The notes beneath the pieces were generated by a model. That model had not been told where the DNA came from. It worked only from the letters and a program-made list of their open reading frames with translations, and searched no databases. Below, in pieces: positions 1 to 64,000 of a stretch of DNA of 64,000 nt (its first letter is position 1; every line of letters starts with the position of its first letter). The stretch is from Acinetobacter sp. ANC 3813 (GTDB lineage Bacteria > Pseudomonadota > Gammaproteobacteria > Pseudomonadales > Moraxellaceae): positions 124,001 to 188,000 of the forward strand of contig NZ_NEGK01000001.1 of the NCBI RefSeq assembly GCF_002135435.1. Direction: 5' to 3'. The position numbers and the translations under genes are program-made.

Positions 1-250
1 GCATTTAGATGCTATTCCAGCTGAATATTGGACTGCGCATTTTGGCAATCCAAAACCCAGTACAGAACAAATTATTGAGCATTTGGTTTTAAATGACCGC
101 AGTATTTTAAATCAGGACGATCTCACTGAAGAGCAAATCGCTTTTCGCCAAAATCATTTGGACTTTGTCTTACCTGCCAATATCAGCCTGTATTCAATCT
201 GTGTCAGCTTTGAAGAAGGTGAACCTTACAACATCAGCATCAACAATTAA
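1..250 (+). CDS. C-terminal end of an unrecognised protein (partial)
   Basis: The window opens inside a plus-strand reading frame that gives about 82 residues before a TAA at 248-250. The fragment is acidic and contains the segments PAEYWTAHFG and LPANISLYSICVSFEEGE. I do not recognise the family. The frame is supported by an uninterrupted reading to the first base and by a rho-independent terminator immediately after the stop. The start and the N-terminal part lie outside the window, so no function is assigned. Confidence 0.7.
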   Translation, partial: HLDAIPAEYWTAHFGNPKPSTEQIIEHLVLNDRSILNQDDLTEEQIAFRQNHLDFVLPANISLYSICVSFEEGEPYNISINN

Positions 251-251
251 A

Positions 252-279
252 AAAACCAGCATGATGCTGGTTTTTTTCA
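252..279. terminator. Rho-independent terminator, usable in both directions
   Basis: A CCAGC/GCTGG stem flanked by an A-run on the left and a T-run on the right directly follows the stop at 250. The A/T flanks make it usable by the convergent yeaC-like gene as well. Confidence 0.85.
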
Positions 280-320
280 GTTTAAGATTTATCAATACCT
301 ATCATAAATCTTAGATGTCA

Positions 321-587
321 TTACACAAAACGGATTGGCTTAAATTCCGGCTCTTCCACATGTGAATCACAATGTTCATCTTCTTCTTTGGTGCCACGGT
401 CAATATAGCCGCTGCGCTCTGTTTCAGGCAAGTTCTTCATTTCCCACGCATACACTGCCTGCATGCATGTTTGACGCTGCTCTGCGGTCAGCGCTACACC
501 ATTTGGCCATTTTCCAATTTCAATTGCTGTTTTTAAGCGTGCAACAATTTCAGGATCCAGTATGGCAAGCATTTGTTCGATATTCAT
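321..587 (-). CDS. yeaC: YeaC family protein (DUF1315)
   Basis: An 88-residue protein of unknown biochemical role. The N-terminal half (MLAILDPEIVARLKTAIEIG, then KWPNGVALTAEQ) matches the pattern of E. coli YeaC, where a short helical start is followed by the conserved GKWP(D/N)GVALT block. The C-terminal part differs and ends with FKPIRFV. There is no signal peptide or membrane segment, so it should be cytosolic. It lies 3 bases downstream of the NAD kinase gene on the same strand and is probably co-transcribed with it. Family assignment is from the conserved block; function is not known. Confidence 0.85.
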   Translation of the reverse strand: MNIEQMLAILDPEIVARLKTAIEIGKWPNGVALTAEQRQTCMQAVYAWEMKNLPETERSGYIDRGTKEEDEHCDSHVEEPEFKPIRFV

Positions 588-590
588 GGA

Positions 591-1502
591 TTAATCCTGC
601 TTAAATGAGTCAAAATCTTGGTTCCAGCCAAGCTTGGTACGGCATGCCATATAAAAGTCATAACCTGGCGGATGGAGCAAATTCAGTTTAAAGGGATGTT
701 TACGGATATGTAAACTATCTCCAACACCCAGTGAAACACTGTGCTGACCGTCTGCGCTGACCATAGGCAGCACACGGTTTTCACGAATCAGAATCTTAAT
801 TTCACTTTGACCGCCCACGACAATTGGACGTGAAGACAAAGTATGCGGATGCATAGGCACCAAAGCAATAGCATCCATACTTGGATGCACAATTGGCCCG
901 CCGCCCGACAGTGCATAAGCGGTAGACCCTGTTGGGGTAGATACAATCAGACCATCACTGTGCTGACGATAGACATACTGACCGTCAATGTTCAGCTCGA
1001 AGTCAATCATATGTACAGATTTACCTGAATGCAGCACCACATCATTGAGGGCAATCGCATCATAAATGCTTTCACCTTTAGATCGGATTTCAATTTCAAG
1101 CAAAAAACGGCGGTCCTGCTGAAATTCACCTTTCAGCACTTGATCCAGCTTAAAAATCACTTCTGTCGGCTTGATATCTGTTAAAAAGCCTAAACGTCCG
1201 CGGTTTACACCAATCACTGGCGTGTTGTATTTGACCAAAGCACGCGCCGCATGCAGCAGTGAACCATCACCGCCAACCACAATAACCAAATCTACCACTT
1301 CCCCCAGCAAGGCTTTGCTGACTGTCTGGGTGTTGGTATAAGGTACCAATTGAGCTGTTTCTGTATCAAATACAGGATGCAGCCCTAAACTCAGTAAATG
1401 ATCATGTATCAGGCATAAGGTCTCAACCACTGACGATTTGTCAGGACGTCCAATTAATCCAATATTCCGAAAAGCCTTATGTGAAATATGCACCTGCGCC
1501 AT
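591..1502 (-). CDS. nadK: NAD kinase
   Basis: Phosphorylates NAD to NADP using ATP in the cytosol. The 303-residue protein has the GGDG nucleotide-binding motif at residues 77-80 followed by SLLHAAR, and the second conserved block TPTGSTAYALSGGGP near residue 185. Length is normal for bacterial PpnK/NadK. The ATG at 1502 is chosen because a GGAG lies just before it and the protein then begins MAQVHISHK; an upstream ATG at 1529 would add nine residues. The gene is divergent from mrcB across a roughly 190-base intergenic region and precedes the yeaC-like gene. Confidence 0.95.
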   Translation of the reverse strand: MAQVHISHKAFRNIGLIGRPDKSSVVETLCLIHDHLLSLGLHPVFDTETAQLVPYTNTQTVSKALLGEVVDLVIVVGGDGSLLHAARALVKYNTPVIGVNRGRLGFLTDIKPTEVIFKLDQVLKGEFQQDRRFLLEIEIRSKGESIYDAIALNDVVLHSGKSVHMIDFELNIDGQYVYRQHSDGLIVSTPTGSTAYALSGGGPIVHPSMDAIALVPMHPHTLSSRPIVVGGQSEIKILIRENRVLPMVSADGQHSVSLGVGDSLHIRKHPFKLNLLHPPGYDFYMACRTKLGWNQDFDSFKQD

Positions 1503-1693
1503 TGCTCCGCTACGCTTCATGCTTATCATAGCATTAACGCTTTTGATTTAAAAAAACTTTGATTTACAAACTTTGATTTACCAATAATCTGACAGACACC
1601 TGCTTATTTTGCATAGTTATACAGTTTAAATATTGCAAAATGGTCAAAAGCTTCGCATGATTAGCAAAATTTCTCAGGATCTTATCATCATTT

Positions 1694-4087
1694 ATGAAGT
1701 CTGAACGCGGCATAGGCATTATCGCATTTATTTTCTGTGTTTTGGTGATTGGCGCATTCGTCGCTTTCAGTGTCTATCTGATTAAAATCGACAATGTAGT
1801 CCGCGCTAAATTTGAAGGACAGCGCTGGGATATCCCAGCCAAAGTATTTGCTCGTCCTTTAGAAATTTACAGCAATGCGGCAGTCAGTCAAGATGATGTG
1901 CAGGAAGAGCTGAAAATGCTCGGCTATAAAAATGCGGACAGCTATGCTAAAACCGGCAGCTACGTAAATAACGGCAATGAAATGTATGTCCATACCCGTG
2001 GATTTGATTTCGGCACCAGTGTAGAGCCTGAGCAAGTTTTAAAGATTTCATTTGGTAAAGATACCATTACAGATGTAAGCGCGACCAAGCCTTCATCAAG
2101 CGGCATTGCGCGTTTAGAGCCTATGCTGATTGGCGGGATTTATCCGCAGCACAATGAAGACCGCGTGCTGATTAAACTCAAAAATGTGCCGAAACCTTTG
2201 ATTGAAGCATTAATTGCAACTGAAGACCGCAATTTCTACAGTCACCACGGTATTTCAGTTCGCGGTACGGCGCGCGCTATTGTCAGCAACGTCACGGGCG
2301 GCAAACGTCAAGGCGGCTCGACTTTAACGCAGCAGCTGGTCAAAAACTTTTATCTGAGTCCTGAAAAAACCATCAAGCGTAAAGTCAATGAAGCATTGAT
2401 GGCCATGCTGATTGAACTGCATTACGACAAAGATGAAATTCTTGAAGCGTATTTAAATGAAGTAAACCTTGGGCAAAACGGCAACTATTCAATTAACGGT
2501 TATGGTTTAGCTTCACAGTTTTATTTTGGCTTGCCGCTGCGTGAATTGAATATTGCACAGCAAGCTTATTTAGTCGGCTTAGTGCAAGGCCCTACGCTTT
2601 ATAATCCATGGCGCAATCCTGAAGCTGCGAAAAAGCGCCGCGACATTGTATTAAACAATATGCTGGTCATGGGCTATTTAACACAGCAGCAATATGAGAC
2701 TGAAACTGCCCGTCCGCTCAATGTCATTGCAAAACCGACGCTCGGCCCTGCCCGCTTCCCAGACTTCCTTGATATTGTGCGCCGACAGCTGCGTACCGAA
2801 TACCAAGAAAGTGATTTGACCAATCAGGGTCTAAAGATCTTTACGACACTGGATCCATTGGCGCAAACCCGTGTGCAAAACAGCTTTAAAGAAACGGTTG
2901 CCCGCTTAGGCAACGCGAATCCGAGCCGTTTAAAAGAACTGCAAGGCGCTGTGCTGATTACTCATCCTGAAAATGGCGAACTCGTAGCCGCTGTCGGTTC
3001 TACCCAAGACTTTACAGGCTTTAACCGTGCGCTGGATGCTAAACGTCAAGTGGGTTCACTTTTAAAGCCAGTGATTTACCTCAGCGCAATTGAATCTGGA
3101 CGCTACAACTGGGCGAGCCAAATTGAAGACAGCGCAATCAGCATTCAAAGTGAAGGCAAAGCATGGACACCCAAAAACTATAGCGGCGGCGAACACGGCG
3201 TAGTTCCCATGTCACAGGCATTGTCTCAATCCTATAACTTATCAGCTGTGCGCTTAGGTCAAGAATTTGGTATTTCGACCTTTATCAATCATCTGAAAAA
3301 ATTTGGCGTCACTTCAAATATTTCCAGCTATCCATCTATTTATTTAGGTGCGGTGGATATGTCGCCTATGGAAGTCATGAGCATCTATGGCAACTTTGCT
3401 ACTGGCGGTTTCAAATACCCAGTGAAATCGATCCGCTCTGTTGTAGACACCAACGGTCATACCCTAGAGCGCTACAGCTTATCTGTACAGCCGACTATCG
3501 ACCCATCTGCCGCCTATGTGCTGAACTATGGCTTACAGCAAGTCATGAATTCTGGCACAGGCCGTTCAGCCTATAACACCTTCCCAACTTCGCTTGAATT
3601 GGCGGGTAAATCAGGCACCACCAATGACACCCGTGACTCGTGGTTTGCAGGTTACTCAGGCAATTATGCAGCCGTTGTATGGTTAGGCTTAGATGACAAT
3701 AAAATTACTGGCCTGACGGGTTCAACTGGCGCCCTGCCAGTGTGGATTAATGTAATGAAGCAGCTGCGTCAGAAACCTGTCAATCTGCGCCAGCCAAACG
3801 ATGTGCTTTGGCAATGGCTAGATAGCAGCACCGGCGAGCTATCAGCTTCAGGCTGTGCCGGCGCCGTGCATATTCCGCTGCTGCGCAACTCTATGCCTAA
3901 CCGCTCAACCGCTTGCGCAGAGTCACAATATGAATCACCTGCTAACACAAGTGATACCGAATTCCCTCAAGCAGATTCATCTCCAACTGATAGTTTAGAA
4001 AACCTTATCCGCGAAAGTGATACAGGCAATGATCAGGATACTTCTGATGATACCCGTGTCATTTCCAGCGGCAGCTTTAACAACTGA
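1694..4087 (+). CDS. mrcB: Bifunctional class A penicillin-binding protein PBP1b
   Basis: Polymerises lipid II into glycan strands and crosslinks them in the periplasm. The 797-residue protein has a short cytoplasmic N-terminus, one transmembrane helix (about residues 8-30), a UB2H-like region (about 50-135) and a GT51 transglycosylase domain with EDRNFYSHHG at 177-186 (catalytic Glu177) and GGSTLTQQLVKN at 207-218. The transpeptidase domain shows the SxxK motif (Ser455-Lys458), SYN (513-515) and KSG (639-641). The UB2H region makes it PBP1b rather than PBP1a. The C-terminal 60 residues are acidic and low in complexity. It is followed by a small lipoprotein whose ribosome-binding site overlaps the mrcB stop. 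Confidence 0.96.
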   Translation: MKSERGIGIIAFIFCVLVIGAFVAFSVYLIKIDNVVRAKFEGQRWDIPAKVFARPLEIYSNAAVSQDDVQEELKMLGYKNADSYAKTGSYVNNGNEMYVHTRGFDFGTSVEPEQVLKISFGKDTITDVSATKPSSSGIARLEPMLIGGIYPQHNEDRVLIKLKNVPKPLIEALIATEDRNFYSHHGISVRGTARAIVSNVTGGKRQGGSTLTQQLVKNFYLSPEKTIKRKVNEALMAMLIELHYDKDEILEAYLNEVNLGQNGNYSINGYGLASQFYFGLPLRELNIAQQAYLVGLVQGPTLYNPWRNPEAAKKRRDIVLNNMLVMGYLTQQQYETETARPLNVIAKPTLGPARFPDFLDIVRRQLRTEYQESDLTNQGLKIFTTLDPLAQTRVQNSFKETVARLGNANPSRLKELQGAVLITHPENGELVAAVGSTQDFTGFNRALDAKRQVGSLLKPVIYLSAIESGRYNWASQIEDSAISIQSEGKAWTPKNYSGGEHGVVPMSQALSQSYNLSAVRLGQEFGISTFINHLKKFGVTSNISSYPSIYLGAVDMSPMEVMSIYGNFATGGFKYPVKSIRSVVDTNGHTLERYSLSVQPTIDPSAAYVLNYGLQQVMNSGTGRSAYNTFPTSLELAGKSGTTNDTRDSWFAGYSGNYAAVVWLGLDDNKITGLTGSTGALPVWINVMKQLRQKPVNLRQPNDVLWQWLDSSTGELSASGCAGAVHIPLLRNSMPNRSTACAESQYESPANTSDTEFPQADSSPTDSLENLIRESDTGNDQDTSDDTRVISSGSFNN

Positions 4088-4096
4088 GGTTAGATT

Positions 4097-4648
4097 TTGA
4101 TTTTAAAGAATACACTCATCGCTTCGATCCTTCTTATTCTGGCTGGCTGTCAAAGCCTGCCAGCGCCTGAACAGAAAGCGCCAGAGAAAAATGCCCAGAA
4201 AGAAAATCCGAAAGTTATCCGAGATTCTTCTGGCGTCATTATTCACCCCTATGATCGTCCAGATATTGAACGTAAACCTGTTGTGATTCCAAAGCAGCCA
4301 GAACGTGTTCAGAAGTTTGATGATGGCCGCAACCTGCCTGCCTTTAAAAAGCTGATTCAGCAAACCCAAAGCTTTTACGCAAAAGGCGAACTGAATAAAG
4401 CGGAAGATACAGCAATGCAGGCGCAACGCCTCGCACCGCAATCTGCAGAAACTTTTATGTACTTGGCCATGATTGCCAACCGCAAGAACCAGCCAGCCAA
4501 TGCCGAAGCACTCGCGCAGCGCGGTTTAAGCTATGCGCAAAGCACGCCTATGAAAAAACAGCTATGGAATATTATGCTGCAGGCCGGACAAAAACAGAAG
4601 AAAACGCAAACCATTCAAAAAGCGCAGCAAGCATTAAAAGCCCTCTAA
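4097..4648 (+). CDS. Small TPR-like lipoprotein downstream of mrcB
   Basis: A 183-residue predicted lipoprotein. The signal peptide ends in LILAGC, with the lipidated cysteine at residue 18. A Pro/Lys-rich linker follows, and then a helical region (about 90-180) with the spacing of one or two TPR units (LAPQSAETFMYLAMIANRK, then NAEALAQRGLSYA). The start is TTG at 4097, supported by GAGG at 4086-4089 with 7-base spacing; this ribosome-binding site includes part of the mrcB stop codon, so translation is probably coupled. By position it could be an outer-membrane activator of PBP1b analogous to LpoB, but it does not visibly share LpoB's fold and this is only an inference. Confidence 0.85.
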   Translation: MILKNTLIASILLILAGCQSLPAPEQKAPEKNAQKENPKVIRDSSGVIIHPYDRPDIERKPVVIPKQPERVQKFDDGRNLPAFKKLIQQTQSFYAKGELNKAEDTAMQAQRLAPQSAETFMYLAMIANRKNQPANAEALAQRGLSYAQSTPMKKQLWNIMLQAGQKQKKTQTIQKAQQALKAL

Positions 4649-4666
4649 AATGGGCTTTAATTTTTT
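4636..4666 (+). terminator. Terminator of the mrcB-lipoprotein operon
   Basis: AAAGCCC (4637-4643) pairs with GGGCTTT (4652-4658) and is followed by AATTTTTT. The stop codon TAA at 4646-4648 lies in the loop. Confidence 0.85.
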
Positions 4667-4686
4667 AGATCTGTAATTCAAACTGT

Positions 4687-5586
4687 TTAGATAAAACGCT
4701 GGCCTGCAACTCCATAGGCTCCATGCTGCTGCACCTCTAGCAAATGTTCAGGTGTCATACCGCCCAAAGCAAATACAGGAATGTCCATCTGCTGCGCAAT
4801 CTGCTCCAACTCAGCCCATCCTAAAGCCGGCGTGTCAGGATGAGTTGCTGTTGGCAACACTGGACTTAATAGAATGGCATCACAGCCGATGTCCTGCGCA
4901 TGCTGTGCAGAATTTAAATCGTGGCAGGCGGCCAAGTAGCGATGGCCTACCTTAAGATCACCTTTTTTCAGCAATAGGCATTGCGCCTGTTTTAAATGTA
5001 TTGTGCCGATGGCCTGCTGCTGGATGCTGTTCAGCTGTTTCCATAGTTCTATATTGACAATCAGTTGATCCAGCACACTGATATTCTCTTGCGCAAGCGC
5101 TTCTACATTCGCCTGTACCGCATCGACACGCCAATACAGCAGCTGATGCTCAGTAAGCTGCGCTAAAGCAGTTAAATCATCTGAAATTTTAATCTGCCGC
5201 TGCCAATGCAAGCGCTTCAGCATGGCTTTATTGGCTTTAGGAAAATTTAAATCCAGCAGTTCATTGCGCTGATACCACGTCCACGGCTGCTGAATTTCGT
5301 TGAGCAGCGCGTCTGGTACTGCGGCATGAAAAAGATGCAAATTAACAATAACATCGTCATATTCATGGCGAATGAAATCAAAGGCATGCCAATCATTTAT
5401 GCCAACACCCACTTCTTCAAACACTTCACGGCGGCATGCTTCTTCAGGCGTTTCACCTTCCTCAACTTTACCGCCAGGAAATTCATGCTTATTGCCTTGA
5501 TGCTGAGATGCTTCGCGCCATCCCACCAAAACTTTGCCTCGATGCAGCAGAATACCAATAGCAATATGCAAATTCGGTTTTGACAT
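4687..5586 (-). CDS. Nudix hydrolase fused to a ThiE-like domain
   Basis: A 299-residue two-domain protein. The N-terminal half is a MutT-type Nudix domain with a complete Nudix box (Gly39, Glu45, Arg53-Glu54, Glu57-Glu58, Gly60), consistent with sanitising oxidised nucleoside triphosphates such as 8-oxo-dGTP. The C-terminal half (about 130-299) resembles thiamine-phosphate synthase/TenI barrels, with DAILLSPVLPTATHP and VFALGGMTPEHL. This fusion is common in Gammaproteobacteria and the second domain's substrate is not established. The ATG at 5586 is preferred because of the AGG six bases upstream and the typical MSKPNLHIAIG start; an in-frame ATG at 5601 is an alternative. It is a single-gene unit convergent with the mrcB operon. 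Confidence 0.9.
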   Translation of the reverse strand: MSKPNLHIAIGILLHRGKVLVGWREASQHQGNKHEFPGGKVEEGETPEEACRREVFEEVGVGINDWHAFDFIRHEYDDVIVNLHLFHAAVPDALLNEIQQPWTWYQRNELLDLNFPKANKAMLKRLHWQRQIKISDDLTALAQLTEHQLLYWRVDAVQANVEALAQENISVLDQLIVNIELWKQLNSIQQQAIGTIHLKQAQCLLLKKGDLKVGHRYLAACHDLNSAQHAQDIGCDAILLSPVLPTATHPDTPALGWAELEQIAQQMDIPVFALGGMTPEHLLEVQQHGAYGVAGQRFI

Positions 5587-5678
5587 AACAGCCTGTTCCA
5601 TGTTCTTCAAATTTTACTTAGTGTAAGCAAAAATGATTTTTTATAAAATATTCTCATTTACCGTTGACAGGCCTATTC

Positions 5679-5697
5679 GATAATGATTATCATTTAA
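5679..5697 (+). promoter_or_regulatory. Fur box upstream of hemP
   Basis: GATAATGATTATCATTTAA matches 15 of 19 positions of the classical Fur consensus and contains the near-perfect dyad GATAATGATTATCATT. It lies about 30 bases before the hemP start, where bound Fur-Fe(II) would block transcription. Confidence 0.8.
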
Positions 5698-5727
5698 ATC
5701 ACTCAAACACACCACGGAGTCGACGGA

Positions 5728-5898
5728 ATGAACGCACCTTTTAGCTTATTTACACGCAACACTGAATCTCATCATGCACTGCCAATGCTGCATTCTAATA
5801 ACTTATTTGCATTAGGCCGTGAAATCCGCATTATGCATGCAGGAGAAGAATACCGTTTGCGATTAACCCGCAATAATCGCTTAATTCTCACAAAATAA
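5728..5898 (+). CDS. hemP: Hemin uptake protein HemP
   Basis: A 56-residue protein. Its C-terminal half (REIRIMHAGEEYRLRLTR, then NNRLILTK) is the diagnostic HemP core, ending in a typical LILTK. GGAG at 5716-5719 precedes the ATG at 5728 by 8 bases. HemP proteins are associated with hemin-uptake loci and are iron-regulated; in some proteobacteria they activate heme-receptor genes. Here it is a stand-alone unit with a Fur box in front and a strong terminator behind, with no heme receptor or transporter gene next to it. The gene is below the usual length cut-off and is easy to miss. Product call is firm; mechanism is from family knowledge. Confidence 0.92.
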   Translation: MNAPFSLFTRNTESHHALPMLHSNNLFALGREIRIMHAGEEYRLRLTRNNRLILTK

Positions 5899-5931
5899 CA
5901 AAAAGCTAGAGATAATAATAAACGTGGAAAC

Positions 5932-5964
5932 AAGCAGTATGAATCAGCGCATACTGCTTTTTTA
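5932..5964. terminator. Terminator after hemP
   Basis: A perfect 10-base stem, AAGCAGTATG at 5932-5941 with CATACTGCTT at 5950-5959, is followed by a T-run. It also separates hemP from the convergent histidine kinase gene. Confidence 0.88.
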
Positions 5965-6007
5965 TGCTTTAAAACAGCATCCTTTATAAAAATCTTCAAA
6001 CGATGCC

Positions 6008-7345
6008 TTAGGCTAAAGGCAACTCAATTTTCACTTCTAAGCCGCCCAGCACAGATTGAGAAAATACAATACTGCCTTGATGCAGCTCAATGACTTTCTT
6101 GCAAATCGACAAACCCAGTCCAGTTCCTTGTGTTTGCGTACCCAGCGCACGGTAAAACCGCTCACCTAAGCGCGCCAGAACTTCATCCGTCACTTCTGTA
6201 CCATTATCTGCAATCACCCACTGCGCCTGACCTTGATTGACACTCATACTAATATTCAGCTGGCCATTGCGCTGAGCATAGCGAATGGCGTTATCCACTA
6301 AATTGCGCAAGCATGTGAAGATCAGCTCTGCATTGGCATAAATAGGCAAATCTGCCGCCTGTACATGGGTCTGAATGCTTTTTTCCTGTACAAATGGTGC
6401 AAGGGCCTGCAGTACTTCAGAGGTCGTGTCTGCCAAATCAATCTTTGATTTAGGCAAATCTTCAGGGTTTGAAGGATCCAGCCTTGCCAGCAATAAAAGA
6501 TTTTCCAGCACCTGCGTGCCACGGTTGACATCCTGTTGAATCTGCTTCAGCTCATCGGGCAGCTGCGCATGGTCTTGATATTTGCGTTTAAGCACCTGCA
6601 CACGCATTTGTATAGCTGACAACGGAGAGCGCAATTCATGTGATGCATCGGCTGTAAAGCGCTGCTCAGCAATCAGCGCATGTTTTACCCGTTCCAGCAT
6701 ATGATTGAGCTGCTTGACCATTGGCTGTAATTCTGCCAGTTCAGGCTGCTGTGAAATAATCGGTTCCAAATCATTGGCGCTCTTTTCAGAAATTTGATGC
6801 GACAGCGCATGAATAGATTTAAATTGGCGTTTGATTAAAATATGCACAATCAGCCATTGCAAGCACCAAAGCACGGCCAAAATCGCAGCATAGCTTGCCG
6901 TGGTCGAAACAATTTCCTCAAAACGGGCTGCAAGCGGCTGAACCGCATAAACCGTCATGTCTGAATTATACTGTACAAAAGTCCGCCAAAGCTCTCCCTG
7001 ATGCCACATCAGGGAATACCCCTGTCCTGCATGCTGCCGCAGATACTGAAATACATCATTTTCAGCATCTTCAGACTGGGTAAGGGTTTGGCCTTTAAAC
7101 ACCAAGCGGTAATGGATATCAAACTGATCACTCAATTCATCAACTTGCTGCCCTGAGGATTTAGTAATATCCGACAGCATCAGCATGTCTGAAATTTCAT
7201 CCATGATCTGATCTTGCAGAGACATGATTTGATACGCTGAAATGCCCAACAGCAGCACCAAGGCAATTAAACCTGCAGCAATAGAACTGAAAACTGAAGT
7301 TTTAACTAAACGCCGCTGCAGTGAAACCGCCTGTTGTTTTTGCAT
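6008..7345 (-). CDS. qseC: QseC-like sensor histidine kinase
   Basis: A 445-residue membrane sensor kinase. Transmembrane helices lie at about 18-40 and 150-172 and enclose a periplasmic sensor region of about 110 residues. The HisKA segment carries the phospho-acceptor His236 in SHELRSPLSAI. The HATPase domain shows an N box (LVDNAIRYA) and the G box GTGLGLSICKK. It is encoded 3 bases after the response regulator on the same strand and should phosphorylate it. The QseC/PreB name rests on the neighbouring ygiW-like gene, an arrangement known from E. coli ygiW-qseB-qseC; PmrB-like kinases are the main alternative. The sensed ligand cannot be deduced. Confidence 0.85.
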   Translation of the reverse strand: MQKQQAVSLQRRLVKTSVFSSIAAGLIALVLLLGISAYQIMSLQDQIMDEISDMLMLSDITKSSGQQVDELSDQFDIHYRLVFKGQTLTQSEDAENDVFQYLRQHAGQGYSLMWHQGELWRTFVQYNSDMTVYAVQPLAARFEEIVSTTASYAAILAVLWCLQWLIVHILIKRQFKSIHALSHQISEKSANDLEPIISQQPELAELQPMVKQLNHMLERVKHALIAEQRFTADASHELRSPLSAIQMRVQVLKRKYQDHAQLPDELKQIQQDVNRGTQVLENLLLLARLDPSNPEDLPKSKIDLADTTSEVLQALAPFVQEKSIQTHVQAADLPIYANAELIFTCLRNLVDNAIRYAQRNGQLNISMSVNQGQAQWVIADNGTEVTDEVLARLGERFYRALGTQTQGTGLGLSICKKVIELHQGSIVFSQSVLGGLEVKIELPLA

Positions 7346-7348
7346 GCC

Positions 7349-8014
7349 TTAATCCTGAGGCTGATTCATGCGGTAACCCAAACCGCGAATGGTTTTAATA
7401 TACTGGCTGCCAATTTTTTTACGCAGCTGATAAATAAACACTTCAATCGCGTTGCTTTCAATTTCATCCCCCCATGCATACAGCGACTCCTCCAGCTGTT
7501 CGCGGGTAATGATGTGCTCTGGTTTTTGCATCAGCTTATACAAAATTTGAAATTCTTTAGCTGTGAGCGTCAAGGTTTCATTTTTATGAACCACAATTTT
7601 AGCTTGTGTATCTAAGGTCAAACCCGCGAAATGGATTTTTTGGCTATTCACATTATGCTTTTGACGCATTTGCGAACGCACGCGGGCAGACAGCTCTTCC
7701 AGACTGAAAGGTTTTACCAAATAGTCATTGGCGCCTAAATCCAGACCTTCGACTCGGTCTTGCACACTGTCGCGAGCTGTTAAAAAGATGACAGGTGTAT
7801 TCAGCTGTTTTTTTCGCAGCGCCTGCAGAATTTCATCACCCGTTGCCTTGGGCAAGCCGCGGTCTAAGAGCACGCAGTCATATTGATGCTGTTCAATCGC
7901 TGAAATGGCAAAGTCACCGCGCTCCACCCAATCAATACTATAGCCATCCATTTCCAGCCAGGTTTTAATGCTTTGCGCCTGAGAGGCATCATCCTCTGCC
8001 AATAGAATTCTCAT
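7349..8014 (-). CDS. qseB: QseB-like OmpR-family response regulator
   Basis: A 221-residue DNA-binding response regulator. The receiver domain has the acidic pair at residues 8-9, the phospho-acceptor Asp51 in LLDRGLPK, the switch Thr79 and Lys101 in LVKPF. A winged-helix output domain follows (about 125-221), ending GLGYRMNQ. It is transcribed with the kinase gene 3 bases downstream, and a terminator separates it from the upstream ygiW-like gene. The likely targets are its own operon and ygiW, by analogy with the enterobacterial system; no binding site was identified. Confidence 0.88.
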   Translation of the reverse strand: MRILLAEDDASQAQSIKTWLEMDGYSIDWVERGDFAISAIEQHQYDCVLLDRGLPKATGDEILQALRKKQLNTPVIFLTARDSVQDRVEGLDLGANDYLVKPFSLEELSARVRSQMRQKHNVNSQKIHFAGLTLDTQAKIVVHKNETLTLTAKEFQILYKLMQKPEHIITREQLEESLYAWGDEIESNAIEVFIYQLRKKIGSQYIKTIRGLGYRMNQPQD

Positions 8015-8088
8015 CTCATCTCCGCTTATATTTTTCTGTTATTTCACAACATCATACTGCTTAATTTCAGCAAATTTCACTGATGACA

Positions 8089-8130
8089 CAAATAAAAACA
8101 GCATGGTCATTCGGTATGGCCATGCTGTGA
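8089..8130 (-). terminator. Terminator between ygiW-like gene and qseBC
   Basis: ACAGCATGG at 8098-8106 pairs with CCATGCTGT at 8120-8128, and inner pairs extend this to about 13 bases around a 5-base loop. Read on the minus strand it is followed by TTTTTATTT. It ends the ygiW-like transcript before qseB. Confidence 0.85.
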
Positions 8131-8160
8131 TCTAATACAATTGTATTGCATCTTTGCGCT

Positions 8161-8544
8161 TTAGAATTTCACACTATCTACATCAACACTGACGTGCTTC
8201 GCGGGTTTGTAATCCACGTCAATTTCGCCGTTAATAGTGAGCGGTGTTTTGGCTGCAACTTTTTTACCGTGCCAAAGTTTGTCGTCAATTTCTACCGTCA
8301 TCGTGCCAGTGCTGTCACGGAATTGATATTTCTCATCGCCCAGCGCTTTAACCACGTTACCTTTCAGCTCAACCTTGGTATCGTCTTTCAGGCTAAGCGC
8401 CTGTTTTACCGTTACTGCTTTAGCAAAAGCGGTATGATTCACTGCGGGTTCAGCTGCAGCTGGCGCTTTTACCGTATTTGCTATAGCCACCGCTGATACA
8501 GCAGTAAAACCAGCTGCCAAAATTACTTTAGTGAACTTATTCAT
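8161..8544 (-). CDS. ygiW: YgiW/YdeI-like periplasmic OB-fold stress protein
   Basis: A 127-residue exported protein with a signal peptide of about 23 residues (hydrophobic core LAAGFTAVSAVAIA) and an Ala/Pro-rich linker. A bacterial OB-fold (BOF) domain follows from about residue 45 (VTVKQALSLKDDTKVELKG through TINGEIDVDYK). Relatives contribute to peroxide, cadmium and acid tolerance and to signalling with QseBC. The ATG at 8544 is chosen because GAGG lies 8 bases upstream and the signal peptide then starts correctly. It is encoded upstream of qseBC on the same strand but has its own terminator, so it can be expressed separately. Confidence 0.88.
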   Translation of the reverse strand: MNKFTKVILAAGFTAVSAVAIANTVKAPAAAEPAVNHTAFAKAVTVKQALSLKDDTKVELKGNVVKALGDEKYQFRDSTGTMTVEIDDKLWHGKKVAAKTPLTINGEIDVDYKPAKHVSVDVDSVKF

Positions 8545-8644
8545 CGTTCTAGCCTCATAGTCGTGTTGTATTGCGTTGAAGGCATTAAAACAACCGCAAA
8601 TGAACTGAACCTTAAGATCATTTAATAGACAAATCAGCACATCA

Positions 8645-10402
8645 TCAATTTAGTGGCACCACCCGCAGCACCTCTTCCAATGTGGTAATCCCTGCAACAA
8701 CTTTGCGTGCGCCCGCAATCCGCAAAGGTTCAATCCCCTCTTTACGCGCCTGCTGGCGCAACTGGGTTAAATTGCCATTGTCGCCAATAATCTGCTTAGT
8801 TTCTAAGCTCAAAGGCATAAATTCATAAATGCCGACACGGCCTTTATAGCCTGTTTGGCGGCATTCGTCGCAGCCCACGGCCTTAAACACAAATTCCGGC
8901 GTTTTCACATTATAATCAAAGGTTAAATGCTTCCACTCTTGATCATTAATAAAAGTTTCCTGCTTACAGTGCGGACACAGCTGACGCACCAAACGCTGCG
9001 CCAATACACCTAAAATGGTGGCCGCAGTAAGAAAGGGCTGAACACCTAAATCATGCAGACGCGTTAAGCTGGACGGCGCATCATTGGTATGCAGTGTAGA
9101 AAGCACCAAATGACCTGTCAGCGCCGCCTGTATCGCCATATTGGCCGTATCATGATCTCGAATCTCTCCGACCATAATAATGTCTGGGTCTTGACGCATG
9201 AGTGCACGCACACCATCAGCAAAGCCTAATTCAATCCCTGCATTCACCTGCATTTGGTTAAAACTAGGCTCAAGCATTTCAATGGGATCTTCAATGGTGC
9301 AGACATTGACTTGATCTGTCGCCAGCTGTTTTAACGACGAATACAGCGTGGTGGTTTTACCCGAACCTGTCGGCCCTGTAACTAAAATAATGCCATGACT
9401 GTGGCTGGTTAATTGGTTCCAAGATTCCTGCAAGCGGCCTTCAAAACCCAATTGCTGAAAACTGCGCACCAAAACATCGGGGTCAAAAATACGCATGACC
9501 AGTTTTTCACCAAAAGCGGTTGGCAGGGTCGATAAGCGCAGTTCCGTTTCCTGCCCTTTGGGAGTACGTGTTTTTAAACGTCCATCCTGCGGCTTGCGCT
9601 TTTCCGCGACGTTCATTCGGCCTAAAATCTTAATCCGCGAAATCACAGCGGTTAAGGTATTGGCCGGCATGTTGTAAATCGTATGCAGCACACCGTCAAT
9701 TCGGAAACGCACTTTACCTGTATCTTTACGCGGCTCTAAATGAATATCGCTGGCGCCCTGTTCAAAAGCAAACTGCAGCACCCAATCGACCAGCTTAACA
9801 ATGTGCTGATCATTGGCATCTGGATTTTGTGAATCCCCCAATTGCAGCAGCGCTTCCACGCCTTTGTTCTCTCTGTCATAAGCAGAAGATTTTTGCGATG
9901 AGCTGACCGCACGGCTCACTTGATAGTATTCAATCAGATAGCGTTGCAGCTGATCTGGACTCAGCAGCACACGCTGAATTTTCCGAGGCAGCACTGTCCG
10001 TTCTAAATTGGCAACCCACTCAGATTTATAAGGCTGGTCTGTCGCAATCAACACATGTTCATTTTGCAGTTCTACTGCCAAAATCTTGTTGCGCATGGCA
10101 AATTCTTGCGACATCACACTGGTGAGTGACTGCACATCCGCCTTTAGGGGATCAATAATATAAAATGGCAGACCTGATTTTTCTGACAGCCACTGGCACA
10201 AGCGGTTTAAAGTTAATGTGCTTTGCAGATGGCTGGCATCCGGCAAATTGAAATTGGCAATCCACTGCAAAGGGTGCCATTTCAGCTGATCCCGCTGGCG
10301 ATGCGTGGTTTGAATCAGCATTTTCTCGCGTTCTGTAATGCGCCCGTCTTTTTGTAATTGCTCTAAACACCAAGAAGTATCAATTTCAAAATTATATGTC
10401 AT
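8645..10402 (-). CDS. gspE: GspE/PilB-family secretion ATPase (isolated)
   Basis: A 585-residue hexameric-type ATPase that would power a type II secretion or type IV pilus assembly machine at the cytoplasmic face of the inner membrane. Visible features are an N-terminal MshEN-like region, the Walker A GPTGSGKTT at 343-351, the Asp box around DPDIIMVGEIRD (405-416), a His box (LSTLHTNDAPSS) and the zinc tetracysteine motif (CPHC 476-479, CDEC 511-514) typical of GspE and PilB. The ATG at 10402 has GGGG 9 bases upstream; an upstream TTG is unlikely. No other secretion gene adjoins it, so it is an orphan; in Acinetobacter the type II secretion genes are scattered. GspE versus PilB-like is not settled by sequence alone. 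Confidence 0.82.
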   Translation of the reverse strand: MTYNFEIDTSWCLEQLQKDGRITEREKMLIQTTHRQRDQLKWHPLQWIANFNLPDASHLQSTLTLNRLCQWLSEKSGLPFYIIDPLKADVQSLTSVMSQEFAMRNKILAVELQNEHVLIATDQPYKSEWVANLERTVLPRKIQRVLLSPDQLQRYLIEYYQVSRAVSSSQKSSAYDRENKGVEALLQLGDSQNPDANDQHIVKLVDWVLQFAFEQGASDIHLEPRKDTGKVRFRIDGVLHTIYNMPANTLTAVISRIKILGRMNVAEKRKPQDGRLKTRTPKGQETELRLSTLPTAFGEKLVMRIFDPDVLVRSFQQLGFEGRLQESWNQLTSHSHGIILVTGPTGSGKTTTLYSSLKQLATDQVNVCTIEDPIEMLEPSFNQMQVNAGIELGFADGVRALMRQDPDIIMVGEIRDHDTANMAIQAALTGHLVLSTLHTNDAPSSLTRLHDLGVQPFLTAATILGVLAQRLVRQLCPHCKQETFINDQEWKHLTFDYNVKTPEFVFKAVGCDECRQTGYKGRVGIYEFMPLSLETKQIIGDNGNLTQLRQQARKEGIEPLRIAGARKVVAGITTLEEVLRVVPLN

Positions 10403-10631
10403 TTGCTTATGTCCCCAAACATGCGTCAACTATAACAAGTTTTCTGCATCGAGTTGAATTATTCAGGCAGAGATACATATCCTGTATGCTTCACAGCACG
10501 TTTTACACATAAAAGCGCACTAATCCCATAAAGAAATTAAGGTTATTTGGGATTTATACGTCTTAGCGCTTGCTCATCTATAAAAGCTTGCCCTATATTT
10601 AAACTGTGCTCTTTAAGCTTAGGAAGGCTGT

Positions 10632-11882
10632 TTGGACTTTTCTGCACTGTCTGTCACATCCAGTTCATTTCAGGAGCTGCTGACCTTGTTCGCTTCTGCG
10701 CTGGGCTGCGGCCTAATGATTGGCTTGGAACGTGAACGCAGTAAACAGCGTGAAAATCAGCACAGTTTTGCAGGCCTGCGCTCTTTTGCCGTTTGCGCAC
10801 TGCTGGGCGCTTTGTGCTTTTTACTGGACCCAGTCATTGGTATTGCAGGCGCAGTAATTGTTGGCGGTATCGTTATTTTCTCTATTCAAAATCAGCCTGA
10901 CGATCCTGGCATTACCACTGAACTTGCCTTTGTCATGACCTATTTTATAGGCGCCATGTGTTTATGGAATGCACCCATCGCTGCTGGGCTTGCCGTCTGC
11001 CTCACCATTATTTTAATGGGCAAGCATTCTATGCACAGTTTTGCAGGGAAATGGATGACTGAAGCGGAGTTTAAAGACGGCTTGTTTTTACTGGCGCTGA
11101 TTCTGATTGCGCTGCCGCTTACCCCCAATAAACCGCTTTGGGGCGCTGTGCTTAATCCTTATGTCATTTTAAAACTGCTGACTCTCATTTTAGCCGTGCA
11201 AAGCTTGGCGCATATTGCAAAACGGCTGCTGTCTTCTAAAAATGCCATGCTGTTGTCCGCCATAGCATCTGGCTTTGTGTCCAGTACAGCCACCATTGCC
11301 AGCCTTGGCATGGAAGTTCGTTCGGGACGAGCCGAAGCCAAAAGCAATGCTGGCGCAGCCTTAATGTCTTGTGTAGCTACGCTGCTGCAATTGCTGATTA
11401 TTATTGCTGGCGTAAGCATGGTTTGGTTTAAAACCATACTATTTCCAACCGCCGTTGCCACTCTAATTTTAGCTGGCTCTGCCTATTGGTTCCTCCGAAG
11501 CGCTGTGCCCGTCCAAAAATTGGAGCAGGAAGATTCACGCATGTTCAGTTTAAAAGAAGCTGGAATCATTGCAGCAACTTTAACGCTCATTCAAGCGGGA
11601 GTGTATGGATTAAATCTGTGGCTGGGTGATGCAGGCTTGATTGCCGGCACCTTGCTTGCATCCCTCTTTGAAATTCACGCTGCGATGGCAACAGTGGTTA
11701 TGCAAGGCAGCCCTGATCAATCCGCTGTGTTTTATGCTTTTATTTTCGGCCTTGCTGCACATGCCATTGCGAAATCAATCAATGCATTGCTGACAGGCGG
11801 CTGGCAGTATTTCCGTGTTTTTGCACCCATCCAGATTCTGCATATGGCCGTATTGATCAGTTTGCTGATTCTGTACAGATAA
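10632..11882 (+). CDS. MgtC/SapB-DUF4010 family membrane protein
   Basis: A 416-residue polytopic inner-membrane protein with about 11-12 hydrophobic segments. The N-terminal 130 residues carry the MgtC-like hallmark GLMIGLERERSKQ and the RSFAVCALLGA block. The remainder is DUF4010, with conserved GFVSSTATIASLGMEVRSG and IHAAMATVVMQG. Members are annotated as putative magnesium-related transporters but their substrate is not proven. The start is TTG at 10632, supported by AGGAAGG at 10621-10627. It is monocistronic and divergent from the gspE-like gene. Confidence 0.85.
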   Translation: MDFSALSVTSSSFQELLTLFASALGCGLMIGLERERSKQRENQHSFAGLRSFAVCALLGALCFLLDPVIGIAGAVIVGGIVIFSIQNQPDDPGITTELAFVMTYFIGAMCLWNAPIAAGLAVCLTIILMGKHSMHSFAGKWMTEAEFKDGLFLLALILIALPLTPNKPLWGAVLNPYVILKLLTLILAVQSLAHIAKRLLSSKNAMLLSAIASGFVSSTATIASLGMEVRSGRAEAKSNAGAALMSCVATLLQLLIIIAGVSMVWFKTILFPTAVATLILAGSAYWFLRSAVPVQKLEQEDSRMFSLKEAGIIAATLTLIQAGVYGLNLWLGDAGLIAGTLLASLFEIHAAMATVVMQGSPDQSAVFYAFIFGLAAHAIAKSINALLTGGWQYFRVFAPIQILHMAVLISLLILYR

Positions 11883-12047
11883 AAGCCGATTTTGTTAAAT
11901 AAAATTTAACAGCCAATCTTATTTATTAGTAAAAATAAAACTATTAACATTTCTTAAAATAAAAATTTATTTATTACATGATATTTACAATATTATCCCT
12001 GTGCTTTAATGATTTATTAATATTAAAAAACAGAGGGTATATAACCA

Positions 12048-13052
12048 ATGCAGCTAAAAAGCCTGAGCCTATCCATTATTACAGCATTAACTCTGATTGG
12101 CTGCGGAGGCGGCGGTGGCGGCAGTTCTGCAAGTGATTACCAAGGGACTGATGCAGGATCTACAGAAGAGAATAAAGATTTCCAGCAATGGCATTATTTT
12201 GAACTTGATGGCGGATATGCAGTTAATGAAGCGCTTGAATTAGTTCATCAACTTATGACTTTAGACAAAAGCAATATTTACGTACAAGATGATTCAGCTG
12301 AAATTGATAATGATTATTTGATTACTCAAGATGGTGTATATCAAGATTTCGGGCCGCAAAATTCCAAATATGGATATTTAGCCGGAACAGGCAGTTTTAA
12401 TAATTTGACCTTCATCCAAAAGCCCTACTCCCCTGTAGGGTCGAGTGGCCTTGTATTTACAACAAGTTATAAAAAAATTGACCTAAACGGTAAAAATGCT
12501 TTAGCAACTTTAGAAGCAAGAGATCAATGGGAAATCGCAAACAACCCAAATGTAATTTTTGATCCAATACGTCAAACTTATTATAATAAGGTTAAAAATC
12601 TAAACTTCCCTGCTGGTTCTTCTTGCCTACAAGATACAGTTCGTACCAATAATCAAGAACATTTGTATGCCTATACATCAAATAATGACAAAGCCTCTTT
12701 TGCCCGTTATGAACAGCAGTATGCCCAAAACGATCCTTCTATCTTCAAAAAAACCTATAAAGATACCATTGCTTACTTATATTCTAATAGTAGTACGCCA
12801 CTTAGCACGGGACCTGGTCAAGACTACGGTGCAGCGGAATACAAAGGTAATTACTATGGTGCAACACGTTATCTAAAGGGTGTTGAGTACAGTTTGGCTG
12901 ACTATATTCAAAGACAAAAAGATCTAATAGATGAGTCTTTAACAGAAGCAGAGCGTAAGCTCGCGATTGAAGAAATTGATACTTTAAACAATCAATGCTC
13001 TTGGTATAACGATACTGCTGCGAAATTCATTCAAGCTCATATGAAACCATAA
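12048..13052 (+). CDS. Unrecognised lipoprotein
   Basis: A 334-residue predicted lipoprotein with the lipobox LIGC (Cys19) followed by a run of seven glycines and a Ser/Asp-rich linker, a style common in Acinetobacter surface lipoproteins. The mature part is rich in Tyr, Asn, Asp and Gln. Two cysteines (in GSSCLQDTV and NNQCSWYND) may form a disulfide. No catalytic motif is visible and I do not recognise the family. GAGGG lies 10 bases before the ATG. It is monocistronic, with a strong terminator 20 bases after the stop. Base composition is more AT-rich than its neighbours, which is compatible with recent acquisition but not proof of it. Confidence 0.8.
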   Translation: MQLKSLSLSIITALTLIGCGGGGGGSSASDYQGTDAGSTEENKDFQQWHYFELDGGYAVNEALELVHQLMTLDKSNIYVQDDSAEIDNDYLITQDGVYQDFGPQNSKYGYLAGTGSFNNLTFIQKPYSPVGSSGLVFTTSYKKIDLNGKNALATLEARDQWEIANNPNVIFDPIRQTYYNKVKNLNFPAGSSCLQDTVRTNNQEHLYAYTSNNDKASFARYEQQYAQNDPSIFKKTYKDTIAYLYSNSSTPLSTGPGQDYGAAEYKGNYYGATRYLKGVEYSLADYIQRQKDLIDESLTEAERKLAIEEIDTLNNQCSWYNDTAAKFIQAHMKP

Positions 13053-13071
13053 ACACATCATTGGCAGTATT

Positions 13072-13100
13072 AAAAAAGGAGCTTTGAGCTCCTTTTTTTC
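13072..13100. terminator. Bidirectional terminator between the lipoprotein gene and trmO
   Basis: AAAAAGGAGCT and AGCTCCTTTTT form a stem around TTG, with T-runs on either strand. It serves both convergent genes. Confidence 0.88.
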
Positions 13101-13813
13101 TATAGCGCAATGGCAGTAATTTGAATCAGCTCACCACTTACCTGAAATTTAATATTAAATGCGGCAAACAGCATGCCATATTCTCTTTCTGCATCATCCT
13201 GATAAGCAGGTCGCGGATCTAAGCTCAGCACCTGTTCAAGTTCATCAATCAATTGAGCGTTCAATAACTGTTTTTTTAGATATTCATCACGCTGTATTTC
13301 AGCGTCTATACTCCAAATGACTGCCTTACGTTGAGGCTCTTCTTGCGCATAGCCGCTTTGCGCCCCCTGCACTGCGTCTGAATAGTGAATATAAGGCTTA
13401 ATATCAATAATGGGAGTGCCATGCAGCAAATCACTTCCACATACATATACTCGGACAGATTTACCTACCTTTTTGACTTCTTTCAGCTGTACAACAGATA
13501 AGCCTATAGGTGATGGACGATACATACTACGCGTGGCGAATACACCAATTTTCTTGTTGCCTCCTAAACGCGGCGGACGTACCTGCGGACGAAATTTATC
13601 GCTATATTGTTGATTTTTATTGTCATGAAACTGCCAAACCAGCCAAAGATGGCTAAACGCTTCAATCCCCTCAAAGGCCAAAAGGTCATTATACGGCGCC
13701 TGCATGTCAATATAAGATTCAACTTGCACCAAATTTGGCTGACGCGGAATGCCAAACTTTTCTTTGTAGGGAGAATTCATATACCCAATAATTGGCAAAT
13801 TTAAGCCCGTCAT
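13100..13813 (-). CDS. trmO: tRNA m6t6A37 methyltransferase TrmO
   Basis: Transfers a methyl group from S-adenosylmethionine to N6 of t6A37 in ANN-decoding tRNAs, notably tRNA-Thr. The 237-residue protein shows the TrmO/YaeB signatures: IGYMNSPYKEKFGIPRQP at the N-terminus, FSHLWLVWQFH, RPPRLGGNKKIGVFATRS, then RPSPIGLS, and the HGTPIIDIKPYI block. The length matches E. coli TrmO (235). The ATG at 13813 is preferred over an upstream TTG at 13837. It is a single-gene unit convergent with the upstream lipoprotein gene. Confidence 0.93.
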   Translation of the reverse strand: MTGLNLPIIGYMNSPYKEKFGIPRQPNLVQVESYIDMQAPYNDLLAFEGIEAFSHLWLVWQFHDNKNQQYSDKFRPQVRPPRLGGNKKIGVFATRSMYRPSPIGLSVVQLKEVKKVGKSVRVYVCGSDLLHGTPIIDIKPYIHYSDAVQGAQSGYAQEEPQRKAVIWSIDAEIQRDEYLKKQLLNAQLIDELEQVLSLDPRPAYQDDAEREYGMLFAAFNIKFQVSGELIQITAIAL

Positions 13814-13918
13814 AATCACTTTTTCTGATAAGTTCAATTAAATATATTCAGTTTATCGAGAATGGTTTTAGATTAGAATAGCAAGCTGTTCTAATTTGAT
13901 AATTTATTGAGACCTTTA

Positions 13919-14698
13919 ATGGCTGCTTTCAACGTCGAAAAGATTACTCACGTACACCACTGGAATGACACTTTATTCAGTTTTAAAACTACACGCGATA
14001 CTGCGCTGCGTTTTAAAAATGGTCAATTTGTGATGATTGGTCTTGAAGTCAATGGCAAGCCTTTATTGCGCGCATATTCAATTGCCAGCGCAAACTACGA
14101 AGAAGAGCTAGAGTTTTTCTCTATTAAAGTTCCAGACGGTCCTTTAACCTCTATTTTGCAAAAAGTAAAAGTGGGCGACGACATTCTTGTCTCTAAGAAA
14201 CCTACAGGTACTTTAGTTCTTGACGACCTAAACCCAGGTAAAAACCTGTACTTGCTTTCTTCTGGTACTGGTCTTGCACCATTCTTGTCTACGATCCGCG
14301 ATCCAGAAACATACGAACGCTTTGAAAAAATCATTGTTGTTCACGGTACACGTTTTGTTTCTGAATTGGCTTACCAAGACCTGATTGAAAACGAAATTCC
14401 AAATCACGAATTCTTCGGTGAGTTAGGCGCTAAAGAAAAGTTAGTTTACTACCCTACTGTGACTCGTGAAGACTTCCATACTCAAGGCCGTGTAACCACT
14501 GCTATTGAATCTGGCCAGCTCTTTGAAAAAATCGGCTTGCCGCGTTTCAATCCAGAAACTGACCGAGCAATGCTTTGCGGCTCGCCTGCATTCCTTGATG
14601 ATGTTGCAGCGCTTCTTGATCAGCACGGTCTAAAAGAATCTCCAAAAATGGGCGTTCTAGGCGACTACGTGATTGAACGCGCATTCGTTGAAAAGTAA
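13919..14698 (+). CDS. fpr: Ferredoxin--NADP reductase
   Basis: A 259-residue FAD-dependent reductase that exchanges electrons between NADPH and ferredoxin or flavodoxin in the cytosol, supplying reduced ferredoxin for Fe-S enzymes and redox defence. It has the FAD-binding RAYS motif (51-54), the NADP-binding GTGLAPF motif (116-122), a CGSPAF block near residue 221, and a C-terminal GDYVIERAFVEK typical of bacterial subclass II enzymes. The ATG at 13919 follows GAG with 8-base spacing. It is monocistronic with a terminator. Confidence 0.93.
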   Translation: MAAFNVEKITHVHHWNDTLFSFKTTRDTALRFKNGQFVMIGLEVNGKPLLRAYSIASANYEEELEFFSIKVPDGPLTSILQKVKVGDDILVSKKPTGTLVLDDLNPGKNLYLLSSGTGLAPFLSTIRDPETYERFEKIIVVHGTRFVSELAYQDLIENEIPNHEFFGELGAKEKLVYYPTVTREDFHTQGRVTTAIESGQLFEKIGLPRFNPETDRAMLCGSPAFLDDVAALLDQHGLKESPKMGVLGDYVIERAFVEK

Positions 14699-14711
14699 GA
14701 TTCTTTGAATC

Positions 14712-14743
14712 AAAAAAACCGAGCCTTGTAGCTCGGTTTTTTT
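14712..14743. terminator. Terminator after fpr
   Basis: An A-run, then CCGAGC and GCTCGG around a 6-base loop, then a T-run. It lies between fpr and a convergent gene and can act in both directions. Confidence 0.9.
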
Positions 14744-14765
14744 ATCTGTTATTCAGCTCATTATT

Positions 14766-15290
14766 TTATGAACTTTGCATCTGAACATGAGATTGCTTCT
14801 GACAATGAATTGGCATCTCTGATGCCATGGGTGCAATAGGTAAAAATGCCAGCGAGCTGCCCGATAAACTTAACAGCTTATTCTCAGCCCAATCCAATTG
14901 CTGGAACAACGCTTTTAGGCGCTCAGCATAAGCGGGATCATCCGCCTGAACAGATTTCAGCTGAATATCGCTTAACCGCACAGTATTGCCAGACAGTGAC
15001 CACCTTGCCTCTACACCTATTGATGACTGCTGTTCGCCAGCAGGGCGTTTCATCATCGTTTTACTTTCAGAAAAATATTTGCCGTCTGCTCGGTACTCAT
15101 CATGCGTTTCAGTACTCATTTGATACGCTGCTAATTCTGAACGGCATGCCCATTGTCCCGTTAAATTTTGCCTAACTTCAGTTTGCATTTCTGCATAGGC
15201 TTTTTCTGCAGATACTGCAGCCAATGCATATGAACTCAAAATAGGTATCAAAGCGAATATGCACAGCTGCCCATAAATAAATCTTGTCAT
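14766..15290 (-). CDS. Unrecognised secreted protein
   Basis: A 174-residue protein with an apparent signal peptide (hydrophobic core FALIPILSSYALA, cleavage after about residue 24). The mature part begins with a helical region and contains NLTGQWACRSELAAYQM, which resembles the first strand of small lipocalin-like proteins that read out ligand binding; two cysteines (in WACRS and IHCQK) could pair. I do not recognise the family and infer only a periplasmic or outer-surface location. It is a single gene convergent with fpr. Confidence 0.75.
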   Translation of the reverse strand: MTRFIYGQLCIFALIPILSSYALAAVSAEKAYAEMQTEVRQNLTGQWACRSELAAYQMSTETHDEYRADGKYFSESKTMMKRPAGEQQSSIGVEARWSLSGNTVRLSDIQLKSVQADDPAYAERLKALFQQLDWAENKLLSLSGSSLAFLPIAPMASEMPIHCQKQSHVQMQSS

Positions 15291-15560
15291 TGTTTAATAA
15301 ACTGATTTTTTAATATTCGATATTAAGCTAAAGACTTTTTAAAATAAAAACTTATTTTCAAATTTAACCATGAGCAAAAAATCAAGCATGCAAAGCTGTA
15401 AATAGTAGAATCAAATCGGCTAAACTAAGGTTTTAAGGGGTTATACGCTCTTACATGAACGCATGGTTTACTGAAGAATCAATTAAAAACTTACTTTTAC
15501 AATGCACATTATTTTGCTTAATATTTCTGTATAAAGATAAATCACCTATTCCATAAATTT

Positions 15561-16367
15561 ATGACATTTCCCCAATTAAAATTTCAAGATTTTTTACAGC
15601 CTCGACCCCAGCCTAAAGGTATAGATGTGCAATGTAAATTACAGCATTTTGCACTCATCACCTATGCCCTTGACCCAGAACGTTTTAAGAACATTATTCC
15701 TGCACGCTTCAAATTGGACACAGTGCAGTACCAAAGCAAAGAACAAGCCTTGATGTCTGTTGTGCCTTTTATTGATGTTGACTTTACGTCGGCAGTGTAC
15801 CCATTTCTAAACTTCACCATGGGCCAAACCAACTACCGTGTTTATGTAATTGATCAAGAAACCCAAGAACGTTGCGTCTGGTTCATTGGCACAACACTGG
15901 ATTCATGGACACTCATCGTACCCCGCTATTTATGGCAATTGCCTTGGCATGCTGCAGATTTCACCTTCGATTGCCAGCAGGATGATTCTGGACTGTACAC
16001 CCAATATAAAATGCAAACGCAATCAGCTTGGGCAGCAGCAGAATTAGAACTCGGCCAATCCGCAGATGATGCTTGGAATTATCAAGGCTTTCCAGATTTA
16101 GAAAGTTATCAAGTATTTTTAACACATCCACTAGCAGGTTTTTATCACCGCAGAGACGGAAAATTAGGAACCTACCGTGTCTGGCATGAGCGATTAAACC
16201 CAAAACCCGCAAAACTAATCCATGCCCGTTTTGAACTGCTGCAGCGTTTGAATCTTGTGAGTTTTGAAGAACAGCTTAACCCCTACAGCGTACTGATTGA
16301 ACCCGTCAATGAATTCACTATTTACTTGCCGCCATGTGTAATCGCTGATGAATGCAGCAAAAAATGA
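15561..16367 (+). CDS. DUF2071 family protein (YqjF-like)
   Basis: A 268-residue soluble protein of the DUF2071 family, which is structurally related to acetoacetate-decarboxylase-like barrels. The region YALDPERFKNIIPARFKLDTV followed by SVVPFIDVDFTSAV and NFTMGQTNYRVYVIDQ has the expected conserved layout (ligand-pocket strands and a YR motif). The ATG at 15561 has no obvious ribosome-binding site. It is followed by a 620-base intergenic region with a candidate small RNA. The family has no proven enzymatic role that I can name. Confidence 0.75.
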   Translation: MTFPQLKFQDFLQPRPQPKGIDVQCKLQHFALITYALDPERFKNIIPARFKLDTVQYQSKEQALMSVVPFIDVDFTSAVYPFLNFTMGQTNYRVYVIDQETQERCVWFIGTTLDSWTLIVPRYLWQLPWHAADFTFDCQQDDSGLYTQYKMQTQSAWAAAELELGQSADDAWNYQGFPDLESYQVFLTHPLAGFYHRRDGKLGTYRVWHERLNPKPAKLIHARFELLQRLNLVSFEEQLNPYSVLIEPVNEFTIYLPPCVIADECSKK

Positions 16368-16428
16368 CATATTTTAAAAATAATCGGCACAATCGATAGA
16401 AAAATAAGCAAAAAACGATAAATGTGCG

Positions 16429-16456
16429 TTGTTTTTTGAGAAAGATTCTTTATAAT
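16429..16456 (+). promoter_or_regulatory. Sigma-70-like promoter in front of the candidate small RNA
   Basis: A TTGTTT -35-like element at 16429-16434 and a perfect TATAAT -10 element at 16451-16456 are separated by 16 bases. Transcription would begin at about 16463. Confidence 0.55.
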
Positions 16457-16465
16457 CTATTTAAA

Positions 16466-16479
16466 ACAGACAAGTCTGT
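16466..16479. promoter_or_regulatory. Dyad ACAGACAAGTCTGT, probable TetR-family operator
   Basis: ACAGAC and GTCTGT are inverted around AA, immediately downstream of the TATAAT element, where a bound dimer would block initiation. The sequence type is common for TetR-family repressors, and a TetR gene lies 500 bases away on the opposite strand. Link to that TetR is inference. Confidence 0.55.
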
Positions 16480-16617
16480 CTAGTTGCTGAAAAAAACTGA
16501 ATCTTTTAGCATTCAGAGGGTAAAAAAATAAATACAAGAAGATACTTAAGTATCTCATTTCCCATTATTTACTCATGCTAACAGTGTAAATAATGAGGGA
16601 TACAATATTTATCAGCA

Positions 16618-16651
16618 AAGCGCGCTTATCCCAAGTAAGCGCGCTTTTTTT
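16618..16651 (+). terminator. Strong terminator of the candidate small RNA
   Basis: AGCGCGCTTA at 16619-16628 pairs perfectly with TAAGCGCGCT at 16636-16645 around TCCCAAG and is followed by seven T residues. The closest upstream gene stop (16367) is 250 bases away, so it probably ends a separate transcript. Confidence 0.88.
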
Positions 16652-16987
16652 ATGTCTTGAATTCTATGCTTGCGCGGTCCTATAGGTTTATAGCAATTCA
16701 AAAACTAAGGAAAATGCATTTCCCTAATATAATCAAAAATATGATTTGTTTGAGTTGTTCGCAATGAAGCAGTGCACAGCCTGATCAATAGATAGATGGA
16801 ATACCCGTTAACACCCGAATTGAATATTTGATTAGGCAATTAAGTTATTTGAGTATGGACATAAGCTTCGACATATAGTGAATGCCTGCTTATACTTTGA
16901 AAAATGAATAAAAATTGAGCCTAATTTAGGCAAAATAAACGCTTTAAAAAACTTTTTTGCTATACTTTTAGATCGTTAAGATGAAAC

Positions 16988-17548
16988 TTAAACAAGTTCC
17001 ATCTGGATTAATGTTTCAACACGCTTCCAATAATCATCCAAACGCACTTGTTCAGGATTAATCTGGGCCTGAATCGTCATGCCATCTAAAATACTGGATA
17101 AAAAAGAAGCCAGCTGTAAAGGCTGAGAAATGCCTAAATGCTGTAATCCCTTGCAAAGCTGTGCTTTCAACCACTCTTTGTAATCTATTGCAGGCTGCAA
17201 AGAGGACGGATAAATTTTAGAAATTTCTTCTACCGCTTTTTGAAACATACAGCCGTTAAAATCGACTGAACGGAACCAAGCATCGTACCAAACAAAAATT
17301 GTGCGAATATGAGACAAATAATCTTTCGGATCACATTCGGCAATCGCTGCATCTAAAGATTCTTGCAGATTATGATTTCGTGTGTTCAAACACTCTTCAA
17401 TTAATTTAGCTTTAGACGGAAAATATTTGTAAAACGTCATTTTAGCAACGCCTGATTCGCTGATAATCCGGTCAATCCCAATAGAGTTATAACTATGAGA
17501 GTTGAATAGATTCAGCGCAGTGTTAATGATGTCTTGTTTTTTTGACAT
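16988..17548 (-). CDS. TetR family transcriptional regulator
   Basis: A 186-residue repressor-type protein. The N-terminal helix-turn-helix spans residues 5-50 (IINTALNLFNSHSYNSIGID, then SGVAKMTFYKYFPSKAKLIEE). The C-terminal ligand domain carries WFRSVDFNGCMFQKAVEEI, a block found in a TetR subgroup whose operators often read AGACAAGTCTGTCT-like; such a dyad lies at 16466-16479. It is transcribed away from the flanking CDF gene and is not in an obvious operon. The ligand and the regulated gene are not known; the candidate small RNA promoter is the nearest matching site. Confidence 0.88.
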   Translation of the reverse strand: MSKKQDIINTALNLFNSHSYNSIGIDRIISESGVAKMTFYKYFPSKAKLIEECLNTRNHNLQESLDAAIAECDPKDYLSHIRTIFVWYDAWFRSVDFNGCMFQKAVEEISKIYPSSLQPAIDYKEWLKAQLCKGLQHLGISQPLQLASFLSSILDGMTIQAQINPEQVRLDDYWKRVETLIQMELV

Positions 17549-17916
17549 TTATTTTACCTAATGGACAAAGCTTTAAATTTAGAAAAATTACTTTTGAACT
17601 ATAAGGAACAGCGCACACAAAATGTGTGGAATATAATTATATCTTAAATTTAGTACAAAGCACTGAATTTATACAAAATCATATCAAGTCACAATTCAAT
17701 TAGAGAAAATCCTTTTAATATCTTAAGCATTGTTAAAGCAATTCTCTGCTGCTGAATACCGCTTCTCACATCAGGCTTGGAATTTAGCTCCGCCATACTC
17801 AAGGCTCAAATACATTTTAAACTTTGGCAAATCAGGCCATAAATTTCGGCGTATTACTTCCCTATTATACAGCGGAGAACGGCTGAATCGATCGAATTAG
17901 GGCAACGGAAAGCAGC
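17549..17916. other. Intergenic region without recognisable gene
   Basis: This 368-base stretch between the TetR gene and the CDF transporter gene has short frames only, no strong hairpin and no recognised promoter beyond AT-rich sequence near the TetR start. I see nothing else in it. Confidence 0.5.
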
Positions 17917-18579
17917 TTAACTGTTGCCGCATTTCTCCGCCTGCACTAGGATCTTCTGCTCAGAAATTATAGGCTGTCTGCGCTCATGCAGTGCTTTGCG
18001 AATGACTTGATAACCGCCCGTTAAGCCTAATAGCGCCATAATCGCCGCTACAATAATATCCGGCAGCATACTGCCTGTGCCAAATACCCCAATCGCAGCA
18101 AAAATAACCGCTGCATTGCCAATCGCATCATTTCGGCTGCACAGCCAAACCGATGTCATATTAGAATCGCCATCCCTAAATGCATATAAAATAACAGCCG
18201 TGATGACATTCGCAATCAGCGCCAGTACGCCAATGGCCCCCATGGTTATTGCTTCCGGCGGTATGCCCTGCATATAGGAATAGATCACTTTAGCGATCAC
18301 AATAAAGCCAAAGGCCGCCATAGTGATGCCTTTTAACAGCGCCACGGTTGCCCGCCAATATAGGCTTGCCCCTAATACAGCTAATGAAACTGCATAATTG
18401 ACAGCATCACCAAAAAAATCGAGCGAATCCGCCCAAAGTGAGGATGAATGCGCATAAGCGCCGCCAATCAATTCTACAAAAAACATTGCCAGATTAATGA
18501 ACAGCGCAATCCACAATGCGGTTCTAAATTTGCTGTCCGGTTTTTTCGGTGCGGGTTCATGACTGCAAGTACAGGCCAT
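17917..18579 (-). CDS. Short CDF-family metal cation efflux protein
   Basis: A 220-residue inner-membrane protein of the cation diffusion facilitator family, expected to export Zn, Cd or a related divalent metal in exchange for protons. It begins with a Cys/His-containing tail (MACTCSHEPAP) that may bind metal. Six hydrophobic segments follow, with the family metal-site signature ADSLDFFGDAVNY in the second segment and SRNDAIGN in the fifth. It stops near residue 220 without the usual cytoplasmic dimerisation domain of about 80 residues. The ATG at 18579 has AAGGAG 10 bases upstream. It is divergent from a CadR/ZntR-like MerR regulator, which supports induction by metal. Confidence 0.87.
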   Translation of the reverse strand: MACTCSHEPAPKKPDSKFRTALWIALFINLAMFFVELIGGAYAHSSSLWADSLDFFGDAVNYAVSLAVLGASLYWRATVALLKGITMAAFGFIVIAKVIYSYMQGIPPEAITMGAIGVLALIANVITAVILYAFRDGDSNMTSVWLCSRNDAIGNAAVIFAAIGVFGTGSMLPDIIVAAIMALLGLTGGYQVIRKALHERRQPIISEQKILVQAEKCGNS

Positions 18580-18609
18580 TTTCAATATGCTCCTTTTTGT
18601 ATTATTCTT

Positions 18610-18640
18610 ATTCAAAACTATGGACTAACTCCAAGGTCAA
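18610..18640 (-). promoter_or_regulatory. MerR-type promoter with 19-base spacer
   Basis: On the minus strand TTGACC (18640-18635) and TTGAAT (18615-18610) are separated by 19 bases, the overlong spacer typical of MerR-activated promoters. The spacer contains an imperfect dyad, CTTGGA with TCCATAG. It drives the CDF gene and also lies just before the divergent merR-type gene. Confidence 0.65.
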
Positions 18641-18645
18641 GCGAA

Positions 18646-19068
18646 ATGAGTCAATCGCATCTTGCTGCAGAATATTTAATGAAAGATCTCGTTCAAAAAA
18701 CTGGATTAAGCGCTGATACCATCCGTTTTTATGAAAAGAAAGATTTGATTCAACCTACATTGCGCGGAGAAAATAATTACCGCTATTACAATAGCCATGC
18801 TTTGCGCAGGCTGGTTTTTATCAAACGCTGCCGTGCGCTAGACATGACCTTAAAAGAAATTCAGGCGCTGATTGAATTAGAACAGAACCCAAAACAGGAT
18901 TGCTGTGCAGTGAATGATTTAATAGAAGAGCATTTAATGCATGTGCAGAACCGTATCGCTGAGCTGCAAAAATTTCAGATTCAGCTCCAGCAGCTGCGCC
19001 AAACCTGCACAGCACAATCGACGATTGATGATTGCCAAATTTTAAAGCAGCTCGAATCATTAGATTGA
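18646..19068 (+). CDS. cadR: MerR family metal-responsive regulator (CadR/ZntR-like)
   Basis: A 140-residue activator. The winged HTH (about 12-75) has VQKTGLSADTIRFYEKKDLI and NNYRYYNSHALRRLVFIKRCRALDMTLKEI. A dimerisation helix follows, and the C-terminal loop carries cysteines at 86, 87, 121 and 130, the layout used for Cd(II)/Pb(II)/Zn(II) sensing by CadR, PbrR and ZntR. The ATG at 18646 is chosen because the protein then starts at normal MerR length and the divergent operator lies immediately upstream. It would twist the overlong-spacer promoter of the CDF gene into an active form on metal binding. Exact metal is not certain. Confidence 0.85.
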   Translation: MSQSHLAAEYLMKDLVQKTGLSADTIRFYEKKDLIQPTLRGENNYRYYNSHALRRLVFIKRCRALDMTLKEIQALIELEQNPKQDCCAVNDLIEEHLMHVQNRIAELQKFQIQLQQLRQTCTAQSTIDDCQILKQLESLD

Positions 19069-19100
19069 AGTTGAACAGGCGAAGTGTGTTTAAAATAAAT

Positions 19101-19129
19101 TATGCTGCAGATACATATTCTGCAGCATA
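19101..19129. terminator. Hairpin between cadR-like gene and arsH
   Basis: TATGCTGCAG at 19101-19110 pairs perfectly with CTGCAGCATA at 19120-19129 around a 9-base loop. T-richness on either side is modest, so termination efficiency is uncertain. It lies between two convergent genes. Confidence 0.6.
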
Positions 19130-19140
19130 GACCTTTCTAA

Positions 19141-19845
19141 TTAAATCGATTTTTGATTTACCCTTTTAGACAGCTCTTCAGCAGACTCTTTACGCTCAGA
19201 ATAGCGGTCTGTCAAAAAACCTGCTTGCCCGCGTGTCAGCAAGGTGAACTTATACAGCTCCTCCATCACATCGACAATGCGGTCATAATAGCTAGAAGGC
19301 TTCATTCGATCCGTTTCATCAAATTCTAAAAATGCTTTAGGTACAGAGGATTGATTCGGGATGGTCACCATGCGCATCCATCGGCCCAGTACACGCATTT
19401 GATTCAATGCATTAAAGGACTGCGAACCGCCGCAAACCTGCATTAAAGCCAGCGTTTTCCCCTGTGTGGCGCGGATTGCGCCAGCCGCCAGTGGAATCCA
19501 ATCGATCTGCGCTTTTAAAATTGAACTCATCGCACCGTGGCGTTCCGGCGAACACCAGACCATCCCCTCAGACCATGCCAAAAGTTCATGCAGCTCCTGC
19601 ACTTTAGCATGTGTATTTTCTGCATCTTCCGGCAAAGGCAGGCCTGTCGCATGAAAAATTTTAACCTCTGCGCCGAACTGCTGCAAAATGCGCCCAGCCT
19701 CCAGCACAGCCAAACGGCTGAATGAACGTTCCCGATTAGAACCGTACAGCAATAAAATGCGCGGCGGATGCGTCAATTCTTTCGCCTGAATTTGGCTAAA
19801 TTCAGGTGTCTGCAAAAGTGTTAAATCAATATTCGGGAGTGACAT
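19141..19845 (-). CDS. arsH: NADPH-dependent FMN reductase ArsH
   Basis: A 234-residue flavoprotein. The N-terminal phosphate-binding loop [15 protein letters not shown] (about 32-46) and the block [22 protein letters not shown] match ArsH, a flavodoxin-fold enzyme that oxidises trivalent organoarsenicals and confers resistance. It is the last gene of an arsR-arsC-acr3-arsH operon on the minus strand, about 60 bases after acr3. It should be induced with the operon when ArsR releases its operator. Confidence 0.92.
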
Positions 19846-19905
19846 TGTCCATTCTCTAAATTCTAAAGGCTAAATTTCAATACATTGATTCGGGCAAAAT
19901 TCATC

Positions 19906-20955
19906 TTATTCAGAACTTTTATCTGTAAAAAATCGGCTACGCAGCCACAGAGATACACTGACTAATGCAATCAATACCGGCACTTCTACCAAAGGGCCAA
20001 TAATTGTGGTGAATGCAATGGGGGATGCAATGCCAAAAGCTGCAATCGCTACCGCTAATGCCAATTCAAAATTATTGCCTGCCGCTGTAAATGAAATGGC
20101 TGCTGTTTTTGGGTAGCTATTGCCCATCCAGCGGCTCATAAAAAAGCTCACCAAAAACATCAGCACAAAATAAAGGGTCAGCGGAATCGCAATGTGCAGC
20201 ACATCCATCGGCAGACTCAGCACATCTGCGCCTTTCAGGCTGAACATAGCCATAATGGTGAACAGCAATGCGAGCAGGCTCAGCGGGCTAATTCGAGGGA
20301 TAAATTTCTGCTGATACCAGTCTAGTCCTTTGCAGCCAACCAAAACTTTCCGTGTCAAAAAGCCCAAAAGAAAAGGAATTCCTAAATAGATCAAAACAGC
20401 TTGGGTGATGGTCCAGAAACTGACATCAATCACTTGACCTGCAACACCAAAAAATGGCGGTAAAACAGTTAAAAATAGCCATGTATAAGTGCTGAAAAAC
20501 AAAATTTGGAAAATACTGTTAAACGCGACAAGTGCAGCGACATACTGATTGTCCCCGCAAGCTAAGTCATTCCAGACCAGTACCATGGCAATGCAGCGCG
20601 CCAGCCCAATCAATATCAGGCCAGTCATATAAGCTGGATAATCCTGTAAAAAAACGACGGCAAGAATAAACATCAAGCATGGCGCGATCAGCCAGTTTTG
20701 CACCAGCGACAAGGCCAATGTGCGTTTGTCCTGAAAGACTTTGGGCAAGGCTTTATAATCGACTTTTGCTAAAGGCGGATACATCATTAAGATCAGGCCA
20801 ATGGCGATGAGTGCATTCACCCCGCCCACGTTGAGCTGATTTAAATAATTTGGTACTTGCGGAAGCAATAGGCCAATACCTATCCCTGCCGCCATGGCTA
20901 TAAAAATCCACAGCGTCAGGTTTCGATCTAAAAATGATAATTTTTTTGCTGACAT
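19906..20955 (-). CDS. arsB: ACR3-family arsenite efflux permease
   Basis: A 349-residue polytopic permease with about ten transmembrane helices, exporting arsenite across the inner membrane. It has the conserved ACR3 segment [19 protein letters not shown], which includes the essential cysteine of the fourth helix, and [16 protein letters not shown] in the C-terminal half. It belongs to the ACR3 (BART) superfamily rather than the ArsB family of E. coli; acr3 is an equally valid symbol. It starts 13 bases after arsC. Confidence 0.93.
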
Positions 20956-20968
20956 GCGGGAAACTCAA

Positions 20969-21442
20969 TTAGGCGATTTCAGCAATTTTTTCAATTTCAG
21001 CACGCAGTTCCCGCTCAGTTAAATGAGCGAAATCCAGTGCAAAAAATGCATCAAAGCGGCGGTTGATATGATCCACTGTTGTTTGGAAAGCAGCTAGTTT
21101 TTCTGCTTCCGGCAGGTCTAAATGAGATGGATCATCCAATCCCCAATGCGCTTTGAGTGCTTTACCTAAATACAGCGGGCAAGGTTCCTGTGCTGCTGAG
21201 CCGCAAACCGTGATCACAATTTCAGGCTGAAAAGCTTCGCAATCCTGCATGCTTTTGCTGGACAATCCTGCTGTGGCAATACCCAAATGCTGCAGGGTTT
21301 GAATCGTTAAAGGATGAACCTGTCCAGATGGCTGGCTGCCTGCACTGCAGGCGCTGAACCCTTCAGGCGCACGCGCATTGAAAATTGCTTCTGACAAAAT
21401 ACTGCGGCAGCTATTGCCTGTACATAAAAATAGAAATTTCAT
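20969..21442 (-). CDS. arsC: Thioredoxin-type arsenate reductase ArsC
   Basis: Reduces arsenate to arsenite for export by the adjacent ACR3 pump. The 157-residue protein has the low-molecular-weight phosphatase P-loop C-x5-R (Cys7 to Arg13, CTGNSCR) and a downstream cysteine pair (Cys80 in VITVCGSAA and Cys88 in EPCPLY) matching the triad used by thioredoxin-coupled ArsC of the S. aureus type. The C-terminal 40 residues are helical. It is the second gene of the ars operon, 35 bases after arsR. Confidence 0.93.
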   Translation of the reverse strand: MKFLFLCTGNSCRSILSEAIFNARAPEGFSACSAGSQPSGQVHPLTIQTLQHLGIATAGLSSKSMQDCEAFQPEIVITVCGSAAQEPCPLYLGKALKAHWGLDDPSHLDLPEAEKLAAFQTTVDHINRRFDAFFALDFAHLTERELRAEIEKIAEIA

Positions 21443-21477
21443 AACTTTTAATAACTTAATAATTAATAACTTAAAAT

Positions 21478-21801
21478 TTAATTACAGCAGTTGCTGCCGG
21501 TACACACTGATTCATCAGCCTGCTGAAACTTTGGATTTTCGCTGGCCGCTATCTTTAAAACCTCATGGCACCAGCCCGGTAAATGGTCATGCAGGCGGTA
21601 ATAAACCCACTGCCCCTGCCGGCGGTCCTGCAAAATATGGCCGCTGCGCAGCAAAGCCAAATGACGTGAAATCTTCGGCTGGCTTAAATCTAAACCCGCA
21701 GTTAAATCGCATACACAGCGTTCACCCTGCTGCACAATCATCATCACAATATCCAGCCGTGTTGGGTCAGCGAGACATTTAAAAAATTCAACCTGATTCA
21801 T
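21478..21801 (-). CDS. arsR: ArsR family arsenical-responsive repressor
   Basis: A 107-residue winged-helix repressor. The metalloid-binding motif ERCVCDL (Cys29 and Cys31) sits in the helix before the recognition helix LSQPKISRHLALLRSG, as in the classical ELCVCDL type. The C-terminal tail has three more cysteines (CTGSNCCN), which could add an As(III) site. The ATG at 21801 is chosen because the protein then has family length; the longer frame runs through the operator. It heads arsR-arsC-acr3-arsH and represses it through the dyad at 21814-21841. Confidence 0.93.
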   Translation of the reverse strand: MNQVEFFKCLADPTRLDIVMMIVQQGERCVCDLTAGLDLSQPKISRHLALLRSGHILQDRRQGQWVYYRLHDHLPGWCHEVLKIAASENPKFQQADESVCTGSNCCN

Positions 21802-21813
21802 CTCAACCTTAAA

Positions 21814-21841
21814 ATATATGGATATATGAATTTCCATATAT
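21814..21841. promoter_or_regulatory. Probable ArsR operator
   Basis: ATATATGGA at 21814-21822 and TCCATATAT at 21833-21841 form a perfect 9-base inverted repeat 13 bases before the arsR start. The A/T-rich dyad with 10-base spacing is placed where ArsR would autoregulate. The assignment rests on position and symmetry. Confidence 0.7.
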
Positions 21842-21960
21842 AATACTTCCTCAATGATGACAATTTGAAGACATGTGTCGATTTTTTTATTCATAATCCC
21901 GAGCTTTTTACTGGGTTGAATCTAATTTTTAAATCCATACAATAAAGCCATATTTTTTGT

Positions 21961-23379
21961 ATGCCTTTAACCATGACCATCTCACACGTGACTGAACTCC
22001 TCTCTCCTGCCGGCTCGCTTAAAAATATGCGCTATGCATTTGCTTATGGCGCAGACGCGGTTTATGCAGGTCAGCCACGCTACAGTTTACGTGTACGCAA
22101 CAATGCTTTTGATCATGACAATTTACAGATTGGTATTTCTGAAGCGCATGCTTTGGGCAAAAAATTCTATGTGGTTGTCAATATTCAGCCACATAACTCT
22201 AAGCTTAAAAACTTTATCCGCGACTTAGAACCTGTTGTTGCTATGCAGCCTGACGCGCTCATCATGTCTGACCCTGGTTTAATCATGATGGTGCGTGAGC
22301 ACTTTCCTGATGTAGCTGTGCATTTGTCGGTACAAGCCAACGCAGTCAATTGGGCAACGGTTAAATTTTGGAAAAATATGGGCCTGACCCGCGTAATTTT
22401 GTCGCGCGAGTTATCCATGGAAGAGATTGAAGAAATTAAGAACAACGTGCCAGATATGGAAATTGAAGTTTTCGTACATGGCGCGTTGTGCATGGCTTAT
22501 TCCGGCCGCTGCTTACTTTCCGGCTATATGAACAAACGTGATGCCAACCAAGGCGCTTGCACCAATGCGTGCCGCTGGGACTATAAAATTCACGAGGCAG
22601 CAGAAGATGAAACTGGCGATGTCATACCAGTACAACAACTTGAAGAATCATTCCAAGAATCCTCATGCTGTCAAAACAAAGATGCCGACGAGCAGCACGC
22701 CATAGAACAACACCAATTTGGCGAGCCGGTTTTATTACAACGCAATGAAGAAGACATGTTTGCCGCAGAAGAAGATGAGCATGGCACTTACTTCATGAAC
22801 TCAAAAGATCTGCGCGCTGTACAGCATGTCGACCGTTTAGCGAAAATGGGCATTCACTCTTTGAAGATTGAAGGCCGCACCAAATCATATTTTTACTGTG
22901 CCCGTACTGCACAAATCTATCGCAAAGCCATTGATGATGCGCATGAAGGAAAGCCTTTTGATCCATCTCTCATGTCACAGCTGGAAGGTTTAGCCAACCG
23001 CGGCTATACCGAAGGTTTTCTGCGCCGCCATGTGCATAGCGAATATCAAAATTATGAAACAGGTTCATCACGTTTTGATCATCAGCAATTTGTCGGTGAA
23101 GTTTTGGAGCGTAATGGCGATTACATCAAAATTGAAGTGAAAAACCGTTTTGTGGTTGGTGACTCTCTGGAATTGATGACCACTTCGGGCAATATCACCT
23201 TTGAATTAACTGAAATGAAAGACAAAAAAGGCCATGACATTCCTGATGCCAAAGGTTCTGGTCATATTGTCGATATTCCAGTGCCAGCCGATGTCGATAT
23301 GAATTACGCCCTGCTGATCCGAAATCTGCCTAATTCAACAGCAGATATTTCAGCATCATCATTGGCTTATCAGGCTTAA
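21961..23379 (+). CDS. trhP: tRNA 5-hydroxyuridine formation protein TrhP (U32 family, YegQ)
   Basis: Catalyses prephenate-dependent hydroxylation of U34 in a set of tRNAs on the way to cmo5U. The 472-residue protein matches E. coli YegQ closely from ELLSPAGSLKNMRYAFAYGA onward, including HLSVQANAVNWATVKFWK and the iron-sulfur cysteine region (CMAYSGRCLLSGY, then GACTNACRW). An acidic Glu/Gln-rich insertion at about 215-255 (with ESSCCQNKD) lies between the catalytic barrel and the MNSKDLR block. An alternative start is ATG 21973. A 4Fe-4S ferredoxin gene starts 9 bases after the stop. Confidence 0.92.
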   Translation: MPLTMTISHVTELLSPAGSLKNMRYAFAYGADAVYAGQPRYSLRVRNNAFDHDNLQIGISEAHALGKKFYVVVNIQPHNSKLKNFIRDLEPVVAMQPDALIMSDPGLIMMVREHFPDVAVHLSVQANAVNWATVKFWKNMGLTRVILSRELSMEEIEEIKNNVPDMEIEVFVHGALCMAYSGRCLLSGYMNKRDANQGACTNACRWDYKIHEAAEDETGDVIPVQQLEESFQESSCCQNKDADEQHAIEQHQFGEPVLLQRNEEDMFAAEEDEHGTYFMNSKDLRAVQHVDRLAKMGIHSLKIEGRTKSYFYCARTAQIYRKAIDDAHEGKPFDPSLMSQLEGLANRGYTEGFLRRHVHSEYQNYETGSSRFDHQQFVGEVLERNGDYIKIEVKNRFVVGDSLELMTTSGNITFELTEMKDKKGHDIPDAKGSGHIVDIPVPADVDMNYALLIRNLPNSTADISASSLAYQA

Positions 23380-23388
23380 GGCAACGGT

Positions 23389-23643
23389 ATGGCTTTACTG
23401 ATCACAGACAAATGCATCAACTGCGACATGTGTTTACCGGAATGCCCCAATGACGCTATTTATGAAGGTGAAAAAGTCTATGAAATAGACACAAGTCGCT
23501 GCACAGAATGCGTCGGCTTCTATGACCATCAAACTTGCGTTTCCGTCTGCCCGATTGAATGCATTATCCCGCATCCCGAGCATATCGAAACGCAGGAACA
23601 GTTAATGCAAAAATTTGAGGGCTTAAACTTATTTCAAAAATGA
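23389..23643 (+). CDS. yfhL: YfhL family 4Fe-4S dicluster ferredoxin
   Basis: An 84-residue electron carrier with two [4Fe-4S] motifs: CxxCxxCxxxC at Cys9, 12, 15 and 19, and Cys38, 41, 50, 54 with Cys58 in the second set. The spacer CVGFYDHQTC with 8 residues between cysteines is diagnostic of the YfhL/Alvin type with a long loop near the second cluster. It follows trhP by 9 bases, so the two are almost certainly co-transcribed. A role in feeding electrons to an Fe-S enzyme such as TrhP is suggested by position only. Confidence 0.93.
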   Translation: MALLITDKCINCDMCLPECPNDAIYEGEKVYEIDTSRCTECVGFYDHQTCVSVCPIECIIPHPEHIETQEQLMQKFEGLNLFQK

Positions 23644-23811
23644 CTCTGGAGGGAGCAAAGCAAAGAGAAACGGATGTGAATCCAAAGTTTCCCAATAAAA
23701 CTACAACGAACATTATAAAAATTAACACACTGTGTTAAGAATCAAGCCATTGTGCATGGGGAGCACTTTGGCTTTTTTCTTTTGGCTATCCCTAATAGGC
23801 AAATGCTTAAA

Positions 23812-23850
23812 ATAAAAAAAGGAACTTTGGTGTTAGCCTCCAAAGTTCCT
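23812..23850 (-). terminator. Terminator for ahpF on the minus strand
   Basis: GGAACTTTGG at 23821-23830 pairs perfectly with CCAAAGTTCC at 23840-23849 around a 9-base loop. Read on the minus strand the stem is followed by TTTTTTTATTTT. Confidence 0.85.
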
Positions 23851-23897
23851 AAAAGGGTAAATCTCTTTGTATCTCAATATTCAAAATTTATTTCATG

Positions 23898-23929
23898 CTT
23901 CGTTAGGCATGTAAACATGCCTAACGAAG
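23898..23929. repeat. Perfect 14-base inverted repeat 3' of ahpF
   Basis: CTTCGTTAGGCATG at 23898-23911 and its exact complement at 23916-23929 enclose the loop TAAA. It begins 19 bases after the ahpF stop and has no T-run on either strand, so it is not a normal terminator. It could protect the ahpF mRNA 3' end or be one copy of a dispersed palindrome. Confidence 0.8.
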
Positions 23930-23947
23930 TGCAGTGTTTCTTTTGAA

Positions 23948-25513
23948 TTACTGACCTGAACGGATGATGTAATCAAATGCAGAGAGTGATGCTTTCGCGC
24001 CTTCACCTGTTGCAATGATGATTTGCTTGTACGGTACTGTTGTACAGTCACCCGCTGCAAATACACCTTTGACATTGGTTTCGTTGCGGTCATTAATCAC
24101 AATCTCGCCGCGGTTTGAAAGTGCTACAGCAGTTTCTTTTAAGAAATCTGTGTTTGGCAGTAAACCGATCTGTACAAAGATGCCTGCAAGCTCAATGGTT
24201 TTGATCTCATCTGTTGCGCGGTCTTTGTAGTTCAAGGCAGTCACTTGTGAACCGTCACCCACCACTTCTGTAGACAATGCATTCATAATCACAGTGGTGT
24301 TCGGCAAGCTGTTCAGTTTGTCCTGCAATACTTGGTCAGCGCGCAGTTTAGTATCAAACTCAACCAATGTGACATGCTCAACAATACCTGCAAGGTCAAT
24401 GGCTGCTTCTACACCAGAGTTGCCGCCGCCAATCACTGCAACACGCTTGCCTTTGAACAATGGGCCGTCACAGTGCGGGCAGTATGCAACACCGCGTGTT
24501 TTGTACTCTTTCTCGCCAGGAACATTCATCTCTCTCCAGCGTGCGCCAGTTGAAAGAATCACGGTTTTAGATTCAAGTTTCGCACCATTCTCTAAAGTGA
24601 CTTCCACTAAGCCATTTGCTGTTTGATCTGCGCCTTTAATGTTAGATACACGCTGCAGGTTCATGATGTCTACACCATATTCACGCACATGCTCTTCCAT
24701 TGCCGCAGCAAATTTAGGGCCTTGGGTTTTTTGAATAGAGGTATAGTTTTCAATATCCATGGTATCCATGACCTGACCGCCCATGCGTTCAGCCACGATA
24801 CCGGTTTTAATGCCTTTACGCGCTGCATAGATCGCAGACGTATTGCCTGCAGGGCCGCCGCCAATGACTAATACATCAAATGCGTCTTTGGCATTTAATC
24901 GTTCAGCATCTTTGGTTGCTGCGCCTGTATCTAGCTGAGCAATGATTTCTTCCAAAGTCATGCGGCCTTGACCGATGTGATTGCCATCTTGGAACACCAT
25001 CGGCACAGCCATGATTTTGCGTTCTTCCACTTCATCTTGGAAGAATGCACCATCAATCATGGTTGCAGTTGCACCTGGGTTGTAGATTGCAATCAAGTTC
25101 AGCGCTTGAACCACGTCTGGGCAGTTATGGCAGCTTAAAGATACAAAGACATCAAAGTCTGAAGTTAAGTTTAGGCCTTTAATTTGAGCCAAAACGTCAT
25201 CAGACACTTTAGGCGCATAACCAGACACTTGAAGCAATGCCAGAATCAAAGAAGTGAACTCGTGACCCATAGGCAGGCCAGCGAAGTTAACACGCGGCTG
25301 CTCACCGGTTTTTGCAATGCCAAAGCTTGGCGCACGGCTGTTTGTACCGTCAAAGCGTGCAGTCACCAATTCAGACAGAGCGGCAATTTCAGTTACCAAT
25401 TCTTTAATTTTGTCTGATTTGTCAGAAGCATTTAAAGTCGCGACGATTTCAATCGGGCCCTCTAAACGTTCTAAAAGTGTTTTTAACTGAGCAGAAGTAT
25501 TTTGATCCAACAT
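23948..25513 (-). CDS. ahpF: Alkyl hydroperoxide reductase subunit F
   Basis: An NADH-dependent flavoprotein disulfide reductase that recycles AhpC peroxiredoxin. The 521-residue length equals that of E. coli AhpF. Features are an N-terminal double thioredoxin-fold domain with Cys128-His-Asn-Cys131, the FAD-binding [17 protein letters not shown], the redox-active CPHC near residue 345, the NADH-binding [15 protein letters not shown] and a C-terminal FAD motif GVFAAGDCT. The ATG at 25513 has GGAGG 8 bases upstream. ahpC is not adjacent, unlike in E. coli. Regulation by OxyR is expected from the family, but I could not identify a convincing site. Confidence 0.96.
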
Positions 25514-25773
25514 TGCTAACGCCTCCAAAGGAGTAAATATTTATTTGATGAGTGAATCATAGGGGATTCAATGATATAGGTAAAACAGTTAGTTTTTATA
25601 ACAATGATCGAATTATTAAATCATAGTAGAAAAACGAAATGAATAACAATGATTTATATATGAGGTTGCAACAATAAAATTCAAGGTGCGTGAACTAAAA
25701 CATGAAAATTACTGCATTAGTTCACGCCATTTTGAAGTACCTAAACTATAGACTTAGACTCACGGCAGGCTAG

Positions 25774-26691
25774 TTACTGAATCCGATGCTCAATACGGGC
25801 TGCCCTATTTTTTATTTGGCTGGCCAGTAAAAACAGCACCAAACTTAGAAATGCCGTCAATGCAATGACCGCCAGCAACACCCATCTCAGTGCACTGTTA
25901 AGTAAGTCTGCTTGCGCAACTTGCTGAGTTACACTTTGCGCCATTGGCGTAATGGTTTTTTGGAACAATTGATTTTGCATGGTCCACAGCTGTTCAGGCT
26001 TAAAGCCATATTCTAAAAATTGCGGATCATTTTTTTCAGCTTTGATTAAAGCCTGTACATAAGGAATTGCCGCTGCCCGATCTGCTGGATGATGCAGCAG
26101 CGCAGTTTGCGCCAGCAAGTAATTTTGAACAGGCTGCGCTAAATCTGAATCGGCTAAATAATGTGAAATTTCGCTGTCTTGAATCTGTTTATCATATTGA
26201 ACCAGCTGCTGAAATTCAGCATTTCGGCCTTGATTCCAGTCATACTGCACATAAGTCAAGCTGCCCCAAATCAGCATAAATGCGATCAGCCAGCCAACAA
26301 ATTTAAGGACAAAGGATTGAAAGCGCAGATAGAAAAAACGGATTTTTCGCAGTAAATACACTGCAATAAAAGCGCCAAAGAATGAAGCAAACAGTTTTAG
26401 AAACAGCCATCCAAACCATGACAGCAAATTCACAAAATAATCGGATTGATGACCGAAAGAGGCCAAGCTGCCATCAACGCTGTTTGGCATATGCAACTGC
26501 TCAACTTGGGAGGTTAAGCCAAAGAAACTGTAAATAAAATCCTGTTGCACAAATAAGCCAATAATCGATGCCGTCAGCAGCACAGTCGATGTGATGCCAA
26601 GCAGCATTAAATTGCGCTGGCGCTTTTTCAACGTTTTTAAGCCTGTTTCAAGCTGCTGCGGCTGCACTGCAAATTCATCCAAGGGAGGCAA
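25774..26691 (-). CDS. Membrane protein of the telA operon
   Basis: A 305-residue protein with four predicted transmembrane helices (about 27-48, 89-113, 121-148 and 266-294). A soluble helical region of about 110 residues lies between the third and fourth. The N-terminal 25 residues and the C-terminal tail (KNRAARIEHRIQ) are charged and should be cytoplasmic. I do not recognise the family. It is the third gene of a minus-strand operon with a TelA-like protein (45-base gap), which suggests a shared role in envelope or toxic-anion/colicin tolerance; this is inferred from position only. Confidence 0.8.
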   Translation of the reverse strand: MPPLDEFAVQPQQLETGLKTLKKRQRNLMLLGITSTVLLTASIIGLFVQQDFIYSFFGLTSQVEQLHMPNSVDGSLASFGHQSDYFVNLLSWFGWLFLKLFASFFGAFIAVYLLRKIRFFYLRFQSFVLKFVGWLIAFMLIWGSLTYVQYDWNQGRNAEFQQLVQYDKQIQDSEISHYLADSDLAQPVQNYLLAQTALLHHPADRAAAIPYVQALIKAEKNDPQFLEYGFKPEQLWTMQNQLFQKTITPMAQSVTQQVAQADLLNSALRWVLLAVIALTAFLSLVLFLLASQIKNRAARIEHRIQ

Positions 26692-26736
26692 ATCTGTTCT
26701 CCTAGCGGTTTGAAAGACACCTCCCTAAGGCAACGC

Positions 26737-27882
26737 TTAGTTAGGCTTAGAACTGTTTGAGCTGGACTCAAGCACCAAATGATTCAAATTGTCCTGCAAA
26801 ATGCGCAGGCGGCCTGCAGCTTCATCACGCTTCTGCATGCCTTCTTTTTGAATTTGAATCACATCATTAACTGTTTTAATGAGGGTGTTTTGCACATGTT
26901 CAAGCGTTTCAATATCAATTACTGAACGCTGATTAGCGCGGGCAGTATCTACTGAATTTTGATGCAGCAAGTCTGCATTACGTTTCAGCAGGTCATTGGT
27001 CGCATCATCAATAGTATTGGCCAATTGGACACTGTTTTTCTGTTCCTGCAGTGAGATTGCCAAACTGATCTGGTTCTTCCACGCTGGCAGCGTAATGTTT
27101 TTAATGGCATAAAACTTGTCGACCAGCATCAAATTATTAGACTGAATAATGCGGATCATTGGCAAGGTTTGCATAGCAGATTGCTGCAGCACTTGCAGAT
27201 CACTCACGCGCTTTTCCAAATTATTGGATAAATGATTTAAATCATAAATTTTCTGTGTGGTCGATTGATCCTGCTCTTGTCCCGTTAATACCGCAATTTG
27301 CTGCTGAATTTCCTGTTCTTTGATTTTGCCAGCAGCCACATAAATACCGAGCTGCTTATATTCATCCTGCACACCGTCAAACATTTTATCCAGCGTACTC
27401 ACCCGCGCCTTAAGACCGTTTTGTGAGCTTTCAATCTCTTTGACCAAGGCATCAATCTGCTCTTTGGTGGTATTAAAATGCTGATCAAAGCTTTGCTTTG
27501 CGCCTTTAAATTTACTGAGAATACTGCCAAAAAAACCCGAACTTTTGGATTTATTCAAAATGCTGCTGGTATTGAGCTGCTGCGCCACCTGCACCACTTG
27601 ATTCAGTTTTTGCCCTGTAGCATCCAAATCTTTGTTCTGCACTAAATTCAGCAGTTCATCTGTATAGCTTGAGGTTTTGCTGGCAATATTCTTACCGTAT
27701 TCGGCCACGGCATTATGATTGATATCCGACAGCTCTTTATGCGCCGTCAGCACCTCTTGAAAATCTGATGGCTGCAAGCCGATCCCCTGTAAATCCAGCT
27801 GCTGGAATTTTTGTTCAGTTACTGCAATGTCTGAACCCTGTTCCGTATCTGCCGGCAAATATGTCTGTTCTGGATGTGTCAT
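26737..27882 (-). CDS. telA: TelA-like toxic anion resistance protein
   Basis: A 381-residue, largely helical cytosolic protein of the TelA family (tellurite and related anion tolerance in some bacteria; true function unclear). It shows the family's long coiled-coil segments (for example KFKGAKQSFDQHFNTTKEQI and MFDGVQDEYKQLGIYVAAGK), the central block MIRIIQSNNLMLVDKFYAIKN and LPAWKNQISLAISLQEQK. It lies between an unrecognised helical gene (17 bases upstream) and a membrane protein gene. TelA homologues are often paired with XpaC-like proteins, and the upstream gene may fill that position. Confidence 0.88.
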   Translation of the reverse strand: MTHPEQTYLPADTEQGSDIAVTEQKFQQLDLQGIGLQPSDFQEVLTAHKELSDINHNAVAEYGKNIASKTSSYTDELLNLVQNKDLDATGQKLNQVVQVAQQLNTSSILNKSKSSGFFGSILSKFKGAKQSFDQHFNTTKEQIDALVKEIESSQNGLKARVSTLDKMFDGVQDEYKQLGIYVAAGKIKEQEIQQQIAVLTGQEQDQSTTQKIYDLNHLSNNLEKRVSDLQVLQQSAMQTLPMIRIIQSNNLMLVDKFYAIKNITLPAWKNQISLAISLQEQKNSVQLANTIDDATNDLLKRNADLLHQNSVDTARANQRSVIDIETLEHVQNTLIKTVNDVIQIQKEGMQKRDEAAGRLRILQDNLNHLVLESSSNSSKPN

Positions 27883-27899
27883 GGCGCACCTTGTACTGA

Positions 27900-28691
27900 T
27901 TATGATTTAGAGGGTTTCTCTAATGATTTTCTTAAAGTTTTAATGAGATTTTCACGGCTATTATCAAGTCTGTCCAATGAACTTGTCGAGCCGCTCTGCT
28001 GGCTTTGCTTCACATGATGCTGCCATGCAGGAATTAGCACCTGCTGCGCCTCTTTATAACGATCCAATAAGGTAAATGACAGCTGCTGTGACAAATGCAT
28101 TTGCATGATGGCAAGATCGTTGCTGGATTGCAGCGTTCTTAATGTCTGAATTTTTTTAGACAGCCGCTCAGCAAAACTGTCCAGCGGCAGCGGCTGCTGT
28201 GCAAAAGTAGGATATTCATGCAGGAACTCTTCAGCAGCCACAATATATTTGGCCATTTGCTCACGAAGCCCCTGCAGCTGTGAAAAACGCGCCTGAGATT
28301 TTTGAATTTCAATCTGCAAGCGGCGGCTGAGCTGATTAGCTTCATCTAAATGGCGGTCTAAATTTTTATAGTATTCCACTTGGCTGGAACCAAACTCTAA
28401 ATCCAGTCCTAGCCATTTTTGCAGGCCATTGAATTTGCGCTTTTTTAAGACTTTTTTTGAATCCGAAAGTGTTTGAATTAAATGTTCAATACTTTGACTT
28501 AGCCTTTGCGTCAACTGCGGATCTACTCCGCTCAATAGCACAGCCTGCGCTTGAATCAGCTGATCGGCATAATGGTTTAAACGGTATGGATCATTCAGCA
28601 ATGGCAGCAGTTCATTTCGTTTAATCGACAGCGCATCTTCCGGATGCACTGGAATATCGGCAATGGGCACCAAAACATCAGTTGAATGCAT
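27900..28691 (-). CDS. Helical protein upstream of telA
   Basis: A 263-residue soluble protein dominated by amphipathic helices and coiled-coil-like heptads (for example LDRHLDEANQLSRRLQIEIQ), with a Lys-rich C-terminus. No enzyme motif is visible and I do not recognise the family. XpaC-type proteins, which often accompany TelA, are a possible but unproven match. The ATG at 28691 is used; a TTG two codons upstream is the alternative. It is the first gene of the three-gene telA operon. Confidence 0.75.
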   Translation of the reverse strand: MHSTDVLVPIADIPVHPEDALSIKRNELLPLLNDPYRLNHYADQLIQAQAVLLSGVDPQLTQRLSQSIEHLIQTLSDSKKVLKKRKFNGLQKWLGLDLEFGSSQVEYYKNLDRHLDEANQLSRRLQIEIQKSQARFSQLQGLREQMAKYIVAAEEFLHEYPTFAQQPLPLDSFAERLSKKIQTLRTLQSSNDLAIMQMHLSQQLSFTLLDRYKEAQQVLIPAWQHHVKQSQQSGSTSSLDRLDNSRENLIKTLRKSLEKPSKS

Positions 28692-29053
28692 AAACAATTA
28701 AACCCAATAAAATCATTTTTATACTACGACTTTTAGCCAGCTTTTCATGTATTTTTTTGCAATAAATCATGAAAAATTCTAAGCCCACTGACATTCAAAG
28801 CAACACCTTAAGATTTAATGCTGTCATGCCTGTACATTTTGCCTATAAGCCAATCCGCTTTGCTGCTCTAGTTATTTTCATATGAACCTGCACTGAGCTA
28901 ATACGCCACCCTTTTAGCTATCAATGTAGTTAATTTTTCGATAAAAATATCAAATAAGATCGTTTAAATATTCATAGAATCAAGCGCTAACTTCTAGCAA
29001 GATGTATCGCGCATATTTTATACTCTCACAACAATAACACTAAAAGAATCATC
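28692..29053. other. Divergent intergenic region without a gene
   Basis: These 362 bases separate the telA operon from the divergent 533-residue gene. It should hold both promoters, and AT-rich -10-like elements are present, but I see no distinctive operator, hairpin or reading frame. Confidence 0.5.
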
Positions 29054-30655
29054 ATGATAACTAATCATTTAAACAGCGGAACTGCCAGTCAAAGTACAGC
29101 AACACAGCGTATGCAAAACATTCGCCATCACTTCAAAAATGCAGAGCATCAGCATGAGTTTTATATTGCAAATGCATTTAATACTGTGAACTTTGATCAA
29201 AGCTTTGAAAGCTTTCAACGGCTCGATCAATTATTTACCGCGTTTAAGAACCAAATCGGGGTTTTAGATATTCAGCATGATGCCGATCCGAGCCAGTCAA
29301 ATAGCTTAATGCTGATTGCCAGTCATTTAGGCCAGTTTTTAGCAGAACGGACGTCTACGCCTGAGCAGTGGTTTTCACGCGAAGAATTAAAGCAAAATTT
29401 GCCGCAAAGCGAAGCGTTATTGCCTGAATCTTTTTTATATGACTATGCCCTCGCCCTACCCAATAAAATTGTTTTTCCACTCTTGGTGGCGCATCAATAT
29501 TTTAAACAGGCGGAAACTTCTCAGACTTTCAGCCAGCATATTGAAATAGAAATTTTGAACCATTTGATTGCCTGCGGGGAAGAAAAAAATAAAATTGCAG
29601 AAGAAATGCATGCCTTACAAAGCATGTATCAAAAAAATTATCCGCTGAATTTTGGTAGCGCCTTTCAAAAATTAGTTGAAATTTCGAATCTGGACTATTC
29701 CCTGCAGAGCCTTGACCGATTAGATGAATTAATGCGTGAACTGCGTCAGAACTATATTGTCTCTGTAGAAAAATTTCTTTCAGAGCAAAGCAACTTTTAC
29801 TTTATTTTGTACTTAAGCGGCTATTTGGGCCGTGTCATTGCTCAGCATGCCGGTACGTCCTTAAGATGGCTCAATCCGCAGCAAGTCAGCGAAATGCTTA
29901 GACGTGAAATCCAACCGCAATTGGAAACTTGCCGTGTTGCACAAATCCACAATCAAATATTTTTTACCACTGGCCATATTGGTGAATTTCTATTCGCCCC
30001 AATGATTAAGACCAGTTCTTTGCAATATGCTAAACAAATTATTGAGGAAATTTTAAAAGTCCGCACACCGCTCTATTTAGCTCATCCTCCTCAAAATGCC
30101 GCTTATAAATGCTCACTATTTCATGATGTTTTACATCAAGCAGGTTTTTTACTCGGCTATGTTTTCCAGTTTATACACGGCGTAATGCCTAGGCACGATC
30201 CAAATGCCAACATGGATCCAACCAGTTTTCCTCCGGGAAATACCTTTATTAAACATATGGATGGACCGGATTCTGGCTTAAAGCAGCTCGAACAAAATGC
30301 GCAAGAATACCCTTATAATGTTCTGGCTTATGAAATGTATGCATGTTTACCGCATATCAGAACCGATGCGATATCTCTCCATGTCCGCCAATATGGAGAA
30401 CATGCAATCAATTTGCACATCGTGGTTCCATACTTTCCTGTCTTTGACTATCGCGGGTTTCACATACTGCAGCCCTATCTCAGTGCTTGCGATAGCGTGA
30501 CAGATCAGCAAATGCCTCAAATTTTAAATGCCATGCAAGCATTTTTTGATGGCATCGAAGATTTTGAAACACCTCTCCCTGCTGAGCGCAAAGTGTGGGC
30601 AAAACATTATCGGGCTGGAACTTATCCTTATCCGCAGAACTTTGCACAAAACTGA
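29054..30655 (+). CDS. Unrecognised protein with an internal duplication
   Basis: A 533-residue soluble protein without signal peptide. Residues about 40-110 (FDQSFESFQRLDQLFTAFKN, later SHLGQFLAERTSTPEQWFS) and about 208-275 (LDYSLQSLDRLDELMRELRQ, later GYLGRVIAQHAGTSLRWLN) share a pattern of an LxxLDRLDxL helix followed by a GxLGxxIA...W helix. This suggests two copies of one fold, of the kind found in DUF3806-like proteins. The C-terminal half has conserved-looking segments MDPTSFPPGNTFIKHMDGPD and YAPAE-like Pro-rich turns. Function is unknown. It is monocistronic with a strong terminator. Confidence 0.78.
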   Translation: MITNHLNSGTASQSTATQRMQNIRHHFKNAEHQHEFYIANAFNTVNFDQSFESFQRLDQLFTAFKNQIGVLDIQHDADPSQSNSLMLIASHLGQFLAERTSTPEQWFSREELKQNLPQSEALLPESFLYDYALALPNKIVFPLLVAHQYFKQAETSQTFSQHIEIEILNHLIACGEEKNKIAEEMHALQSMYQKNYPLNFGSAFQKLVEISNLDYSLQSLDRLDELMRELRQNYIVSVEKFLSEQSNFYFILYLSGYLGRVIAQHAGTSLRWLNPQQVSEMLRREIQPQLETCRVAQIHNQIFFTTGHIGEFLFAPMIKTSSLQYAKQIIEEILKVRTPLYLAHPPQNAAYKCSLFHDVLHQAGFLLGYVFQFIHGVMPRHDPNANMDPTSFPPGNTFIKHMDGPDSGLKQLEQNAQEYPYNVLAYEMYACLPHIRTDAISLHVRQYGEHAINLHIVVPYFPVFDYRGFHILQPYLSACDSVTDQQMPQILNAMQAFFDGIEDFETPLPAERKVWAKHYRAGTYPYPQNFAQN

Positions 30656-30674
30656 ATAATAAAACTGTATGGCA

Positions 30675-30705
30675 AAAAACTCCAGATCATAGATCTGGAG
30701 TTTCA
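30675..30705. terminator. Bidirectional terminator between the 533-residue gene and rnk
   Basis: ACTCCAGATC at 30679-30688 pairs perfectly with GATCTGGAGT at 30692-30701 around ATA. A T-run follows on the minus strand, and a shorter T-stretch on the plus strand. Confidence 0.85.
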
Positions 30706-30730
30706 CTTTCAAACTTTACAGCGGCAGCGA

Positions 30731-31135
30731 TTATAAATAATTGCCTTCACGCTCCGGCTGATACAGCACTTTTTCAATTTTAACTTTCATGATATGCCCA
30801 TCTGGCTGGGGCCATTCAATTTCCTGACCTTCCGACAGCCCTAAAATAGCTGCACCAACTGGCGCCAGCACATTCACTTGCCCTTTCTCACCAATAAAAT
30901 CATGCGGATAAACCAAGGTAATTTCTGTCGGCTCTGTCGCTGGCGCAATCGTAATCAGCACTTTGGCATTCATACTCACCACATTGGCTGGCACATCCTG
31001 CGGCGCAACCACTTCGGCACGCGCCATTTCTTCTTCTAAATGCTCCATCGTCGGTGTCAATTTAGATTGATGCTCCAGCATGGTTTCCAAACGGTGTAAA
31101 TCCTGCTCAGAAAGAATAATGGTGGGTTTTTTCAT
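30731..31135 (-). CDS. rnk: Nucleoside diphosphate kinase regulator Rnk
   Basis: A 134-residue RNA-polymerase-binding protein of the GreA/GreB-like family with a short N-terminal coiled-coil (LSEQDLHRLETMLEHQS) and a C-terminal FKBP-like domain (VLAPVGAAILGLSEGQEIEWPQ). The coiled-coil is shorter than in GreA and lacks the acidic tip of a transcript-cleavage factor, which marks it as Rnk. The ATG at 31135 is 8 bases after AAGGA; an ATG at 31141 is too close to that site. It is a single-gene unit. Known relatives affect nucleotide pools and bind RNA polymerase. Confidence 0.88.
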   Translation of the reverse strand: MKKPTIILSEQDLHRLETMLEHQSKLTPTMEHLEEEMARAEVVAPQDVPANVVSMNAKVLITIAPATEPTEITLVYPHDFIGEKGQVNVLAPVGAAILGLSEGQEIEWPQPDGHIMKVKIEKVLYQPEREGNYL

Positions 31136-31265
31136 ATACATTTTCCTTTGAATCTTGTTTTTCCATCAAAACAGCTGCGGCCTGATCTTAAAATTTATAA
31201 TTGCTTTCATTCTGTTATAGCAGAAATTGAGGAATAACCGCTAGCAAACGTTTTTCTTGCACCAT

Positions 31266-31293
31266 AAAAAAAGCCCCCTTGAGGGGGCTTTTC
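31266..31293 (-). terminator. Terminator after glyA
   Basis: AAGCCCCC and GGGGGCTT form a GC-rich stem around TTGA, with an A-run and a T-run flanking. It lies directly before the glyA stop on the minus strand. Confidence 0.9.
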
Positions 31294-31304
31294 TCAAGTG
31301 AAAC

Positions 31305-32561
31305 TTATTTTGCGTAAACTGGGAATTTCGCGCAAACAGTTTCAACTTTCGCTTTCACAGTATTGATTACTGCTTCGTCGCCTTTCGAATCTAAAATGTC
31401 TGCAATCCAGCCAGCCAAGTCACGTACTTCAGCTTCGCCGAAACCGCGAGTTGTTACTGCAGGAGTACCAATACGGATACCAGAAGTAACGAATGGAGAA
31501 CGCGGATCGTTTGGTACAGAGTTTTTGTTCACAGTAATGTGAGCAGCACCTAACCAAGCATCAGCTTCTTTACCTGTAATATCGCCTTGTTTGATTAAAG
31601 ACAATAGGAACAAGTGGTTTTCAGTACCGCCAGAAACAACGTCATAACCGCGAGCGATCAACACTTCAGCCATTGCTTTAGCGTTTACAACAACTTGCTT
31701 TTGATATTCTTTATATTCAGGCGCCATCGCTTCTTTGAAGCAGATCGCTTTAGCCGCTACAGCGTGAACCAATGGACCGCCTTGGTTGCCTGGGAATACA
31801 GCTGACTGTAATTTTTTCTCAATTTCTTCGTTTGCTTTCGCAAGGATTAAACCTGAACGCGGGCCGCGAAGTGTTTTATGCGTTGTTGTAGTCGTTACGT
31901 CAGCAATTTGCACTGGGCTTGGGTATACGCCAGCAGCAACAAGGCCTGCAACGTGAGCCATATCTACAAATAGGTAAGCGCCAACTTTATCCGCGATTTC
32001 ACGGAAACGCTGCCAATCAACGATTTGGCTGTATGCAGAGAAACCAGCAACGATCATGCGAGGCTTGTGTTCTTCTGCTAAACGTTCAACTTCTTCGTAA
32101 TCGATTTCGCCAGTTTCTGGGTTCAAACCGTATTGAATTGCGTTGTAAGTTTTACCAGAGAAGCTTACTTTAGCACCGTGAGTCAAGTGACCGCCGTGCG
32201 CCAAGCTCATACCTAACACTGTATCGCCAGGATTAAGAAGCGCTAAGTAAACTGCAGAGTTTGCTTGTGAACCAGCATGCGGCTGTACGTTCGCATAGTC
32301 TGCGCCGAAAAGTTCTTTAGCACGGTCAATCGCTAACTGTTCAATAACGTCTACATATTCGCAGCCGCCGTAGTAGCGTTTGCCTGGGTAGCCTTCCGCA
32401 TATTTGTTAGTCAGTTTTGATCCTTGCGCTTCCATCACTGCTGGCGAGCAGTAGTTTTCAGAAGCAATGAGTTCGATGTGCGCTTCTTGGCGGGCATCTT
32501 CTTGAGAAATTGCTTTCGCGATTTCTGGATCAAATTCAGCAATAGAGATATTGGCAAACAT
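31305..32561 (-). CDS. glyA: Serine hydroxymethyltransferase
   Basis: Interconverts serine plus tetrahydrofolate with glycine plus 5,10-methylene-tetrahydrofolate; the main source of one-carbon units. The 418-residue PLP enzyme has the invariant Lys229 in [15 protein letters not shown], the substrate region [15 protein letters not shown] and the AHGGHLTHG block. Its codon use is biased toward GCT/GAA/CGT-type codons, as expected for a highly expressed gene. It is monocistronic, with its own promoter region and a strong terminator. Confidence 0.97.
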
Positions 32562-32732
32562 TAGCGAGGTCCTATTAAATTAGGGCTTTTAAGCCGTGCT
32601 AAGATTGGCGCGTATTATAACAGAAAGTTTGTCTTTTCCACAGTTTGATATTTATTTAATTCCAAGTGATTATTATTCATTTTAACTGCTAATCTTTAGT
32701 GAATAAATGAATAATTACAGGAATTGGAGCTG

Positions 32733-33227
32733 ATGGAAATAGACAGTAAATTTACCGATTTACCGCATCATTCCATTGCCGCTCCAGCAGGCATTCGATA
32801 TTTTGAGATCCAAGAAAACTGGGATTTTTATCTTGATGAAATCGATGGAATACCCGCCAGCTATTTTTTGAATTTGGCTTTAGCTCAAAATGCGCCAATT
32901 CAGCCGCTTTCAAATTTGATTTGGGTTGCATTACAAATGAATCACCCTCGAGAAGATGGACTATCTTCCAGAGAGGAATATGATCTTTTATTAAAATTAG
33001 AAGATGCCTTGATTCCAGCCATGGCTAAAAACAAGTTAATTGTATATGTAGGCCGTGTAACGCGTGATACAAAAAGGCTGTTTTTCTTCTACGCTGCACC
33101 ACATATTAATGCAGAGCAATCAATTCAGTCTGCCATGCAGGCATTCCCTGACTACCATTATAGTTTTGGTAAAAAAGTGATAGAGATTGGAACATATATT
33201 TTAGAAACCTGTATCCAAATGAAGTGA
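32733..33227 (+). CDS. DUF695 domain protein
   Basis: A 164-residue cytosolic protein. WDFYLDEIDGIPASYFLNLAL, NLIWVALQMNHPREDGLSSREEYD and LIVYVGRVTRDTKRLFFFYAA follow the DUF695 pattern, a small domain of unknown function. The ATG at 32733 is preferred because AGGA lies 10 bases upstream; a TTG at 32724 is too close to it. Its stop overlaps the next frame by four bases (GTGA), so the two products are probably made together. In other genomes DUF695 often occurs with RraB-like domains, as here. Confidence 0.82.
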   Translation: MEIDSKFTDLPHHSIAAPAGIRYFEIQENWDFYLDEIDGIPASYFLNLALAQNAPIQPLSNLIWVALQMNHPREDGLSSREEYDLLLKLEDALIPAMAKNKLIVYVGRVTRDTKRLFFFYAAPHINAEQSIQSAMQAFPDYHYSFGKKVIEIGTYILETCIQMK

Positions 33228-33559
33228 ATTTACAAACGATGTCCAATAGTAAAGTCCTAGAAAACCTAAAAAACCATGGGGACAGTCTTGAAGTTGCACG
33301 GCCAGTAGATCATTGGGTTTACTTTAAATCACTGAATGAACAGAGAAATTTCATTAAGAAAGTCGAAGACCTTGGCTTTACTGTAGTTGAGAAAACGACT
33401 GCAATAGAAAATAAAAACTATCCTTATAAACTGGTAATTTCGAGAAAAGATCATGTAGATCAATTATCTATTGATCAATGCACCTTGGTGCTTTTTGAGT
33501 TGGCAAAACAGGCAAATGCGCAATATGATGGCTGGGAAACGCAAGTCATTCGAAACTGA
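33224..33559 (+). CDS. RraB-like protein
   Basis: A 111-residue protein whose core (NHGDSLEVARPVDHWVYFKS, FIKKVEDLGFTVVEK and YDGWETQV) matches the RraB fold, a family that in E. coli inhibits RNase E. It is shorter than E. coli RraB, lacks its acidic tails and carries a different charge pattern, so an RNase E role is not assured. The start used is GTG at 33224, overlapping the upstream stop; ATG 33239 is an alternative giving 106 residues. The pairing with DUF695 is recurrent and suggests a joint function. Confidence 0.8.
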   Translation: MNLQTMSNSKVLENLKNHGDSLEVARPVDHWVYFKSLNEQRNFIKKVEDLGFTVVEKTTAIENKNYPYKLVISRKDHVDQLSIDQCTLVLFELAKQANAQYDGWETQVIRN

Positions 33560-33570
33560 GGTCGTAAAAA

Positions 33571-33603
33571 TAAAGCCTAATCAGATCAATTAGGCTTTAT
33601 TTG
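33571..33603. terminator. Terminator after the DUF695/RraB-like pair
   Basis: AAAGCCTAAT at 33572-33581 pairs with ATTAGGCTTT at 33589-33598, followed by ATTT. It lies between convergent genes and may act in both directions. Confidence 0.8.
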
Positions 33604-33608
33604 CATGT

Positions 33609-34874
33609 TTAATTCGCTGGCATCAGCGTTTTTACATTGGTAATGATATTGTCCCAATTGTTCACATAGACCGAGCCATGATCCCACTGATCGGCTACAG
33701 CAAGAGCATCATCCGTCTTGTACGTAATATTGCTGCCTGCAGGCGCTGTAGACACTAAATAGTCAGTGACCTTTCTTGGAATCGTTGGATCTTTAGTTCC
33801 CTGATAGATATAAATTGGGGTGGAAATTTTAGTCGTTAATGGCTGTGAACCAGAAACCAAGAACGCTTTCACCTCTGGAATAGCGGTCATAAAGTTTGGC
33901 TGTGTCCGTGGATAACCGTCTAATTTTCCATTGTTGTTTTGAAGATAAGCCCCCATGGCATCGCCTAAATTCTGGCCTAATACGTCATAACATACACTTT
34001 CAGCTTGTGCAGCGAGCTGATCCGTCGGAGGTATAAAGACTTCGCTGTATTGCAGGGTTGGTGTTGTATTTCTTAACCCTGCCGTGATCAGTGATGTAAA
34101 TGTATCAAGCGGTGCAAGAATATTTATTTTCTTTATCGGATCTAATTCAGCTGCAGCTTTTTGTTCGCCGCCATTTAAAATTAAACTTAAATAAGACGCA
34201 GGCGCTACAGCAACTGTGCCTTTATACGTTAACTGAGCGCGAGATGCATATTGGGCAGCCCCTAATGCCGCCTGCCCGCCTTGAGAATGCCCAACGGTTG
34301 CCCATCTTTTTTCTGTGGTGTTGCCTAAGCTTTTACTTGCAGCGACCACAGCATCGGTAATGGAATAGGCTTCACTTTTTAAATTTAAGAATGGATGTAA
34401 TTCTTTACCGCTTGGCTCACCTAAACCTTCATAATCTGGCGCAACAACGGCATAGCCCGCTGCCAATAATTTAGCAATAAAAAATTCATTGCCCTTCAGA
34501 CCTTGCTGGCTTGGCGCACATTGATCTGCAACACCAGTCGTCCCATGTGCCCACGCGACAATAGGCCAGCCTCCAGCGGGTTTCGTTCCTTTCGGCGTAA
34601 ATACAAGCGCAGTCGCTTGAGTCTCAGTTCCATTCACGCCTAACATTTTATAAGTCATCAAGATGCGGGAAGCGCCTGCACTATCTAATACAATATTCGT
34701 ATTTGCGTTGACATCAACATAGGCTTCTGTTTTCACCACAGGGTTGGCAATATTGTTTTTTGGAATTCCATCATCAGGAACAAAGACCGAATTCCCGCCG
34801 TCTCCATCTCCGCCCCCGCAGGCTGTAAGTAAAAACGCGCTCCATACACAGACTGTAAGAATATGCTTTTTCAT
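33609..34874 (-). CDS. Lipase-like alpha/beta-hydrolase lipoprotein
   Basis: A 421-residue exported hydrolase. The signal peptide ends in LLTAC, with the lipidated Cys19, and a Gly/Asp-rich linker follows. The alpha/beta-hydrolase core has the oxyanion segment VAWAHGTTG (107-115) and the nucleophile elbow GHSQGG (195-200, Ser197). An acid (around the DPTIPRKV segment) and a His (WDHGSVY) are plausible triad members. This is the layout of secretory-lipase/PHB-depolymerase-like lipoproteins, so it likely splits an ester or lipid at the outer surface. The ATG at 34874 has AAGGATGG about 8 bases upstream; an earlier in-frame start is not needed. It is a single-gene unit. Confidence 0.85.
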   Translation of the reverse strand: MKKHILTVCVWSAFLLTACGGGDGDGGNSVFVPDDGIPKNNIANPVVKTEAYVDVNANTNIVLDSAGASRILMTYKMLGVNGTETQATALVFTPKGTKPAGGWPIVAWAHGTTGVADQCAPSQQGLKGNEFFIAKLLAAGYAVVAPDYEGLGEPSGKELHPFLNLKSEAYSITDAVVAASKSLGNTTEKRWATVGHSQGGQAALGAAQYASRAQLTYKGTVAVAPASYLSLILNGGEQKAAAELDPIKKINILAPLDTFTSLITAGLRNTTPTLQYSEVFIPPTDQLAAQAESVCYDVLGQNLGDAMGAYLQNNNGKLDGYPRTQPNFMTAIPEVKAFLVSGSQPLTTKISTPIYIYQGTKDPTIPRKVTDYLVSTAPAGSNITYKTDDALAVADQWDHGSVYVNNWDNIITNVKTLMPAN

Positions 34875-35278
34875 TGGACCATCCTTGTACTTTGTTCTTA
34901 ATAAGTATTTAACACTATGTATTACCTGCAATAGGCCAATAGCACAAGAGCTTTTAAGATCAATGACAAGCCTAAATTTTATACACATCACATTATTTTA
35001 TAATTAATTGATTTTTATAACTTAAAACAAATTTAACTTACAAAAAGAAAACATTCATTTCTTCAAAGATTGTTAGATGCAGCTGCAGATAAAAAAACAA
35101 AAACGAACCTGCGCATTTGCAGCCTATAACTGGCTAAACTGCTGAAAAAAACTCCTAATCGTATTGTTTCTACATCCGCGACCTCAGAAAGCTCATCCAA
35201 TTCTTTGGCTTTGGTTTGTCAATGACTTAGGCAAATGATAAATTGGGAGTTTTATACATTCTCCTGATGGAATCGGTT

Positions 35279-35977
35279 ATGCACGCCATAATTCTCGACA
35301 CTGAAACGCATACTTTAAATGGCCAGCCGATTGAAATTGCATACGCGCCTATTCAAATCTCTGACCATAAAATTACTTTAGACAAATCTAAATTGTTTGA
35401 TCAGCTCTATAGTGTGGATGAGCCAATATCTTTTGCAGCGATGGCGGTACATCATATTCTAAAAGCAGATATTCAAGATCAGCCGCATTACACCAGCTTT
35501 GAATTGCCTCAAGATACGGTTTATATCATTGGCCATAATATTGATTACGATATCCGCGCCCTTGAAAAATGCGGTGTCGATTCAAAAAATATTAAAGCGA
35601 TTTGCACATTGGCTTTGGCGCGATTGGTTTGGCCTGATGCCGAAGCGCACAATATTTCCGCGCTGATTTATATGATCAGCAAAGGCAGTGAAAAAGCCCG
35701 TGAAATGATCCGTAAAGCGCACCGTGCAGATATGGATATTATTTTAACAGCCAACATTTTGATGCATATCGTGCATCATCTTAAAATCAACAGCATTGAA
35801 GAACTATATGAAGCTTCAGAAGATGCCCGCATTCCCCGCAGCATTAATTTTGGTAAACACCGCGGAACTGCAATTGCAGAGCTGCCTGCGGACTACGTGC
35901 AATGGCTGCTGCGTCAGGACGATTTAGATCCTTATCTGCGTAAAGCACTCGAAAATACGGCCATCACAACACTTTAA
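35279..35977 (+). CDS. DnaQ-fold 3'-5' exonuclease with DUF3820 tail
   Basis: A 232-residue DEDDh-type nuclease. The first catalytic motif is LDTETHTLNG (residues 6-15), the second region is IIGHNIDYDIRALEK, and the third contains HRADMDIILTANIL with the DxxxT arrangement. A C-terminal segment (FGKHRGTAIAELPADYVQWLLRQ) is a DUF3820-type domain. The layout resembles exonuclease X-like proteins of Gammaproteobacteria, which trim DNA ends. The ATG at 35279 is preferred to TTG/ATG starts upstream, though ATG 35267 is possible. It is monocistronic. Confidence 0.8.
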   Translation: MHAIILDTETHTLNGQPIEIAYAPIQISDHKITLDKSKLFDQLYSVDEPISFAAMAVHHILKADIQDQPHYTSFELPQDTVYIIGHNIDYDIRALEKCGVDSKNIKAICTLALARLVWPDAEAHNISALIYMISKGSEKAREMIRKAHRADMDIILTANILMHIVHHLKINSIEELYEASEDARIPRSINFGKHRGTAIAELPADYVQWLLRQDDLDPYLRKALENTAITTL

Positions 35978-36076
35978 AATACAATTATTTAATAAAGCTT
36001 TGTCACAAAAGCTTCATCCCAGTGTAATTTTCACACAATATCATCAGCCTTAATTTATTTGGGGATAAATTAAGGC

Positions 36077-36691
36077 ATGTCTACTTTTACTAAAACTGAA
36101 CTTGGCTTCCGCACTTTAAAACTTCGAGATTTAGCACTCAATGCCAGACAGCGCAGGCTTTTAGTCTTAATTGACACAGAAGATTTTTACGCGCTTAGCA
36201 CAAACATGCAGCAACGCATTGCTTCCCCTGATTTACTGCAGCAATTGCAGGATTTGGGTTTAATTACTGCGCACAATACAGTTCAAAATTTTGAAGAAAA
36301 TCATCTACCAATTGACCAAGACATTTCAGATTCAGCATCTGAAAGCGAGAATATTCATCCCATTGATTTAAGCCATCAAAGCAACGCACCTATTACAGAA
36401 ACCGTAATAGAAAATCAAAATAATGAAATAGAAGCTGCCCATTCTATACATTCTGAAATCTTAAGTTTTGAAGATTTAAAACAATTTATGATGCATCACC
36501 TGCAGCAATATTGCGGGCTGATGGCGAAGCAGCTCCTGATTAAAATTCAGCACGCTGAGCAAATTTCCCAGCTGAAACAATGCCAAATACAATGGATTAC
36601 TCTGCTCCAAGAGTCACGGATTTTGCCTCAAACGCTGAATCATGCCTTACAGCAAGTCAACTTAAATATGCACCAGCTGCAAAATAGCTAA
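36077..36691 (+). CDS. Unrecognised helical protein
   Basis: A 204-residue soluble protein. The N-terminal 60 residues are a basic helical domain (LNARQRRLLVLIDTEDFYALS), the middle is acidic and Ser/Glu/Asn-rich and probably disordered (about 75-130), and the C-terminal 70 residues form a helical domain (LKQFMMHHLQQYCGLMAKQL). I do not recognise it. The N-terminal RQRRLLVLI pattern occurs in regulators that bind phosphorelay domains or DNA, but this is too weak to assign. GGGGATAAATTAAGG lies before the ATG. It is monocistronic. Confidence 0.75.
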   Translation: MSTFTKTELGFRTLKLRDLALNARQRRLLVLIDTEDFYALSTNMQQRIASPDLLQQLQDLGLITAHNTVQNFEENHLPIDQDISDSASESENIHPIDLSHQSNAPITETVIENQNNEIEAAHSIHSEILSFEDLKQFMMHHLQQYCGLMAKQLLIKIQHAEQISQLKQCQIQWITLLQESRILPQTLNHALQQVNLNMHQLQNS

Positions 36692-36927
36692 GGCTCGTCT
36701 ATTAAGCCACCAATGATTAAGAGTTTTTTTATAGGCGCTGATTCAAAAAATCACTAAAAGAATATCCCTAAACGTCTTGCATGAAAGATAAGTATTTAAA
36801 ATTAAATCATTTATTAATTTTTAAATAAAATAATTTGTTTTAAGCGTTAATCTCTAAGACTTTATTTGCATGGTGTATTTCTAATATTCAGTGCATATAT
36901 GCAAGATATTTTGGGGAGTGTAAAACC

Positions 36928-37278
36928 ATGTCGTACTATCTTGAATTTGATGCTTTTGATAATCCGATGCAGCTGAGTAAAGTAGGCAACTGGATTATTA
37001 CCTTCTTAAGCCCGAAAGAAGAGCTGGAACATATTCAACTGGCGATTACCCATGTCCTGCCGCGTCAAATGAGTGAGCATTTACAGCCGCGTCGGCTCAT
37101 TATGCATAAGGCGCCTGCAGAGAATAATTGGGAAATTGAGTGCATAGAATGCTTTGACAGCAGTTTAAATCAAGAAATTACTTTTCCGCCAGCAGATCCG
37201 CAAGCGCAGGAAGTGATTCAAACTATTTTAAAAGAATTTGACCGCTATGATGTTTGCGTACAGTTCAAGCAAGATTAA
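36928..37278 (+). CDS. Unrecognised small protein
   Basis: A 116-residue acidic cytosolic protein without signal peptide or membrane segment, with alternating strand and helix character (YYLEFDAFDNPMQLSKVG, WEIECIECFDSS). Two cysteines occur, in the IECIECF segment and near the C-terminus. I do not recognise the family. GGGGAG lies about 11 bases upstream of the ATG, and a clear terminator follows the stop. Confidence 0.75.
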   Translation: MSYYLEFDAFDNPMQLSKVGNWIITFLSPKEELEHIQLAITHVLPRQMSEHLQPRRLIMHKAPAENNWEIECIECFDSSLNQEITFPPADPQAQEVIQTILKEFDRYDVCVQFKQD

Positions 37279-37305
37279 ATATAAAAATAATCCCCCTGTA
37301 ATATC

Positions 37306-37338
37306 AAAAAAACTCACCTAAATACGGTGAGTTTTTTT
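37306..37338. terminator. Bidirectional terminator
   Basis: AACTCACC and GGTGAGTT form a stem with flanking A- and T-runs around TAAATAC. It sits between the convergent 116- and 69-residue genes. Confidence 0.9.
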
Positions 37339-37362
37339 ACGTTAATAAAGCTAGGCTTAAAA

Positions 37363-37572
37363 CTATTTAGCTTCAATCACTTTATAAATACTGGATGAAT
37401 GCTGGCTTTCGAACAGAAGCTCAATGCTGGGCAAGATCACTTCACCATCGACCACAATGTGCTCAATGCGGTTAGAAACGCTGTTGGAGTCTGGCGCAGA
37501 ACGCAATAAAGCTTTGGCATCCAAAATTTCACTAAACTGGTTCTTCACCTTAATATCAATCATATTTGTCAT
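37363..37572 (-). CDS. Small unrecognised protein
   Basis: A 69-residue protein, MTNMIDIKVKNQF onward, with two predicted strands and a helix (ILDAKALLRSAPDS, IEHIVVDGEVILPSIELLF). The ATG at 37572 has GAGAG upstream; an ATG at 37563 is an alternative. No family is recognised. It is convergent with the 116-residue gene and 300 bases from the next feature. Confidence 0.65.
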   Translation of the reverse strand: MTNMIDIKVKNQFSEILDAKALLRSAPDSNSVSNRIEHIVVDGEVILPSIELLFESQHSSSIYKVIEAK

Positions 37573-37784
37573 TGTTGTCACTCTCTTACTTATTTGAATT
37601 AGCATTTTTATACCACATGCCTAAAACAACGCCTTTGCATAAAATGTTAGATTTCTTGGCATTGTAAACTTAGTTAACTCGAAATATTGTAAATCAATGA
37701 CATACACAATTTTGGCAAAAATTGTATGACAATAACTCACCATTCATGCAGTTCATCAGAAACTTTGTGCAACATTTAAGGCAT

Positions 37785-37810
37785 TAAAAAAGCCCGCATT
37801 TCTGCGGGCT
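37785..37810 (-). terminator. Terminator on the minus strand
   Basis: AGCCCGCA at 37791-37798 pairs with TGCGGGCT at 37803-37810 around TTTC, and on the minus strand it is followed by TTTTTT. It can end the transcript of the gene remnant at 37872-38036 or read-through from gdhA. Confidence 0.85.
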
Positions 37811-37871
37811 CTATGTTGGAAGGCTAGTGCTGATTTTTTGTCTTAACCGAGGTTAGAGACTCAATTAGCTG

Positions 37872-38036
37872 TCATTGATCCGTCCAACTCTTAGCAGCGT
37901 CTTTAACTTTCTGACCTGCTGTAGTATCAATATAGCACTGTTGATTATTAGCGCAAGCACCTTTAACACTTCCAAACATTTGATCAAAATAAATACAATT
38001 ATATTTCGTCGCTGAGAAGCAGATAATATGTTCGAT
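37872..38036 (-). pseudogene. Remnant of a small cysteine-containing protein gene
   Basis: An open frame between stops yields IEHIICFSATKYNCIYFDQ and then MFGSVKGACANNQQCYIDTT plus AGQKVKDAAKSWTDQ. Its composition and the Cys spacing look coding, but the only ATG (37979) starts in the middle of it, leaving 35 residues, and no good ribosome-binding site lies before that ATG. A 5' part has probably been lost, or the frame is broken at the in-frame TGA at 38037-38039. A terminator follows it. It could instead be a very short genuine gene. Confidence 0.35.
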
Positions 38037-38137
38037 TCAATTCGCTTGGCGCTTAAAACCTATAATAAAAACTTAAGTGCCTGTTTTTAAAACATCGATT
38101 CAAAAACTGACTGTAAGCAAATTGTTTTCAATTGCAC

Positions 38138-39412
38138 TTAGCCAGGGAAAATACCGCGCTCTTTGCGCGCTTTTAAAATACGCTCACAGGCTAAAATGTA
38201 GGCCGCGGTGCGTAAAGTACAAGCATTGTTATTGGCGCACGTCCAAACATCTTCTACCGCTTGAATCATCAATTTATCTAAACGGTCATTAATTTCGGCT
38301 TCACTCCAGAAATAGCTTGCCATGTCCTGAACCCATTCAAAATAACTGACCGTTACACCGCCAGCATTACAGATCACATCCGGCACAATCATAATTTGAC
38401 GTTCACGCAAAATATCATCTGCTTCAGGATAGGTCGGACCATTGGCGCCTTCTAAAATCATTTTGGCTTTTAACCGCTGTGCACGATCCACATTAATTTG
38501 CCCTTCCAAAGCAGCTGGAATAATGATGTCCGTTTCTATATCCCAAAACGCTTCGTTATCAATAGCTATTGCGCCGTCAAAACCCGCAACGCCTTGATGC
38601 TGTTCTACATGCACATGCAGCCTGTTTAAATCAATTCCCATAGCATTATAAATCGTGCCAGTATGATCTTGAATACAGACAATTTTTGCATCAGACAAAG
38701 CAAATAAATTGGCAGCTTCACTGCCCACATTGCCATAACCCTGAACGCTGACTTTGGCATCTGCAATGTCCAAATCTATTTTTTGCGCAACTTGACAGCC
38801 CGTAATATAAACACCGCGCCCTGTGGCTTTTACACGGCCTAAAGAACCGCCCAAATGCACAGGCTTGCCTGTCACCACACCCGTTACCGTATAGCCCTGA
38901 CCTGATGAATAGGTATCCATCATCCAGCCCATGACATTAGGATTCGTGCCGACATCTGGTGCAGGAATGTCTTTTTGCGGGCCAATAATATGCGCAATTT
39001 CACTGGTATAACGGCGGGTTAAACGTTCTAGCTCACGTGCTGAAAGCTTACGCGGATCAACCCGTACACCGCCCTTTGCACCGCCAAAAGGCAAATTCAG
39101 TACCGCTGTTTTAATGGTCATCCACGCCGACAGCGCCATGACTTCATTCAGCTCTACGTCTGGATGATAGCGGATACCGCCTTTGCCCGGCCCGCGCGAT
39201 AAATTATGCTGTACGCGGTAGCCTTCAAAATGCTGAATTTTTCCGTCATCCATAATGATTGGCACATCGACAATTAAAGCGCGTTTTGGGCGTTTTAAGG
39301 TATCGACATAATCGGCCAGATCTTCACTTAGATAAGGTGCCACGCGGTCGACCTGCGCCAAAAAAGTTTGCCATGCACCGTTGCCGCCATTTGCGTAAGA
39401 GAGATTTGACAT
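38138..39412 (-). CDS. gdhA: NAD(P)-dependent glutamate dehydrogenase
   Basis: A 424-residue oxidative glutamate dehydrogenase of the Glu/Leu/Phe/Val family, converting glutamate to 2-oxoglutarate and ammonia in the cytosol. It has the substrate-binding [14 protein letters not shown], the NAD-binding dyad [15 protein letters not shown] and the [19 protein letters not shown] block. It follows hutG by 21 bases on the same strand, so it can be read with the hut operon. Since histidine degradation yields glutamate, this context gives it a clear role in carbon flow. Conserved Arg/Lys positions in the active site are intact. Confidence 0.95.
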
Positions 39413-39433
39413 TCCTGTTCCTAAATTTTTAAA

Positions 39434-40360
39434 TTATTGTGGGTTAAATATATAACTGTAGACAATGAACGCCGCGAGTCTTGCAGTCATTGCATCCTGA
39501 TCGTATTTTGGATTGCATTCTGCAATATCCAGCAGCTTGATTTTTCCGCTACGTTGAATATATCTCATCAGCTTTTCAAACATTTTTAAATCAATGCCTC
39601 TGACCGCCGGCGCACTGACACCCGGCGCAATCGATGCGGCAAAAACATCAAGATCCACCGTGACGTACAGCCAATCCACTGCTTGTATAAATTGATCAAT
39701 TTTAGAGAACACCTGTTGCAGCTGAGCTGCTTCAAGCTCATGATCAAAAATACACTGACTGCCTAAACGCGCTGCTGTATCAAACAATTTTTTGGTATTG
39801 GAATGCTGTGCTGCGCCGATGCAAAGATAGTGAAAAGATTTACCGTGCTGTTCGCAGAGCTGAGCTGATTGCAAAAATGGTGTGCCCGAAGTTGCATGCA
39901 CGTCTTCACGTAAATCTAAATGCGCATCAAAATTGATAATCCCAATGTTTTTTTCTGGATACGTATTTTGTGCATATTGAAAAATGCCACTAAAACTGCC
40001 AAATGCAATCTCATGCCCACCGCCAAACACGATCGGTTTTAAGCCTTGCTGCAAAGCCATTTCAATTTGTTCGGCCAAAGCAACTTGGGCTTTTTCCAAT
40101 TCACCATTGGCACACAGCACTGTACCCAAGTCACGAATTGAAACTTGTGAATGCACAGGCAAATTTGCCAGTTGTTTACGGATTAAATCTGGCGCTTCTG
40201 CTGCGCCAATGCGTCCACGATTACGGCGCACGCCTTCGTCAGAGCTAAAACCTAAAATTGCAAATTCAGCGGAATCTGATTGGTTCACCGTATGGAAGAT
40301 ACGCCGATGTTCTGCGCCTTCACCATCCTGCCGCCCTTGCCATTGAAAAGAATGATCCAT
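39434..40360 (-). CDS. hutG: Formimidoylglutamase
   Basis: Hydrolyses N-formimino-L-glutamate to glutamate and formamide, the last step of this histidine pathway. The 308-residue protein is a ureohydrolase with manganese-binding motifs GGGHEIAFGS, FDAHLDLRE and VDLDVFAAS. It lies between hutI and gdhA on the minus strand, about 110 bases after hutI. The HutG type used here releases formamide, as in enteric bacteria and Acinetobacter, rather than formylglutamate; this distinction is by family and context. Confidence 0.93.
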   Translation of the reverse strand: MDHSFQWQGRQDGEGAEHRRIFHTVNQSDSAEFAILGFSSDEGVRRNRGRIGAAEAPDLIRKQLANLPVHSQVSIRDLGTVLCANGELEKAQVALAEQIEMALQQGLKPIVFGGGHEIAFGSFSGIFQYAQNTYPEKNIGIINFDAHLDLREDVHATSGTPFLQSAQLCEQHGKSFHYLCIGAAQHSNTKKLFDTAARLGSQCIFDHELEAAQLQQVFSKIDQFIQAVDWLYVTVDLDVFAASIAPGVSAPAVRGIDLKMFEKLMRYIQRSGKIKLLDIAECNPKYDQDAMTARLAAFIVYSYIFNPQ

Positions 40361-40468
40361 AATGAATACCGTCTTTAAATCTTCAACGCTTTAAAAATAA
40401 AAACTCAGGCTTAAGGCGAAGCTTAAGCTTTCGGTTTAAAAATTGAATGACACCATTCCATTCAAGCC

Positions 40469-41671
40469 TTAGATCTCTACCTGCTGACCTTTGTAGATGA
40501 CTTTTTGATTAAGATCACCACCCAGCCAATAGGTAATTTCTGAAGGATGCTGAATATCCCACAGTACAAAATTGGCGAACTTTCCAGCCTCTAAACTGCC
40601 ATGCATCTGTTGCAGGCCAAGCGCTTGAGCCGCATGAATCGTCACTGCTGCCAATGTTTGTTCTGGCGTCAAACGGAACAAAGTACTGCCCATATTCATC
40701 ATCAAACGCAATGACTGCGCTGGTGATGTGCCCGGATTTAAATCCGTCGATAAGGCAATTTTCACCCCATGTTGAATTAAACTTTCTACAGGCGGATATT
40801 GCGTTTCGCGCAGCAAATAAAATGCGCCTGGCAATAAGACTGCAACCGTATCGGAGGCGGCCATGGCTTTCACATCATCTTCGGTCATATACTCCAGATG
40901 ATCTGCCGATAGCGCATGATATTGTGCAGCAAGACTAGAACCACCCAAAGCAGACAGCTGTTCTGCGTGCAGTTTGACAGGCAAATTTAAAGATTGTGCA
41001 GTTTGAAACACCCGCTCTACTTGGCTTGGAGAAAATGCCAAATGCTCACAAAAAGCATCTACAGCATCGACTAATTGTTCTGCATGCAGCTGCGGCAGCA
41101 TTTCACTGCAGATATAATGGATATAGTCATCACTGGCATCTTTAAATTCTGGCGGCAAAGCATGTGCAGCCAAACAGGTACTTTTTACCGTCATTGGCAA
41201 AGCTGCACCTAACTGACGAATCACTTTCAGCATTTTGCGCTCATTGGCTAAATCCAGCCCATAGCCCGATTTAATTTCAATCGCGGTGACGCCTTCACGC
41301 TGCAAGTTTTGAATCCGCTTATAAGCAGATTGAAACAGTTCAGCTTCTGTCGCCTCGCGTGTTGCGCGCACCGTACTGGCAATACCACCGCCATTTTTCG
41401 CGATTTCGGCATAACTTACACCCTGCAGGCGCTGTTCAAATTCAATACTGCGATTGCCACCAAAAACGCTATGGGTATGACAGTCGATTAAACCCGGTGT
41501 TATCCAAGCGCCTTGCAGATCAATCTGTTCGCTAAAAGATGCTTGAGGAACATCACTGCTTTTGCCAATCCAATGAATCAGCTCAGCATTTGTAATCAGT
41601 GCTGCATCTTCAATGATTGAATAAAGGCCATGCTGCATGGTCGCAATATGGCAATTCAGCCAGAGCTTCAT
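40469..41671 (-). CDS. hutI: Imidazolonepropionase
   Basis: Hydrolyses 4-imidazolone-5-propionate to N-formimino-L-glutamate. The 400-residue amidohydrolase has the metal ligands His65 and His67 in [27 protein letters not shown] near residue 237, and the metal Asp in [10 protein letters not shown]. Its length fits the family. The gene follows hutT by about 75 bases and precedes hutG by about 110 bases in the minus-strand hut block. Confidence 0.95.
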
Positions 41672-41747
41672 GTTGACAATTCCTATTCCGCCAAAGCAAA
41701 TGCTTAAGCGGAAATGTTGTTGGATTTAAGGAAAATGATTAAATCAG

Positions 41748-43160
41748 TTATGAGTTGGTTTCTAGTTCTTGCGAGGTATTTTTTGGGTCCTGATTCAAGT
41801 TCATTTTTGGCTTGATCTTGAAAAAATAGGCAACCCATAAAATCACCAGCCATGCCGCACCAACATAGATCGCCGGACGAGAGTCTGGGAAGTACGCAAT
41901 GATGCCTAAAACAAACAACATGAAGACCACTGCAAATGCAGGTGCATACGGCCAGCCCACGACTGGGAAATCTAAAGCTTTAATTTCAGCAGTAGACAAT
42001 TTACGGCGCATACCCATTTGTGACAGCAGGATCATCAGCCAAACCCAAACTGTTGCAAATGTCGCAATTGAAGCAATAATCATGAAAATATTTTTAGGAA
42101 TCAGGTAATTCAGCACCACACCAATCAACAGCACGCCTGCCATTACGACAACGGTCATCCAAGGCACACCATTTTTAGATAGCTTGGTAAAGACTTTAGG
42201 CGCTTGACCATCTTGCGCCATGCCGTACAACATGCGCCCAGCACCAAATACATCACTATTGATTGCAGAGACTGCAGCTGAAATCACCACAATATTTAAA
42301 ATGGTTGCTGCTGAACCAATGCCTAGGTTTTCAAAAATTTGTACAAATGGACTGCCTTGTGTACCAATTTGATTCCAAGGGAAAATCGCCATCAACACAA
42401 AAATGGTCAACACATAGAATAGTAAAATACGCACAGGCACCGCATTGATGGCTTTTGGAATCGACTTTTTCGGTTCTGCGGTTTCACCCGCAGTAATACC
42501 AATAATTTCGATACCGCCAAAAGCAAATACCACCACAGATAAACAAGCAATCAATCCGCCTATGCCATTTGGCATAAACCCGTCATGAATCCACAGGTTT
42601 TGCAAGCCAGAAACTGCTGTACCGTGATCAGAATGGAAGCCGTAAAGCATCAGGCCAAAACCGCCGATAATCATGGCGATAATCGCAGTCACTTTTACAA
42701 TCGACAGCCAAAACTCGAGTTCACCAAAGACTTTGACATGGATTAAATTAATCCCGCCTAAAAACATAATCAGCGATAGAATCCAAATCCAGCGCGGGAC
42801 ATCGGGATACCAAAAGCCCATGTAAATACCAAAAGCTGTGACATCTGCCAAAGCCACAATGATCATTTCAAAGACATAGGTCCATCCCGTGGTAAAACCT
42901 GCAAAGGGGCTAATGTACTTGCTGGCATAGTGGCTGAATGAACCCGAAACTGGATTATGTACAGACATTTCGCCGAGGGCGCGCATGACGATATAAATGG
43001 CAATACCCGCCACGATATAAGCAATTAATACCGAGGGGCCAGCCATTTGAATCGCACTGGCTGAACCATAGAATAGTCCTGTACCAATAGCTGAGCCTAA
43101 AGCTAAAAATCGGATATGACGGGTGTTTAATCCCCGCTGTAAGGTCGACTCTTGTGACAT
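41748..43160 (-). CDS. hutT: Amino acid permease, probable histidine importer
   Basis: A 470-residue APC-family transporter with 12 transmembrane helices, importing an amino acid across the inner membrane. The N-terminus [20 protein letters not shown] and the block [13 protein letters not shown] are typical of the AAT/ProY-HutT group of bacterial amino-acid permeases. Its place between hutH and hutI argues that histidine is the substrate; this is context, since ProY-like specificity is not readable from sequence. The ATG at 43160 has GGAG 7 bases upstream; an ATG four residues upstream is weaker. Confidence 0.9.
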
Positions 43161-43197
43161 TGTTATCTCCAATCCATGAGGAAATTTTTATTTGATC

Positions 43198-43216
43198 GGG
43201 CCGCATCATGCGGCCC
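43198..43216. repeat. GC-rich hairpin between hutH and hutT
   Basis: GGGCCGCAT and ATGCGGCCC are a perfect inverted repeat around one C. On the minus strand it is followed by GATCAAAT, not a T-run, so it looks like an intercistronic processing or attenuation hairpin rather than a full terminator. Confidence 0.65.
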
Positions 43217-43233
43217 TTTTCTCAATCACAAAC

Positions 43234-44766
43234 TTATTTTAGGCTTGGCAATAAACCGTGAATGATCAGGTCATTTAAGCAGCCGCTCGCCAGCAATTCA
43301 CTCGCCTGCTCAATATCTGGCGCGAAGAAGCGGTCTTCACTGTAATACGGCACTTGATCACGCAGCGCTTTGCGCGCACGCTCCAATTTAACCGAGCTTT
43401 TTAAGCCTTTACGGAAGTCTAAACCTTGGCATGCGCCCAGCCATTCAATCGCAATGATGCCGCGTACATTGTCCGCCATAGACCATAAGCGTTTGCCCGC
43501 ATTTGGCGCCATAGATACATGGTCTTCCTGATTGGCAGAAGTCGGCAGGCTGTCAACGCTTGCAGGATGTGCCAGTGCTTTATTGTCACTTGCCAATGCC
43601 GCTGCAGTCACCTGTGCAATCATAAAGTCTGAGTTCACACCGCCATTTTCCACCAAGAATGGCGGAAGCTGTGACATGTGGCGGTCCATCATCATAGAGA
43701 TACGGCGTTCAGACAGTGAACCCACTTCTGCAATCGCTAACGCTAAGTTGTCCGCAGCCATCGCTACAGGTTCCGCATGGAAGTTACCCCCTGAAATCAC
43801 ATCGCCTTCTTTGGCAAAAACCAATGGATTGTCAGAAACTGCATTAGATTCCACTTCTAACACTTCAGCCGCTTGACGGATTTGTGTTAAGCAAGCGCCC
43901 ATCACCTGCGGCTGACAGCGCAGTGAATATGGATCTTGTACTTTTTCACAGTCTTCATGCGAATGGCCGATTTCACTTTCTTCAGTCAATAGATCACGAT
44001 ATGCAGCGGCCACATCAATTTGACCGCGCTGACCGCGTACTTCATGTACACGCGCATCAAATGGTGAACGTGAACCAAGCATCGCTTCTACACTTAAACC
44101 GCCGCACACTGTGGCTGCCGCAAATAAATCTTCCGCTTCAAATAAACCGCGTAACGCATAGGCTGTAGATACTTGTGTGCCGTTGAGCAATGCCAAGCCT
44201 TCTTTGGCTGCCAATGCAACCGGTTCTAAACCTGCAATTTTTAATGCTTCAACCGCTGGCAGCCATTCGCCTTTATAACGCGCTTTGCTTTCACCCAGCA
44301 GCACCAATGACATGTGAGCAAGCGGCGCCAAGTCACCTGAAGCTCCCACAGAACCTTTTAAAGGAATATGCGGATAAACTTCAGCATTAATCAGTGCCAA
44401 AAGCGCTTCAATGACTTTTAAACGAATACCTGAAAAACCGCGCGCCAAACTGTTGGCTTTGAGCAGCATAATCAAACGCACCATTGAATCATCCAGTGCT
44501 TCACCTACACCTGCTGCATGTGACAATACCAATGAACGTTGAAGCTGTTCTAAATCTTCTTGCGCAATTTTGGTCGATGCCAATAAACCAAAACCTGTAT
44601 TGATGCCGTAAGCCGTTCGGCCTTCACGAATAATTTGCTCAACACAATCGACACTGGCTTGAATGGCTGGAATGGCCTTCTGATCTAGCTTAACTTTGAT
44701 CGGCTTTAAAAATGCTTCACGTAATTCTGCTAAATTAAGTTTGCCTGGTTGAATTAAAAGTTCCAT
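43234..44766 (-). CDS. hutH: Histidine ammonia-lyase
   Basis: Deaminates L-histidine to urocanate, the entry step of the hut pathway. The 510-residue protein has the Ala142-Ser143-Gly144 triad (in [13 protein letters not shown]) that self-cyclises into the MIO electrophile, with the tyrosine-containing loop [10 protein letters not shown] at 51-60. Length and motif positions match Pseudomonas HutH. It lies between hutU and hutT; an 86-base gap upstream contains an imperfect hairpin near CTGCTGA/TCAGCAG. Confidence 0.97.
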
Positions 44767-44852
44767 GTATACAGCCCTGTTTCCTATTTTTTATACGCTG
44801 CTGAATCATCAGGAGAGAGTTGAGATGAATCAGCAGTTGTCCTTTTTACGGC

Positions 44853-46526
44853 TTAGCCAGTAATCATCGGCAGATTTAAGCCTTGTTCTTTCGCACAGTC
44901 AATTGCAATATCATAACCAGCGTCTGCGTGGCGCATTACGCCTGTCGCAGGGTCATTGGTCAGTACTCTGGCAATACGTTCTGCGGCTTCATCTGTACCA
45001 TCACATACAATCACCACACCTGAGTGCTGTGAGAAGCCCATGCCTACGCCACCGCCATGATGCAACGACACCCAAGTTGCGCCGCCTGCTGTATTGAGCA
45101 AAGCATTCAGTAATGGCCAATCTGATACTGCATCTGATCCATCTTGCATCGATTCAGTTTCACGGTTTGGACTAGACACAGAACCTGAGTCTAAGTGGTC
45201 ACGGCCAATCACAACAGGTGCAGATAATTCGCCTGTACGTACCATTTCATTGAATGCCAGGCCAAGTTTTGCACGCAGGCCTAGACCTACCCAGCAAATA
45301 CGCGCTGGCAAACCTTGGAATGCAATTCGTTCACGCGCCATATCTAACCAATGATGCAAATGCTCATCATCTGGAATCAGCTCTTTCACTTTTGCATCAG
45401 TTTTATAGATGTCTTCTGGGTCACCAGAAAGTGCAGCCCAACGGAATGGACCAATACCGCGGCAGAACAACGGACGGATATAAGCTGGAACGAAGCCAGG
45501 GAAATCGAATGCGTTTTCTACCCCCTCTTCTTGCGCCATTTGACGGATGTTGTTGCCATAGTCAAAGGTTGGGACGCCCATTTTTTGGAAGTCCAGCATC
45601 GCTTGAACATGCACACCCATAGATTGCTTCGCGGCTTTTACCACTACATCTGGTTCAGTTTGCGCGCGTTCGCGGTATTCTTCCCATGTCCAGCCAATTG
45701 GCAGGTAACCATTTAATGGGTCATGCGCACTGGTTTGATCCGTCACCATATCTGGACGCACACCGCGGCGCACCAGCTCAGGCAAAATGTCTGCAGCATT
45801 GCCGTGCAGCGCAATTGAAATGGCTTTACCTTCTTTGGTATAGCGCTCAATACGCACCAAAGCGTTGTCTAAATCTGCAGCTTGCTCATCTACATAACGG
45901 GTACGTAAACGGAAATCGATGCTGGCTTGCTGGCATTCAATGTTCAAAGAACACGCGCCTGCCAAAGTTGCAGCCAATGGCTGAGCGCCGCCCATGCCGC
46001 CTAAACCAGCCGTTAATACCCAGCGACCCGTCAAGCTGCCGTTATAGTGCTGACGCCCTGCTTCTACAAAAGTTTCGTATGTGCCTTGCACAATCCCTTG
46101 GCTGCCAATATAGATCCAAGAACCTGCGGTCATTTGACCGTACATCGCCAAACCTTTTGCATCCATTTCATTAAAATGCTTCCAGTTTGCCCAATGCGGC
46201 ACTAAGTTCGAGTTGGCAATTAACACACGCGGTGCGTCTTTATGGGTTTTGAACACGCCTACTGGCTTGCCAGACTGAACCAGCAAAGTTTCGTGATCTT
46301 CTAAATCTTTTAAAGTTTCAACAATTTTGTCATAACATTCCCAGTTACGCGCTGCACGGCCAATCCCGCCATACACCACCAATTCTTTTGGGTTCTCTGC
46401 GACATCTGGGTCTAGGTTATTCATCAACATGCGCAGCGGCGCTTCTGTTAACCAGCTTTTTGCATTTAGCGTTGTACCGCGAGGGGCACGAATTTCTACA
46501 TCACGAAATTTTGTAGTTGTTGTCAC
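44853..46526 (-). CDS. hutU: Urocanate hydratase
   Basis: Converts urocanate to 4-imidazolone-5-propionate with tightly bound NAD. The 557-residue protein contains the diagnostic [15 protein letters not shown], the NAD-binding [16 protein letters not shown] and [15 protein letters not shown]. The start is GTG at 46526, supported by AAGGAG with 7-base spacing and by the family-length product; an ATG at 46550 would lie upstream of that ribosome-binding site. It is the first gene of the hutU-hutH-hutT-hutI-hutG block, and a HutC-type palindrome lies about 75 bases upstream. Confidence 0.95.
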
Positions 46527-46599
46527 CGTTGGACTCCTTCCATTCAACAAACTGTGTTTCTAATGACATCCCTTCAGCACTAATACAAACATGTGCTTA

Positions 46600-46620
46600 C
46601 TTGTATATACATGTATACAT
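46600..46620. promoter_or_regulatory. Probable HutC operator upstream of hutU
   Basis: CTTGTATATACATG (46600-46613) overlaps ATGTATACAT (46611-46620), two near-palindromic TGTATATACA-type elements. The first resembles the CTTGTATATACAAG dyad in front of hutC at 48246-48259. The site is about 75 bases before the hutU start. Confidence 0.7.
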
Positions 46621-46776
46621 ATTAAACATGAGTCAGAATCTTTGAAAAGACCCCAATTCAAAATAATCATTAAATATTTTTTAAAAATTTGATTTTATTA
46701 AAGTTAAATATTTTTATTTTTTTATAATTTGCCGCATTTTATGCCAAAATTTCGGCTAGAGATGTTCATCGAATAT

Positions 46777-47367
46777 TTAATAAAGCTCAATAAAACAGCA
46801 ATCTTTCTCTAAATTTTCGGGCAGTTGTATTGTTAATATTTGATCAGCATTGCTGATTTTGAGACAGTCCAAAGCCGCTAAATGATATTTTTGCTGTGCA
46901 ATTTGTATTACTGCAGCTTCTGCCATATTAAAAATAAACAGCGTAGGCGCCGAACTTAAAACGGTTTGCACCGCTTCCCCCTTTAGCCATTGCACCCGCG
47001 GCTGAACACGGTCCTTGCGGTAAATTAAATTCAGATCTCGAATCGGGCCATTCAATAGCCTGCAGAACACTGGCTGTTCGCCATCAAAAGCAAAAAGCGT
47101 TCTGGTCAATACATGCACTTCATTGGGCTCAGCCAGCATTTTTTGCTTGAGGCTTAGATGCATACCAGCACCTGACAATACCGAAATTATCCGCTGCTTA
47201 TCTTTAAAAAATGAAAATTCACTATCCGTATCTACATCTGCCATAGAGATGCGCCAGTCAAAATCATCTGCATCTTCTTGCGGGCTACGGGCAATTTCAT
47301 AAGTAAAGCCTAGGCCATTTTTCCACAGCATTTTTTGGTAATGCTGCAGTGTCAGATGCTGAATCAT
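46777..47367 (-). CDS. hutD: HutD family cupin protein
   Basis: A 196-residue cytosolic cupin encoded in hut operons. The N-terminus LQHYQKMLWKNGLGFTYEIA and DFDWRISMADVDTDSEFS are the family hallmarks; the family is proposed to tune pathway flux by binding formimino- or urocanate-type ligands. Its start codon overlaps the hutC stop (ATGA), so the two are translationally coupled. It is separated from hutU by about 250 bases containing the HutC-type site. Confidence 0.93.
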   Translation of the reverse strand: MIQHLTLQHYQKMLWKNGLGFTYEIARSPQEDADDFDWRISMADVDTDSEFSFFKDKQRIISVLSGAGMHLSLKQKMLAEPNEVHVLTRTLFAFDGEQPVFCRLLNGPIRDLNLIYRKDRVQPRVQWLKGEAVQTVLSSAPTLFIFNMAEAAVIQIAQQKYHLAALDCLKISNADQILTIQLPENLEKDCCFIELY

Positions 47368-48116
47368 TGCACGAACTTTCCTTCCAGATAGTAACGGCTG
47401 CCTGGATAGGTTAAACGCGCGCTGGAAATGAGATGCTTATTGGACCATGTACGGCGGCGGATGAGCAGACAAGGCTCCTGCTTGGTAATTTTCAGCCATT
47501 TGCATTCTTGTGCATTGGCCAAGACAGCTTCCACAATATGCTCCCCTTCACTGACGGGCGCTTGTGCCATCAAATAGGCATTAGGCGTAATTTGAGTAAA
47601 ATCCTGTTTTAAATAATTTGGAATTAAAGCCGCATTGACCAAACGGTCTTCAACTTGTACAGGCACATCATTTTCATAATGAATAATGATGGAATGAAAT
47701 AACGGCTGGCCTTCTTGCGTTTGCATAAACAAAGCTTGCTGTACATCCGCTTTAATTTTTTCCAGTTTCAAGACTTCTGCACGGTGAATATGATTACGCG
47801 CCACAATTTCATCGGCAATATTATTAATTTGAAATAGGGCTGAATGTCCTTGCCCTTCTGCAACGAATGAACCGACACCTTGCACACGAACCAGCATTTT
47901 ATCTGCTGTGAGTTCACGCAATGCCCGATTAACCGTCATGCGGCTGCAGCCCAGCAATTTGACTAATTCGCTTTCCGATGGAATTTTGTCATTAACTTTC
48001 CATTCTCCGCTGTAAATTTTGCTTTGAATATACTGTTTCACTTGCGCATATAGCGGCGAAGGTGCTTCTAAGCCTATGGATGTTTTATTTTCTTCTGTCG
48101 ATGAAGTGAATGGCAT
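47364..48116 (-). CDS. hutC: HutC, GntR-family repressor of histidine utilisation
   Basis: A 250-residue repressor with an N-terminal GntR winged helix (about 40-90; ESELVKLLGCSRMTVNRALRE) and a C-terminal UTRA ligand domain (ALFMQTQEGQPLFHSIIIHY, RRRTWSNKHLISSARLTYPG). In pseudomonads and enterobacteria urocanate is the inducer. The palindrome at 48246-48259, about 130 bases upstream, and one before hutU are the likely operators, so the repressor controls both transcripts and itself. Confidence 0.95.
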   Translation of the reverse strand: MPFTSSTEENKTSIGLEAPSPLYAQVKQYIQSKIYSGEWKVNDKIPSESELVKLLGCSRMTVNRALRELTADKMLVRVQGVGSFVAEGQGHSALFQINNIADEIVARNHIHRAEVLKLEKIKADVQQALFMQTQEGQPLFHSIIIHYENDVPVQVEDRLVNAALIPNYLKQDFTQITPNAYLMAQAPVSEGEHIVEAVLANAQECKWLKITKQEPCLLIRRRTWSNKHLISSARLTYPGSRYYLEGKFVQ

Positions 48117-48245
48117 TTTGGTCTCTAAACTGCTTAGCTTCTAAAATAGATGACCGCCTAAAGCGTTCTGCACTTTCCGTTTTATACGCAAGAAAATCAG
48201 CAGCAGCGGTCAAGTTCTGATCTTGATTATAATCAATTCCTTAAG

Positions 48246-48259
48246 CTTGTATATACAAG
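48246..48259. promoter_or_regulatory. HutC operator upstream of hutC
   Basis: CTTGTATATACAAG is a perfect 14-base palindrome, the form of known Hut operators in pseudomonads. It lies about 130 bases before hutC and 300 before the divergent porin gene. Confidence 0.82.
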
Positions 48260-48380
48260 CTATTAGATTAATTCAGGCTTTTCTTCTTCAAAATCACTCG
48301 ACTTATATTCTTCATCCGCCATTCAGATTTAACCTGCTTTTGCTCAATGATTTTTTATATTTAAACTTTAGTCCTAAAAA

Positions 48381-48489
48381 TCGTAATTGAATTACATTTT
48401 TATTGAATTGCTTAATCGCTTATGTTAAAAAATAAACAATTGCGCTGATCGTAATTAAATTACGAATAATTTAAATCGTAATTTCATTT
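48381..48489. promoter_or_regulatory. Three TCGTAATT-type sites in front of the porin gene
   Basis: TCGTAATTGAATTAC (48381-48395), the perfect dyad TCGTAATTAAATTACGA (48449-48465) and a half-site TCGTAATTTCATTT (48476-48489) lie about 70-180 bases before the porin start. The second shares the 18-base string GCTGATCGTAATTNAATT with the MFS/SDR promoter. The IclR regulator of the cluster is the natural candidate to bind them. Confidence 0.6.
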
Positions 48490-48560
48490 GGATACACCCT
48501 GTATCTCAGTTCTAGGAATGAACTGATTAACAAGGATTTGTTTTTTAAACTGGATTTTTC

Positions 48561-49895
48561 ATGAAAGCATCAGTCAAATGTTTACTGGTGATGGGTACAC
48601 TTGTGCCTTTTTCACCTGCTGCTTGGGCCGACGTCATCTTTAAAGAAGACAAGCTGACCGTCACCAATAAAAACTTTTATTTTTACCGCGACTTTCGCAA
48701 TGGCGAATACAACCCATCAGGCGCCAACAAATTTGTGCCCATAGACGAAAAAGAAGGCTACCGCAGCGAATGGGCGCATGGTCTGATTTTGAATTACGAC
48801 TCGGGCTTTACGGACGGCGCAGTACAATTTGGCGTCAATGCCTATGGCCTATTCGGTTTTGAACTGTACAGTGACCCATTTAAAACGGGCACCAGCAATC
48901 TGCAGATTGATCATGAAGGCAATGCCAAAAGCGCCTTTGGAGAAGTGGGTGCAAGCCTGAAAGTTAAATATAAAGATACTGTTTTGACCTACGGCAACCA
49001 GTTTCCAAATGTTCCCGTGCTATGGGTGAATACGGCCCGTTTATTGCCAAGCACCGCTACAGGACTAAGCCTGCAGGATAAAAGTTTTGAACATCTCACA
49101 TTAAATGCTGGCTATTTTTACAGCATGAATCCTGTAGATTCGACCGAAGATTTGAATTATTTCACGACTGATTATAGTGTGGGCATTCAAGGCGAGAGTG
49201 TTAAATATCTTGGCGGCACATACAAGTTTCCAGAAGGCAGCGCTACTGCTTATGTATCAGAGCTAGAAGATGTATGGATTCAAACTTATGCAGGTGCAGA
49301 TTATCTGCACAAGATTAATGAGCAGCAAAGCCTGAAATTAAACTTCAATACTTACAATAACCAAGACACAGGCAAAAAAAATGGCGGTGATATCAGCACC
49401 ACGATTGCATCAGCCATGCTGGGCTATAGCTTGAATAATCACAAAATCAGCGTTGCTTATCAGCAAGTTTTTGGTGATGAGCCAGCAGACTGGACAGGTT
49501 TTGCTACACAAGGGCCAGGCATTGCCATTGCCAATGCTGTTCAGTTTGCAACTTTCTCGGAAGCGAATGAAAAGTCTGCGCAAATCCGCTATGACTTAGA
49601 TTTTTCACCTTACGGCATACCGGGTTTAAGCTTTATGGGCCGATATCTATATGGCTGGGATATGGATAACCAAGACAGCACCAATGCCTTTTATACCAAG
49701 CGCCATGTCTATGATCCGTCTGTAGACAATAAGCATTGGGAACGTGATTTACAGTTGGGCTATACCGTGCAAAAAGGCAAAGCTAAAGGCCTAAATGTGC
49801 TGCTGCGCCAAGCGACACACCGTTCAACGCAAGGTTACCGCTATAATGATATTGATGAACTGCGTGTAATTCTGGAATATCCGCTGAACTTTTAA
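48561..49895 (+). CDS. OprD-family outer membrane porin
   Basis: A 444-residue outer-membrane channel with a cleavable signal peptide (MKASVKCLLVMGTLVPFSPA, cleaved near AWADV). The mature sequence has alternating strand patterns, aromatic girdles and the OprD/OpdK features KNFYFYRDFRNGEYN near the N-terminus and NVLLRQATHRSTQGYRYNDI plus DELRVILEYPLNF at the C-terminal aromatic end. Such porins pass amino acids or aromatic and alicyclic acids. Its promoter carries the same operator-like element as the nearby catabolic genes, so it likely serves that cluster rather than hut. It ends with a terminator. Confidence 0.92.
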   Translation: MKASVKCLLVMGTLVPFSPAAWADVIFKEDKLTVTNKNFYFYRDFRNGEYNPSGANKFVPIDEKEGYRSEWAHGLILNYDSGFTDGAVQFGVNAYGLFGFELYSDPFKTGTSNLQIDHEGNAKSAFGEVGASLKVKYKDTVLTYGNQFPNVPVLWVNTARLLPSTATGLSLQDKSFEHLTLNAGYFYSMNPVDSTEDLNYFTTDYSVGIQGESVKYLGGTYKFPEGSATAYVSELEDVWIQTYAGADYLHKINEQQSLKLNFNTYNNQDTGKKNGGDISTTIASAMLGYSLNNHKISVAYQQVFGDEPADWTGFATQGPGIAIANAVQFATFSEANEKSAQIRYDLDFSPYGIPGLSFMGRYLYGWDMDNQDSTNAFYTKRHVYDPSVDNKHWERDLQLGYTVQKGKAKGLNVLLRQATHRSTQGYRYNDIDELRVILEYPLNF

Positions 49896-49917
49896 TTCAT
49901 CTTTGCTGAATGATTAA

Positions 49918-49942
49918 AGAGCAGGCTTCGGCCTGTTTTTTT
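49918..49942 (+). terminator. Terminator after the porin gene
   Basis: CAGGC (49922-49926) pairs with GCCTG (49931-49935) around TTCG, followed by seven T residues. Confidence 0.85.
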
Positions 49943-50392
49943 ATGTGCTTCAAAGACTTAATATTCAATCGAAAACACACCAGTGCCAAACCGTTAACCC
50001 CTGCAAAACTTCTTAAATCACAAATCTTCTGCATAGCAATTAGTATATACATACGCCTCCTAACCTCACTAACAAAAATATCGCTTAGGAGATGAACATA
50101 CTCACTATAAACACATATCACCACATCATTTACACGGCATGTAAGCCTGTTTAAGCAGTATTTTAGCCATAGCAATCATAGCTAATAAAATTAGGCATAC
50201 AGTCTTTGAATATCGTCATTACAGAGCAAAAGAAAGCCTCATGTCAAACAGACTACCTTGAACAAAAAAATATAAATATCAATAAATAACATAGCGATCA
50301 ACACCCTAATTTTACCGTGATCTTTTAAAGCTGAAATTTGCATGCAAATAACTGAATACTGATCGCCATTCGTTAATCGCTCCATTTACAAA
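49943..50392. other. Intergenic region, no gene recognised
   Basis: Between the porin terminator and the MFS terminator there are 450 AT-rich bases with short frames only. It contains a TAGTATATACATAC segment at about 50041-50054 that resembles half of the HutC-type site; no gene lies in the right place for it, so I give it no weight. Confidence 0.5.
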
Positions 50393-50423
50393 TGAAAAAG
50401 CCAGCATCACAGGACGCTGGCTC
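50393..50423 (-). terminator. Terminator after the MFS transporter gene
   Basis: AGCCAGC (50399-50405) pairs with GCTGGCT (50416-50422); on the minus strand a T-run follows. Confidence 0.85.
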
Positions 50424-50443
50424 TTATTAAAAATTGATTTAAA

Positions 50444-51820
50444 TCAATGATGGAATACTGCAGATGCAGATTCTTCTTTCGGCGCTTGATAGCCTTTCGG
50501 CTTGCGGACAAATAGAATGAAAAAGCTTGCAATCGCTGCAGGCACAATAAAGATAAAGAAGATATTGCTGACATCGGTATTAGAAGCCAATAAATACCCG
50601 CCCAAAACTGGCGCCATAATCGAACCAAAACGGCCAATGCCTAAGCCCCAGCCAATCCCCGTTGCCCGCGCATAGTCAGGATAGAAACTGCTGGTAAACG
50701 AGTTCATGATCAGGTTGCCGCCAATGATGCAGAAACCCGCTGCCAGCACGCCGACCACTAATAATGTCGGATTGGTGTTTTGAAAACCAATAAATAGGGT
50801 CGCAATTGCAGCGCCGACAAACATGGTGAACAAAATAGGCGATTTGTTTTGAACTTTGTCTGCAACATAAGAAATCAATAAGGCACCAATAACACCTGAC
50901 AGCAGAAATAAAGATGTCATCACATTGGCAACATTAATGCTCAAACCCGACTGTTTCAGCAGCACTGGCAGCCAGCTCAGGTAGAAATAAGTCAACATCA
51001 TCATAGACATATAAGTACCCCATATGAAGATGGTCGGACGCGCCCAGCCATTACGGAATAAATTCAATACAGGGAATCTGCTTTCACCCGATGCAACAGC
51101 CAAATCTTTTGGCAAATGGTTAAAGCTTTCCGGCACATTCCAGCCTGGCATAAAGTCCTTGGTCATTGCACGGAAACGAGTATACGGCGCAGCATCTGAC
51201 AGCAAATTATTTACTGCTTCAGGCAAGAATCTATAAATAAATGGAAGCATGACAATGGGAATAATCCCGCCAATCATTAACACCACCTTCCAGCCAAATG
51301 AGTCCACTAAAGCCGCAGAAACCAAGCCGCTCAGCATACCGCCTAATGAATACCCTGCCGCTGCAACCGTCACCATCAAAGTACGGTAGCGTGTAGGCGA
51401 ATAGTCCGACATCAGCGCCAAGGCATTCGGCATTGCAGCGCCCATGCCTAAGCCACACAAGAAGCGCACGATCATTAAAGAGGTAATGTCATAAGTGAAA
51501 ATCATGCCGATGGTGAGTAATGAATAGGTCAATACACACGCCATCAAGACATTACGGCTGCCAAAGCGGTCACCCAAAGGTGAGATCAGCATAGCGCCAA
51601 GGGTTAAGCCTAAAATATTTGCAGTAAATACGGGGGCAAAAGTTGCGGCAGGCAGTGACCACTGCTCCGAAAGAATAGGCACCATATAGCTGATGGCTTG
51701 AGCATCGTAACCATCGGTAATCAATACAATCAAAATGATGGCGAGCGCCCACCACGTTCTTTTCGAGACTGGGTTCTTATCCAAGGCTTCACGATAAGCC
51801 AGTGTTTGCGAATTATTCAT
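50444..51820 (-). CDS. MFS transporter, aromatic acid:H+ symporter (AAHS) type
   Basis: A 458-residue inner-membrane importer with 12 transmembrane helices. AAHS signatures are visible: the helix-1 motif ITDGYDAQAISYMVP (residues about 35-49), the loop motif SPLGDRFGSRNVL with DR in the MFS A-motif position, and the GMGAAMPNALALMSDY block. The family imports aromatic or related cyclic carboxylates with protons (PcaK, BenK, MhpT). It is divergent from the SDR genes across 173 bases and shares their operator-like element. A central loop of about 50 residues (near NLLSDAAPYTRF) is normal for the family. Confidence 0.9.
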   Translation of the reverse strand: MNNSQTLAYREALDKNPVSKRTWWALAIILIVLITDGYDAQAISYMVPILSEQWSLPAATFAPVFTANILGLTLGAMLISPLGDRFGSRNVLMACVLTYSLLTIGMIFTYDITSLMIVRFLCGLGMGAAMPNALALMSDYSPTRYRTLMVTVAAAGYSLGGMLSGLVSAALVDSFGWKVVLMIGGIIPIVMLPFIYRFLPEAVNNLLSDAAPYTRFRAMTKDFMPGWNVPESFNHLPKDLAVASGESRFPVLNLFRNGWARPTIFIWGTYMSMMMLTYFYLSWLPVLLKQSGLSINVANVMTSLFLLSGVIGALLISYVADKVQNKSPILFTMFVGAAIATLFIGFQNTNPTLLVVGVLAAGFCIIGGNLIMNSFTSSFYPDYARATGIGWGLGIGRFGSIMAPVLGGYLLASNTDVSNIFFIFIVPAAIASFFILFVRKPKGYQAPKEESASAVFHH

Positions 51821-51880
51821 AAAAATCCTTTCTACATTTAATCCATGTATAAATGCGTCGTCTGTGATTGCATCTATTAC

Positions 51881-51899
51881 GCTGATCGTAATTCAATTC
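51881..51899. promoter_or_regulatory. Operator-like element in the MFS/SDR divergent promoter
   Basis: GCTGATCGTAATTCAATTC differs at one position from the matching 18 bases at 48444-48461 in the porin promoter. It lies between the divergent MFS (start 51820) and SDR (start 51994) genes, so one binding event could control both. Confidence 0.6.
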
Positions 51900-51993
51900 T
51901 ATTTTTCTTGCAATAGCCAAAAAAAGTGATTAAGGTAAAAAAAGACAGCACAGCAGCTGTTGTCTTTTTAGCCGAAATAAAAGGGACATTTTC

Positions 51994-52752
51994 ATGACAC
52001 AACGAACAGTATTGATTACTGGTGCCGGTCAAGGGATTGGCGCTGGCCTCGCAAAAATATTGGCGAACGCTGGCTACAAAATTATTGCGACGGACATCAA
52101 TCAGCAAAATTGTGAAAATTTATTGCGTGAACTAACGGGAACAGGCCATCTCGCTTACGGCATTGATGTTTCAAACGAACAGCAGGTGCAAAAAATATTT
52201 GCAGATGCTGAAGCAAAAGCTGGCGCGATTGACTGCCTTGTCTGCGCAGCCGGTATTCTAATTTTACATGATGGCCAACGCAAACTGATTGTGGATACAG
52301 ATTTATCTGAATGGGAACTTACTCATGCCATCAATACACGCGGCACTTTCTTGTGTACTCGTGAATTTGTCCGCACACGCATTCAAAAACCTGTGCCACA
52401 TGGCCGTGTCGTAACTTTTTCTTCCTGTGCTGCTCAGCTTGGCGGTTACCGTTCAAGCTCGGCGTACATTTCAAGTAAAGCCGCAGTATTGGGCTATACC
52501 AAAGCATTGGCGCGTGAAGTTGCAGAACATCAAATCACAGTCAATGGCATTGCGCCTGGCTTGATTGACACAGCCATGCTGCGCCTTTCTATGAAAGATG
52601 GTCAGGAACAAGCCGCAGCGGCCAATATTCCCTTACAGCGCTTAGGGCAAGTCGAAGACATTGCCGCAGCCATTCAATTTTTAATTTCAGAACAAGCCGC
52701 TTACATCACAGGTTCAATGATTGATGTAAATGGCGGATACCGCATGCAATAA
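51994..52752 (+). CDS. SDR family dehydrogenase 1
   Basis: A 252-residue short-chain dehydrogenase with the NAD-binding GAGQGIG motif (10-16), a downstream CAAG in place of the usual NNAG (84-87), the catalytic Ser near 144 and the Tyr158-x3-Lys162 motif (YISSK). Asp34 after the second strand favours NAD over NADP. It is the first gene of a plus-strand catabolic operon; a second SDR gene follows 25 bases downstream. The likely substrate is a ring alcohol of the pathway compound, not determined. Its Cys-containing motif is a minor deviation. Confidence 0.9.
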   Translation: MTQRTVLITGAGQGIGAGLAKILANAGYKIIATDINQQNCENLLRELTGTGHLAYGIDVSNEQQVQKIFADAEAKAGAIDCLVCAAGILILHDGQRKLIVDTDLSEWELTHAINTRGTFLCTREFVRTRIQKPVPHGRVVTFSSCAAQLGGYRSSSAYISSKAAVLGYTKALAREVAEHQITVNGIAPGLIDTAMLRLSMKDGQEQAAAANIPLQRLGQVEDIAAAIQFLISEQAAYITGSMIDVNGGYRMQ

Positions 52753-52777
52753 ACATCTAAGGATAGATAGGTTTTAT

Positions 52778-53518
52778 ATGGATACAAATGTAGAAAAGAA
52801 ATACGCATTGGTGACTGGCGGCGCCAGCGGCATGGGCTTGGCTTGTGTAAAACGTTTATCTCAAGACGGTTTTAGCGTGTTCTTTTTAGACCGCAATGCA
52901 GAACAAGTTGAGGCCGTGACGCAAGATCTGAATGCTCAAGGCTTTAACGTTAAAGGCTTTGTCGTCGATCTGACCGATGAGCCTTCACTGGAACAACTTA
53001 TAGATGAATTGCCAAGCTTATCTGCCCTAGTCAATAACGCAGGTATTTTTGATGAGCGTTTATTTGATGAAGCATCATCTGCAGATTTCCGCCGCATGTT
53101 TGAAGTGAACACCATTGCCGTACATAACTTGACGCAATTGGCTGTGCGCAAAATGCCAAATAACTCGCGCGTAGTTATCATTGCTTCACGCGCCTATTTA
53201 GGTGCAAAAAACCATATCCATTACGTTTCATCTAAATCTGCCGTGGTTGGCTACACCCGCGCTGCAGCCATGGAACTTGCACCGCGTGAAATCATGGTCA
53301 ATGCCATTGCACCCGGTTTAATTGAAACACCCATTCTTAAATCGCTGACCCCAGAGCGCCGCAAAGCGCAGGAAGCGCTGCAGCCTACAGGCAAAGCTGG
53401 CATGCCTGAAGATATTGCCCATGCAGTGTCATTTTTCAGTAGCGCCAAGACCTGCTTTATTACTGGGCAAGTGCTGTTTGTCGATGGCGGTAAATCACTG
53501 GGCGGCAGCTACGCTTAA
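52778..53518 (+). CDS. SDR family dehydrogenase 2
   Basis: A 246-residue classical SDR with TGGASGMG (13-20), NNAG (86-89), Ser137 in IIASRAY and the Tyr149-x3-Lys153 motif (YVSSK). The acidic residue after the second strand (LDRN) favours NAD. The ATG at 52778 is chosen because an AGG lies 6 bases upstream and the frame upstream overlaps the preceding gene. It follows SDR 1 by 25 bases and is followed by a strong terminator, so these two form a unit. Confidence 0.9.
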   Translation: MDTNVEKKYALVTGGASGMGLACVKRLSQDGFSVFFLDRNAEQVEAVTQDLNAQGFNVKGFVVDLTDEPSLEQLIDELPSLSALVNNAGIFDERLFDEASSADFRRMFEVNTIAVHNLTQLAVRKMPNNSRVVIIASRAYLGAKNHIHYVSSKSAVVGYTRAAAMELAPREIMVNAIAPGLIETPILKSLTPERRKAQEALQPTGKAGMPEDIAHAVSFFSSAKTCFITGQVLFVDGGKSLGGSYA

Positions 53519-53547
53519 AACAGCCAAAGTTTAACCTTTACTCTTTT

Positions 53548-53588
53548 GGCAATATGAATCTCCTTGTCTTTGTCATATTGCCTTTTTT
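53548..53588 (+). terminator. Terminator after SDR 2, inside the catabolic cluster
   Basis: GGCAATATGA at 53548-53557 pairs perfectly with TCATATTGCC at 53573-53582 around a 15-base loop and is followed by TTTTTT. It separates the two-SDR unit from the third SDR gene. Confidence 0.88.
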
Positions 53589-53609
53589 ATTCTCTACAAA
53601 GGACTGGAT

Positions 53610-54383
53610 ATGACTCAATCCCATACCGCCTTGATTACAGGCGGCGGCCAAGGACTTGGCCGTGCAACGGCACTCGAAATGGCAGCAAACGGCATAAATG
53701 TACTCATTACCGATTTGAATGAAGTTGCCTTAAAAGAAACGGTCAGCTTGGCGTCAGACGTCAGCAAAATTCACTATATCGTTCAGGATGTCACCGCAGA
53801 AAATGCACCTCAGCAAGCTGTGCAGGCTGCTATTGAGCATTTTGGCGGTTTAGACTGGCTGATAAATAACGCAGGCATCGGCAAATCAAAAAGCCTGATG
53901 GACACCAGCGATGCGGATTGGGACCGCTACAGCGACCTGAACCTGCGCAGTGTCTTCCGCATGTCAAAAGCGGCCATTCCCCATATGCAGGCTGGCCGCG
54001 GCTCAATCATTAACCTTGGTTCTATTTTCGGCTTATTGGGCAATCCGGGTACCGCCCCTTATGCCGCAACCAAAGCCGCTGTCATGGGATTAACCAAACA
54101 AATGGCAACGGATTTAGGCCCGCAAGGCATTCGCGTCAATGCGATTGCGCCGGGTTTAATCAAAACACCATTGACCGCGGAACGTATTGATCACGACCGC
54201 AATTTCCAAAAACTGATGGTCGAAACCACCCCCTTTCAGCGTGTAGGCCGCCCTGAAGATATTGCCAACGCGATTTATTTCCTCTGCTCTGACAAAGCCA
54301 GCTTTATTAATGGCCACACACTGGTGGTCGATGGCGGCTGGAGCACCTCAAATTATGTTTATTCCGCTTTAAACGAGATTTAA
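53610..54383 (+). CDS. SDR family dehydrogenase 3
   Basis: A 257-residue classical SDR (3-oxoacyl-ACP reductase-like) with TGGGQGLG (10-17), NNAG (86-89), Ser138 in INLGSIF and the Tyr151-x3-Lys155 motif (YAATK). The C-terminal TLVVDGGWST is typical. It begins 21 bases after the terminator and leads the second plus-strand unit, with a NIPSNAP gene 3 bases later. Its role, a ring-alcohol or ketone oxidoreductase of the same pathway, is inferred from context. Confidence 0.9.
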   Translation: MTQSHTALITGGGQGLGRATALEMAANGINVLITDLNEVALKETVSLASDVSKIHYIVQDVTAENAPQQAVQAAIEHFGGLDWLINNAGIGKSKSLMDTSDADWDRYSDLNLRSVFRMSKAAIPHMQAGRGSIINLGSIFGLLGNPGTAPYAATKAAVMGLTKQMATDLGPQGIRVNAIAPGLIKTPLTAERIDHDRNFQKLMVETTPFQRVGRPEDIANAIYFLCSDKASFINGHTLVVDGGWSTSNYVYSALNEI

Positions 54384-54386
54384 AAA

Positions 54387-55094
54387 ATGCAATACGAACT
54401 AAGATTTTACTATATCGAAAAAGGCCGCATGGCTGACATTGAAGCGCGTATGCGTGATGGTTTGCCGCCGCTTTTAAATAAACACGGCATCAATGTGGTT
54501 GGGCGCTGGAGTGTTTTAGCTGGCCCGCAATGCTCTATGTTCATTTATTTAATGGCATGGAAAGACAATACTGAACGTGATACCAATTGGGGCGGTTTTT
54601 ACAATGACCCAGAATGGTGGGCATTGCGCGCAGAAACCAACGCAGGCACAGAGCTGGTTGAATATTATGATATTCATTTGCTTTCTCCTGCCATCTCTTG
54701 GCTCAACCATGCAGAAAAAAATGGCTTGCCGGCATTAGGCGCCCTGCATGAACTAATCGTGCAGCCGATTGCCAATGGTCAGCCGAAAGCAGCGCAAGAA
54801 TATTTGGAAAATACGGCTTTCCCTACGCTGATTAAGCATGGCGGCGACATTCTAGGCAGTTTTGTTCCGCAAAGCGGCATGAATATGCCGGGCATAGTCA
54901 GCATTATCAGCTGGCCTAGTTTTGAAGCGCGCCTTGCGGGCTGGAAAGCCTATTGGGCAGATGAGGCTATTCAAACAGCGTTAAAACAGCAACGTGAACA
55001 GCTGGGGAAATACTTATTGGGTCGTTCAGATATCTACCTGCTCGAACCTGCATCATTTGCGCCCATTCATCCAAGCTTAGGACGGATTAAATGA
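54387..55094 (+). CDS. Two-domain NIPSNAP family protein
   Basis: A 235-residue protein formed by two NIPSNAP-type dimeric alpha-beta barrel repeats: residues about 1-98 (YELRFYYIEKGRMADIEARM, FIYLMAWKDNTERD) and about 118-225 (ALHELIVQPIANGQPKAAQE, SIISWPSFEARLAGWKAYW). No signal peptide is present. Members are found in catabolic gene clusters and may act as small-molecule carriers or in ring chemistry, but the biochemical role is not established. It starts 3 bases after SDR 3 and overlaps the flavoprotein gene by 4 bases. Confidence 0.85.
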   Translation: MQYELRFYYIEKGRMADIEARMRDGLPPLLNKHGINVVGRWSVLAGPQCSMFIYLMAWKDNTERDTNWGGFYNDPEWWALRAETNAGTELVEYYDIHLLSPAISWLNHAEKNGLPALGALHELIVQPIANGQPKAAQEYLENTAFPTLIKHGGDILGSFVPQSGMNMPGIVSIISWPSFEARLAGWKAYWADEAIQTALKQQREQLGKYLLGRSDIYLLEPASFAPIHPSLGRIK

Positions 55095-56770
55095 ATAAAG
55101 ACGTCGATTTACTGGTGGTTGGCAGCGGCGCAGCAGGCATGTGCGCTGCCATTGTTGCTAAACTTTCGGGCTTAAATGTCCTGCTGATTGAAAAAACCAG
55201 CAAAATCGGCGGCACCACCGCCTTATCAGGCGGTGGAACGTGGATTCCGCTTAATCATCAAGGCATTGCTCTAGGCGTACAAGATACATTGGAGCAAGCC
55301 GAGCTGTATTTAGATACCGTGATTGGAATGGATGCCCCTAAAGCGCTACGCAGCAACTTTTTAAAATTTGGCCCAGAAATGCTGAAGTTCATGGAGCAGC
55401 ACACTGAAGTTAAATTTTCTGGCCGCAAATATTCACCAGACTATTTGCCGGAAAAATGCGGTGCAGGCACTGGCGGCCGCGCCTTAGATCCGCTGGAATT
55501 TGACGGGCGCTTATTAGGTCAAAATTTTGAAAACCTAAAAAGCCCTTTGCCTGAATTTTTAGTCTTTGACGGCATGATGGTCAATAAAATGGATATTGAC
55601 CTGCTGCTGCGAGCGAAAACCAGCGCAGACGGTTTTTTCCATGCGGCAAAAATGGTCACGCGTTTTGCCCTAGACCGTTTGCGCGGTTACTCACGCGGCA
55701 CACGCTTAGTATTGGGCAATGCATTGGCTGGCCGCCTGTATAAAAGCATGCTTGATTTAAACATTGAGATTCTGACTGATACAGCCATTCAAAGCCTTGA
55801 AAAAAATGCAGATGGACGTGTTGATGCGGCGTATTGCCAGCAGCAAGGCAAAGCACTGTCGATTACTGCAAAAAAAGGCATTGTCTTGGCAACTGGCGGT
55901 TTCCCCAATAACATTGAGATGCGTCAAAAGTATTTGCCTGCGCCGACAGGTCTCTGGTCTGCAGGCAATCCGCACAATACAGGTGACGGCATTAATGCCG
56001 GTTTGGGCATTGGCGCAAAAATGGGCAGCAATGTCAATAACGGATTTTATTCGCCTATTTCTCAGCGCAAGCGTAAAGACGGCACCACCGCAAATTTCCC
56101 ACATTTAATGCTAGATCGCTACAAACCCGGCATTATTATGCTCAATGCCGAGGGTAAACGTTTTGTCAATGAAGCCAATTCTTACCATGAATGCGGCGCA
56201 GCGCAATATCAATCGAATGCCAATCCGGGCTGGATTATGTGTGATGCCACAGCCATGAAAAAATATGGTTTAGGACTGGTTCGACCCAATCCAAGTGACA
56301 CAGAACTGAAAGGTTTTATGCAAGAAAACTATTTGATTTGCGCTAATAACATTGTGGAATTGGCACAGCAGATTCAGGTAAATGCCACCGTACTGGAAAA
56401 AACCATTCACAATTACAACCAAGATGCAGTTGCAGGCGCAGACCGTGAATTTGGCAAAGGCAGCAATATTTACAATACCTACTTGGGCGACCCAACCCAT
56501 GCGGGTAATCCATGCCTAGCACCCGTAGATCAAGCGCCTTATTATGCCATTCAGATATTCCCGGGAGATATTGGCACCTCTGCGGGTTTAGTTACCGATG
56601 AATTTGCCCGTGTATTAGATGAAAATCAGCAGATTATTACTGGGCTGTATGCTGCAGGCAATGATATGAATTCAATCATGGGCGGTCATTACCCTGGCCC
56701 AGGCATCACGCTAGGCCCTGGTCTCACTTTTGGCTATATTGCCGCCAAGCATGCGGCAGGCAAACTTTAG
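55091..56770 (+). CDS. 3-ketosteroid-dehydrogenase-like FAD-dependent oxidoreductase
   Basis: A 559-residue flavoprotein of the fumarate reductase/KstD family. The FAD-binding GSGAAG is at 11-16, with Glu34 after the second strand, and the GGTTALSGGGTWIP substrate-side loop follows at 40-53. The C-terminus has AAGNDMNSIMGGHYPGPG, then ITLGPGLTFGYIAAKHAAG, the pattern that carries the catalytic Tyr and Gly of 3-ketosteroid delta-1-dehydrogenases. It should desaturate a cyclic ketone next to its carbonyl. Whether the substrate is a steroid or a simpler alicyclic ketone cannot be read from sequence. It is the last gene of its operon, with a terminator after. Confidence 0.88.
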   Translation: MNKDVDLLVVGSGAAGMCAAIVAKLSGLNVLLIEKTSKIGGTTALSGGGTWIPLNHQGIALGVQDTLEQAELYLDTVIGMDAPKALRSNFLKFGPEMLKFMEQHTEVKFSGRKYSPDYLPEKCGAGTGGRALDPLEFDGRLLGQNFENLKSPLPEFLVFDGMMVNKMDIDLLLRAKTSADGFFHAAKMVTRFALDRLRGYSRGTRLVLGNALAGRLYKSMLDLNIEILTDTAIQSLEKNADGRVDAAYCQQQGKALSITAKKGIVLATGGFPNNIEMRQKYLPAPTGLWSAGNPHNTGDGINAGLGIGAKMGSNVNNGFYSPISQRKRKDGTTANFPHLMLDRYKPGIIMLNAEGKRFVNEANSYHECGAAQYQSNANPGWIMCDATAMKKYGLGLVRPNPSDTELKGFMQENYLICANNIVELAQQIQVNATVLEKTIHNYNQDAVAGADREFGKGSNIYNTYLGDPTHAGNPCLAPVDQAPYYAIQIFPGDIGTSAGLVTDEFARVLDENQQIITGLYAAGNDMNSIMGGHYPGPGITLGPGLTFGYIAAKHAAGKL

Positions 56771-56826
56771 TTCAGCTCCATTCAAAAATGTATTGATAAA
56801 ATAATTCTTCTTTCACAGCATGCAAT

Positions 56827-56860
56827 AAAAAAGGTGAATCTTTTCAGGCCCACCTTTTTT
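56827..56860. terminator. Bidirectional terminator between the flavoprotein gene and iclR-type gene
   Basis: AAAAAAGGTG pairs with CACCTTTTTT around a 14-base loop, with a T-run on either strand. Confidence 0.85.
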
Positions 56861-56880
56861 ATGCTGATGATTTTAAAAAA

Positions 56881-57654
56881 TCACATCGCATCGACATTGC
56901 AGCCCAGTTTATAACTGGCTTCCCGAGCAGTACGGAGCAATAGTTTTGCGGCATCACTGTCAAAATCAGCATTAAAGGTGTCCTGCATGCCAATCACCGT
57001 AATTACACCAACAATACGCTGATGAATATTAAAAATGGGAGCAGACATCGCATTGACACCCGTCATCACTTTTCCATGAATTTGGTTCATACCATGCTCA
57101 CGGATCTTTAAAATCTTTGCGCGGATTTTCCCAAGATTATCAATTCCATGTGTTTTCTTTAATTCATCTTCTGGAATATATGCACAGAAAACTTGACCTG
57201 TAGATGATTCCATTAATGGCAGTACAGAACCCACTTTGGTCACCATTGTAAATGCTTTGATGGCTTCTTCTAAGTGAATCACTGTCGGGCCTTGATTACC
57301 CCAAATGGCTAAGAAACAGGTTTCCTGTAAATCCAGACACAATTGATGCACAAAAGGTTTCGCAATTTTTACAACATCTAAACTGCCCAGTGCCGCGGCT
57401 GCCACATACAGTGCTGTCGGGCCGAGTTTATATTGGCTGGTTTCTGGATCCTGCTCTGCAAATCCGTTGGCCAGTAACGCCTGTAAATAGCGATGCAATT
57501 TACTTGCAGGAATATTCAAATGCTCGGAAAGACCGCTCAATGTTGTTGATGGCGCTAAATCTGCCAGCCCTTTTAAAATATCTGTACTCAGCTCTGCGGC
57601 TTGTACTTTTTGCTGACGTTTTAATGGCACTTCTTTGGTTATTTCATTCGCCAT
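56881..57654 (-). CDS. IclR family transcriptional regulator
   Basis: A 257-residue regulator with an N-terminal winged helix (about 25-85; TTLSGLSEHLNIPASKLHRYL) and a C-terminal effector domain (YVAAAALGSLDVVKIAKPFV, HLEEAIKAFTMVTKVGSVLP). Relatives such as PobR and PcaU activate or repress aromatic-acid catabolic genes on binding the substrate. The ATG at 57654 is used; a TTG at 57666 is less likely. It is convergent with the catabolic genes and is the only regulator in the cluster, so it is the best candidate to bind the TCGTAATT elements at 48381-48489 and 51881-51899. Confidence 0.9.
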   Translation of the reverse strand: MANEITKEVPLKRQQKVQAAELSTDILKGLADLAPSTTLSGLSEHLNIPASKLHRYLQALLANGFAEQDPETSQYKLGPTALYVAAAALGSLDVVKIAKPFVHQLCLDLQETCFLAIWGNQGPTVIHLEEAIKAFTMVTKVGSVLPLMESSTGQVFCAYIPEDELKKTHGIDNLGKIRAKILKIREHGMNQIHGKVMTGVNAMSAPIFNIHQRIVGVITVIGMQDTFNADFDSDAAKLLLRTAREASYKLGCNVDAM

Positions 57655-58808
57655 AGTTACTATCAACTCTCATAATCTATTAAGTCTAAAACTTTTTTTA
57701 ATCATATCCTAAAGCGTATCCATAATATCAAATTATGATGATCCCCATTCGTTTAAAATGCTTTTTCGAATATTTTTTTGCGCGATTTCATTAAATTAAC
57801 ACATTATTTTTCAAGTAAATTTAGATGTTTTTCATTTAAATATCAGAAATAAAGTCAATGAGCTAATCCATTGAGATAAAAGATTAAATCATGACAGAAA
57901 GCAATCACTATGTTGGCTAAACCTGCAATTGCCTGTTCTATGCAATGTGACTAATCACTGCAGTAGGCTCAAATATAAAGATACTGTCAGCAACTAACTC
58001 AGGCTCCCCCCTGACGTAACTCAATAAAGTCTTGAGTGCTTCATTGATCGCCATATCTGTTCATTTACTCATTAAGATAATGGGCTAGGATCAAACTATA
58101 TGACCCAAAGCACACTCAATCCGCCCTAGCCATTGAGATTCTAAAATAACCAAAAAAATATAAGCAACTGAATAATATTAGAATTAAATCTTATTGATGC
58201 CGCTGTTTGCTCAGCCTTCTGCGCAAGTCAAAAAAGAAAATGATAATAGGATGGAATATCAAAAAACCGCAATGGCTCATTTTACTTGCGGATAATACTG
58301 TTTAAAATTTTCAGGTGAAGGCATATGCAAACACAACTCACATCAATCTAAATATCATCTCTCATAGCTAAGATACACATCAGCCTACATACTGAAACCT
58401 TTCAAATACATGCAAGTTTATCTCACAACAAACAATTCAAGTAATTCAAGTAATTCAAGTAATTCAAAGGATTAGGAAGACGATTCAATTATATAACTCA
58501 ATATGAGCAAATTGATTCTACCTGCACAGCAGTTTGGTTAAAAAATATTTATATCAAATAAATAGACTATCACCTTACTCCAAAAAGCTTTATAGATAAG
58601 TCAATGAAGCAGATAGCTTTTGTCAAAAAAATAAAATTAGACAGAGCTCATACTCGAGTTTTATCTGAAATTAAAGAGGTAGAGCCTATTTTCGAAATTG
58701 CAATGTTCAGGCAACTAAGCACTTTTAATGAAAATTACTTGTTTTAGCTTTTTGCGTTATAACTTTAAATTACTTTATACGGGTTTGTACAAGTATTTAT
58801 AGGAAATT
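57655..58808. other. Gene-poor 1.1 kb region
   Basis: No credible gene is seen here. The left end holds the iclR-type promoter and a CATAAT-5-ATTATG dyad near 57720-57737. A 9-base tandem repeat lies at 58434-58469, and a 47-residue open frame occurs at 58604-58747 without a good ribosome-binding site. The rest is AT-rich sequence broken by stops in all frames, as expected of decayed DNA. Confidence 0.6.
58434..58469. repeat. Four-unit 9-base tandem repeat
   Basis: Three exact copies of AATTCAAGT (58434-58442, 58443-58451, 58452-58460) and a fourth that ends AAG (58461-58469). Confidence 0.95.
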
Positions 58809-58884
58809 TGGTGCGGCCAGCGGGACTCGAACCCACGCCACAGGCTTCGGAGACCTGTACTCTATCCAGTTGAGCTATGGCCGC
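58809..58884 (-). tRNA. tRNA-Arg (anticodon CCG)
   Basis: On the minus strand a 76-base tRNA starts GCGGCCA at 58884 and ends TGGCCGC plus A and an encoded CCA at 58809. The D arm (GCTCAACTGGATAGAGT), the anticodon loop CTCCGAA in a CAGGT/GCCTG stem with anticodon CCG, and the T loop (GGTTCGAGTCC) are all present. It reads CGG codons. Confidence 0.97.
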
Positions 58885-59072
58885 TACAGTAGGATTGCGC
58901 ACATCATATCAAAAAAATCAGTTAGGTAAAGCATCTATATATCTCGCTTCGAATTTAGTGCTTACACTTTGTACAATATTCCATATTTGCAACGCAGTAT
59001 TCCCTGTCAATTACTTGGTTTATTCGATCAATTCGCTCACAATACCCTCACTATTTACCCTGTGAGATTTTC

Positions 59073-60008
59073 ATGACTGATGCATTGACGCTAAGGGATT
59101 TATCCAAAACCTACAGAAATGGGTTTCAAGCGCTGAAAGGAATTAATTTAACAGTTCCAGAAGGCGAATTTTATGCACTGCTTGGTCCAAACGGTGCAGG
59201 TAAATCAACCACAATCAGCATCATCAGCTCACTGACAAAAAAAACCTCTGGCAGTGTAGAAATTTTTGGTCATAATTTGGAAACCCACCCATCCAATGCC
59301 AAACAGTGCCTCGGTGTTGTCCCTCAAGAATTTAACTTTGGCCAGTTCGAAAAAACTTTTGATATTTTGGTCACCCAAGCGGGCTACTACGGCATTCCTA
59401 AAAAAATAGCTGAAAAACGTGCTGAAGAATATCTTGAAAAATTAGGGCTATGGGATAAGCGCAACACTCAGGGGCGTATGCTGTCTGGCGGTATGAAACG
59501 CCGCTTAATGATTGCCCGCGCTATGATGCATGAGCCGAAACTGCTTATTTTGGATGAGCCAACTGCTGGTGTAGATATTGAGCTGCGTCGTTCAATGTGG
59601 GAATTTCTGACCGAAATGAACGAGAACGGCACATCTATTATTCTAACTACACACTATCTAGAAGAAGCTGAAATGCTGTGCCGCCGCATTGCCATTATTG
59701 ACCGCGGTGTGATTAAAGAAGACACCAGCATGAAAAGTTTCCTGAATCAGTTGAGCGAAGAATCCTTTATTTTTGACTTAGTCGAACCGATTCAGCCGCT
59801 GCATATAGATATTATTGGTGTGCGTTTCAACTTAATTGACTCACTTACTTTAGAAGTCACCATGGACAAAGCGCATACATTAAATGAATTGTTCCAGTTA
59901 ATGGAAGCGCAAGGCATTCAAGTTCGCAGTATGCGCAACAAATCCAACCGCTTAGAAGAACTGTTTGTAAAAATGGTGGAAAAAAATCTTGATGGAGCAG
60001 CGCAATGA
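59073..60008 (+). CDS. ABC transporter ATP-binding protein (ABC-2 type exporter)
   Basis: A 311-residue ATPase of a multidrug or polymer-type exporter, cytosolic face of the inner membrane. It has Walker A GPNGAGKST (38-46), the signature LSGGMKRR (137-144), Walker B LLILDEPTAG (157-166) and the H-loop TTHYLEEAE (about 193-201). The C-terminal 80 residues form the usual DUF4162-like tail. It overlaps the permease gene by 4 bases. The YadG/YadH pair of E. coli is the closest named analogue; the substrate is not known. Confidence 0.93.
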   Translation: MTDALTLRDLSKTYRNGFQALKGINLTVPEGEFYALLGPNGAGKSTTISIISSLTKKTSGSVEIFGHNLETHPSNAKQCLGVVPQEFNFGQFEKTFDILVTQAGYYGIPKKIAEKRAEEYLEKLGLWDKRNTQGRMLSGGMKRRLMIARAMMHEPKLLILDEPTAGVDIELRRSMWEFLTEMNENGTSIILTTHYLEEAEMLCRRIAIIDRGVIKEDTSMKSFLNQLSEESFIFDLVEPIQPLHIDIIGVRFNLIDSLTLEVTMDKAHTLNELFQLMEAQGIQVRSMRNKSNRLEELFVKMVEKNLDGAAQ

Positions 60009-60778
60009 ATTTCAGCCAGTTAAAAGTCGCGCTCTATACACTCGTTTATAAAGAAATTCGCCGTTTTATGCGAATTTGGCCGCAAACCCTGCTGCCGCCT
60101 GCTATTACCATGAGCCTATATTTTGTGATCTTTGGTAATTTAGTCGGTTCACGCATTGGCACAATGGGCGGCTTTACTTATATGCAGTTTATTGTGCCCG
60201 GCTTAATTATGATGGCCGTGATTACCAATAGCTATGCCAACGTGTCTTCCAGTTTTTTCAGCGCTAAATTCCAAAAAAGCATTGAAGAGCTGATTATGAG
60301 CCCAGTTCCACTGCATGCTGTATTATGGGGCTACATCTTGGGCGGCGTTTGCCGCGGCGTACTGGTTGGCATCATTGTGACTGCCATGAGCCTGTTTTTT
60401 ACTGACTTGAATATCACCAATTGGTTTGTAACTATATATACAGTATTAATCACCTCCTTCTTGTTCTCTTTAGGCGGTTTTATTAATGCCGTCTATGCAA
60501 AATCGTTTGATGATATTTCAATTATTCCAACTTTCGTGCTCACACCGCTGACCTATTTAGGCGGCGTGTTTTATGCGATTTCATCGCTAAGCCCATTTTG
60601 GCAAAATTTATCGTTAATTAACCCAGTGGTATATATGGTCAATGCGTTCCGCTACGGCATTTTAGGCCATAGCGATGTCAACGTTGGCATTTCACTTGGC
60701 GTGGTTACATTATGCTGTGCTGTACTTTACGGCATTGCTTACTATTTACTTTCTCGTGGTTCAGGAATGCGTGAATAA
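60005..60778 (+). CDS. ABC-2 type transporter permease
   Basis: A 257-residue inner-membrane permease with six transmembrane helices. The ABC-2 motif is in VPGLIMMAVITNSYANVSSSF, followed by the coupling-helix region FQKSIEELIMSPVPLH and LTPLTYLGGVFYAISSLSPFW near the C-terminus. It pairs with the ATPase gene through a 4-base ATGA overlap; its own stop overlaps the queF start (TAATG). Resembles YadH. Substrate is unknown. Confidence 0.93.
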   Translation: MNFSQLKVALYTLVYKEIRRFMRIWPQTLLPPAITMSLYFVIFGNLVGSRIGTMGGFTYMQFIVPGLIMMAVITNSYANVSSSFFSAKFQKSIEELIMSPVPLHAVLWGYILGGVCRGVLVGIIVTAMSLFFTDLNITNWFVTIYTVLITSFLFSLGGFINAVYAKSFDDISIIPTFVLTPLTYLGGVFYAISSLSPFWQNLSLINPVVYMVNAFRYGILGHSDVNVGISLGVVTLCCAVLYGIAYYLLSRGSGMRE

Positions 60779-61593
60779 TGAGTGTAGAACATTCTCTTTT
60801 AGGTAAAGACACCAACTATCCCACAGAATATCAGCCCGATATTCTGTTCCCTATTGCCCGTGCAACTGCCCGTGCCAGCTACTCGCATGTTGAAGGCATA
60901 CAGCAAGGCAAAGACTGGTGGCATGTCTTTGAAATTTCATGGCTGAATGCTCAGGGTATTCCGCAAGTTGCTATTGGGCGTCTCACGTTGCCGGCAACAT
61001 CGCCAAATCTGATCGAATCAAAATCTTTAAAACTGTATTTCAACAGTATGAATTTTACGGCTTTTGATTCTAAAGAGGCATTTAAAGCAACAGTTGAAAA
61101 AGATTTATCTGCTGCTGCTGGCGCAGACGTAACGATTGACCTGTTTCATGCTGACGATGTGCAGATTTCTGATCCGCAAGGCTTCTGTATTGATGAACTC
61201 GTTCCTTCTGAATTGGAAAATCATCCGAATGCGGCCCTTCTGGCCTTCGATCAAACCGATGATGCCGACGTGGATGTGCAATTTTATTCACATTTACTCA
61301 GAAGTAACTGCCCAGTCACTGGACAACCAGACTGGGGCACGGTATTTATAAGATATAAGGGGAAAAAACCAGCTTACGAAAGTATTTTGGCTTATATCAT
61401 CTCTTATCGTCAGCATAATGGTTTTCACGAGCAATGCGTGGAGCAGATGTATGCCGACATTTGGCAAAACCTGAAACCTGAAAAACTGATGGTTTATGCT
61501 GCCTATACGCGCCGCGGGGGGTTAGACATTAACCCTTGCCGAGTATCGGATTTAACATGGATGCCTCGCCCAATTCGATTGGCGCGACAATAA
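60778..61593 (+). CDS. queF: NADPH-dependent 7-cyano-7-deazaguanine reductase
   Basis: Reduces preQ0 to preQ1 in queuosine tRNA modification, the only known nitrile reduction of this kind in biology. The 271-residue protein is the long (two-lobed) QueF form. The QueF motif ESKSLKLYFNSMNF is at 80-93, the catalytic Cys178 lies in LRSNCPVTGQPDWGT with Asp185, and the C-terminal GFHEQCVEQMYADIW block carries the substrate Glu/His. It overlaps the ABC permease stop by one base and is probably translated with it, an unusual partner for a modification enzyme. Confidence 0.97.
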   Translation: MSVEHSLLGKDTNYPTEYQPDILFPIARATARASYSHVEGIQQGKDWWHVFEISWLNAQGIPQVAIGRLTLPATSPNLIESKSLKLYFNSMNFTAFDSKEAFKATVEKDLSAAAGADVTIDLFHADDVQISDPQGFCIDELVPSELENHPNAALLAFDQTDDADVDVQFYSHLLRSNCPVTGQPDWGTVFIRYKGKKPAYESILAYIISYRQHNGFHEQCVEQMYADIWQNLKPEKLMVYAAYTRRGGLDINPCRVSDLTWMPRPIRLARQ

Positions 61594-61618
61594 AATAAAG
61601 AACATTGAGGTTTATAAG

Positions 61619-62269
61619 ATGCCATTTTTTGGTTTTATTCCATCTGAATCGCTTTTAGGTACGATTGAGACTGCACAAAGTAAAAAGAATTCCAGCGAGC
61701 CTTTGTACCCATTACGGGATAAAACTGCCCTGCTGATCAATGATGAAATTATTGATGCGACTATTCTTGGGCCAGTGCGTCTATTTCCCGCCAGCGACAA
61801 GCGCGATACAGCTGAAAAACTTGCTGGATATGTCAAATCGACTGTTGCTGTGCTTTTAAAACAGCTTCTGAGCAAAGCATCAAACGATGTTGTACAGCAA
61901 TCGATCGCTTTTTCAGAAAGAAGCCTATTTACCGATGCTTCTGGTGCAAAACGCGTAGGTGAATCATTAGACAGCAGTTTAGTGATCAATCTAAAATCTG
62001 CTTATTCAGAGATTAAAGCTGGCAATGACATCAATAAATCGGCATTTGCTGAGCTATATAAACAGTTTGCAGAAGCCACTGTTCGCCATTTTATGAATGA
62101 TTTCAACAAAACGTTGGATTTAGGCATGATTAAACGCAAAGCAGCAGACATTGGCTCTGCGGCAGTGATCAAGGCCATTCATATTGCCATTGATAAAATC
62201 TTCCCTAATTTAACTAAGGAAGAGTTAGGCGCGCTGGCAGAGGCTCACGACCCTTTATTCCACCCTTAA
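61619..62269 (+). CDS. Unrecognised helical protein
   Basis: A 216-residue soluble protein without signal peptide. An N-terminal strand-rich segment (LLINDEIIDATILGPVRLFP) is followed by a helical body (AEKLAGYVKSTVAVLLKQLL, then IKRKAADIGSAAVIKAIHIA). No known motif is seen. GAGG lies 8 bases before the ATG. It is 25 bases downstream of queF on the same strand and could be read from the same promoter. A hairpin with T-run follows its stop. Confidence 0.78.
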   Translation: MPFFGFIPSESLLGTIETAQSKKNSSEPLYPLRDKTALLINDEIIDATILGPVRLFPASDKRDTAEKLAGYVKSTVAVLLKQLLSKASNDVVQQSIAFSERSLFTDASGAKRVGESLDSSLVINLKSAYSEIKAGNDINKSAFAELYKQFAEATVRHFMNDFNKTLDLGMIKRKAADIGSAAVIKAIHIAIDKIFPNLTKEELGALAEAHDPLFHP

Positions 62270-62280
62270 TTTACGTTTCT

Positions 62281-62302
62281 ACTATATATAGCTATATATA
62301 GT
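62281..62302. repeat. Perfect 22-base A/T palindrome
   Basis: ACTATATATAG and its exact complement CTATATATAGT are directly adjacent, 12 bases after the stop at 62269. A second, shorter ACTATATAG-like segment occurs near 62569-62577. Confidence 0.8.
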
Positions 62303-62320
62303 TAAAAAATCTGTTGAGTT

Positions 62321-62354
62321 GCCGTATTGGAGCTATGCTTCAGTGCGGCTTTTT
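62321..62354 (+). terminator. Terminator after the 216-residue gene
   Basis: GCCGTATTG at 62321-62329 pairs, with two G-U pairs, to CAGTGCGGC at 62341-62349 and is followed by TTTTT. Confidence 0.75.
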
Positions 62355-62802
62355 AATGCCTGTTTAAAAACAGCTGTATTGGTATAGAGCGCTCAGCAGC
62401 ACTCATATTGATAAAATCAAAAAAATGTATTCCCTGCTTCATATATACCATGCAGCAACGGTCATAAAACATCTAAGATCTGACCGAACTTCACAGCACC
62501 AGCTGTGGAATTAGATGTACATTACTAAGCCCAACATGGCCGAACTATTAATTGAAATTTCTCTTTAACTATATAGAGATACTTATTTCCCCCAATACAT
62601 CTCACAAAAAATTCTTTTTGGTCAATCCTTGTCTACTTTTATAGAACTTTTTGTTAACTTGCACCCCATGAGTGTTATCTTAAGGAATTGAAAGAAACAG
62701 CCTTTAAAATCAGCACTTTTAGATGCTTTTGTATTTCGCGTATCTTTAACGCATTACGGTCATTGGACACGTATTGATAATAATTTTGGAACTTAGCCCA
62801 AT
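62355..62802. other. Intergenic region upstream of mltB
   Basis: About 450 bases, AT-rich, with no credible frame. It should hold the mltB promoter close to its 3' end. I see no other distinctive element. Confidence 0.5.
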
Positions 62803-63804
62803 ATGTCTAAACAACATTTTTATAAAAAGCTTAAAACTTTGGCCATTATTGCCGGTGCAGTCTCTGCAACCAGTTTTTGTCAGGCCAATGATTTTCAAAA
62901 TTCAGCTCAATATTTTAATTTTAAGCAAAAAACCATGCAGACCTATGGCCTAAGCGCGGAACAAGTTGATTGGGCAATGAGCGGTGCGAAAAATCTGCCG
63001 AATATTATCAATATCATGAATCGGCCTGGTGAAAGCAAACCTTGGTATGACTACAAAACCAATTTCATAGCCGAAAGCACCATTCAGCGCGGTGTGCGCT
63101 TTAAACAGCAGTATGCAGACACCCTGAATCGTGCAGAGCAGCAATTTGGCGTCCCGCAATCCATTATCTTAGGCATTTTAGGGGTAGAAACTGGTTTTGG
63201 CACCAATAAAGGCAACTTCGTTACCCGCGATGCGCTGGCAACACTCGGCTTTGGCTATGAACGCCGCGCTGCTTATTTTCAGGATGAATTAAGCGCATTA
63301 ATTGCTTGGTCATATAAAGATGGCGTACCGGCGAGTTCAATTGTCGGTTCTTATGCAGGCGCAGTCGGCTATCCGCAATTTATGCCAAGCAACATTCCAA
63401 AATTTGGCGTTGACTACGATGGCAACGGTCATATTGATCTGAGAAATTCAGCAGTAGACGCCATTGGATCTATTGCAAATTATCTCGCGCAGCATGGCTG
63501 GCAGCGCAATCAGCCTATTGCGTTTTCAGCGCGCTACTCAGGCAACAATCCTGCATCGATCATTGCGGCAGATTTAAACCAGCCAACGCCTTACGGTGTT
63601 TTAAAGGCTCAAGGCATTAGCCCTTTGAATCCTATCGTAAAAATTGATGACTTAGATTTAGTGAATGTCATCCAGCTGCAAGAAAACTATGGACCAATTT
63701 ATTACATTACTTACCCTAATTTTCAGGTCATCACGACTTATAACAAAAGCCGCATGTATGCCACTGCTTTGTGGCTTTTAGGGACTGAAATTACCAGCCG
63801 ATAA
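62803..63804 (+). CDS. mltB: Lytic murein transglycosylase B
   Basis: Cleaves peptidoglycan glycan strands to 1,6-anhydro-muramyl products in the periplasm. The 333-residue protein has a signal peptide (hydrophobic TLAIIAGAVSATSFCQA, cleavage near residue 28) that lacks a proper lipobox, so unlike E. coli MltB it seems soluble or peripherally bound. The catalytic Glu129 is in GILGVETGFGT. The SLT_2 motif AGAVGYPQFMPS and the EF-hand-like DYDGNGHIDL follow. It is monocistronic. The SltB1-type relatives of pseudomonads are similarly soluble. Confidence 0.93.
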   Translation: MSKQHFYKKLKTLAIIAGAVSATSFCQANDFQNSAQYFNFKQKTMQTYGLSAEQVDWAMSGAKNLPNIINIMNRPGESKPWYDYKTNFIAESTIQRGVRFKQQYADTLNRAEQQFGVPQSIILGILGVETGFGTNKGNFVTRDALATLGFGYERRAAYFQDELSALIAWSYKDGVPASSIVGSYAGAVGYPQFMPSNIPKFGVDYDGNGHIDLRNSAVDAIGSIANYLAQHGWQRNQPIAFSARYSGNNPASIIAADLNQPTPYGVLKAQGISPLNPIVKIDDLDLVNVIQLQENYGPIYYITYPNFQVITTYNKSRMYATALWLLGTEITSR

Positions 63805-63817
63805 GGCTGGTAATTTC
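63787..63817 (+). repeat. 13-base hairpin across the mltB stop
   Basis: GAAATTACCAGCC at 63787-63799 is perfectly complementary to GGCTGGTAATTTC at 63805-63817, with the stop codon in the loop. It is not followed by a T-run, so it is an atypical terminator or an mRNA-end structure. Confidence 0.75.
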
Positions 63818-63978
63818 CTGCAGAATAAAAAAGTCAACAAAAAAAACAGTTAAAAAGATCACAAAATAGGCTTTTTAAACAACTTGTTACATTATTGGTT
63901 ATTTTTTAACCATCATTTGTTTATTTTATGTGCTTTTTTGAACTATTTTAATTAAACACTAGACAGCCTGTTGACCGC

Positions 63979-64000
63979 ATGAATATTATCCATTTCGTCA
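63979..64000 (+). CDS. Possible start of a further gene, cut by the window end
   Basis: An ATG at 63979 opens a frame reading MNIIHFV to the last base. There is no clear ribosome-binding site before it and too little sequence to judge, so this is only a possibility. The preceding 150 bases are AT-rich and would suit a promoter. Confidence 0.25.

Follow-up and report, generated by a model that had tools for sequence, protein, structure and literature searches.

A gene cluster of Acinetobacter sp. ANC 3813 that probably feeds an alicyclic acid into homogentisate metabolism

We propose that a cluster of eight genes in Acinetobacter sp. ANC 3813 encodes a peripheral pathway in which a hydroxylated alicyclic acid is taken up and oxidized to homogentisate. 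We consider this reading probable, and the likely substrate is a di-oxygenated cyclohexaneacetic acid. The cluster lies at positions 48381..57654 of the window, as we call the whole stretch of 64,000 nucleotides that was analyzed. It carries an operator of the HmgR type with both half-sites exact and a regulator gene akin to hmgR, and some of its relatives in other bacteria adjoin hmgA, fahA, or maiA.

Gene set and enzymes of the cluster

The eight genes are all there, with uninterrupted reading frames and in the order described by the first-pass annotation, and open reading frames, family matches, and motif alignment bore out its account of the gene set, spacings, and active-site motifs. An OprD-family outer-membrane porin (48561-49895, plus strand; PF03573, 390.7 bits), relatives of which adjoin the cluster in the loci L009, L010, and L177, is followed by an importer of the MFS family (50444-51820, minus strand). 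Although the best NCBIfam match of the importer is TIGR00895 (aromatic acid/H+ symport), its score of 332.7 bits falls short of the cut-off of 418.55 bits, and we therefore term it AAHS-like. Three SDR dehydrogenases follow on the plus strand: SDR1 (51994-52752), which is conserved in the core cluster, SDR2 (52730-53518, probably starting at an inner ATG near 52778), and SDR3 (53610-54383). Next come, on the same strand, a two-domain NIPSNAP protein of predicted alpha+beta barrel type (54387-55094; PF07978, two matched stretches) and a KstD-like FAD dehydrogenase (55091-56770; PF00890), the genes of which overlap by 4 bases. The IclR regulator gene (56881-57654, minus strand) probably starts at the ATG at 57654, where a homologue starts. 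As the first-pass annotation had stated, no ring-cleavage or CoA-ligase gene lies within the cluster. The GC content of the cluster (0.449; left flank 0.445, right flank 0.396, window 0.427) gives no clear sign of recent foreign DNA.

Each of the three SDRs retains intact TGxxxGxG and YxxxK motifs. The top solved chain for SDR3 is dihydroanticapsin 7-dehydrogenase, which scores only 4 bits above the next matches, FabG-type reductases. The nearest solved chain to the flavoprotein is 7p18, a 3-oxosteroid 1-dehydrogenase, and Y118, Y365, Y534, and G538 align with the Tyr/Tyr/Tyr/Gly catalytic set of KstD. These residues are kept in 33/33 core and 51/51 other relatives of the flavoprotein. The NIPSNAP protein matched chains of a putative monooxygenase, the PenE monooxygenase, an anthrone oxidase-like protein, and a coproheme decarboxylase in a fold search, all at ∼10% identity, matches too general to fix its reaction.

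According to the first-pass annotation, an alicyclic acid would be taken up, the SDRs would oxidize ring alcohols, a double bond would be introduced next to a ring ketone, and the product would pass to another pathway. This outline remains the best reading of the families, motifs, and conserved neighbors, but the two models named with it, aromatization of 4-oxocyclohexanecarboxylate (Chc) and steroid breakdown, found no support. The Chc pathway resembles the cluster in that ring-alcohol SDRs and a KstD-like desaturase convert an alicyclic into an aromatic acid, and the enzyme families would fit either model. However, the scores fell far below all four Chc cut-offs (ChcB2, 192.7 for SDR3 and 141.6 for SDR2 against 350; ChcB1, 188.1 for SDR3 against 400; ChcC2, 427 and ChcC1, 295.9 for the flavoprotein against 900 and 1000), and the cluster has one desaturase, whereas the Chc pathway has two; its context is that of homogentisate rather than of 4-hydroxybenzoate. 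Similarly, the flavoprotein shares the fold family of KstD (4c3x, 8jbz, 7p18) and the catalytic set, but it sits with acid importers and SDRs, and no steroid-degradation gene was recognized among the annotated conserved neighbors. The neighbors and the regulator are also of the homogentisate type, and catabolism of the Chc or steroid type is the least probable of the explanations that we considered.

Regulator and operator sites

The IclR protein is 52% identical to HmgR of Pseudomonas sp. RIT-PI-AD (L010), whose own best match adjoins hmgA in 7/7 genomes (six named as Pseudomonas and one as "gamma proteobacterium L18"). In a tree, the nearest rows outside Acinetobacter were HmgRs, with the branching order inside not settled. 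Table 1 of PMC8222616 gives the HmgR operator as ATTACG-N5-CGTAAT, and PMC5343134 names homogentisate as the anti-repressor of HmgR in P. putida. As shown by a genome scan, the 3.86-Mb ANC 3813 genome holds only two sites with both half-sites exact. One (ATTACG-CTGAT-CGTAAT, 51876..51892) lies in the divergent promoter between the MFS gene and SDR1, and the other lies ∼250 bp ahead of hppD, whose product scored 387.1 bits against a TIGR01263 cut-off of 277. Genes for an AroP-like permease and an aromatic aminotransferase come after hppD. No exact pair arose in 100 shuffles of the window. The cluster thus has both an HmgR-orthologous IclR regulator and an operator in a target promoter. Compared with the full 17-base motif, the 51876 site has 3 mismatches, all in the spacer, which differs from that of the P. 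putida site; the Pseudomonas hmgR/hmgA promoters vary in the spacer as well.

Sites with one mismatch lie upstream of the OprD gene (48439..48455), amid further ATTAC/GTAAT half-sites, and upstream of fahA-maiA. The OprD-upstream site also occurs in Acinetobacter pragensis (L009:3315), and beside it positions 48459-48475 match the full 17-base motif with 3 mismatches. As a class, sites with at most one mismatch are not enriched in the ANC 3813 genome (15, compared with 39 for the reversed pattern). A similar site precedes fahA in 18/19 loci examined from Acinetobacter species without the cluster, and therefore another IclR protein may bind the fahA site.

In L010, exact sites occur in front of maiA, in the hmgR-hmgA interval, and in the interval that separates the MFS gene from SDR1. 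A site with 0-2 mismatches was found in the promoter of the first SDR gene in 5/5 other clusters with an HmgR-like gene (L009, L010, L177, L026, and L029). The remaining 28 core loci, 3 of which are incomplete at that end, showed no such site in this position; clusters with TRAP or ABC importers are without the operator and mostly carry a GntR gene instead. Of 33 core loci, only L010 and L177 have an exact GntR-like ATGTATACAT site, and no general rule could be drawn from it.

The resemblance to the hmgRABC regulon of P. putida thus comprises an HmgR-type IclR gene, exact half-sites, and a site common to hppD and, with one mismatch, fahA-maiA; the cluster would differ in being an extra feeder outside hmgABC, and its host genus has no hmgA. 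It is conceivable, though improbable, that the cluster degrades an unrelated ring acid and has recruited an HmgR-like regulator with a changed ligand. Identity of 52% would allow a new ligand, and alpha-proteobacterial clusters mostly have GntR in place of the HmgR-like IclR. Against this, ANC 3813 has the site before hppD too and, with one mismatch, before fahA, and Bosea and Chelatococcus likewise show physical linkage to hmgA, in loci where no HmgR-like gene was found.

Relatives of the cluster and linkage to homogentisate genes

The whole set recurs in A. pragensis at 89-95% identity, with flanks that, judged by ORF sizes only, differ from those in the window, and SDR/flavoprotein cores were found in 30/80 loci kept by the scan; this recurrence is therefore far from chance. 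The core module is spread over Pseudomonadota and one Nocardioides assembly, and in other lineages genes for TRAP or Liv-type ABC transporters take the place of the MFS importer. Of 30 core loci, 26 carry a gene for a glutathione transferase. Roseomonas L036 was left out of the core, although it combines relatives of SDR3 (50%), NIPSNAP (36%), and the flavoprotein (45%). NIPSNAP relatives are also carried by the non-core loci L023 and L027. No NIPSNAP relative was found beyond the ANC 3813 genome itself among 390 genomes sampled across the order; on plasmids there were four (30-40% identity), and the two examined lie in other gene contexts.

Some relatives, though not all, adjoin hmgA, fahA, or maiA, and these span four lineages and three importer types. 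HmgA or FahA was encoded within the locus in 6/30 core loci compared with 0/50 others. Support from Stappia L055 (fahA) is weaker because, judged by translations, the locus has two other FAA-hydrolase-like genes. Further linkage was seen in the Chelatococcus plasmid pCO-6 and in genome G625, and of the two hmgA genes in one Bosea genome (L019), one is next to the cluster. A flavoprotein relative occurs in 73 plasmid records, of which the top three were examined: one has the core with hmgA adjoining, one the core without hmgA (L103), and one another cluster. At the genome level, HmgA scored above the cut-off in 28/29 core genomes searched compared with 17/34 paralogue genomes (18 at E 1e-3), for which the Fisher p of 4e-5 is optimistic because the core genomes are related (several are Bosea). 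Of the 28 core genomes with HmgA, 23 have hmgA outside the fetched cluster locus, and no core genes were found around hmgA in stretches from 18 of those 23. Conserved neighbors indicating a different pathway had been named by the first-pass annotation as grounds for rejecting its reading; together with the regulator and operator they point to homogentisate, and the interpretation is redirected accordingly.

A route into homogentisate and the missing HmgA of Acinetobacter

Conversion of 2,5-dihydroxycyclohexaneacetate (C8H14O4) to homogentisate (C8H8O4) amounts to three two-hydrogen oxidations, which matches two SDR reactions and one reaction of the FAD enzyme. We infer the identity of the substrate, the order of reactions, and the NIPSNAP step (elsewhere a glutathione transferase step) as follows. 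The OprD porin and MFS protein would admit the alicyclic acid; two SDRs would oxidize ring hydroxyls to ketones, while the third would act on a stereoisomer or on an additional hydroxyl; the flavoprotein would then remove two hydrogens next to a ketone, and the resulting enedione would tautomerize to homogentisate, aided by NIPSNAP, for which glutathione transferase may substitute in other lineages. Homogentisate would relieve the repression that the HmgR-like protein exerts and would itself be drained by MaiA and FahA.

The same hydrogen count applies to 1,4-dihydroxycyclohexaneacetic acid (of the rengynic-acid or quinol type), in which case the flavoprotein would desaturate both sides of the 4-ketone and NIPSNAP or glutathione transferase would rearrange quinolacetate to homogentisate. 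Known by-products of 4-hydroxyphenylpyruvate dioxygenase include quinolacetate and hawkinsin, the glutathione adduct of quinolacetate, and the frequency of glutathione transferase genes in core loci would suit this route. It requires a side-chain migration, however, for which we know of no enzyme outside HPPD. The gathered data fit the 1,4- and 2,5-dioxygenated substrates alike, and overall we give the 1,4-dihydroxy route a low probability.

In ANC 3813, MaiA (TIGR01262, 290.2 bits), FahA (TIGR01266, 604.6 bits), and HPPD all scored above their equivalog cut-offs, and maiA and fahA lie ∼22 kb from the cluster. The homogentisate pathway is nonetheless incomplete there, because hmgA (TIGR01015) was found neither in this genome nor in any of 175 Acinetobacter genomes searched, which counts against the proposed route in this genus. 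A small VOC protein encoded beside fahA-maiA is a candidate only for the ring-cleavage enzyme. Its standing as a plain replacement for HmgA is weakened by relatives of 61-71% identity near hmgA itself in L139, L143, L151, and L211 (4/26 hmgA stretches fetched, L138-L156 and L209-L215).

Use of the cluster in a genus without hmgA would be accounted for if its product were 4-hydroxyphenylacetate, formed from 4-hydroxy- or 4-oxocyclohexaneacetate and finished in a host-specific manner, through homogentisate (by a 1-hydroxylase and hmgA) or, in Acinetobacter, through homoprotocatechuate. Judged by its translations, C15 of the ANC 3813 genome carries a homoprotocatechuate-type gene set, and the flavoprotein is distantly ChcC2-like. 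This explanation nevertheless requires two desaturations from a single flavoprotein, and no hydroxylase was recognized in any cluster examined. Moreover, the exact sites tie the cluster to hppD, whereas the C15 set has only an operator-like site with 1 mismatch, inside a neighboring reading frame. We therefore regard 4-hydroxyphenylacetate as an unlikely product, if a somewhat better candidate than the other alternatives.

Oxidation of an alicyclic acid to homogentisate remains our preferred reading. To our knowledge, the known entries into homogentisate are all aromatic, namely tyrosine, phenylalanine, and hydroxyphenylacetates. These are also the entries named in PMC11945678 and PMC3053370. 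Among literature titles, abstract openings, and passages of PMC2842291, a body of text that covers subscription journals thinly, we found no alicyclic homogentisate route or gene set, and an alicyclic entry into this central aromatic pathway is likely undescribed.

More tentatively, an undescribed module of Pseudomonadota and one Nocardioides assembly, with exchangeable MFS, TRAP, or ABC importers, may aromatize ring-reduced homogentisate analogues to homogentisate, with NIPSNAP or glutathione transferase as finishing isomerase; in Acinetobacter it may be wired into an HmgA-free homogentisate regulon in which the VOC-fold protein would cleave the ring. The results also lay open a gap in Acinetobacter, in that ANC 3813 has hppD, maiA, and fahA, yet hmgA is absent from the genus genomes searched. 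Homogentisate darkens to pyomelanin once its cleavage is blocked, and if the proposed route is true, this darkening would provide a simple color test for it. The cluster would then represent a new pathway into a central metabolic hub and would give a named product to a widespread, as yet unassigned SDR/flavoprotein module.

The SDR–flavoprotein core and its exchangeable importers

The first-pass annotation had described a catabolic cluster, and all eight genes were confirmed in the arrangement it gave: an OprD porin, an AAHS-like MFS importer on the opposite strand, three SDR dehydrogenases (SDR1–3), a NIPSNAP protein with two domains, and a KstD-like flavoprotein whose gene converges with that of an IclR regulator. 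The active-site motifs are likewise intact and, as had been stated, no ring-cleavage or CoA-ligase gene lies within the cluster. In the flavoprotein, what we take to be the four catalytic positions of 3-ketosteroid Δ1-dehydrogenase align. An acidic residue after strand 2 of an SDR marks a preference for NAD. Because the translations of all three SDRs carry one (ATDIN, FLDRN and ITDLN), the sequences suggest NAD use and hence an oxidative direction. Directly before the cluster, at 43234–48116, lie histidine-utilisation genes whose translations are presumably hutH-, hutU-, HutD- and HutC-like.

Among 174 other Acinetobacter genomes searched, a close flavoprotein orthologue (92%) was found in one, the remaining matches being paralogues (39–47%). 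This single relative corresponds to A. pragensis, which has the whole cluster (89–95%) in surroundings that differ from those of the window. A. pragensis is also the nearest kin of the window, whose placement in Acinetobacter follows from this and from matches to other loci of that genus. In other Acinetobacter (loci L065, L068 and L077), KstD-like genes stand in tandem together with genes for IclR and MFS proteins, and the 3.86-Mb genome studied here, of which the window is contig C1:124001–188000, has a further KstD-like gene (C15:124169–125827) ∼10–15 kb from genes that we take to be of the homoprotocatechuate type.

A scan of GTDB contigs yielded 146 confirmed loci, of which 80 were kept; the 30 with relatives of the window's flavoprotein and SDRs form the core, and three of these (L020, L042 and L053) end at contig ends on the promoter side. 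The SDRs and the flavoprotein are constant in the core, and the importer is exchanged between lineages: an AAHS-type MFS protein in A. pragensis and Pseudomonas sp. RIT-PI-AD, another MFS protein in loci L026 and L029, TRAP in Halomonas, Rhodobacterales and others, and Liv-type ABC in Rhizobiales and Bosea. In known cases, such TRAP, ABC and MFS importers transport carboxylates or ring acids, so by analogy the substrate is most likely an acid. A small glutathione transferase (GST) is present in 26 of the 30 core loci (e.g. L013:11719–12321); none was seen in L020 or L053, both cut by contig ends, and it is absent from A. pragensis and RIT-PI-AD, where NIPSNAP is present. An FCD-type GntR regulator (e.g. 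L013:2082–2807) is kept with the cluster in most core loci. On a quick flavoprotein tree with some long branches, the core label required 4 changes over 85 rows compared with a shuffled mean of 27. The core in L020, from an actinomycete assembly (Nocardioides marinus), lies inside a clade of Proteobacteria, reflecting either transfer between phyla or contamination. A borderline Roseomonas rosea locus, excluded from the core (L036:8323–11600), brings together a NIPSNAP gene (36%) and an SDR3 relative (50%), both on the other strand, with a flavoprotein relative (45%), and may represent another form of the module.

Homogentisate genes beside and apart from the core

The closest relative outside Acinetobacter, in RIT-PI-AD (SDRs 66–71%, NIPSNAP 66%, flavoprotein 61%), directly adjoins maiA, an IclR gene, hmgA and fahA, and a second genome from the genus of RIT-PI-AD (G625, locus L177) has the same set by fahA-hmgA-IclR-maiA in inverted order. 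On Chelatococcus plasmid pCO-6, a GST-GntR-SDR-TRAP-SDR-SDR-flavoprotein cluster adjoins annotated maiA and hmgA; the core cluster on a Methylobacterium plasmid (L103) lacks both. Four Bosea loci contain hmgA, three of them with fahA and maiA as well, and two Bosea-type loci (L047 and L052) lack all three; Bosea sp. Leaf344 has a second hmgA elsewhere in its genome. With fahA in a Stappia locus (L055), HmgA or FahA is encoded in 6 of the 30 core loci compared with 0 of the 50 others. On a Sphingomonas paeninsulae plasmid (L102:9724–15713), maiA and a VOC gene lie by another type of KstD-like cluster, which contains EthD, YciI, Rieske and hydrolase genes.

Searched genome-wide, 28 of 29 core genomes (all but that of L022 were sampled) encode an HmgA scoring above the cut-off, compared with 17 of 34 paralogue genomes, drawn from the 50 others (18 at E 1e-3; Fisher p = 4e-5, a statistic that ignores kinship among genomes). 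A. pragensis is the sole core genome without hmgA. In 23 of the 28 positive genomes, hmgA lies outside the cluster's locus, and the stretches around it fetched from 18 of these held no core genes.

An HmgR-type regulator and operator

The best match of the RIT-PI-AD IclR protein stood beside hmgA in all seven other genomes tried (six named Pseudomonas and one "gamma proteobacterium L18"), within ∼230 bp in six and at 2.6 kb in one, and the protein was therefore taken as HmgR. The window IclR shares 52% identity with this HmgR, and the A. pragensis protein that matches HmgR best is that of the cluster (50%), followed by another IclR at 32%. A tree of 26 rows places HmgRs nearest to the window IclR among the rows from outside Acinetobacter, with branching within that group not settled.

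Homogentisate is described in PMC5343134 as an anti-repressor of HmgR, and Table 1 of PMC8222616 gives the P. putida HmgR motif as ATTACGTTATTCGTAAT. The spacer differs among Pseudomonas hmgR/hmgA promoters; our search pattern comprised the two half-sites (ATTACG-N5-CGTAAT). This exact pair occurs once in the window, at 51876–51892 in the gap from which the MFS and SDR1 genes diverge, and in none of 100 shuffles. This site departs from the full 17-base motif at 3 positions, all of them spacer bases, and the sole other window match of that quality (48459–48475) lies before OprD (2 found compared with 0.20 expected). The whole genome contains two exact pairs, the second lying ∼250 bp before hppD, and genes for an AroP-like permease and an aromatic aminotransferase come after hppD. 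One-mismatch sites lie before OprD (48439) and between an IclR gene and fahA (C1:203650); because sites of up to one mismatch are not enriched as a class (15 in the genome compared with 39 for a reversed control pattern), these two carry weight through their position alone.

Across loci L009–L106 (1.77 Mb), there are four exact sites: one in A. pragensis (MFS/SDR1) and three in RIT-PI-AD (before maiA, at hmgR/hmgA and at MFS/SDR1). An HmgR-like gene is found in five clusters besides the window's, each with a site of 0–2 mismatches before its first SDR gene; no such site was seen in that position in the 28 core loci lacking the regulator gene, a set that includes L103 and L106. The random chance of such a split, calculated by hand with the three cut loci excluded and kinship ignored, is 1 in 142,506.

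The Acinetobacter homogentisate genes and a proposed route

At a distance of approximately 22 kb from the cluster, fahA, maiA and the gene of a 191-residue VOC protein (C1:205833–206405) are followed shortly by a 3-oxoacid CoA-transferase subunit gene. We found no hmgA in this genome or in any of the 175 Acinetobacter genomes searched. The VOC gene was detected in 84 of the 175 at E 1e-40, with stop codons in some copies, and stands beside maiA and fahA in all 30 loci shown (e.g. L168:17833–18405). Of 21 loci of this kind retrieved, 20 (18 of the 19 from species that lack the cluster) have a site of up to 2 mismatches before fahA; among 1000 random window stretches, 36 contained one. PMC3758355 tabulates biofilm-responsive genes of A. 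baumannii, and there the counterparts appear as fumarylacetoacetase, maleylacetoacetate isomerase, glyoxalase/dioxygenase and 4-hydroxyphenylpyruvate dioxygenase. Together, these loci, sites and A. baumannii genes indicate that a homogentisate regulon exists in Acinetobacter, and the cluster appears to be plugged into it.

The VOC protein is the sole ring-opening candidate noticed beside maiA and fahA. Its relatives (61–71%) are found near hmgA in 4 of 26 hmgA stretches, which argues against a simple replacement of HmgA by VOC; its close relative in the PDB, 9u42, is named only Glyoxalase. The Acinetobacter "hmgA" reference in PMC11945678 comes after a stretch called hmgB and spans 633 bases, a length that fits maiA and is too short for an HmgA of 430 residues.

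In the mechanism we propose, 2,5-dihydroxycyclohexaneacetic acid would be converted by three oxidations, two by SDRs and one by the flavoprotein, to the enedione tautomer of homogentisate; the 1,4-dihydroxy isomer would require two desaturations and a rearrangement. The predicted NIPSNAP fold, a two-domain α+β barrel (pLDDT 86, nine sequences), is common to monooxygenase-type chains and others and does not fix the reaction. The enzyme families and the homogentisate hub are known already, and no link between the two was found in the literature searched for the gene set or the alicyclic route. The new element would be the aromatisation of an alicyclic acid directed to homogentisate.
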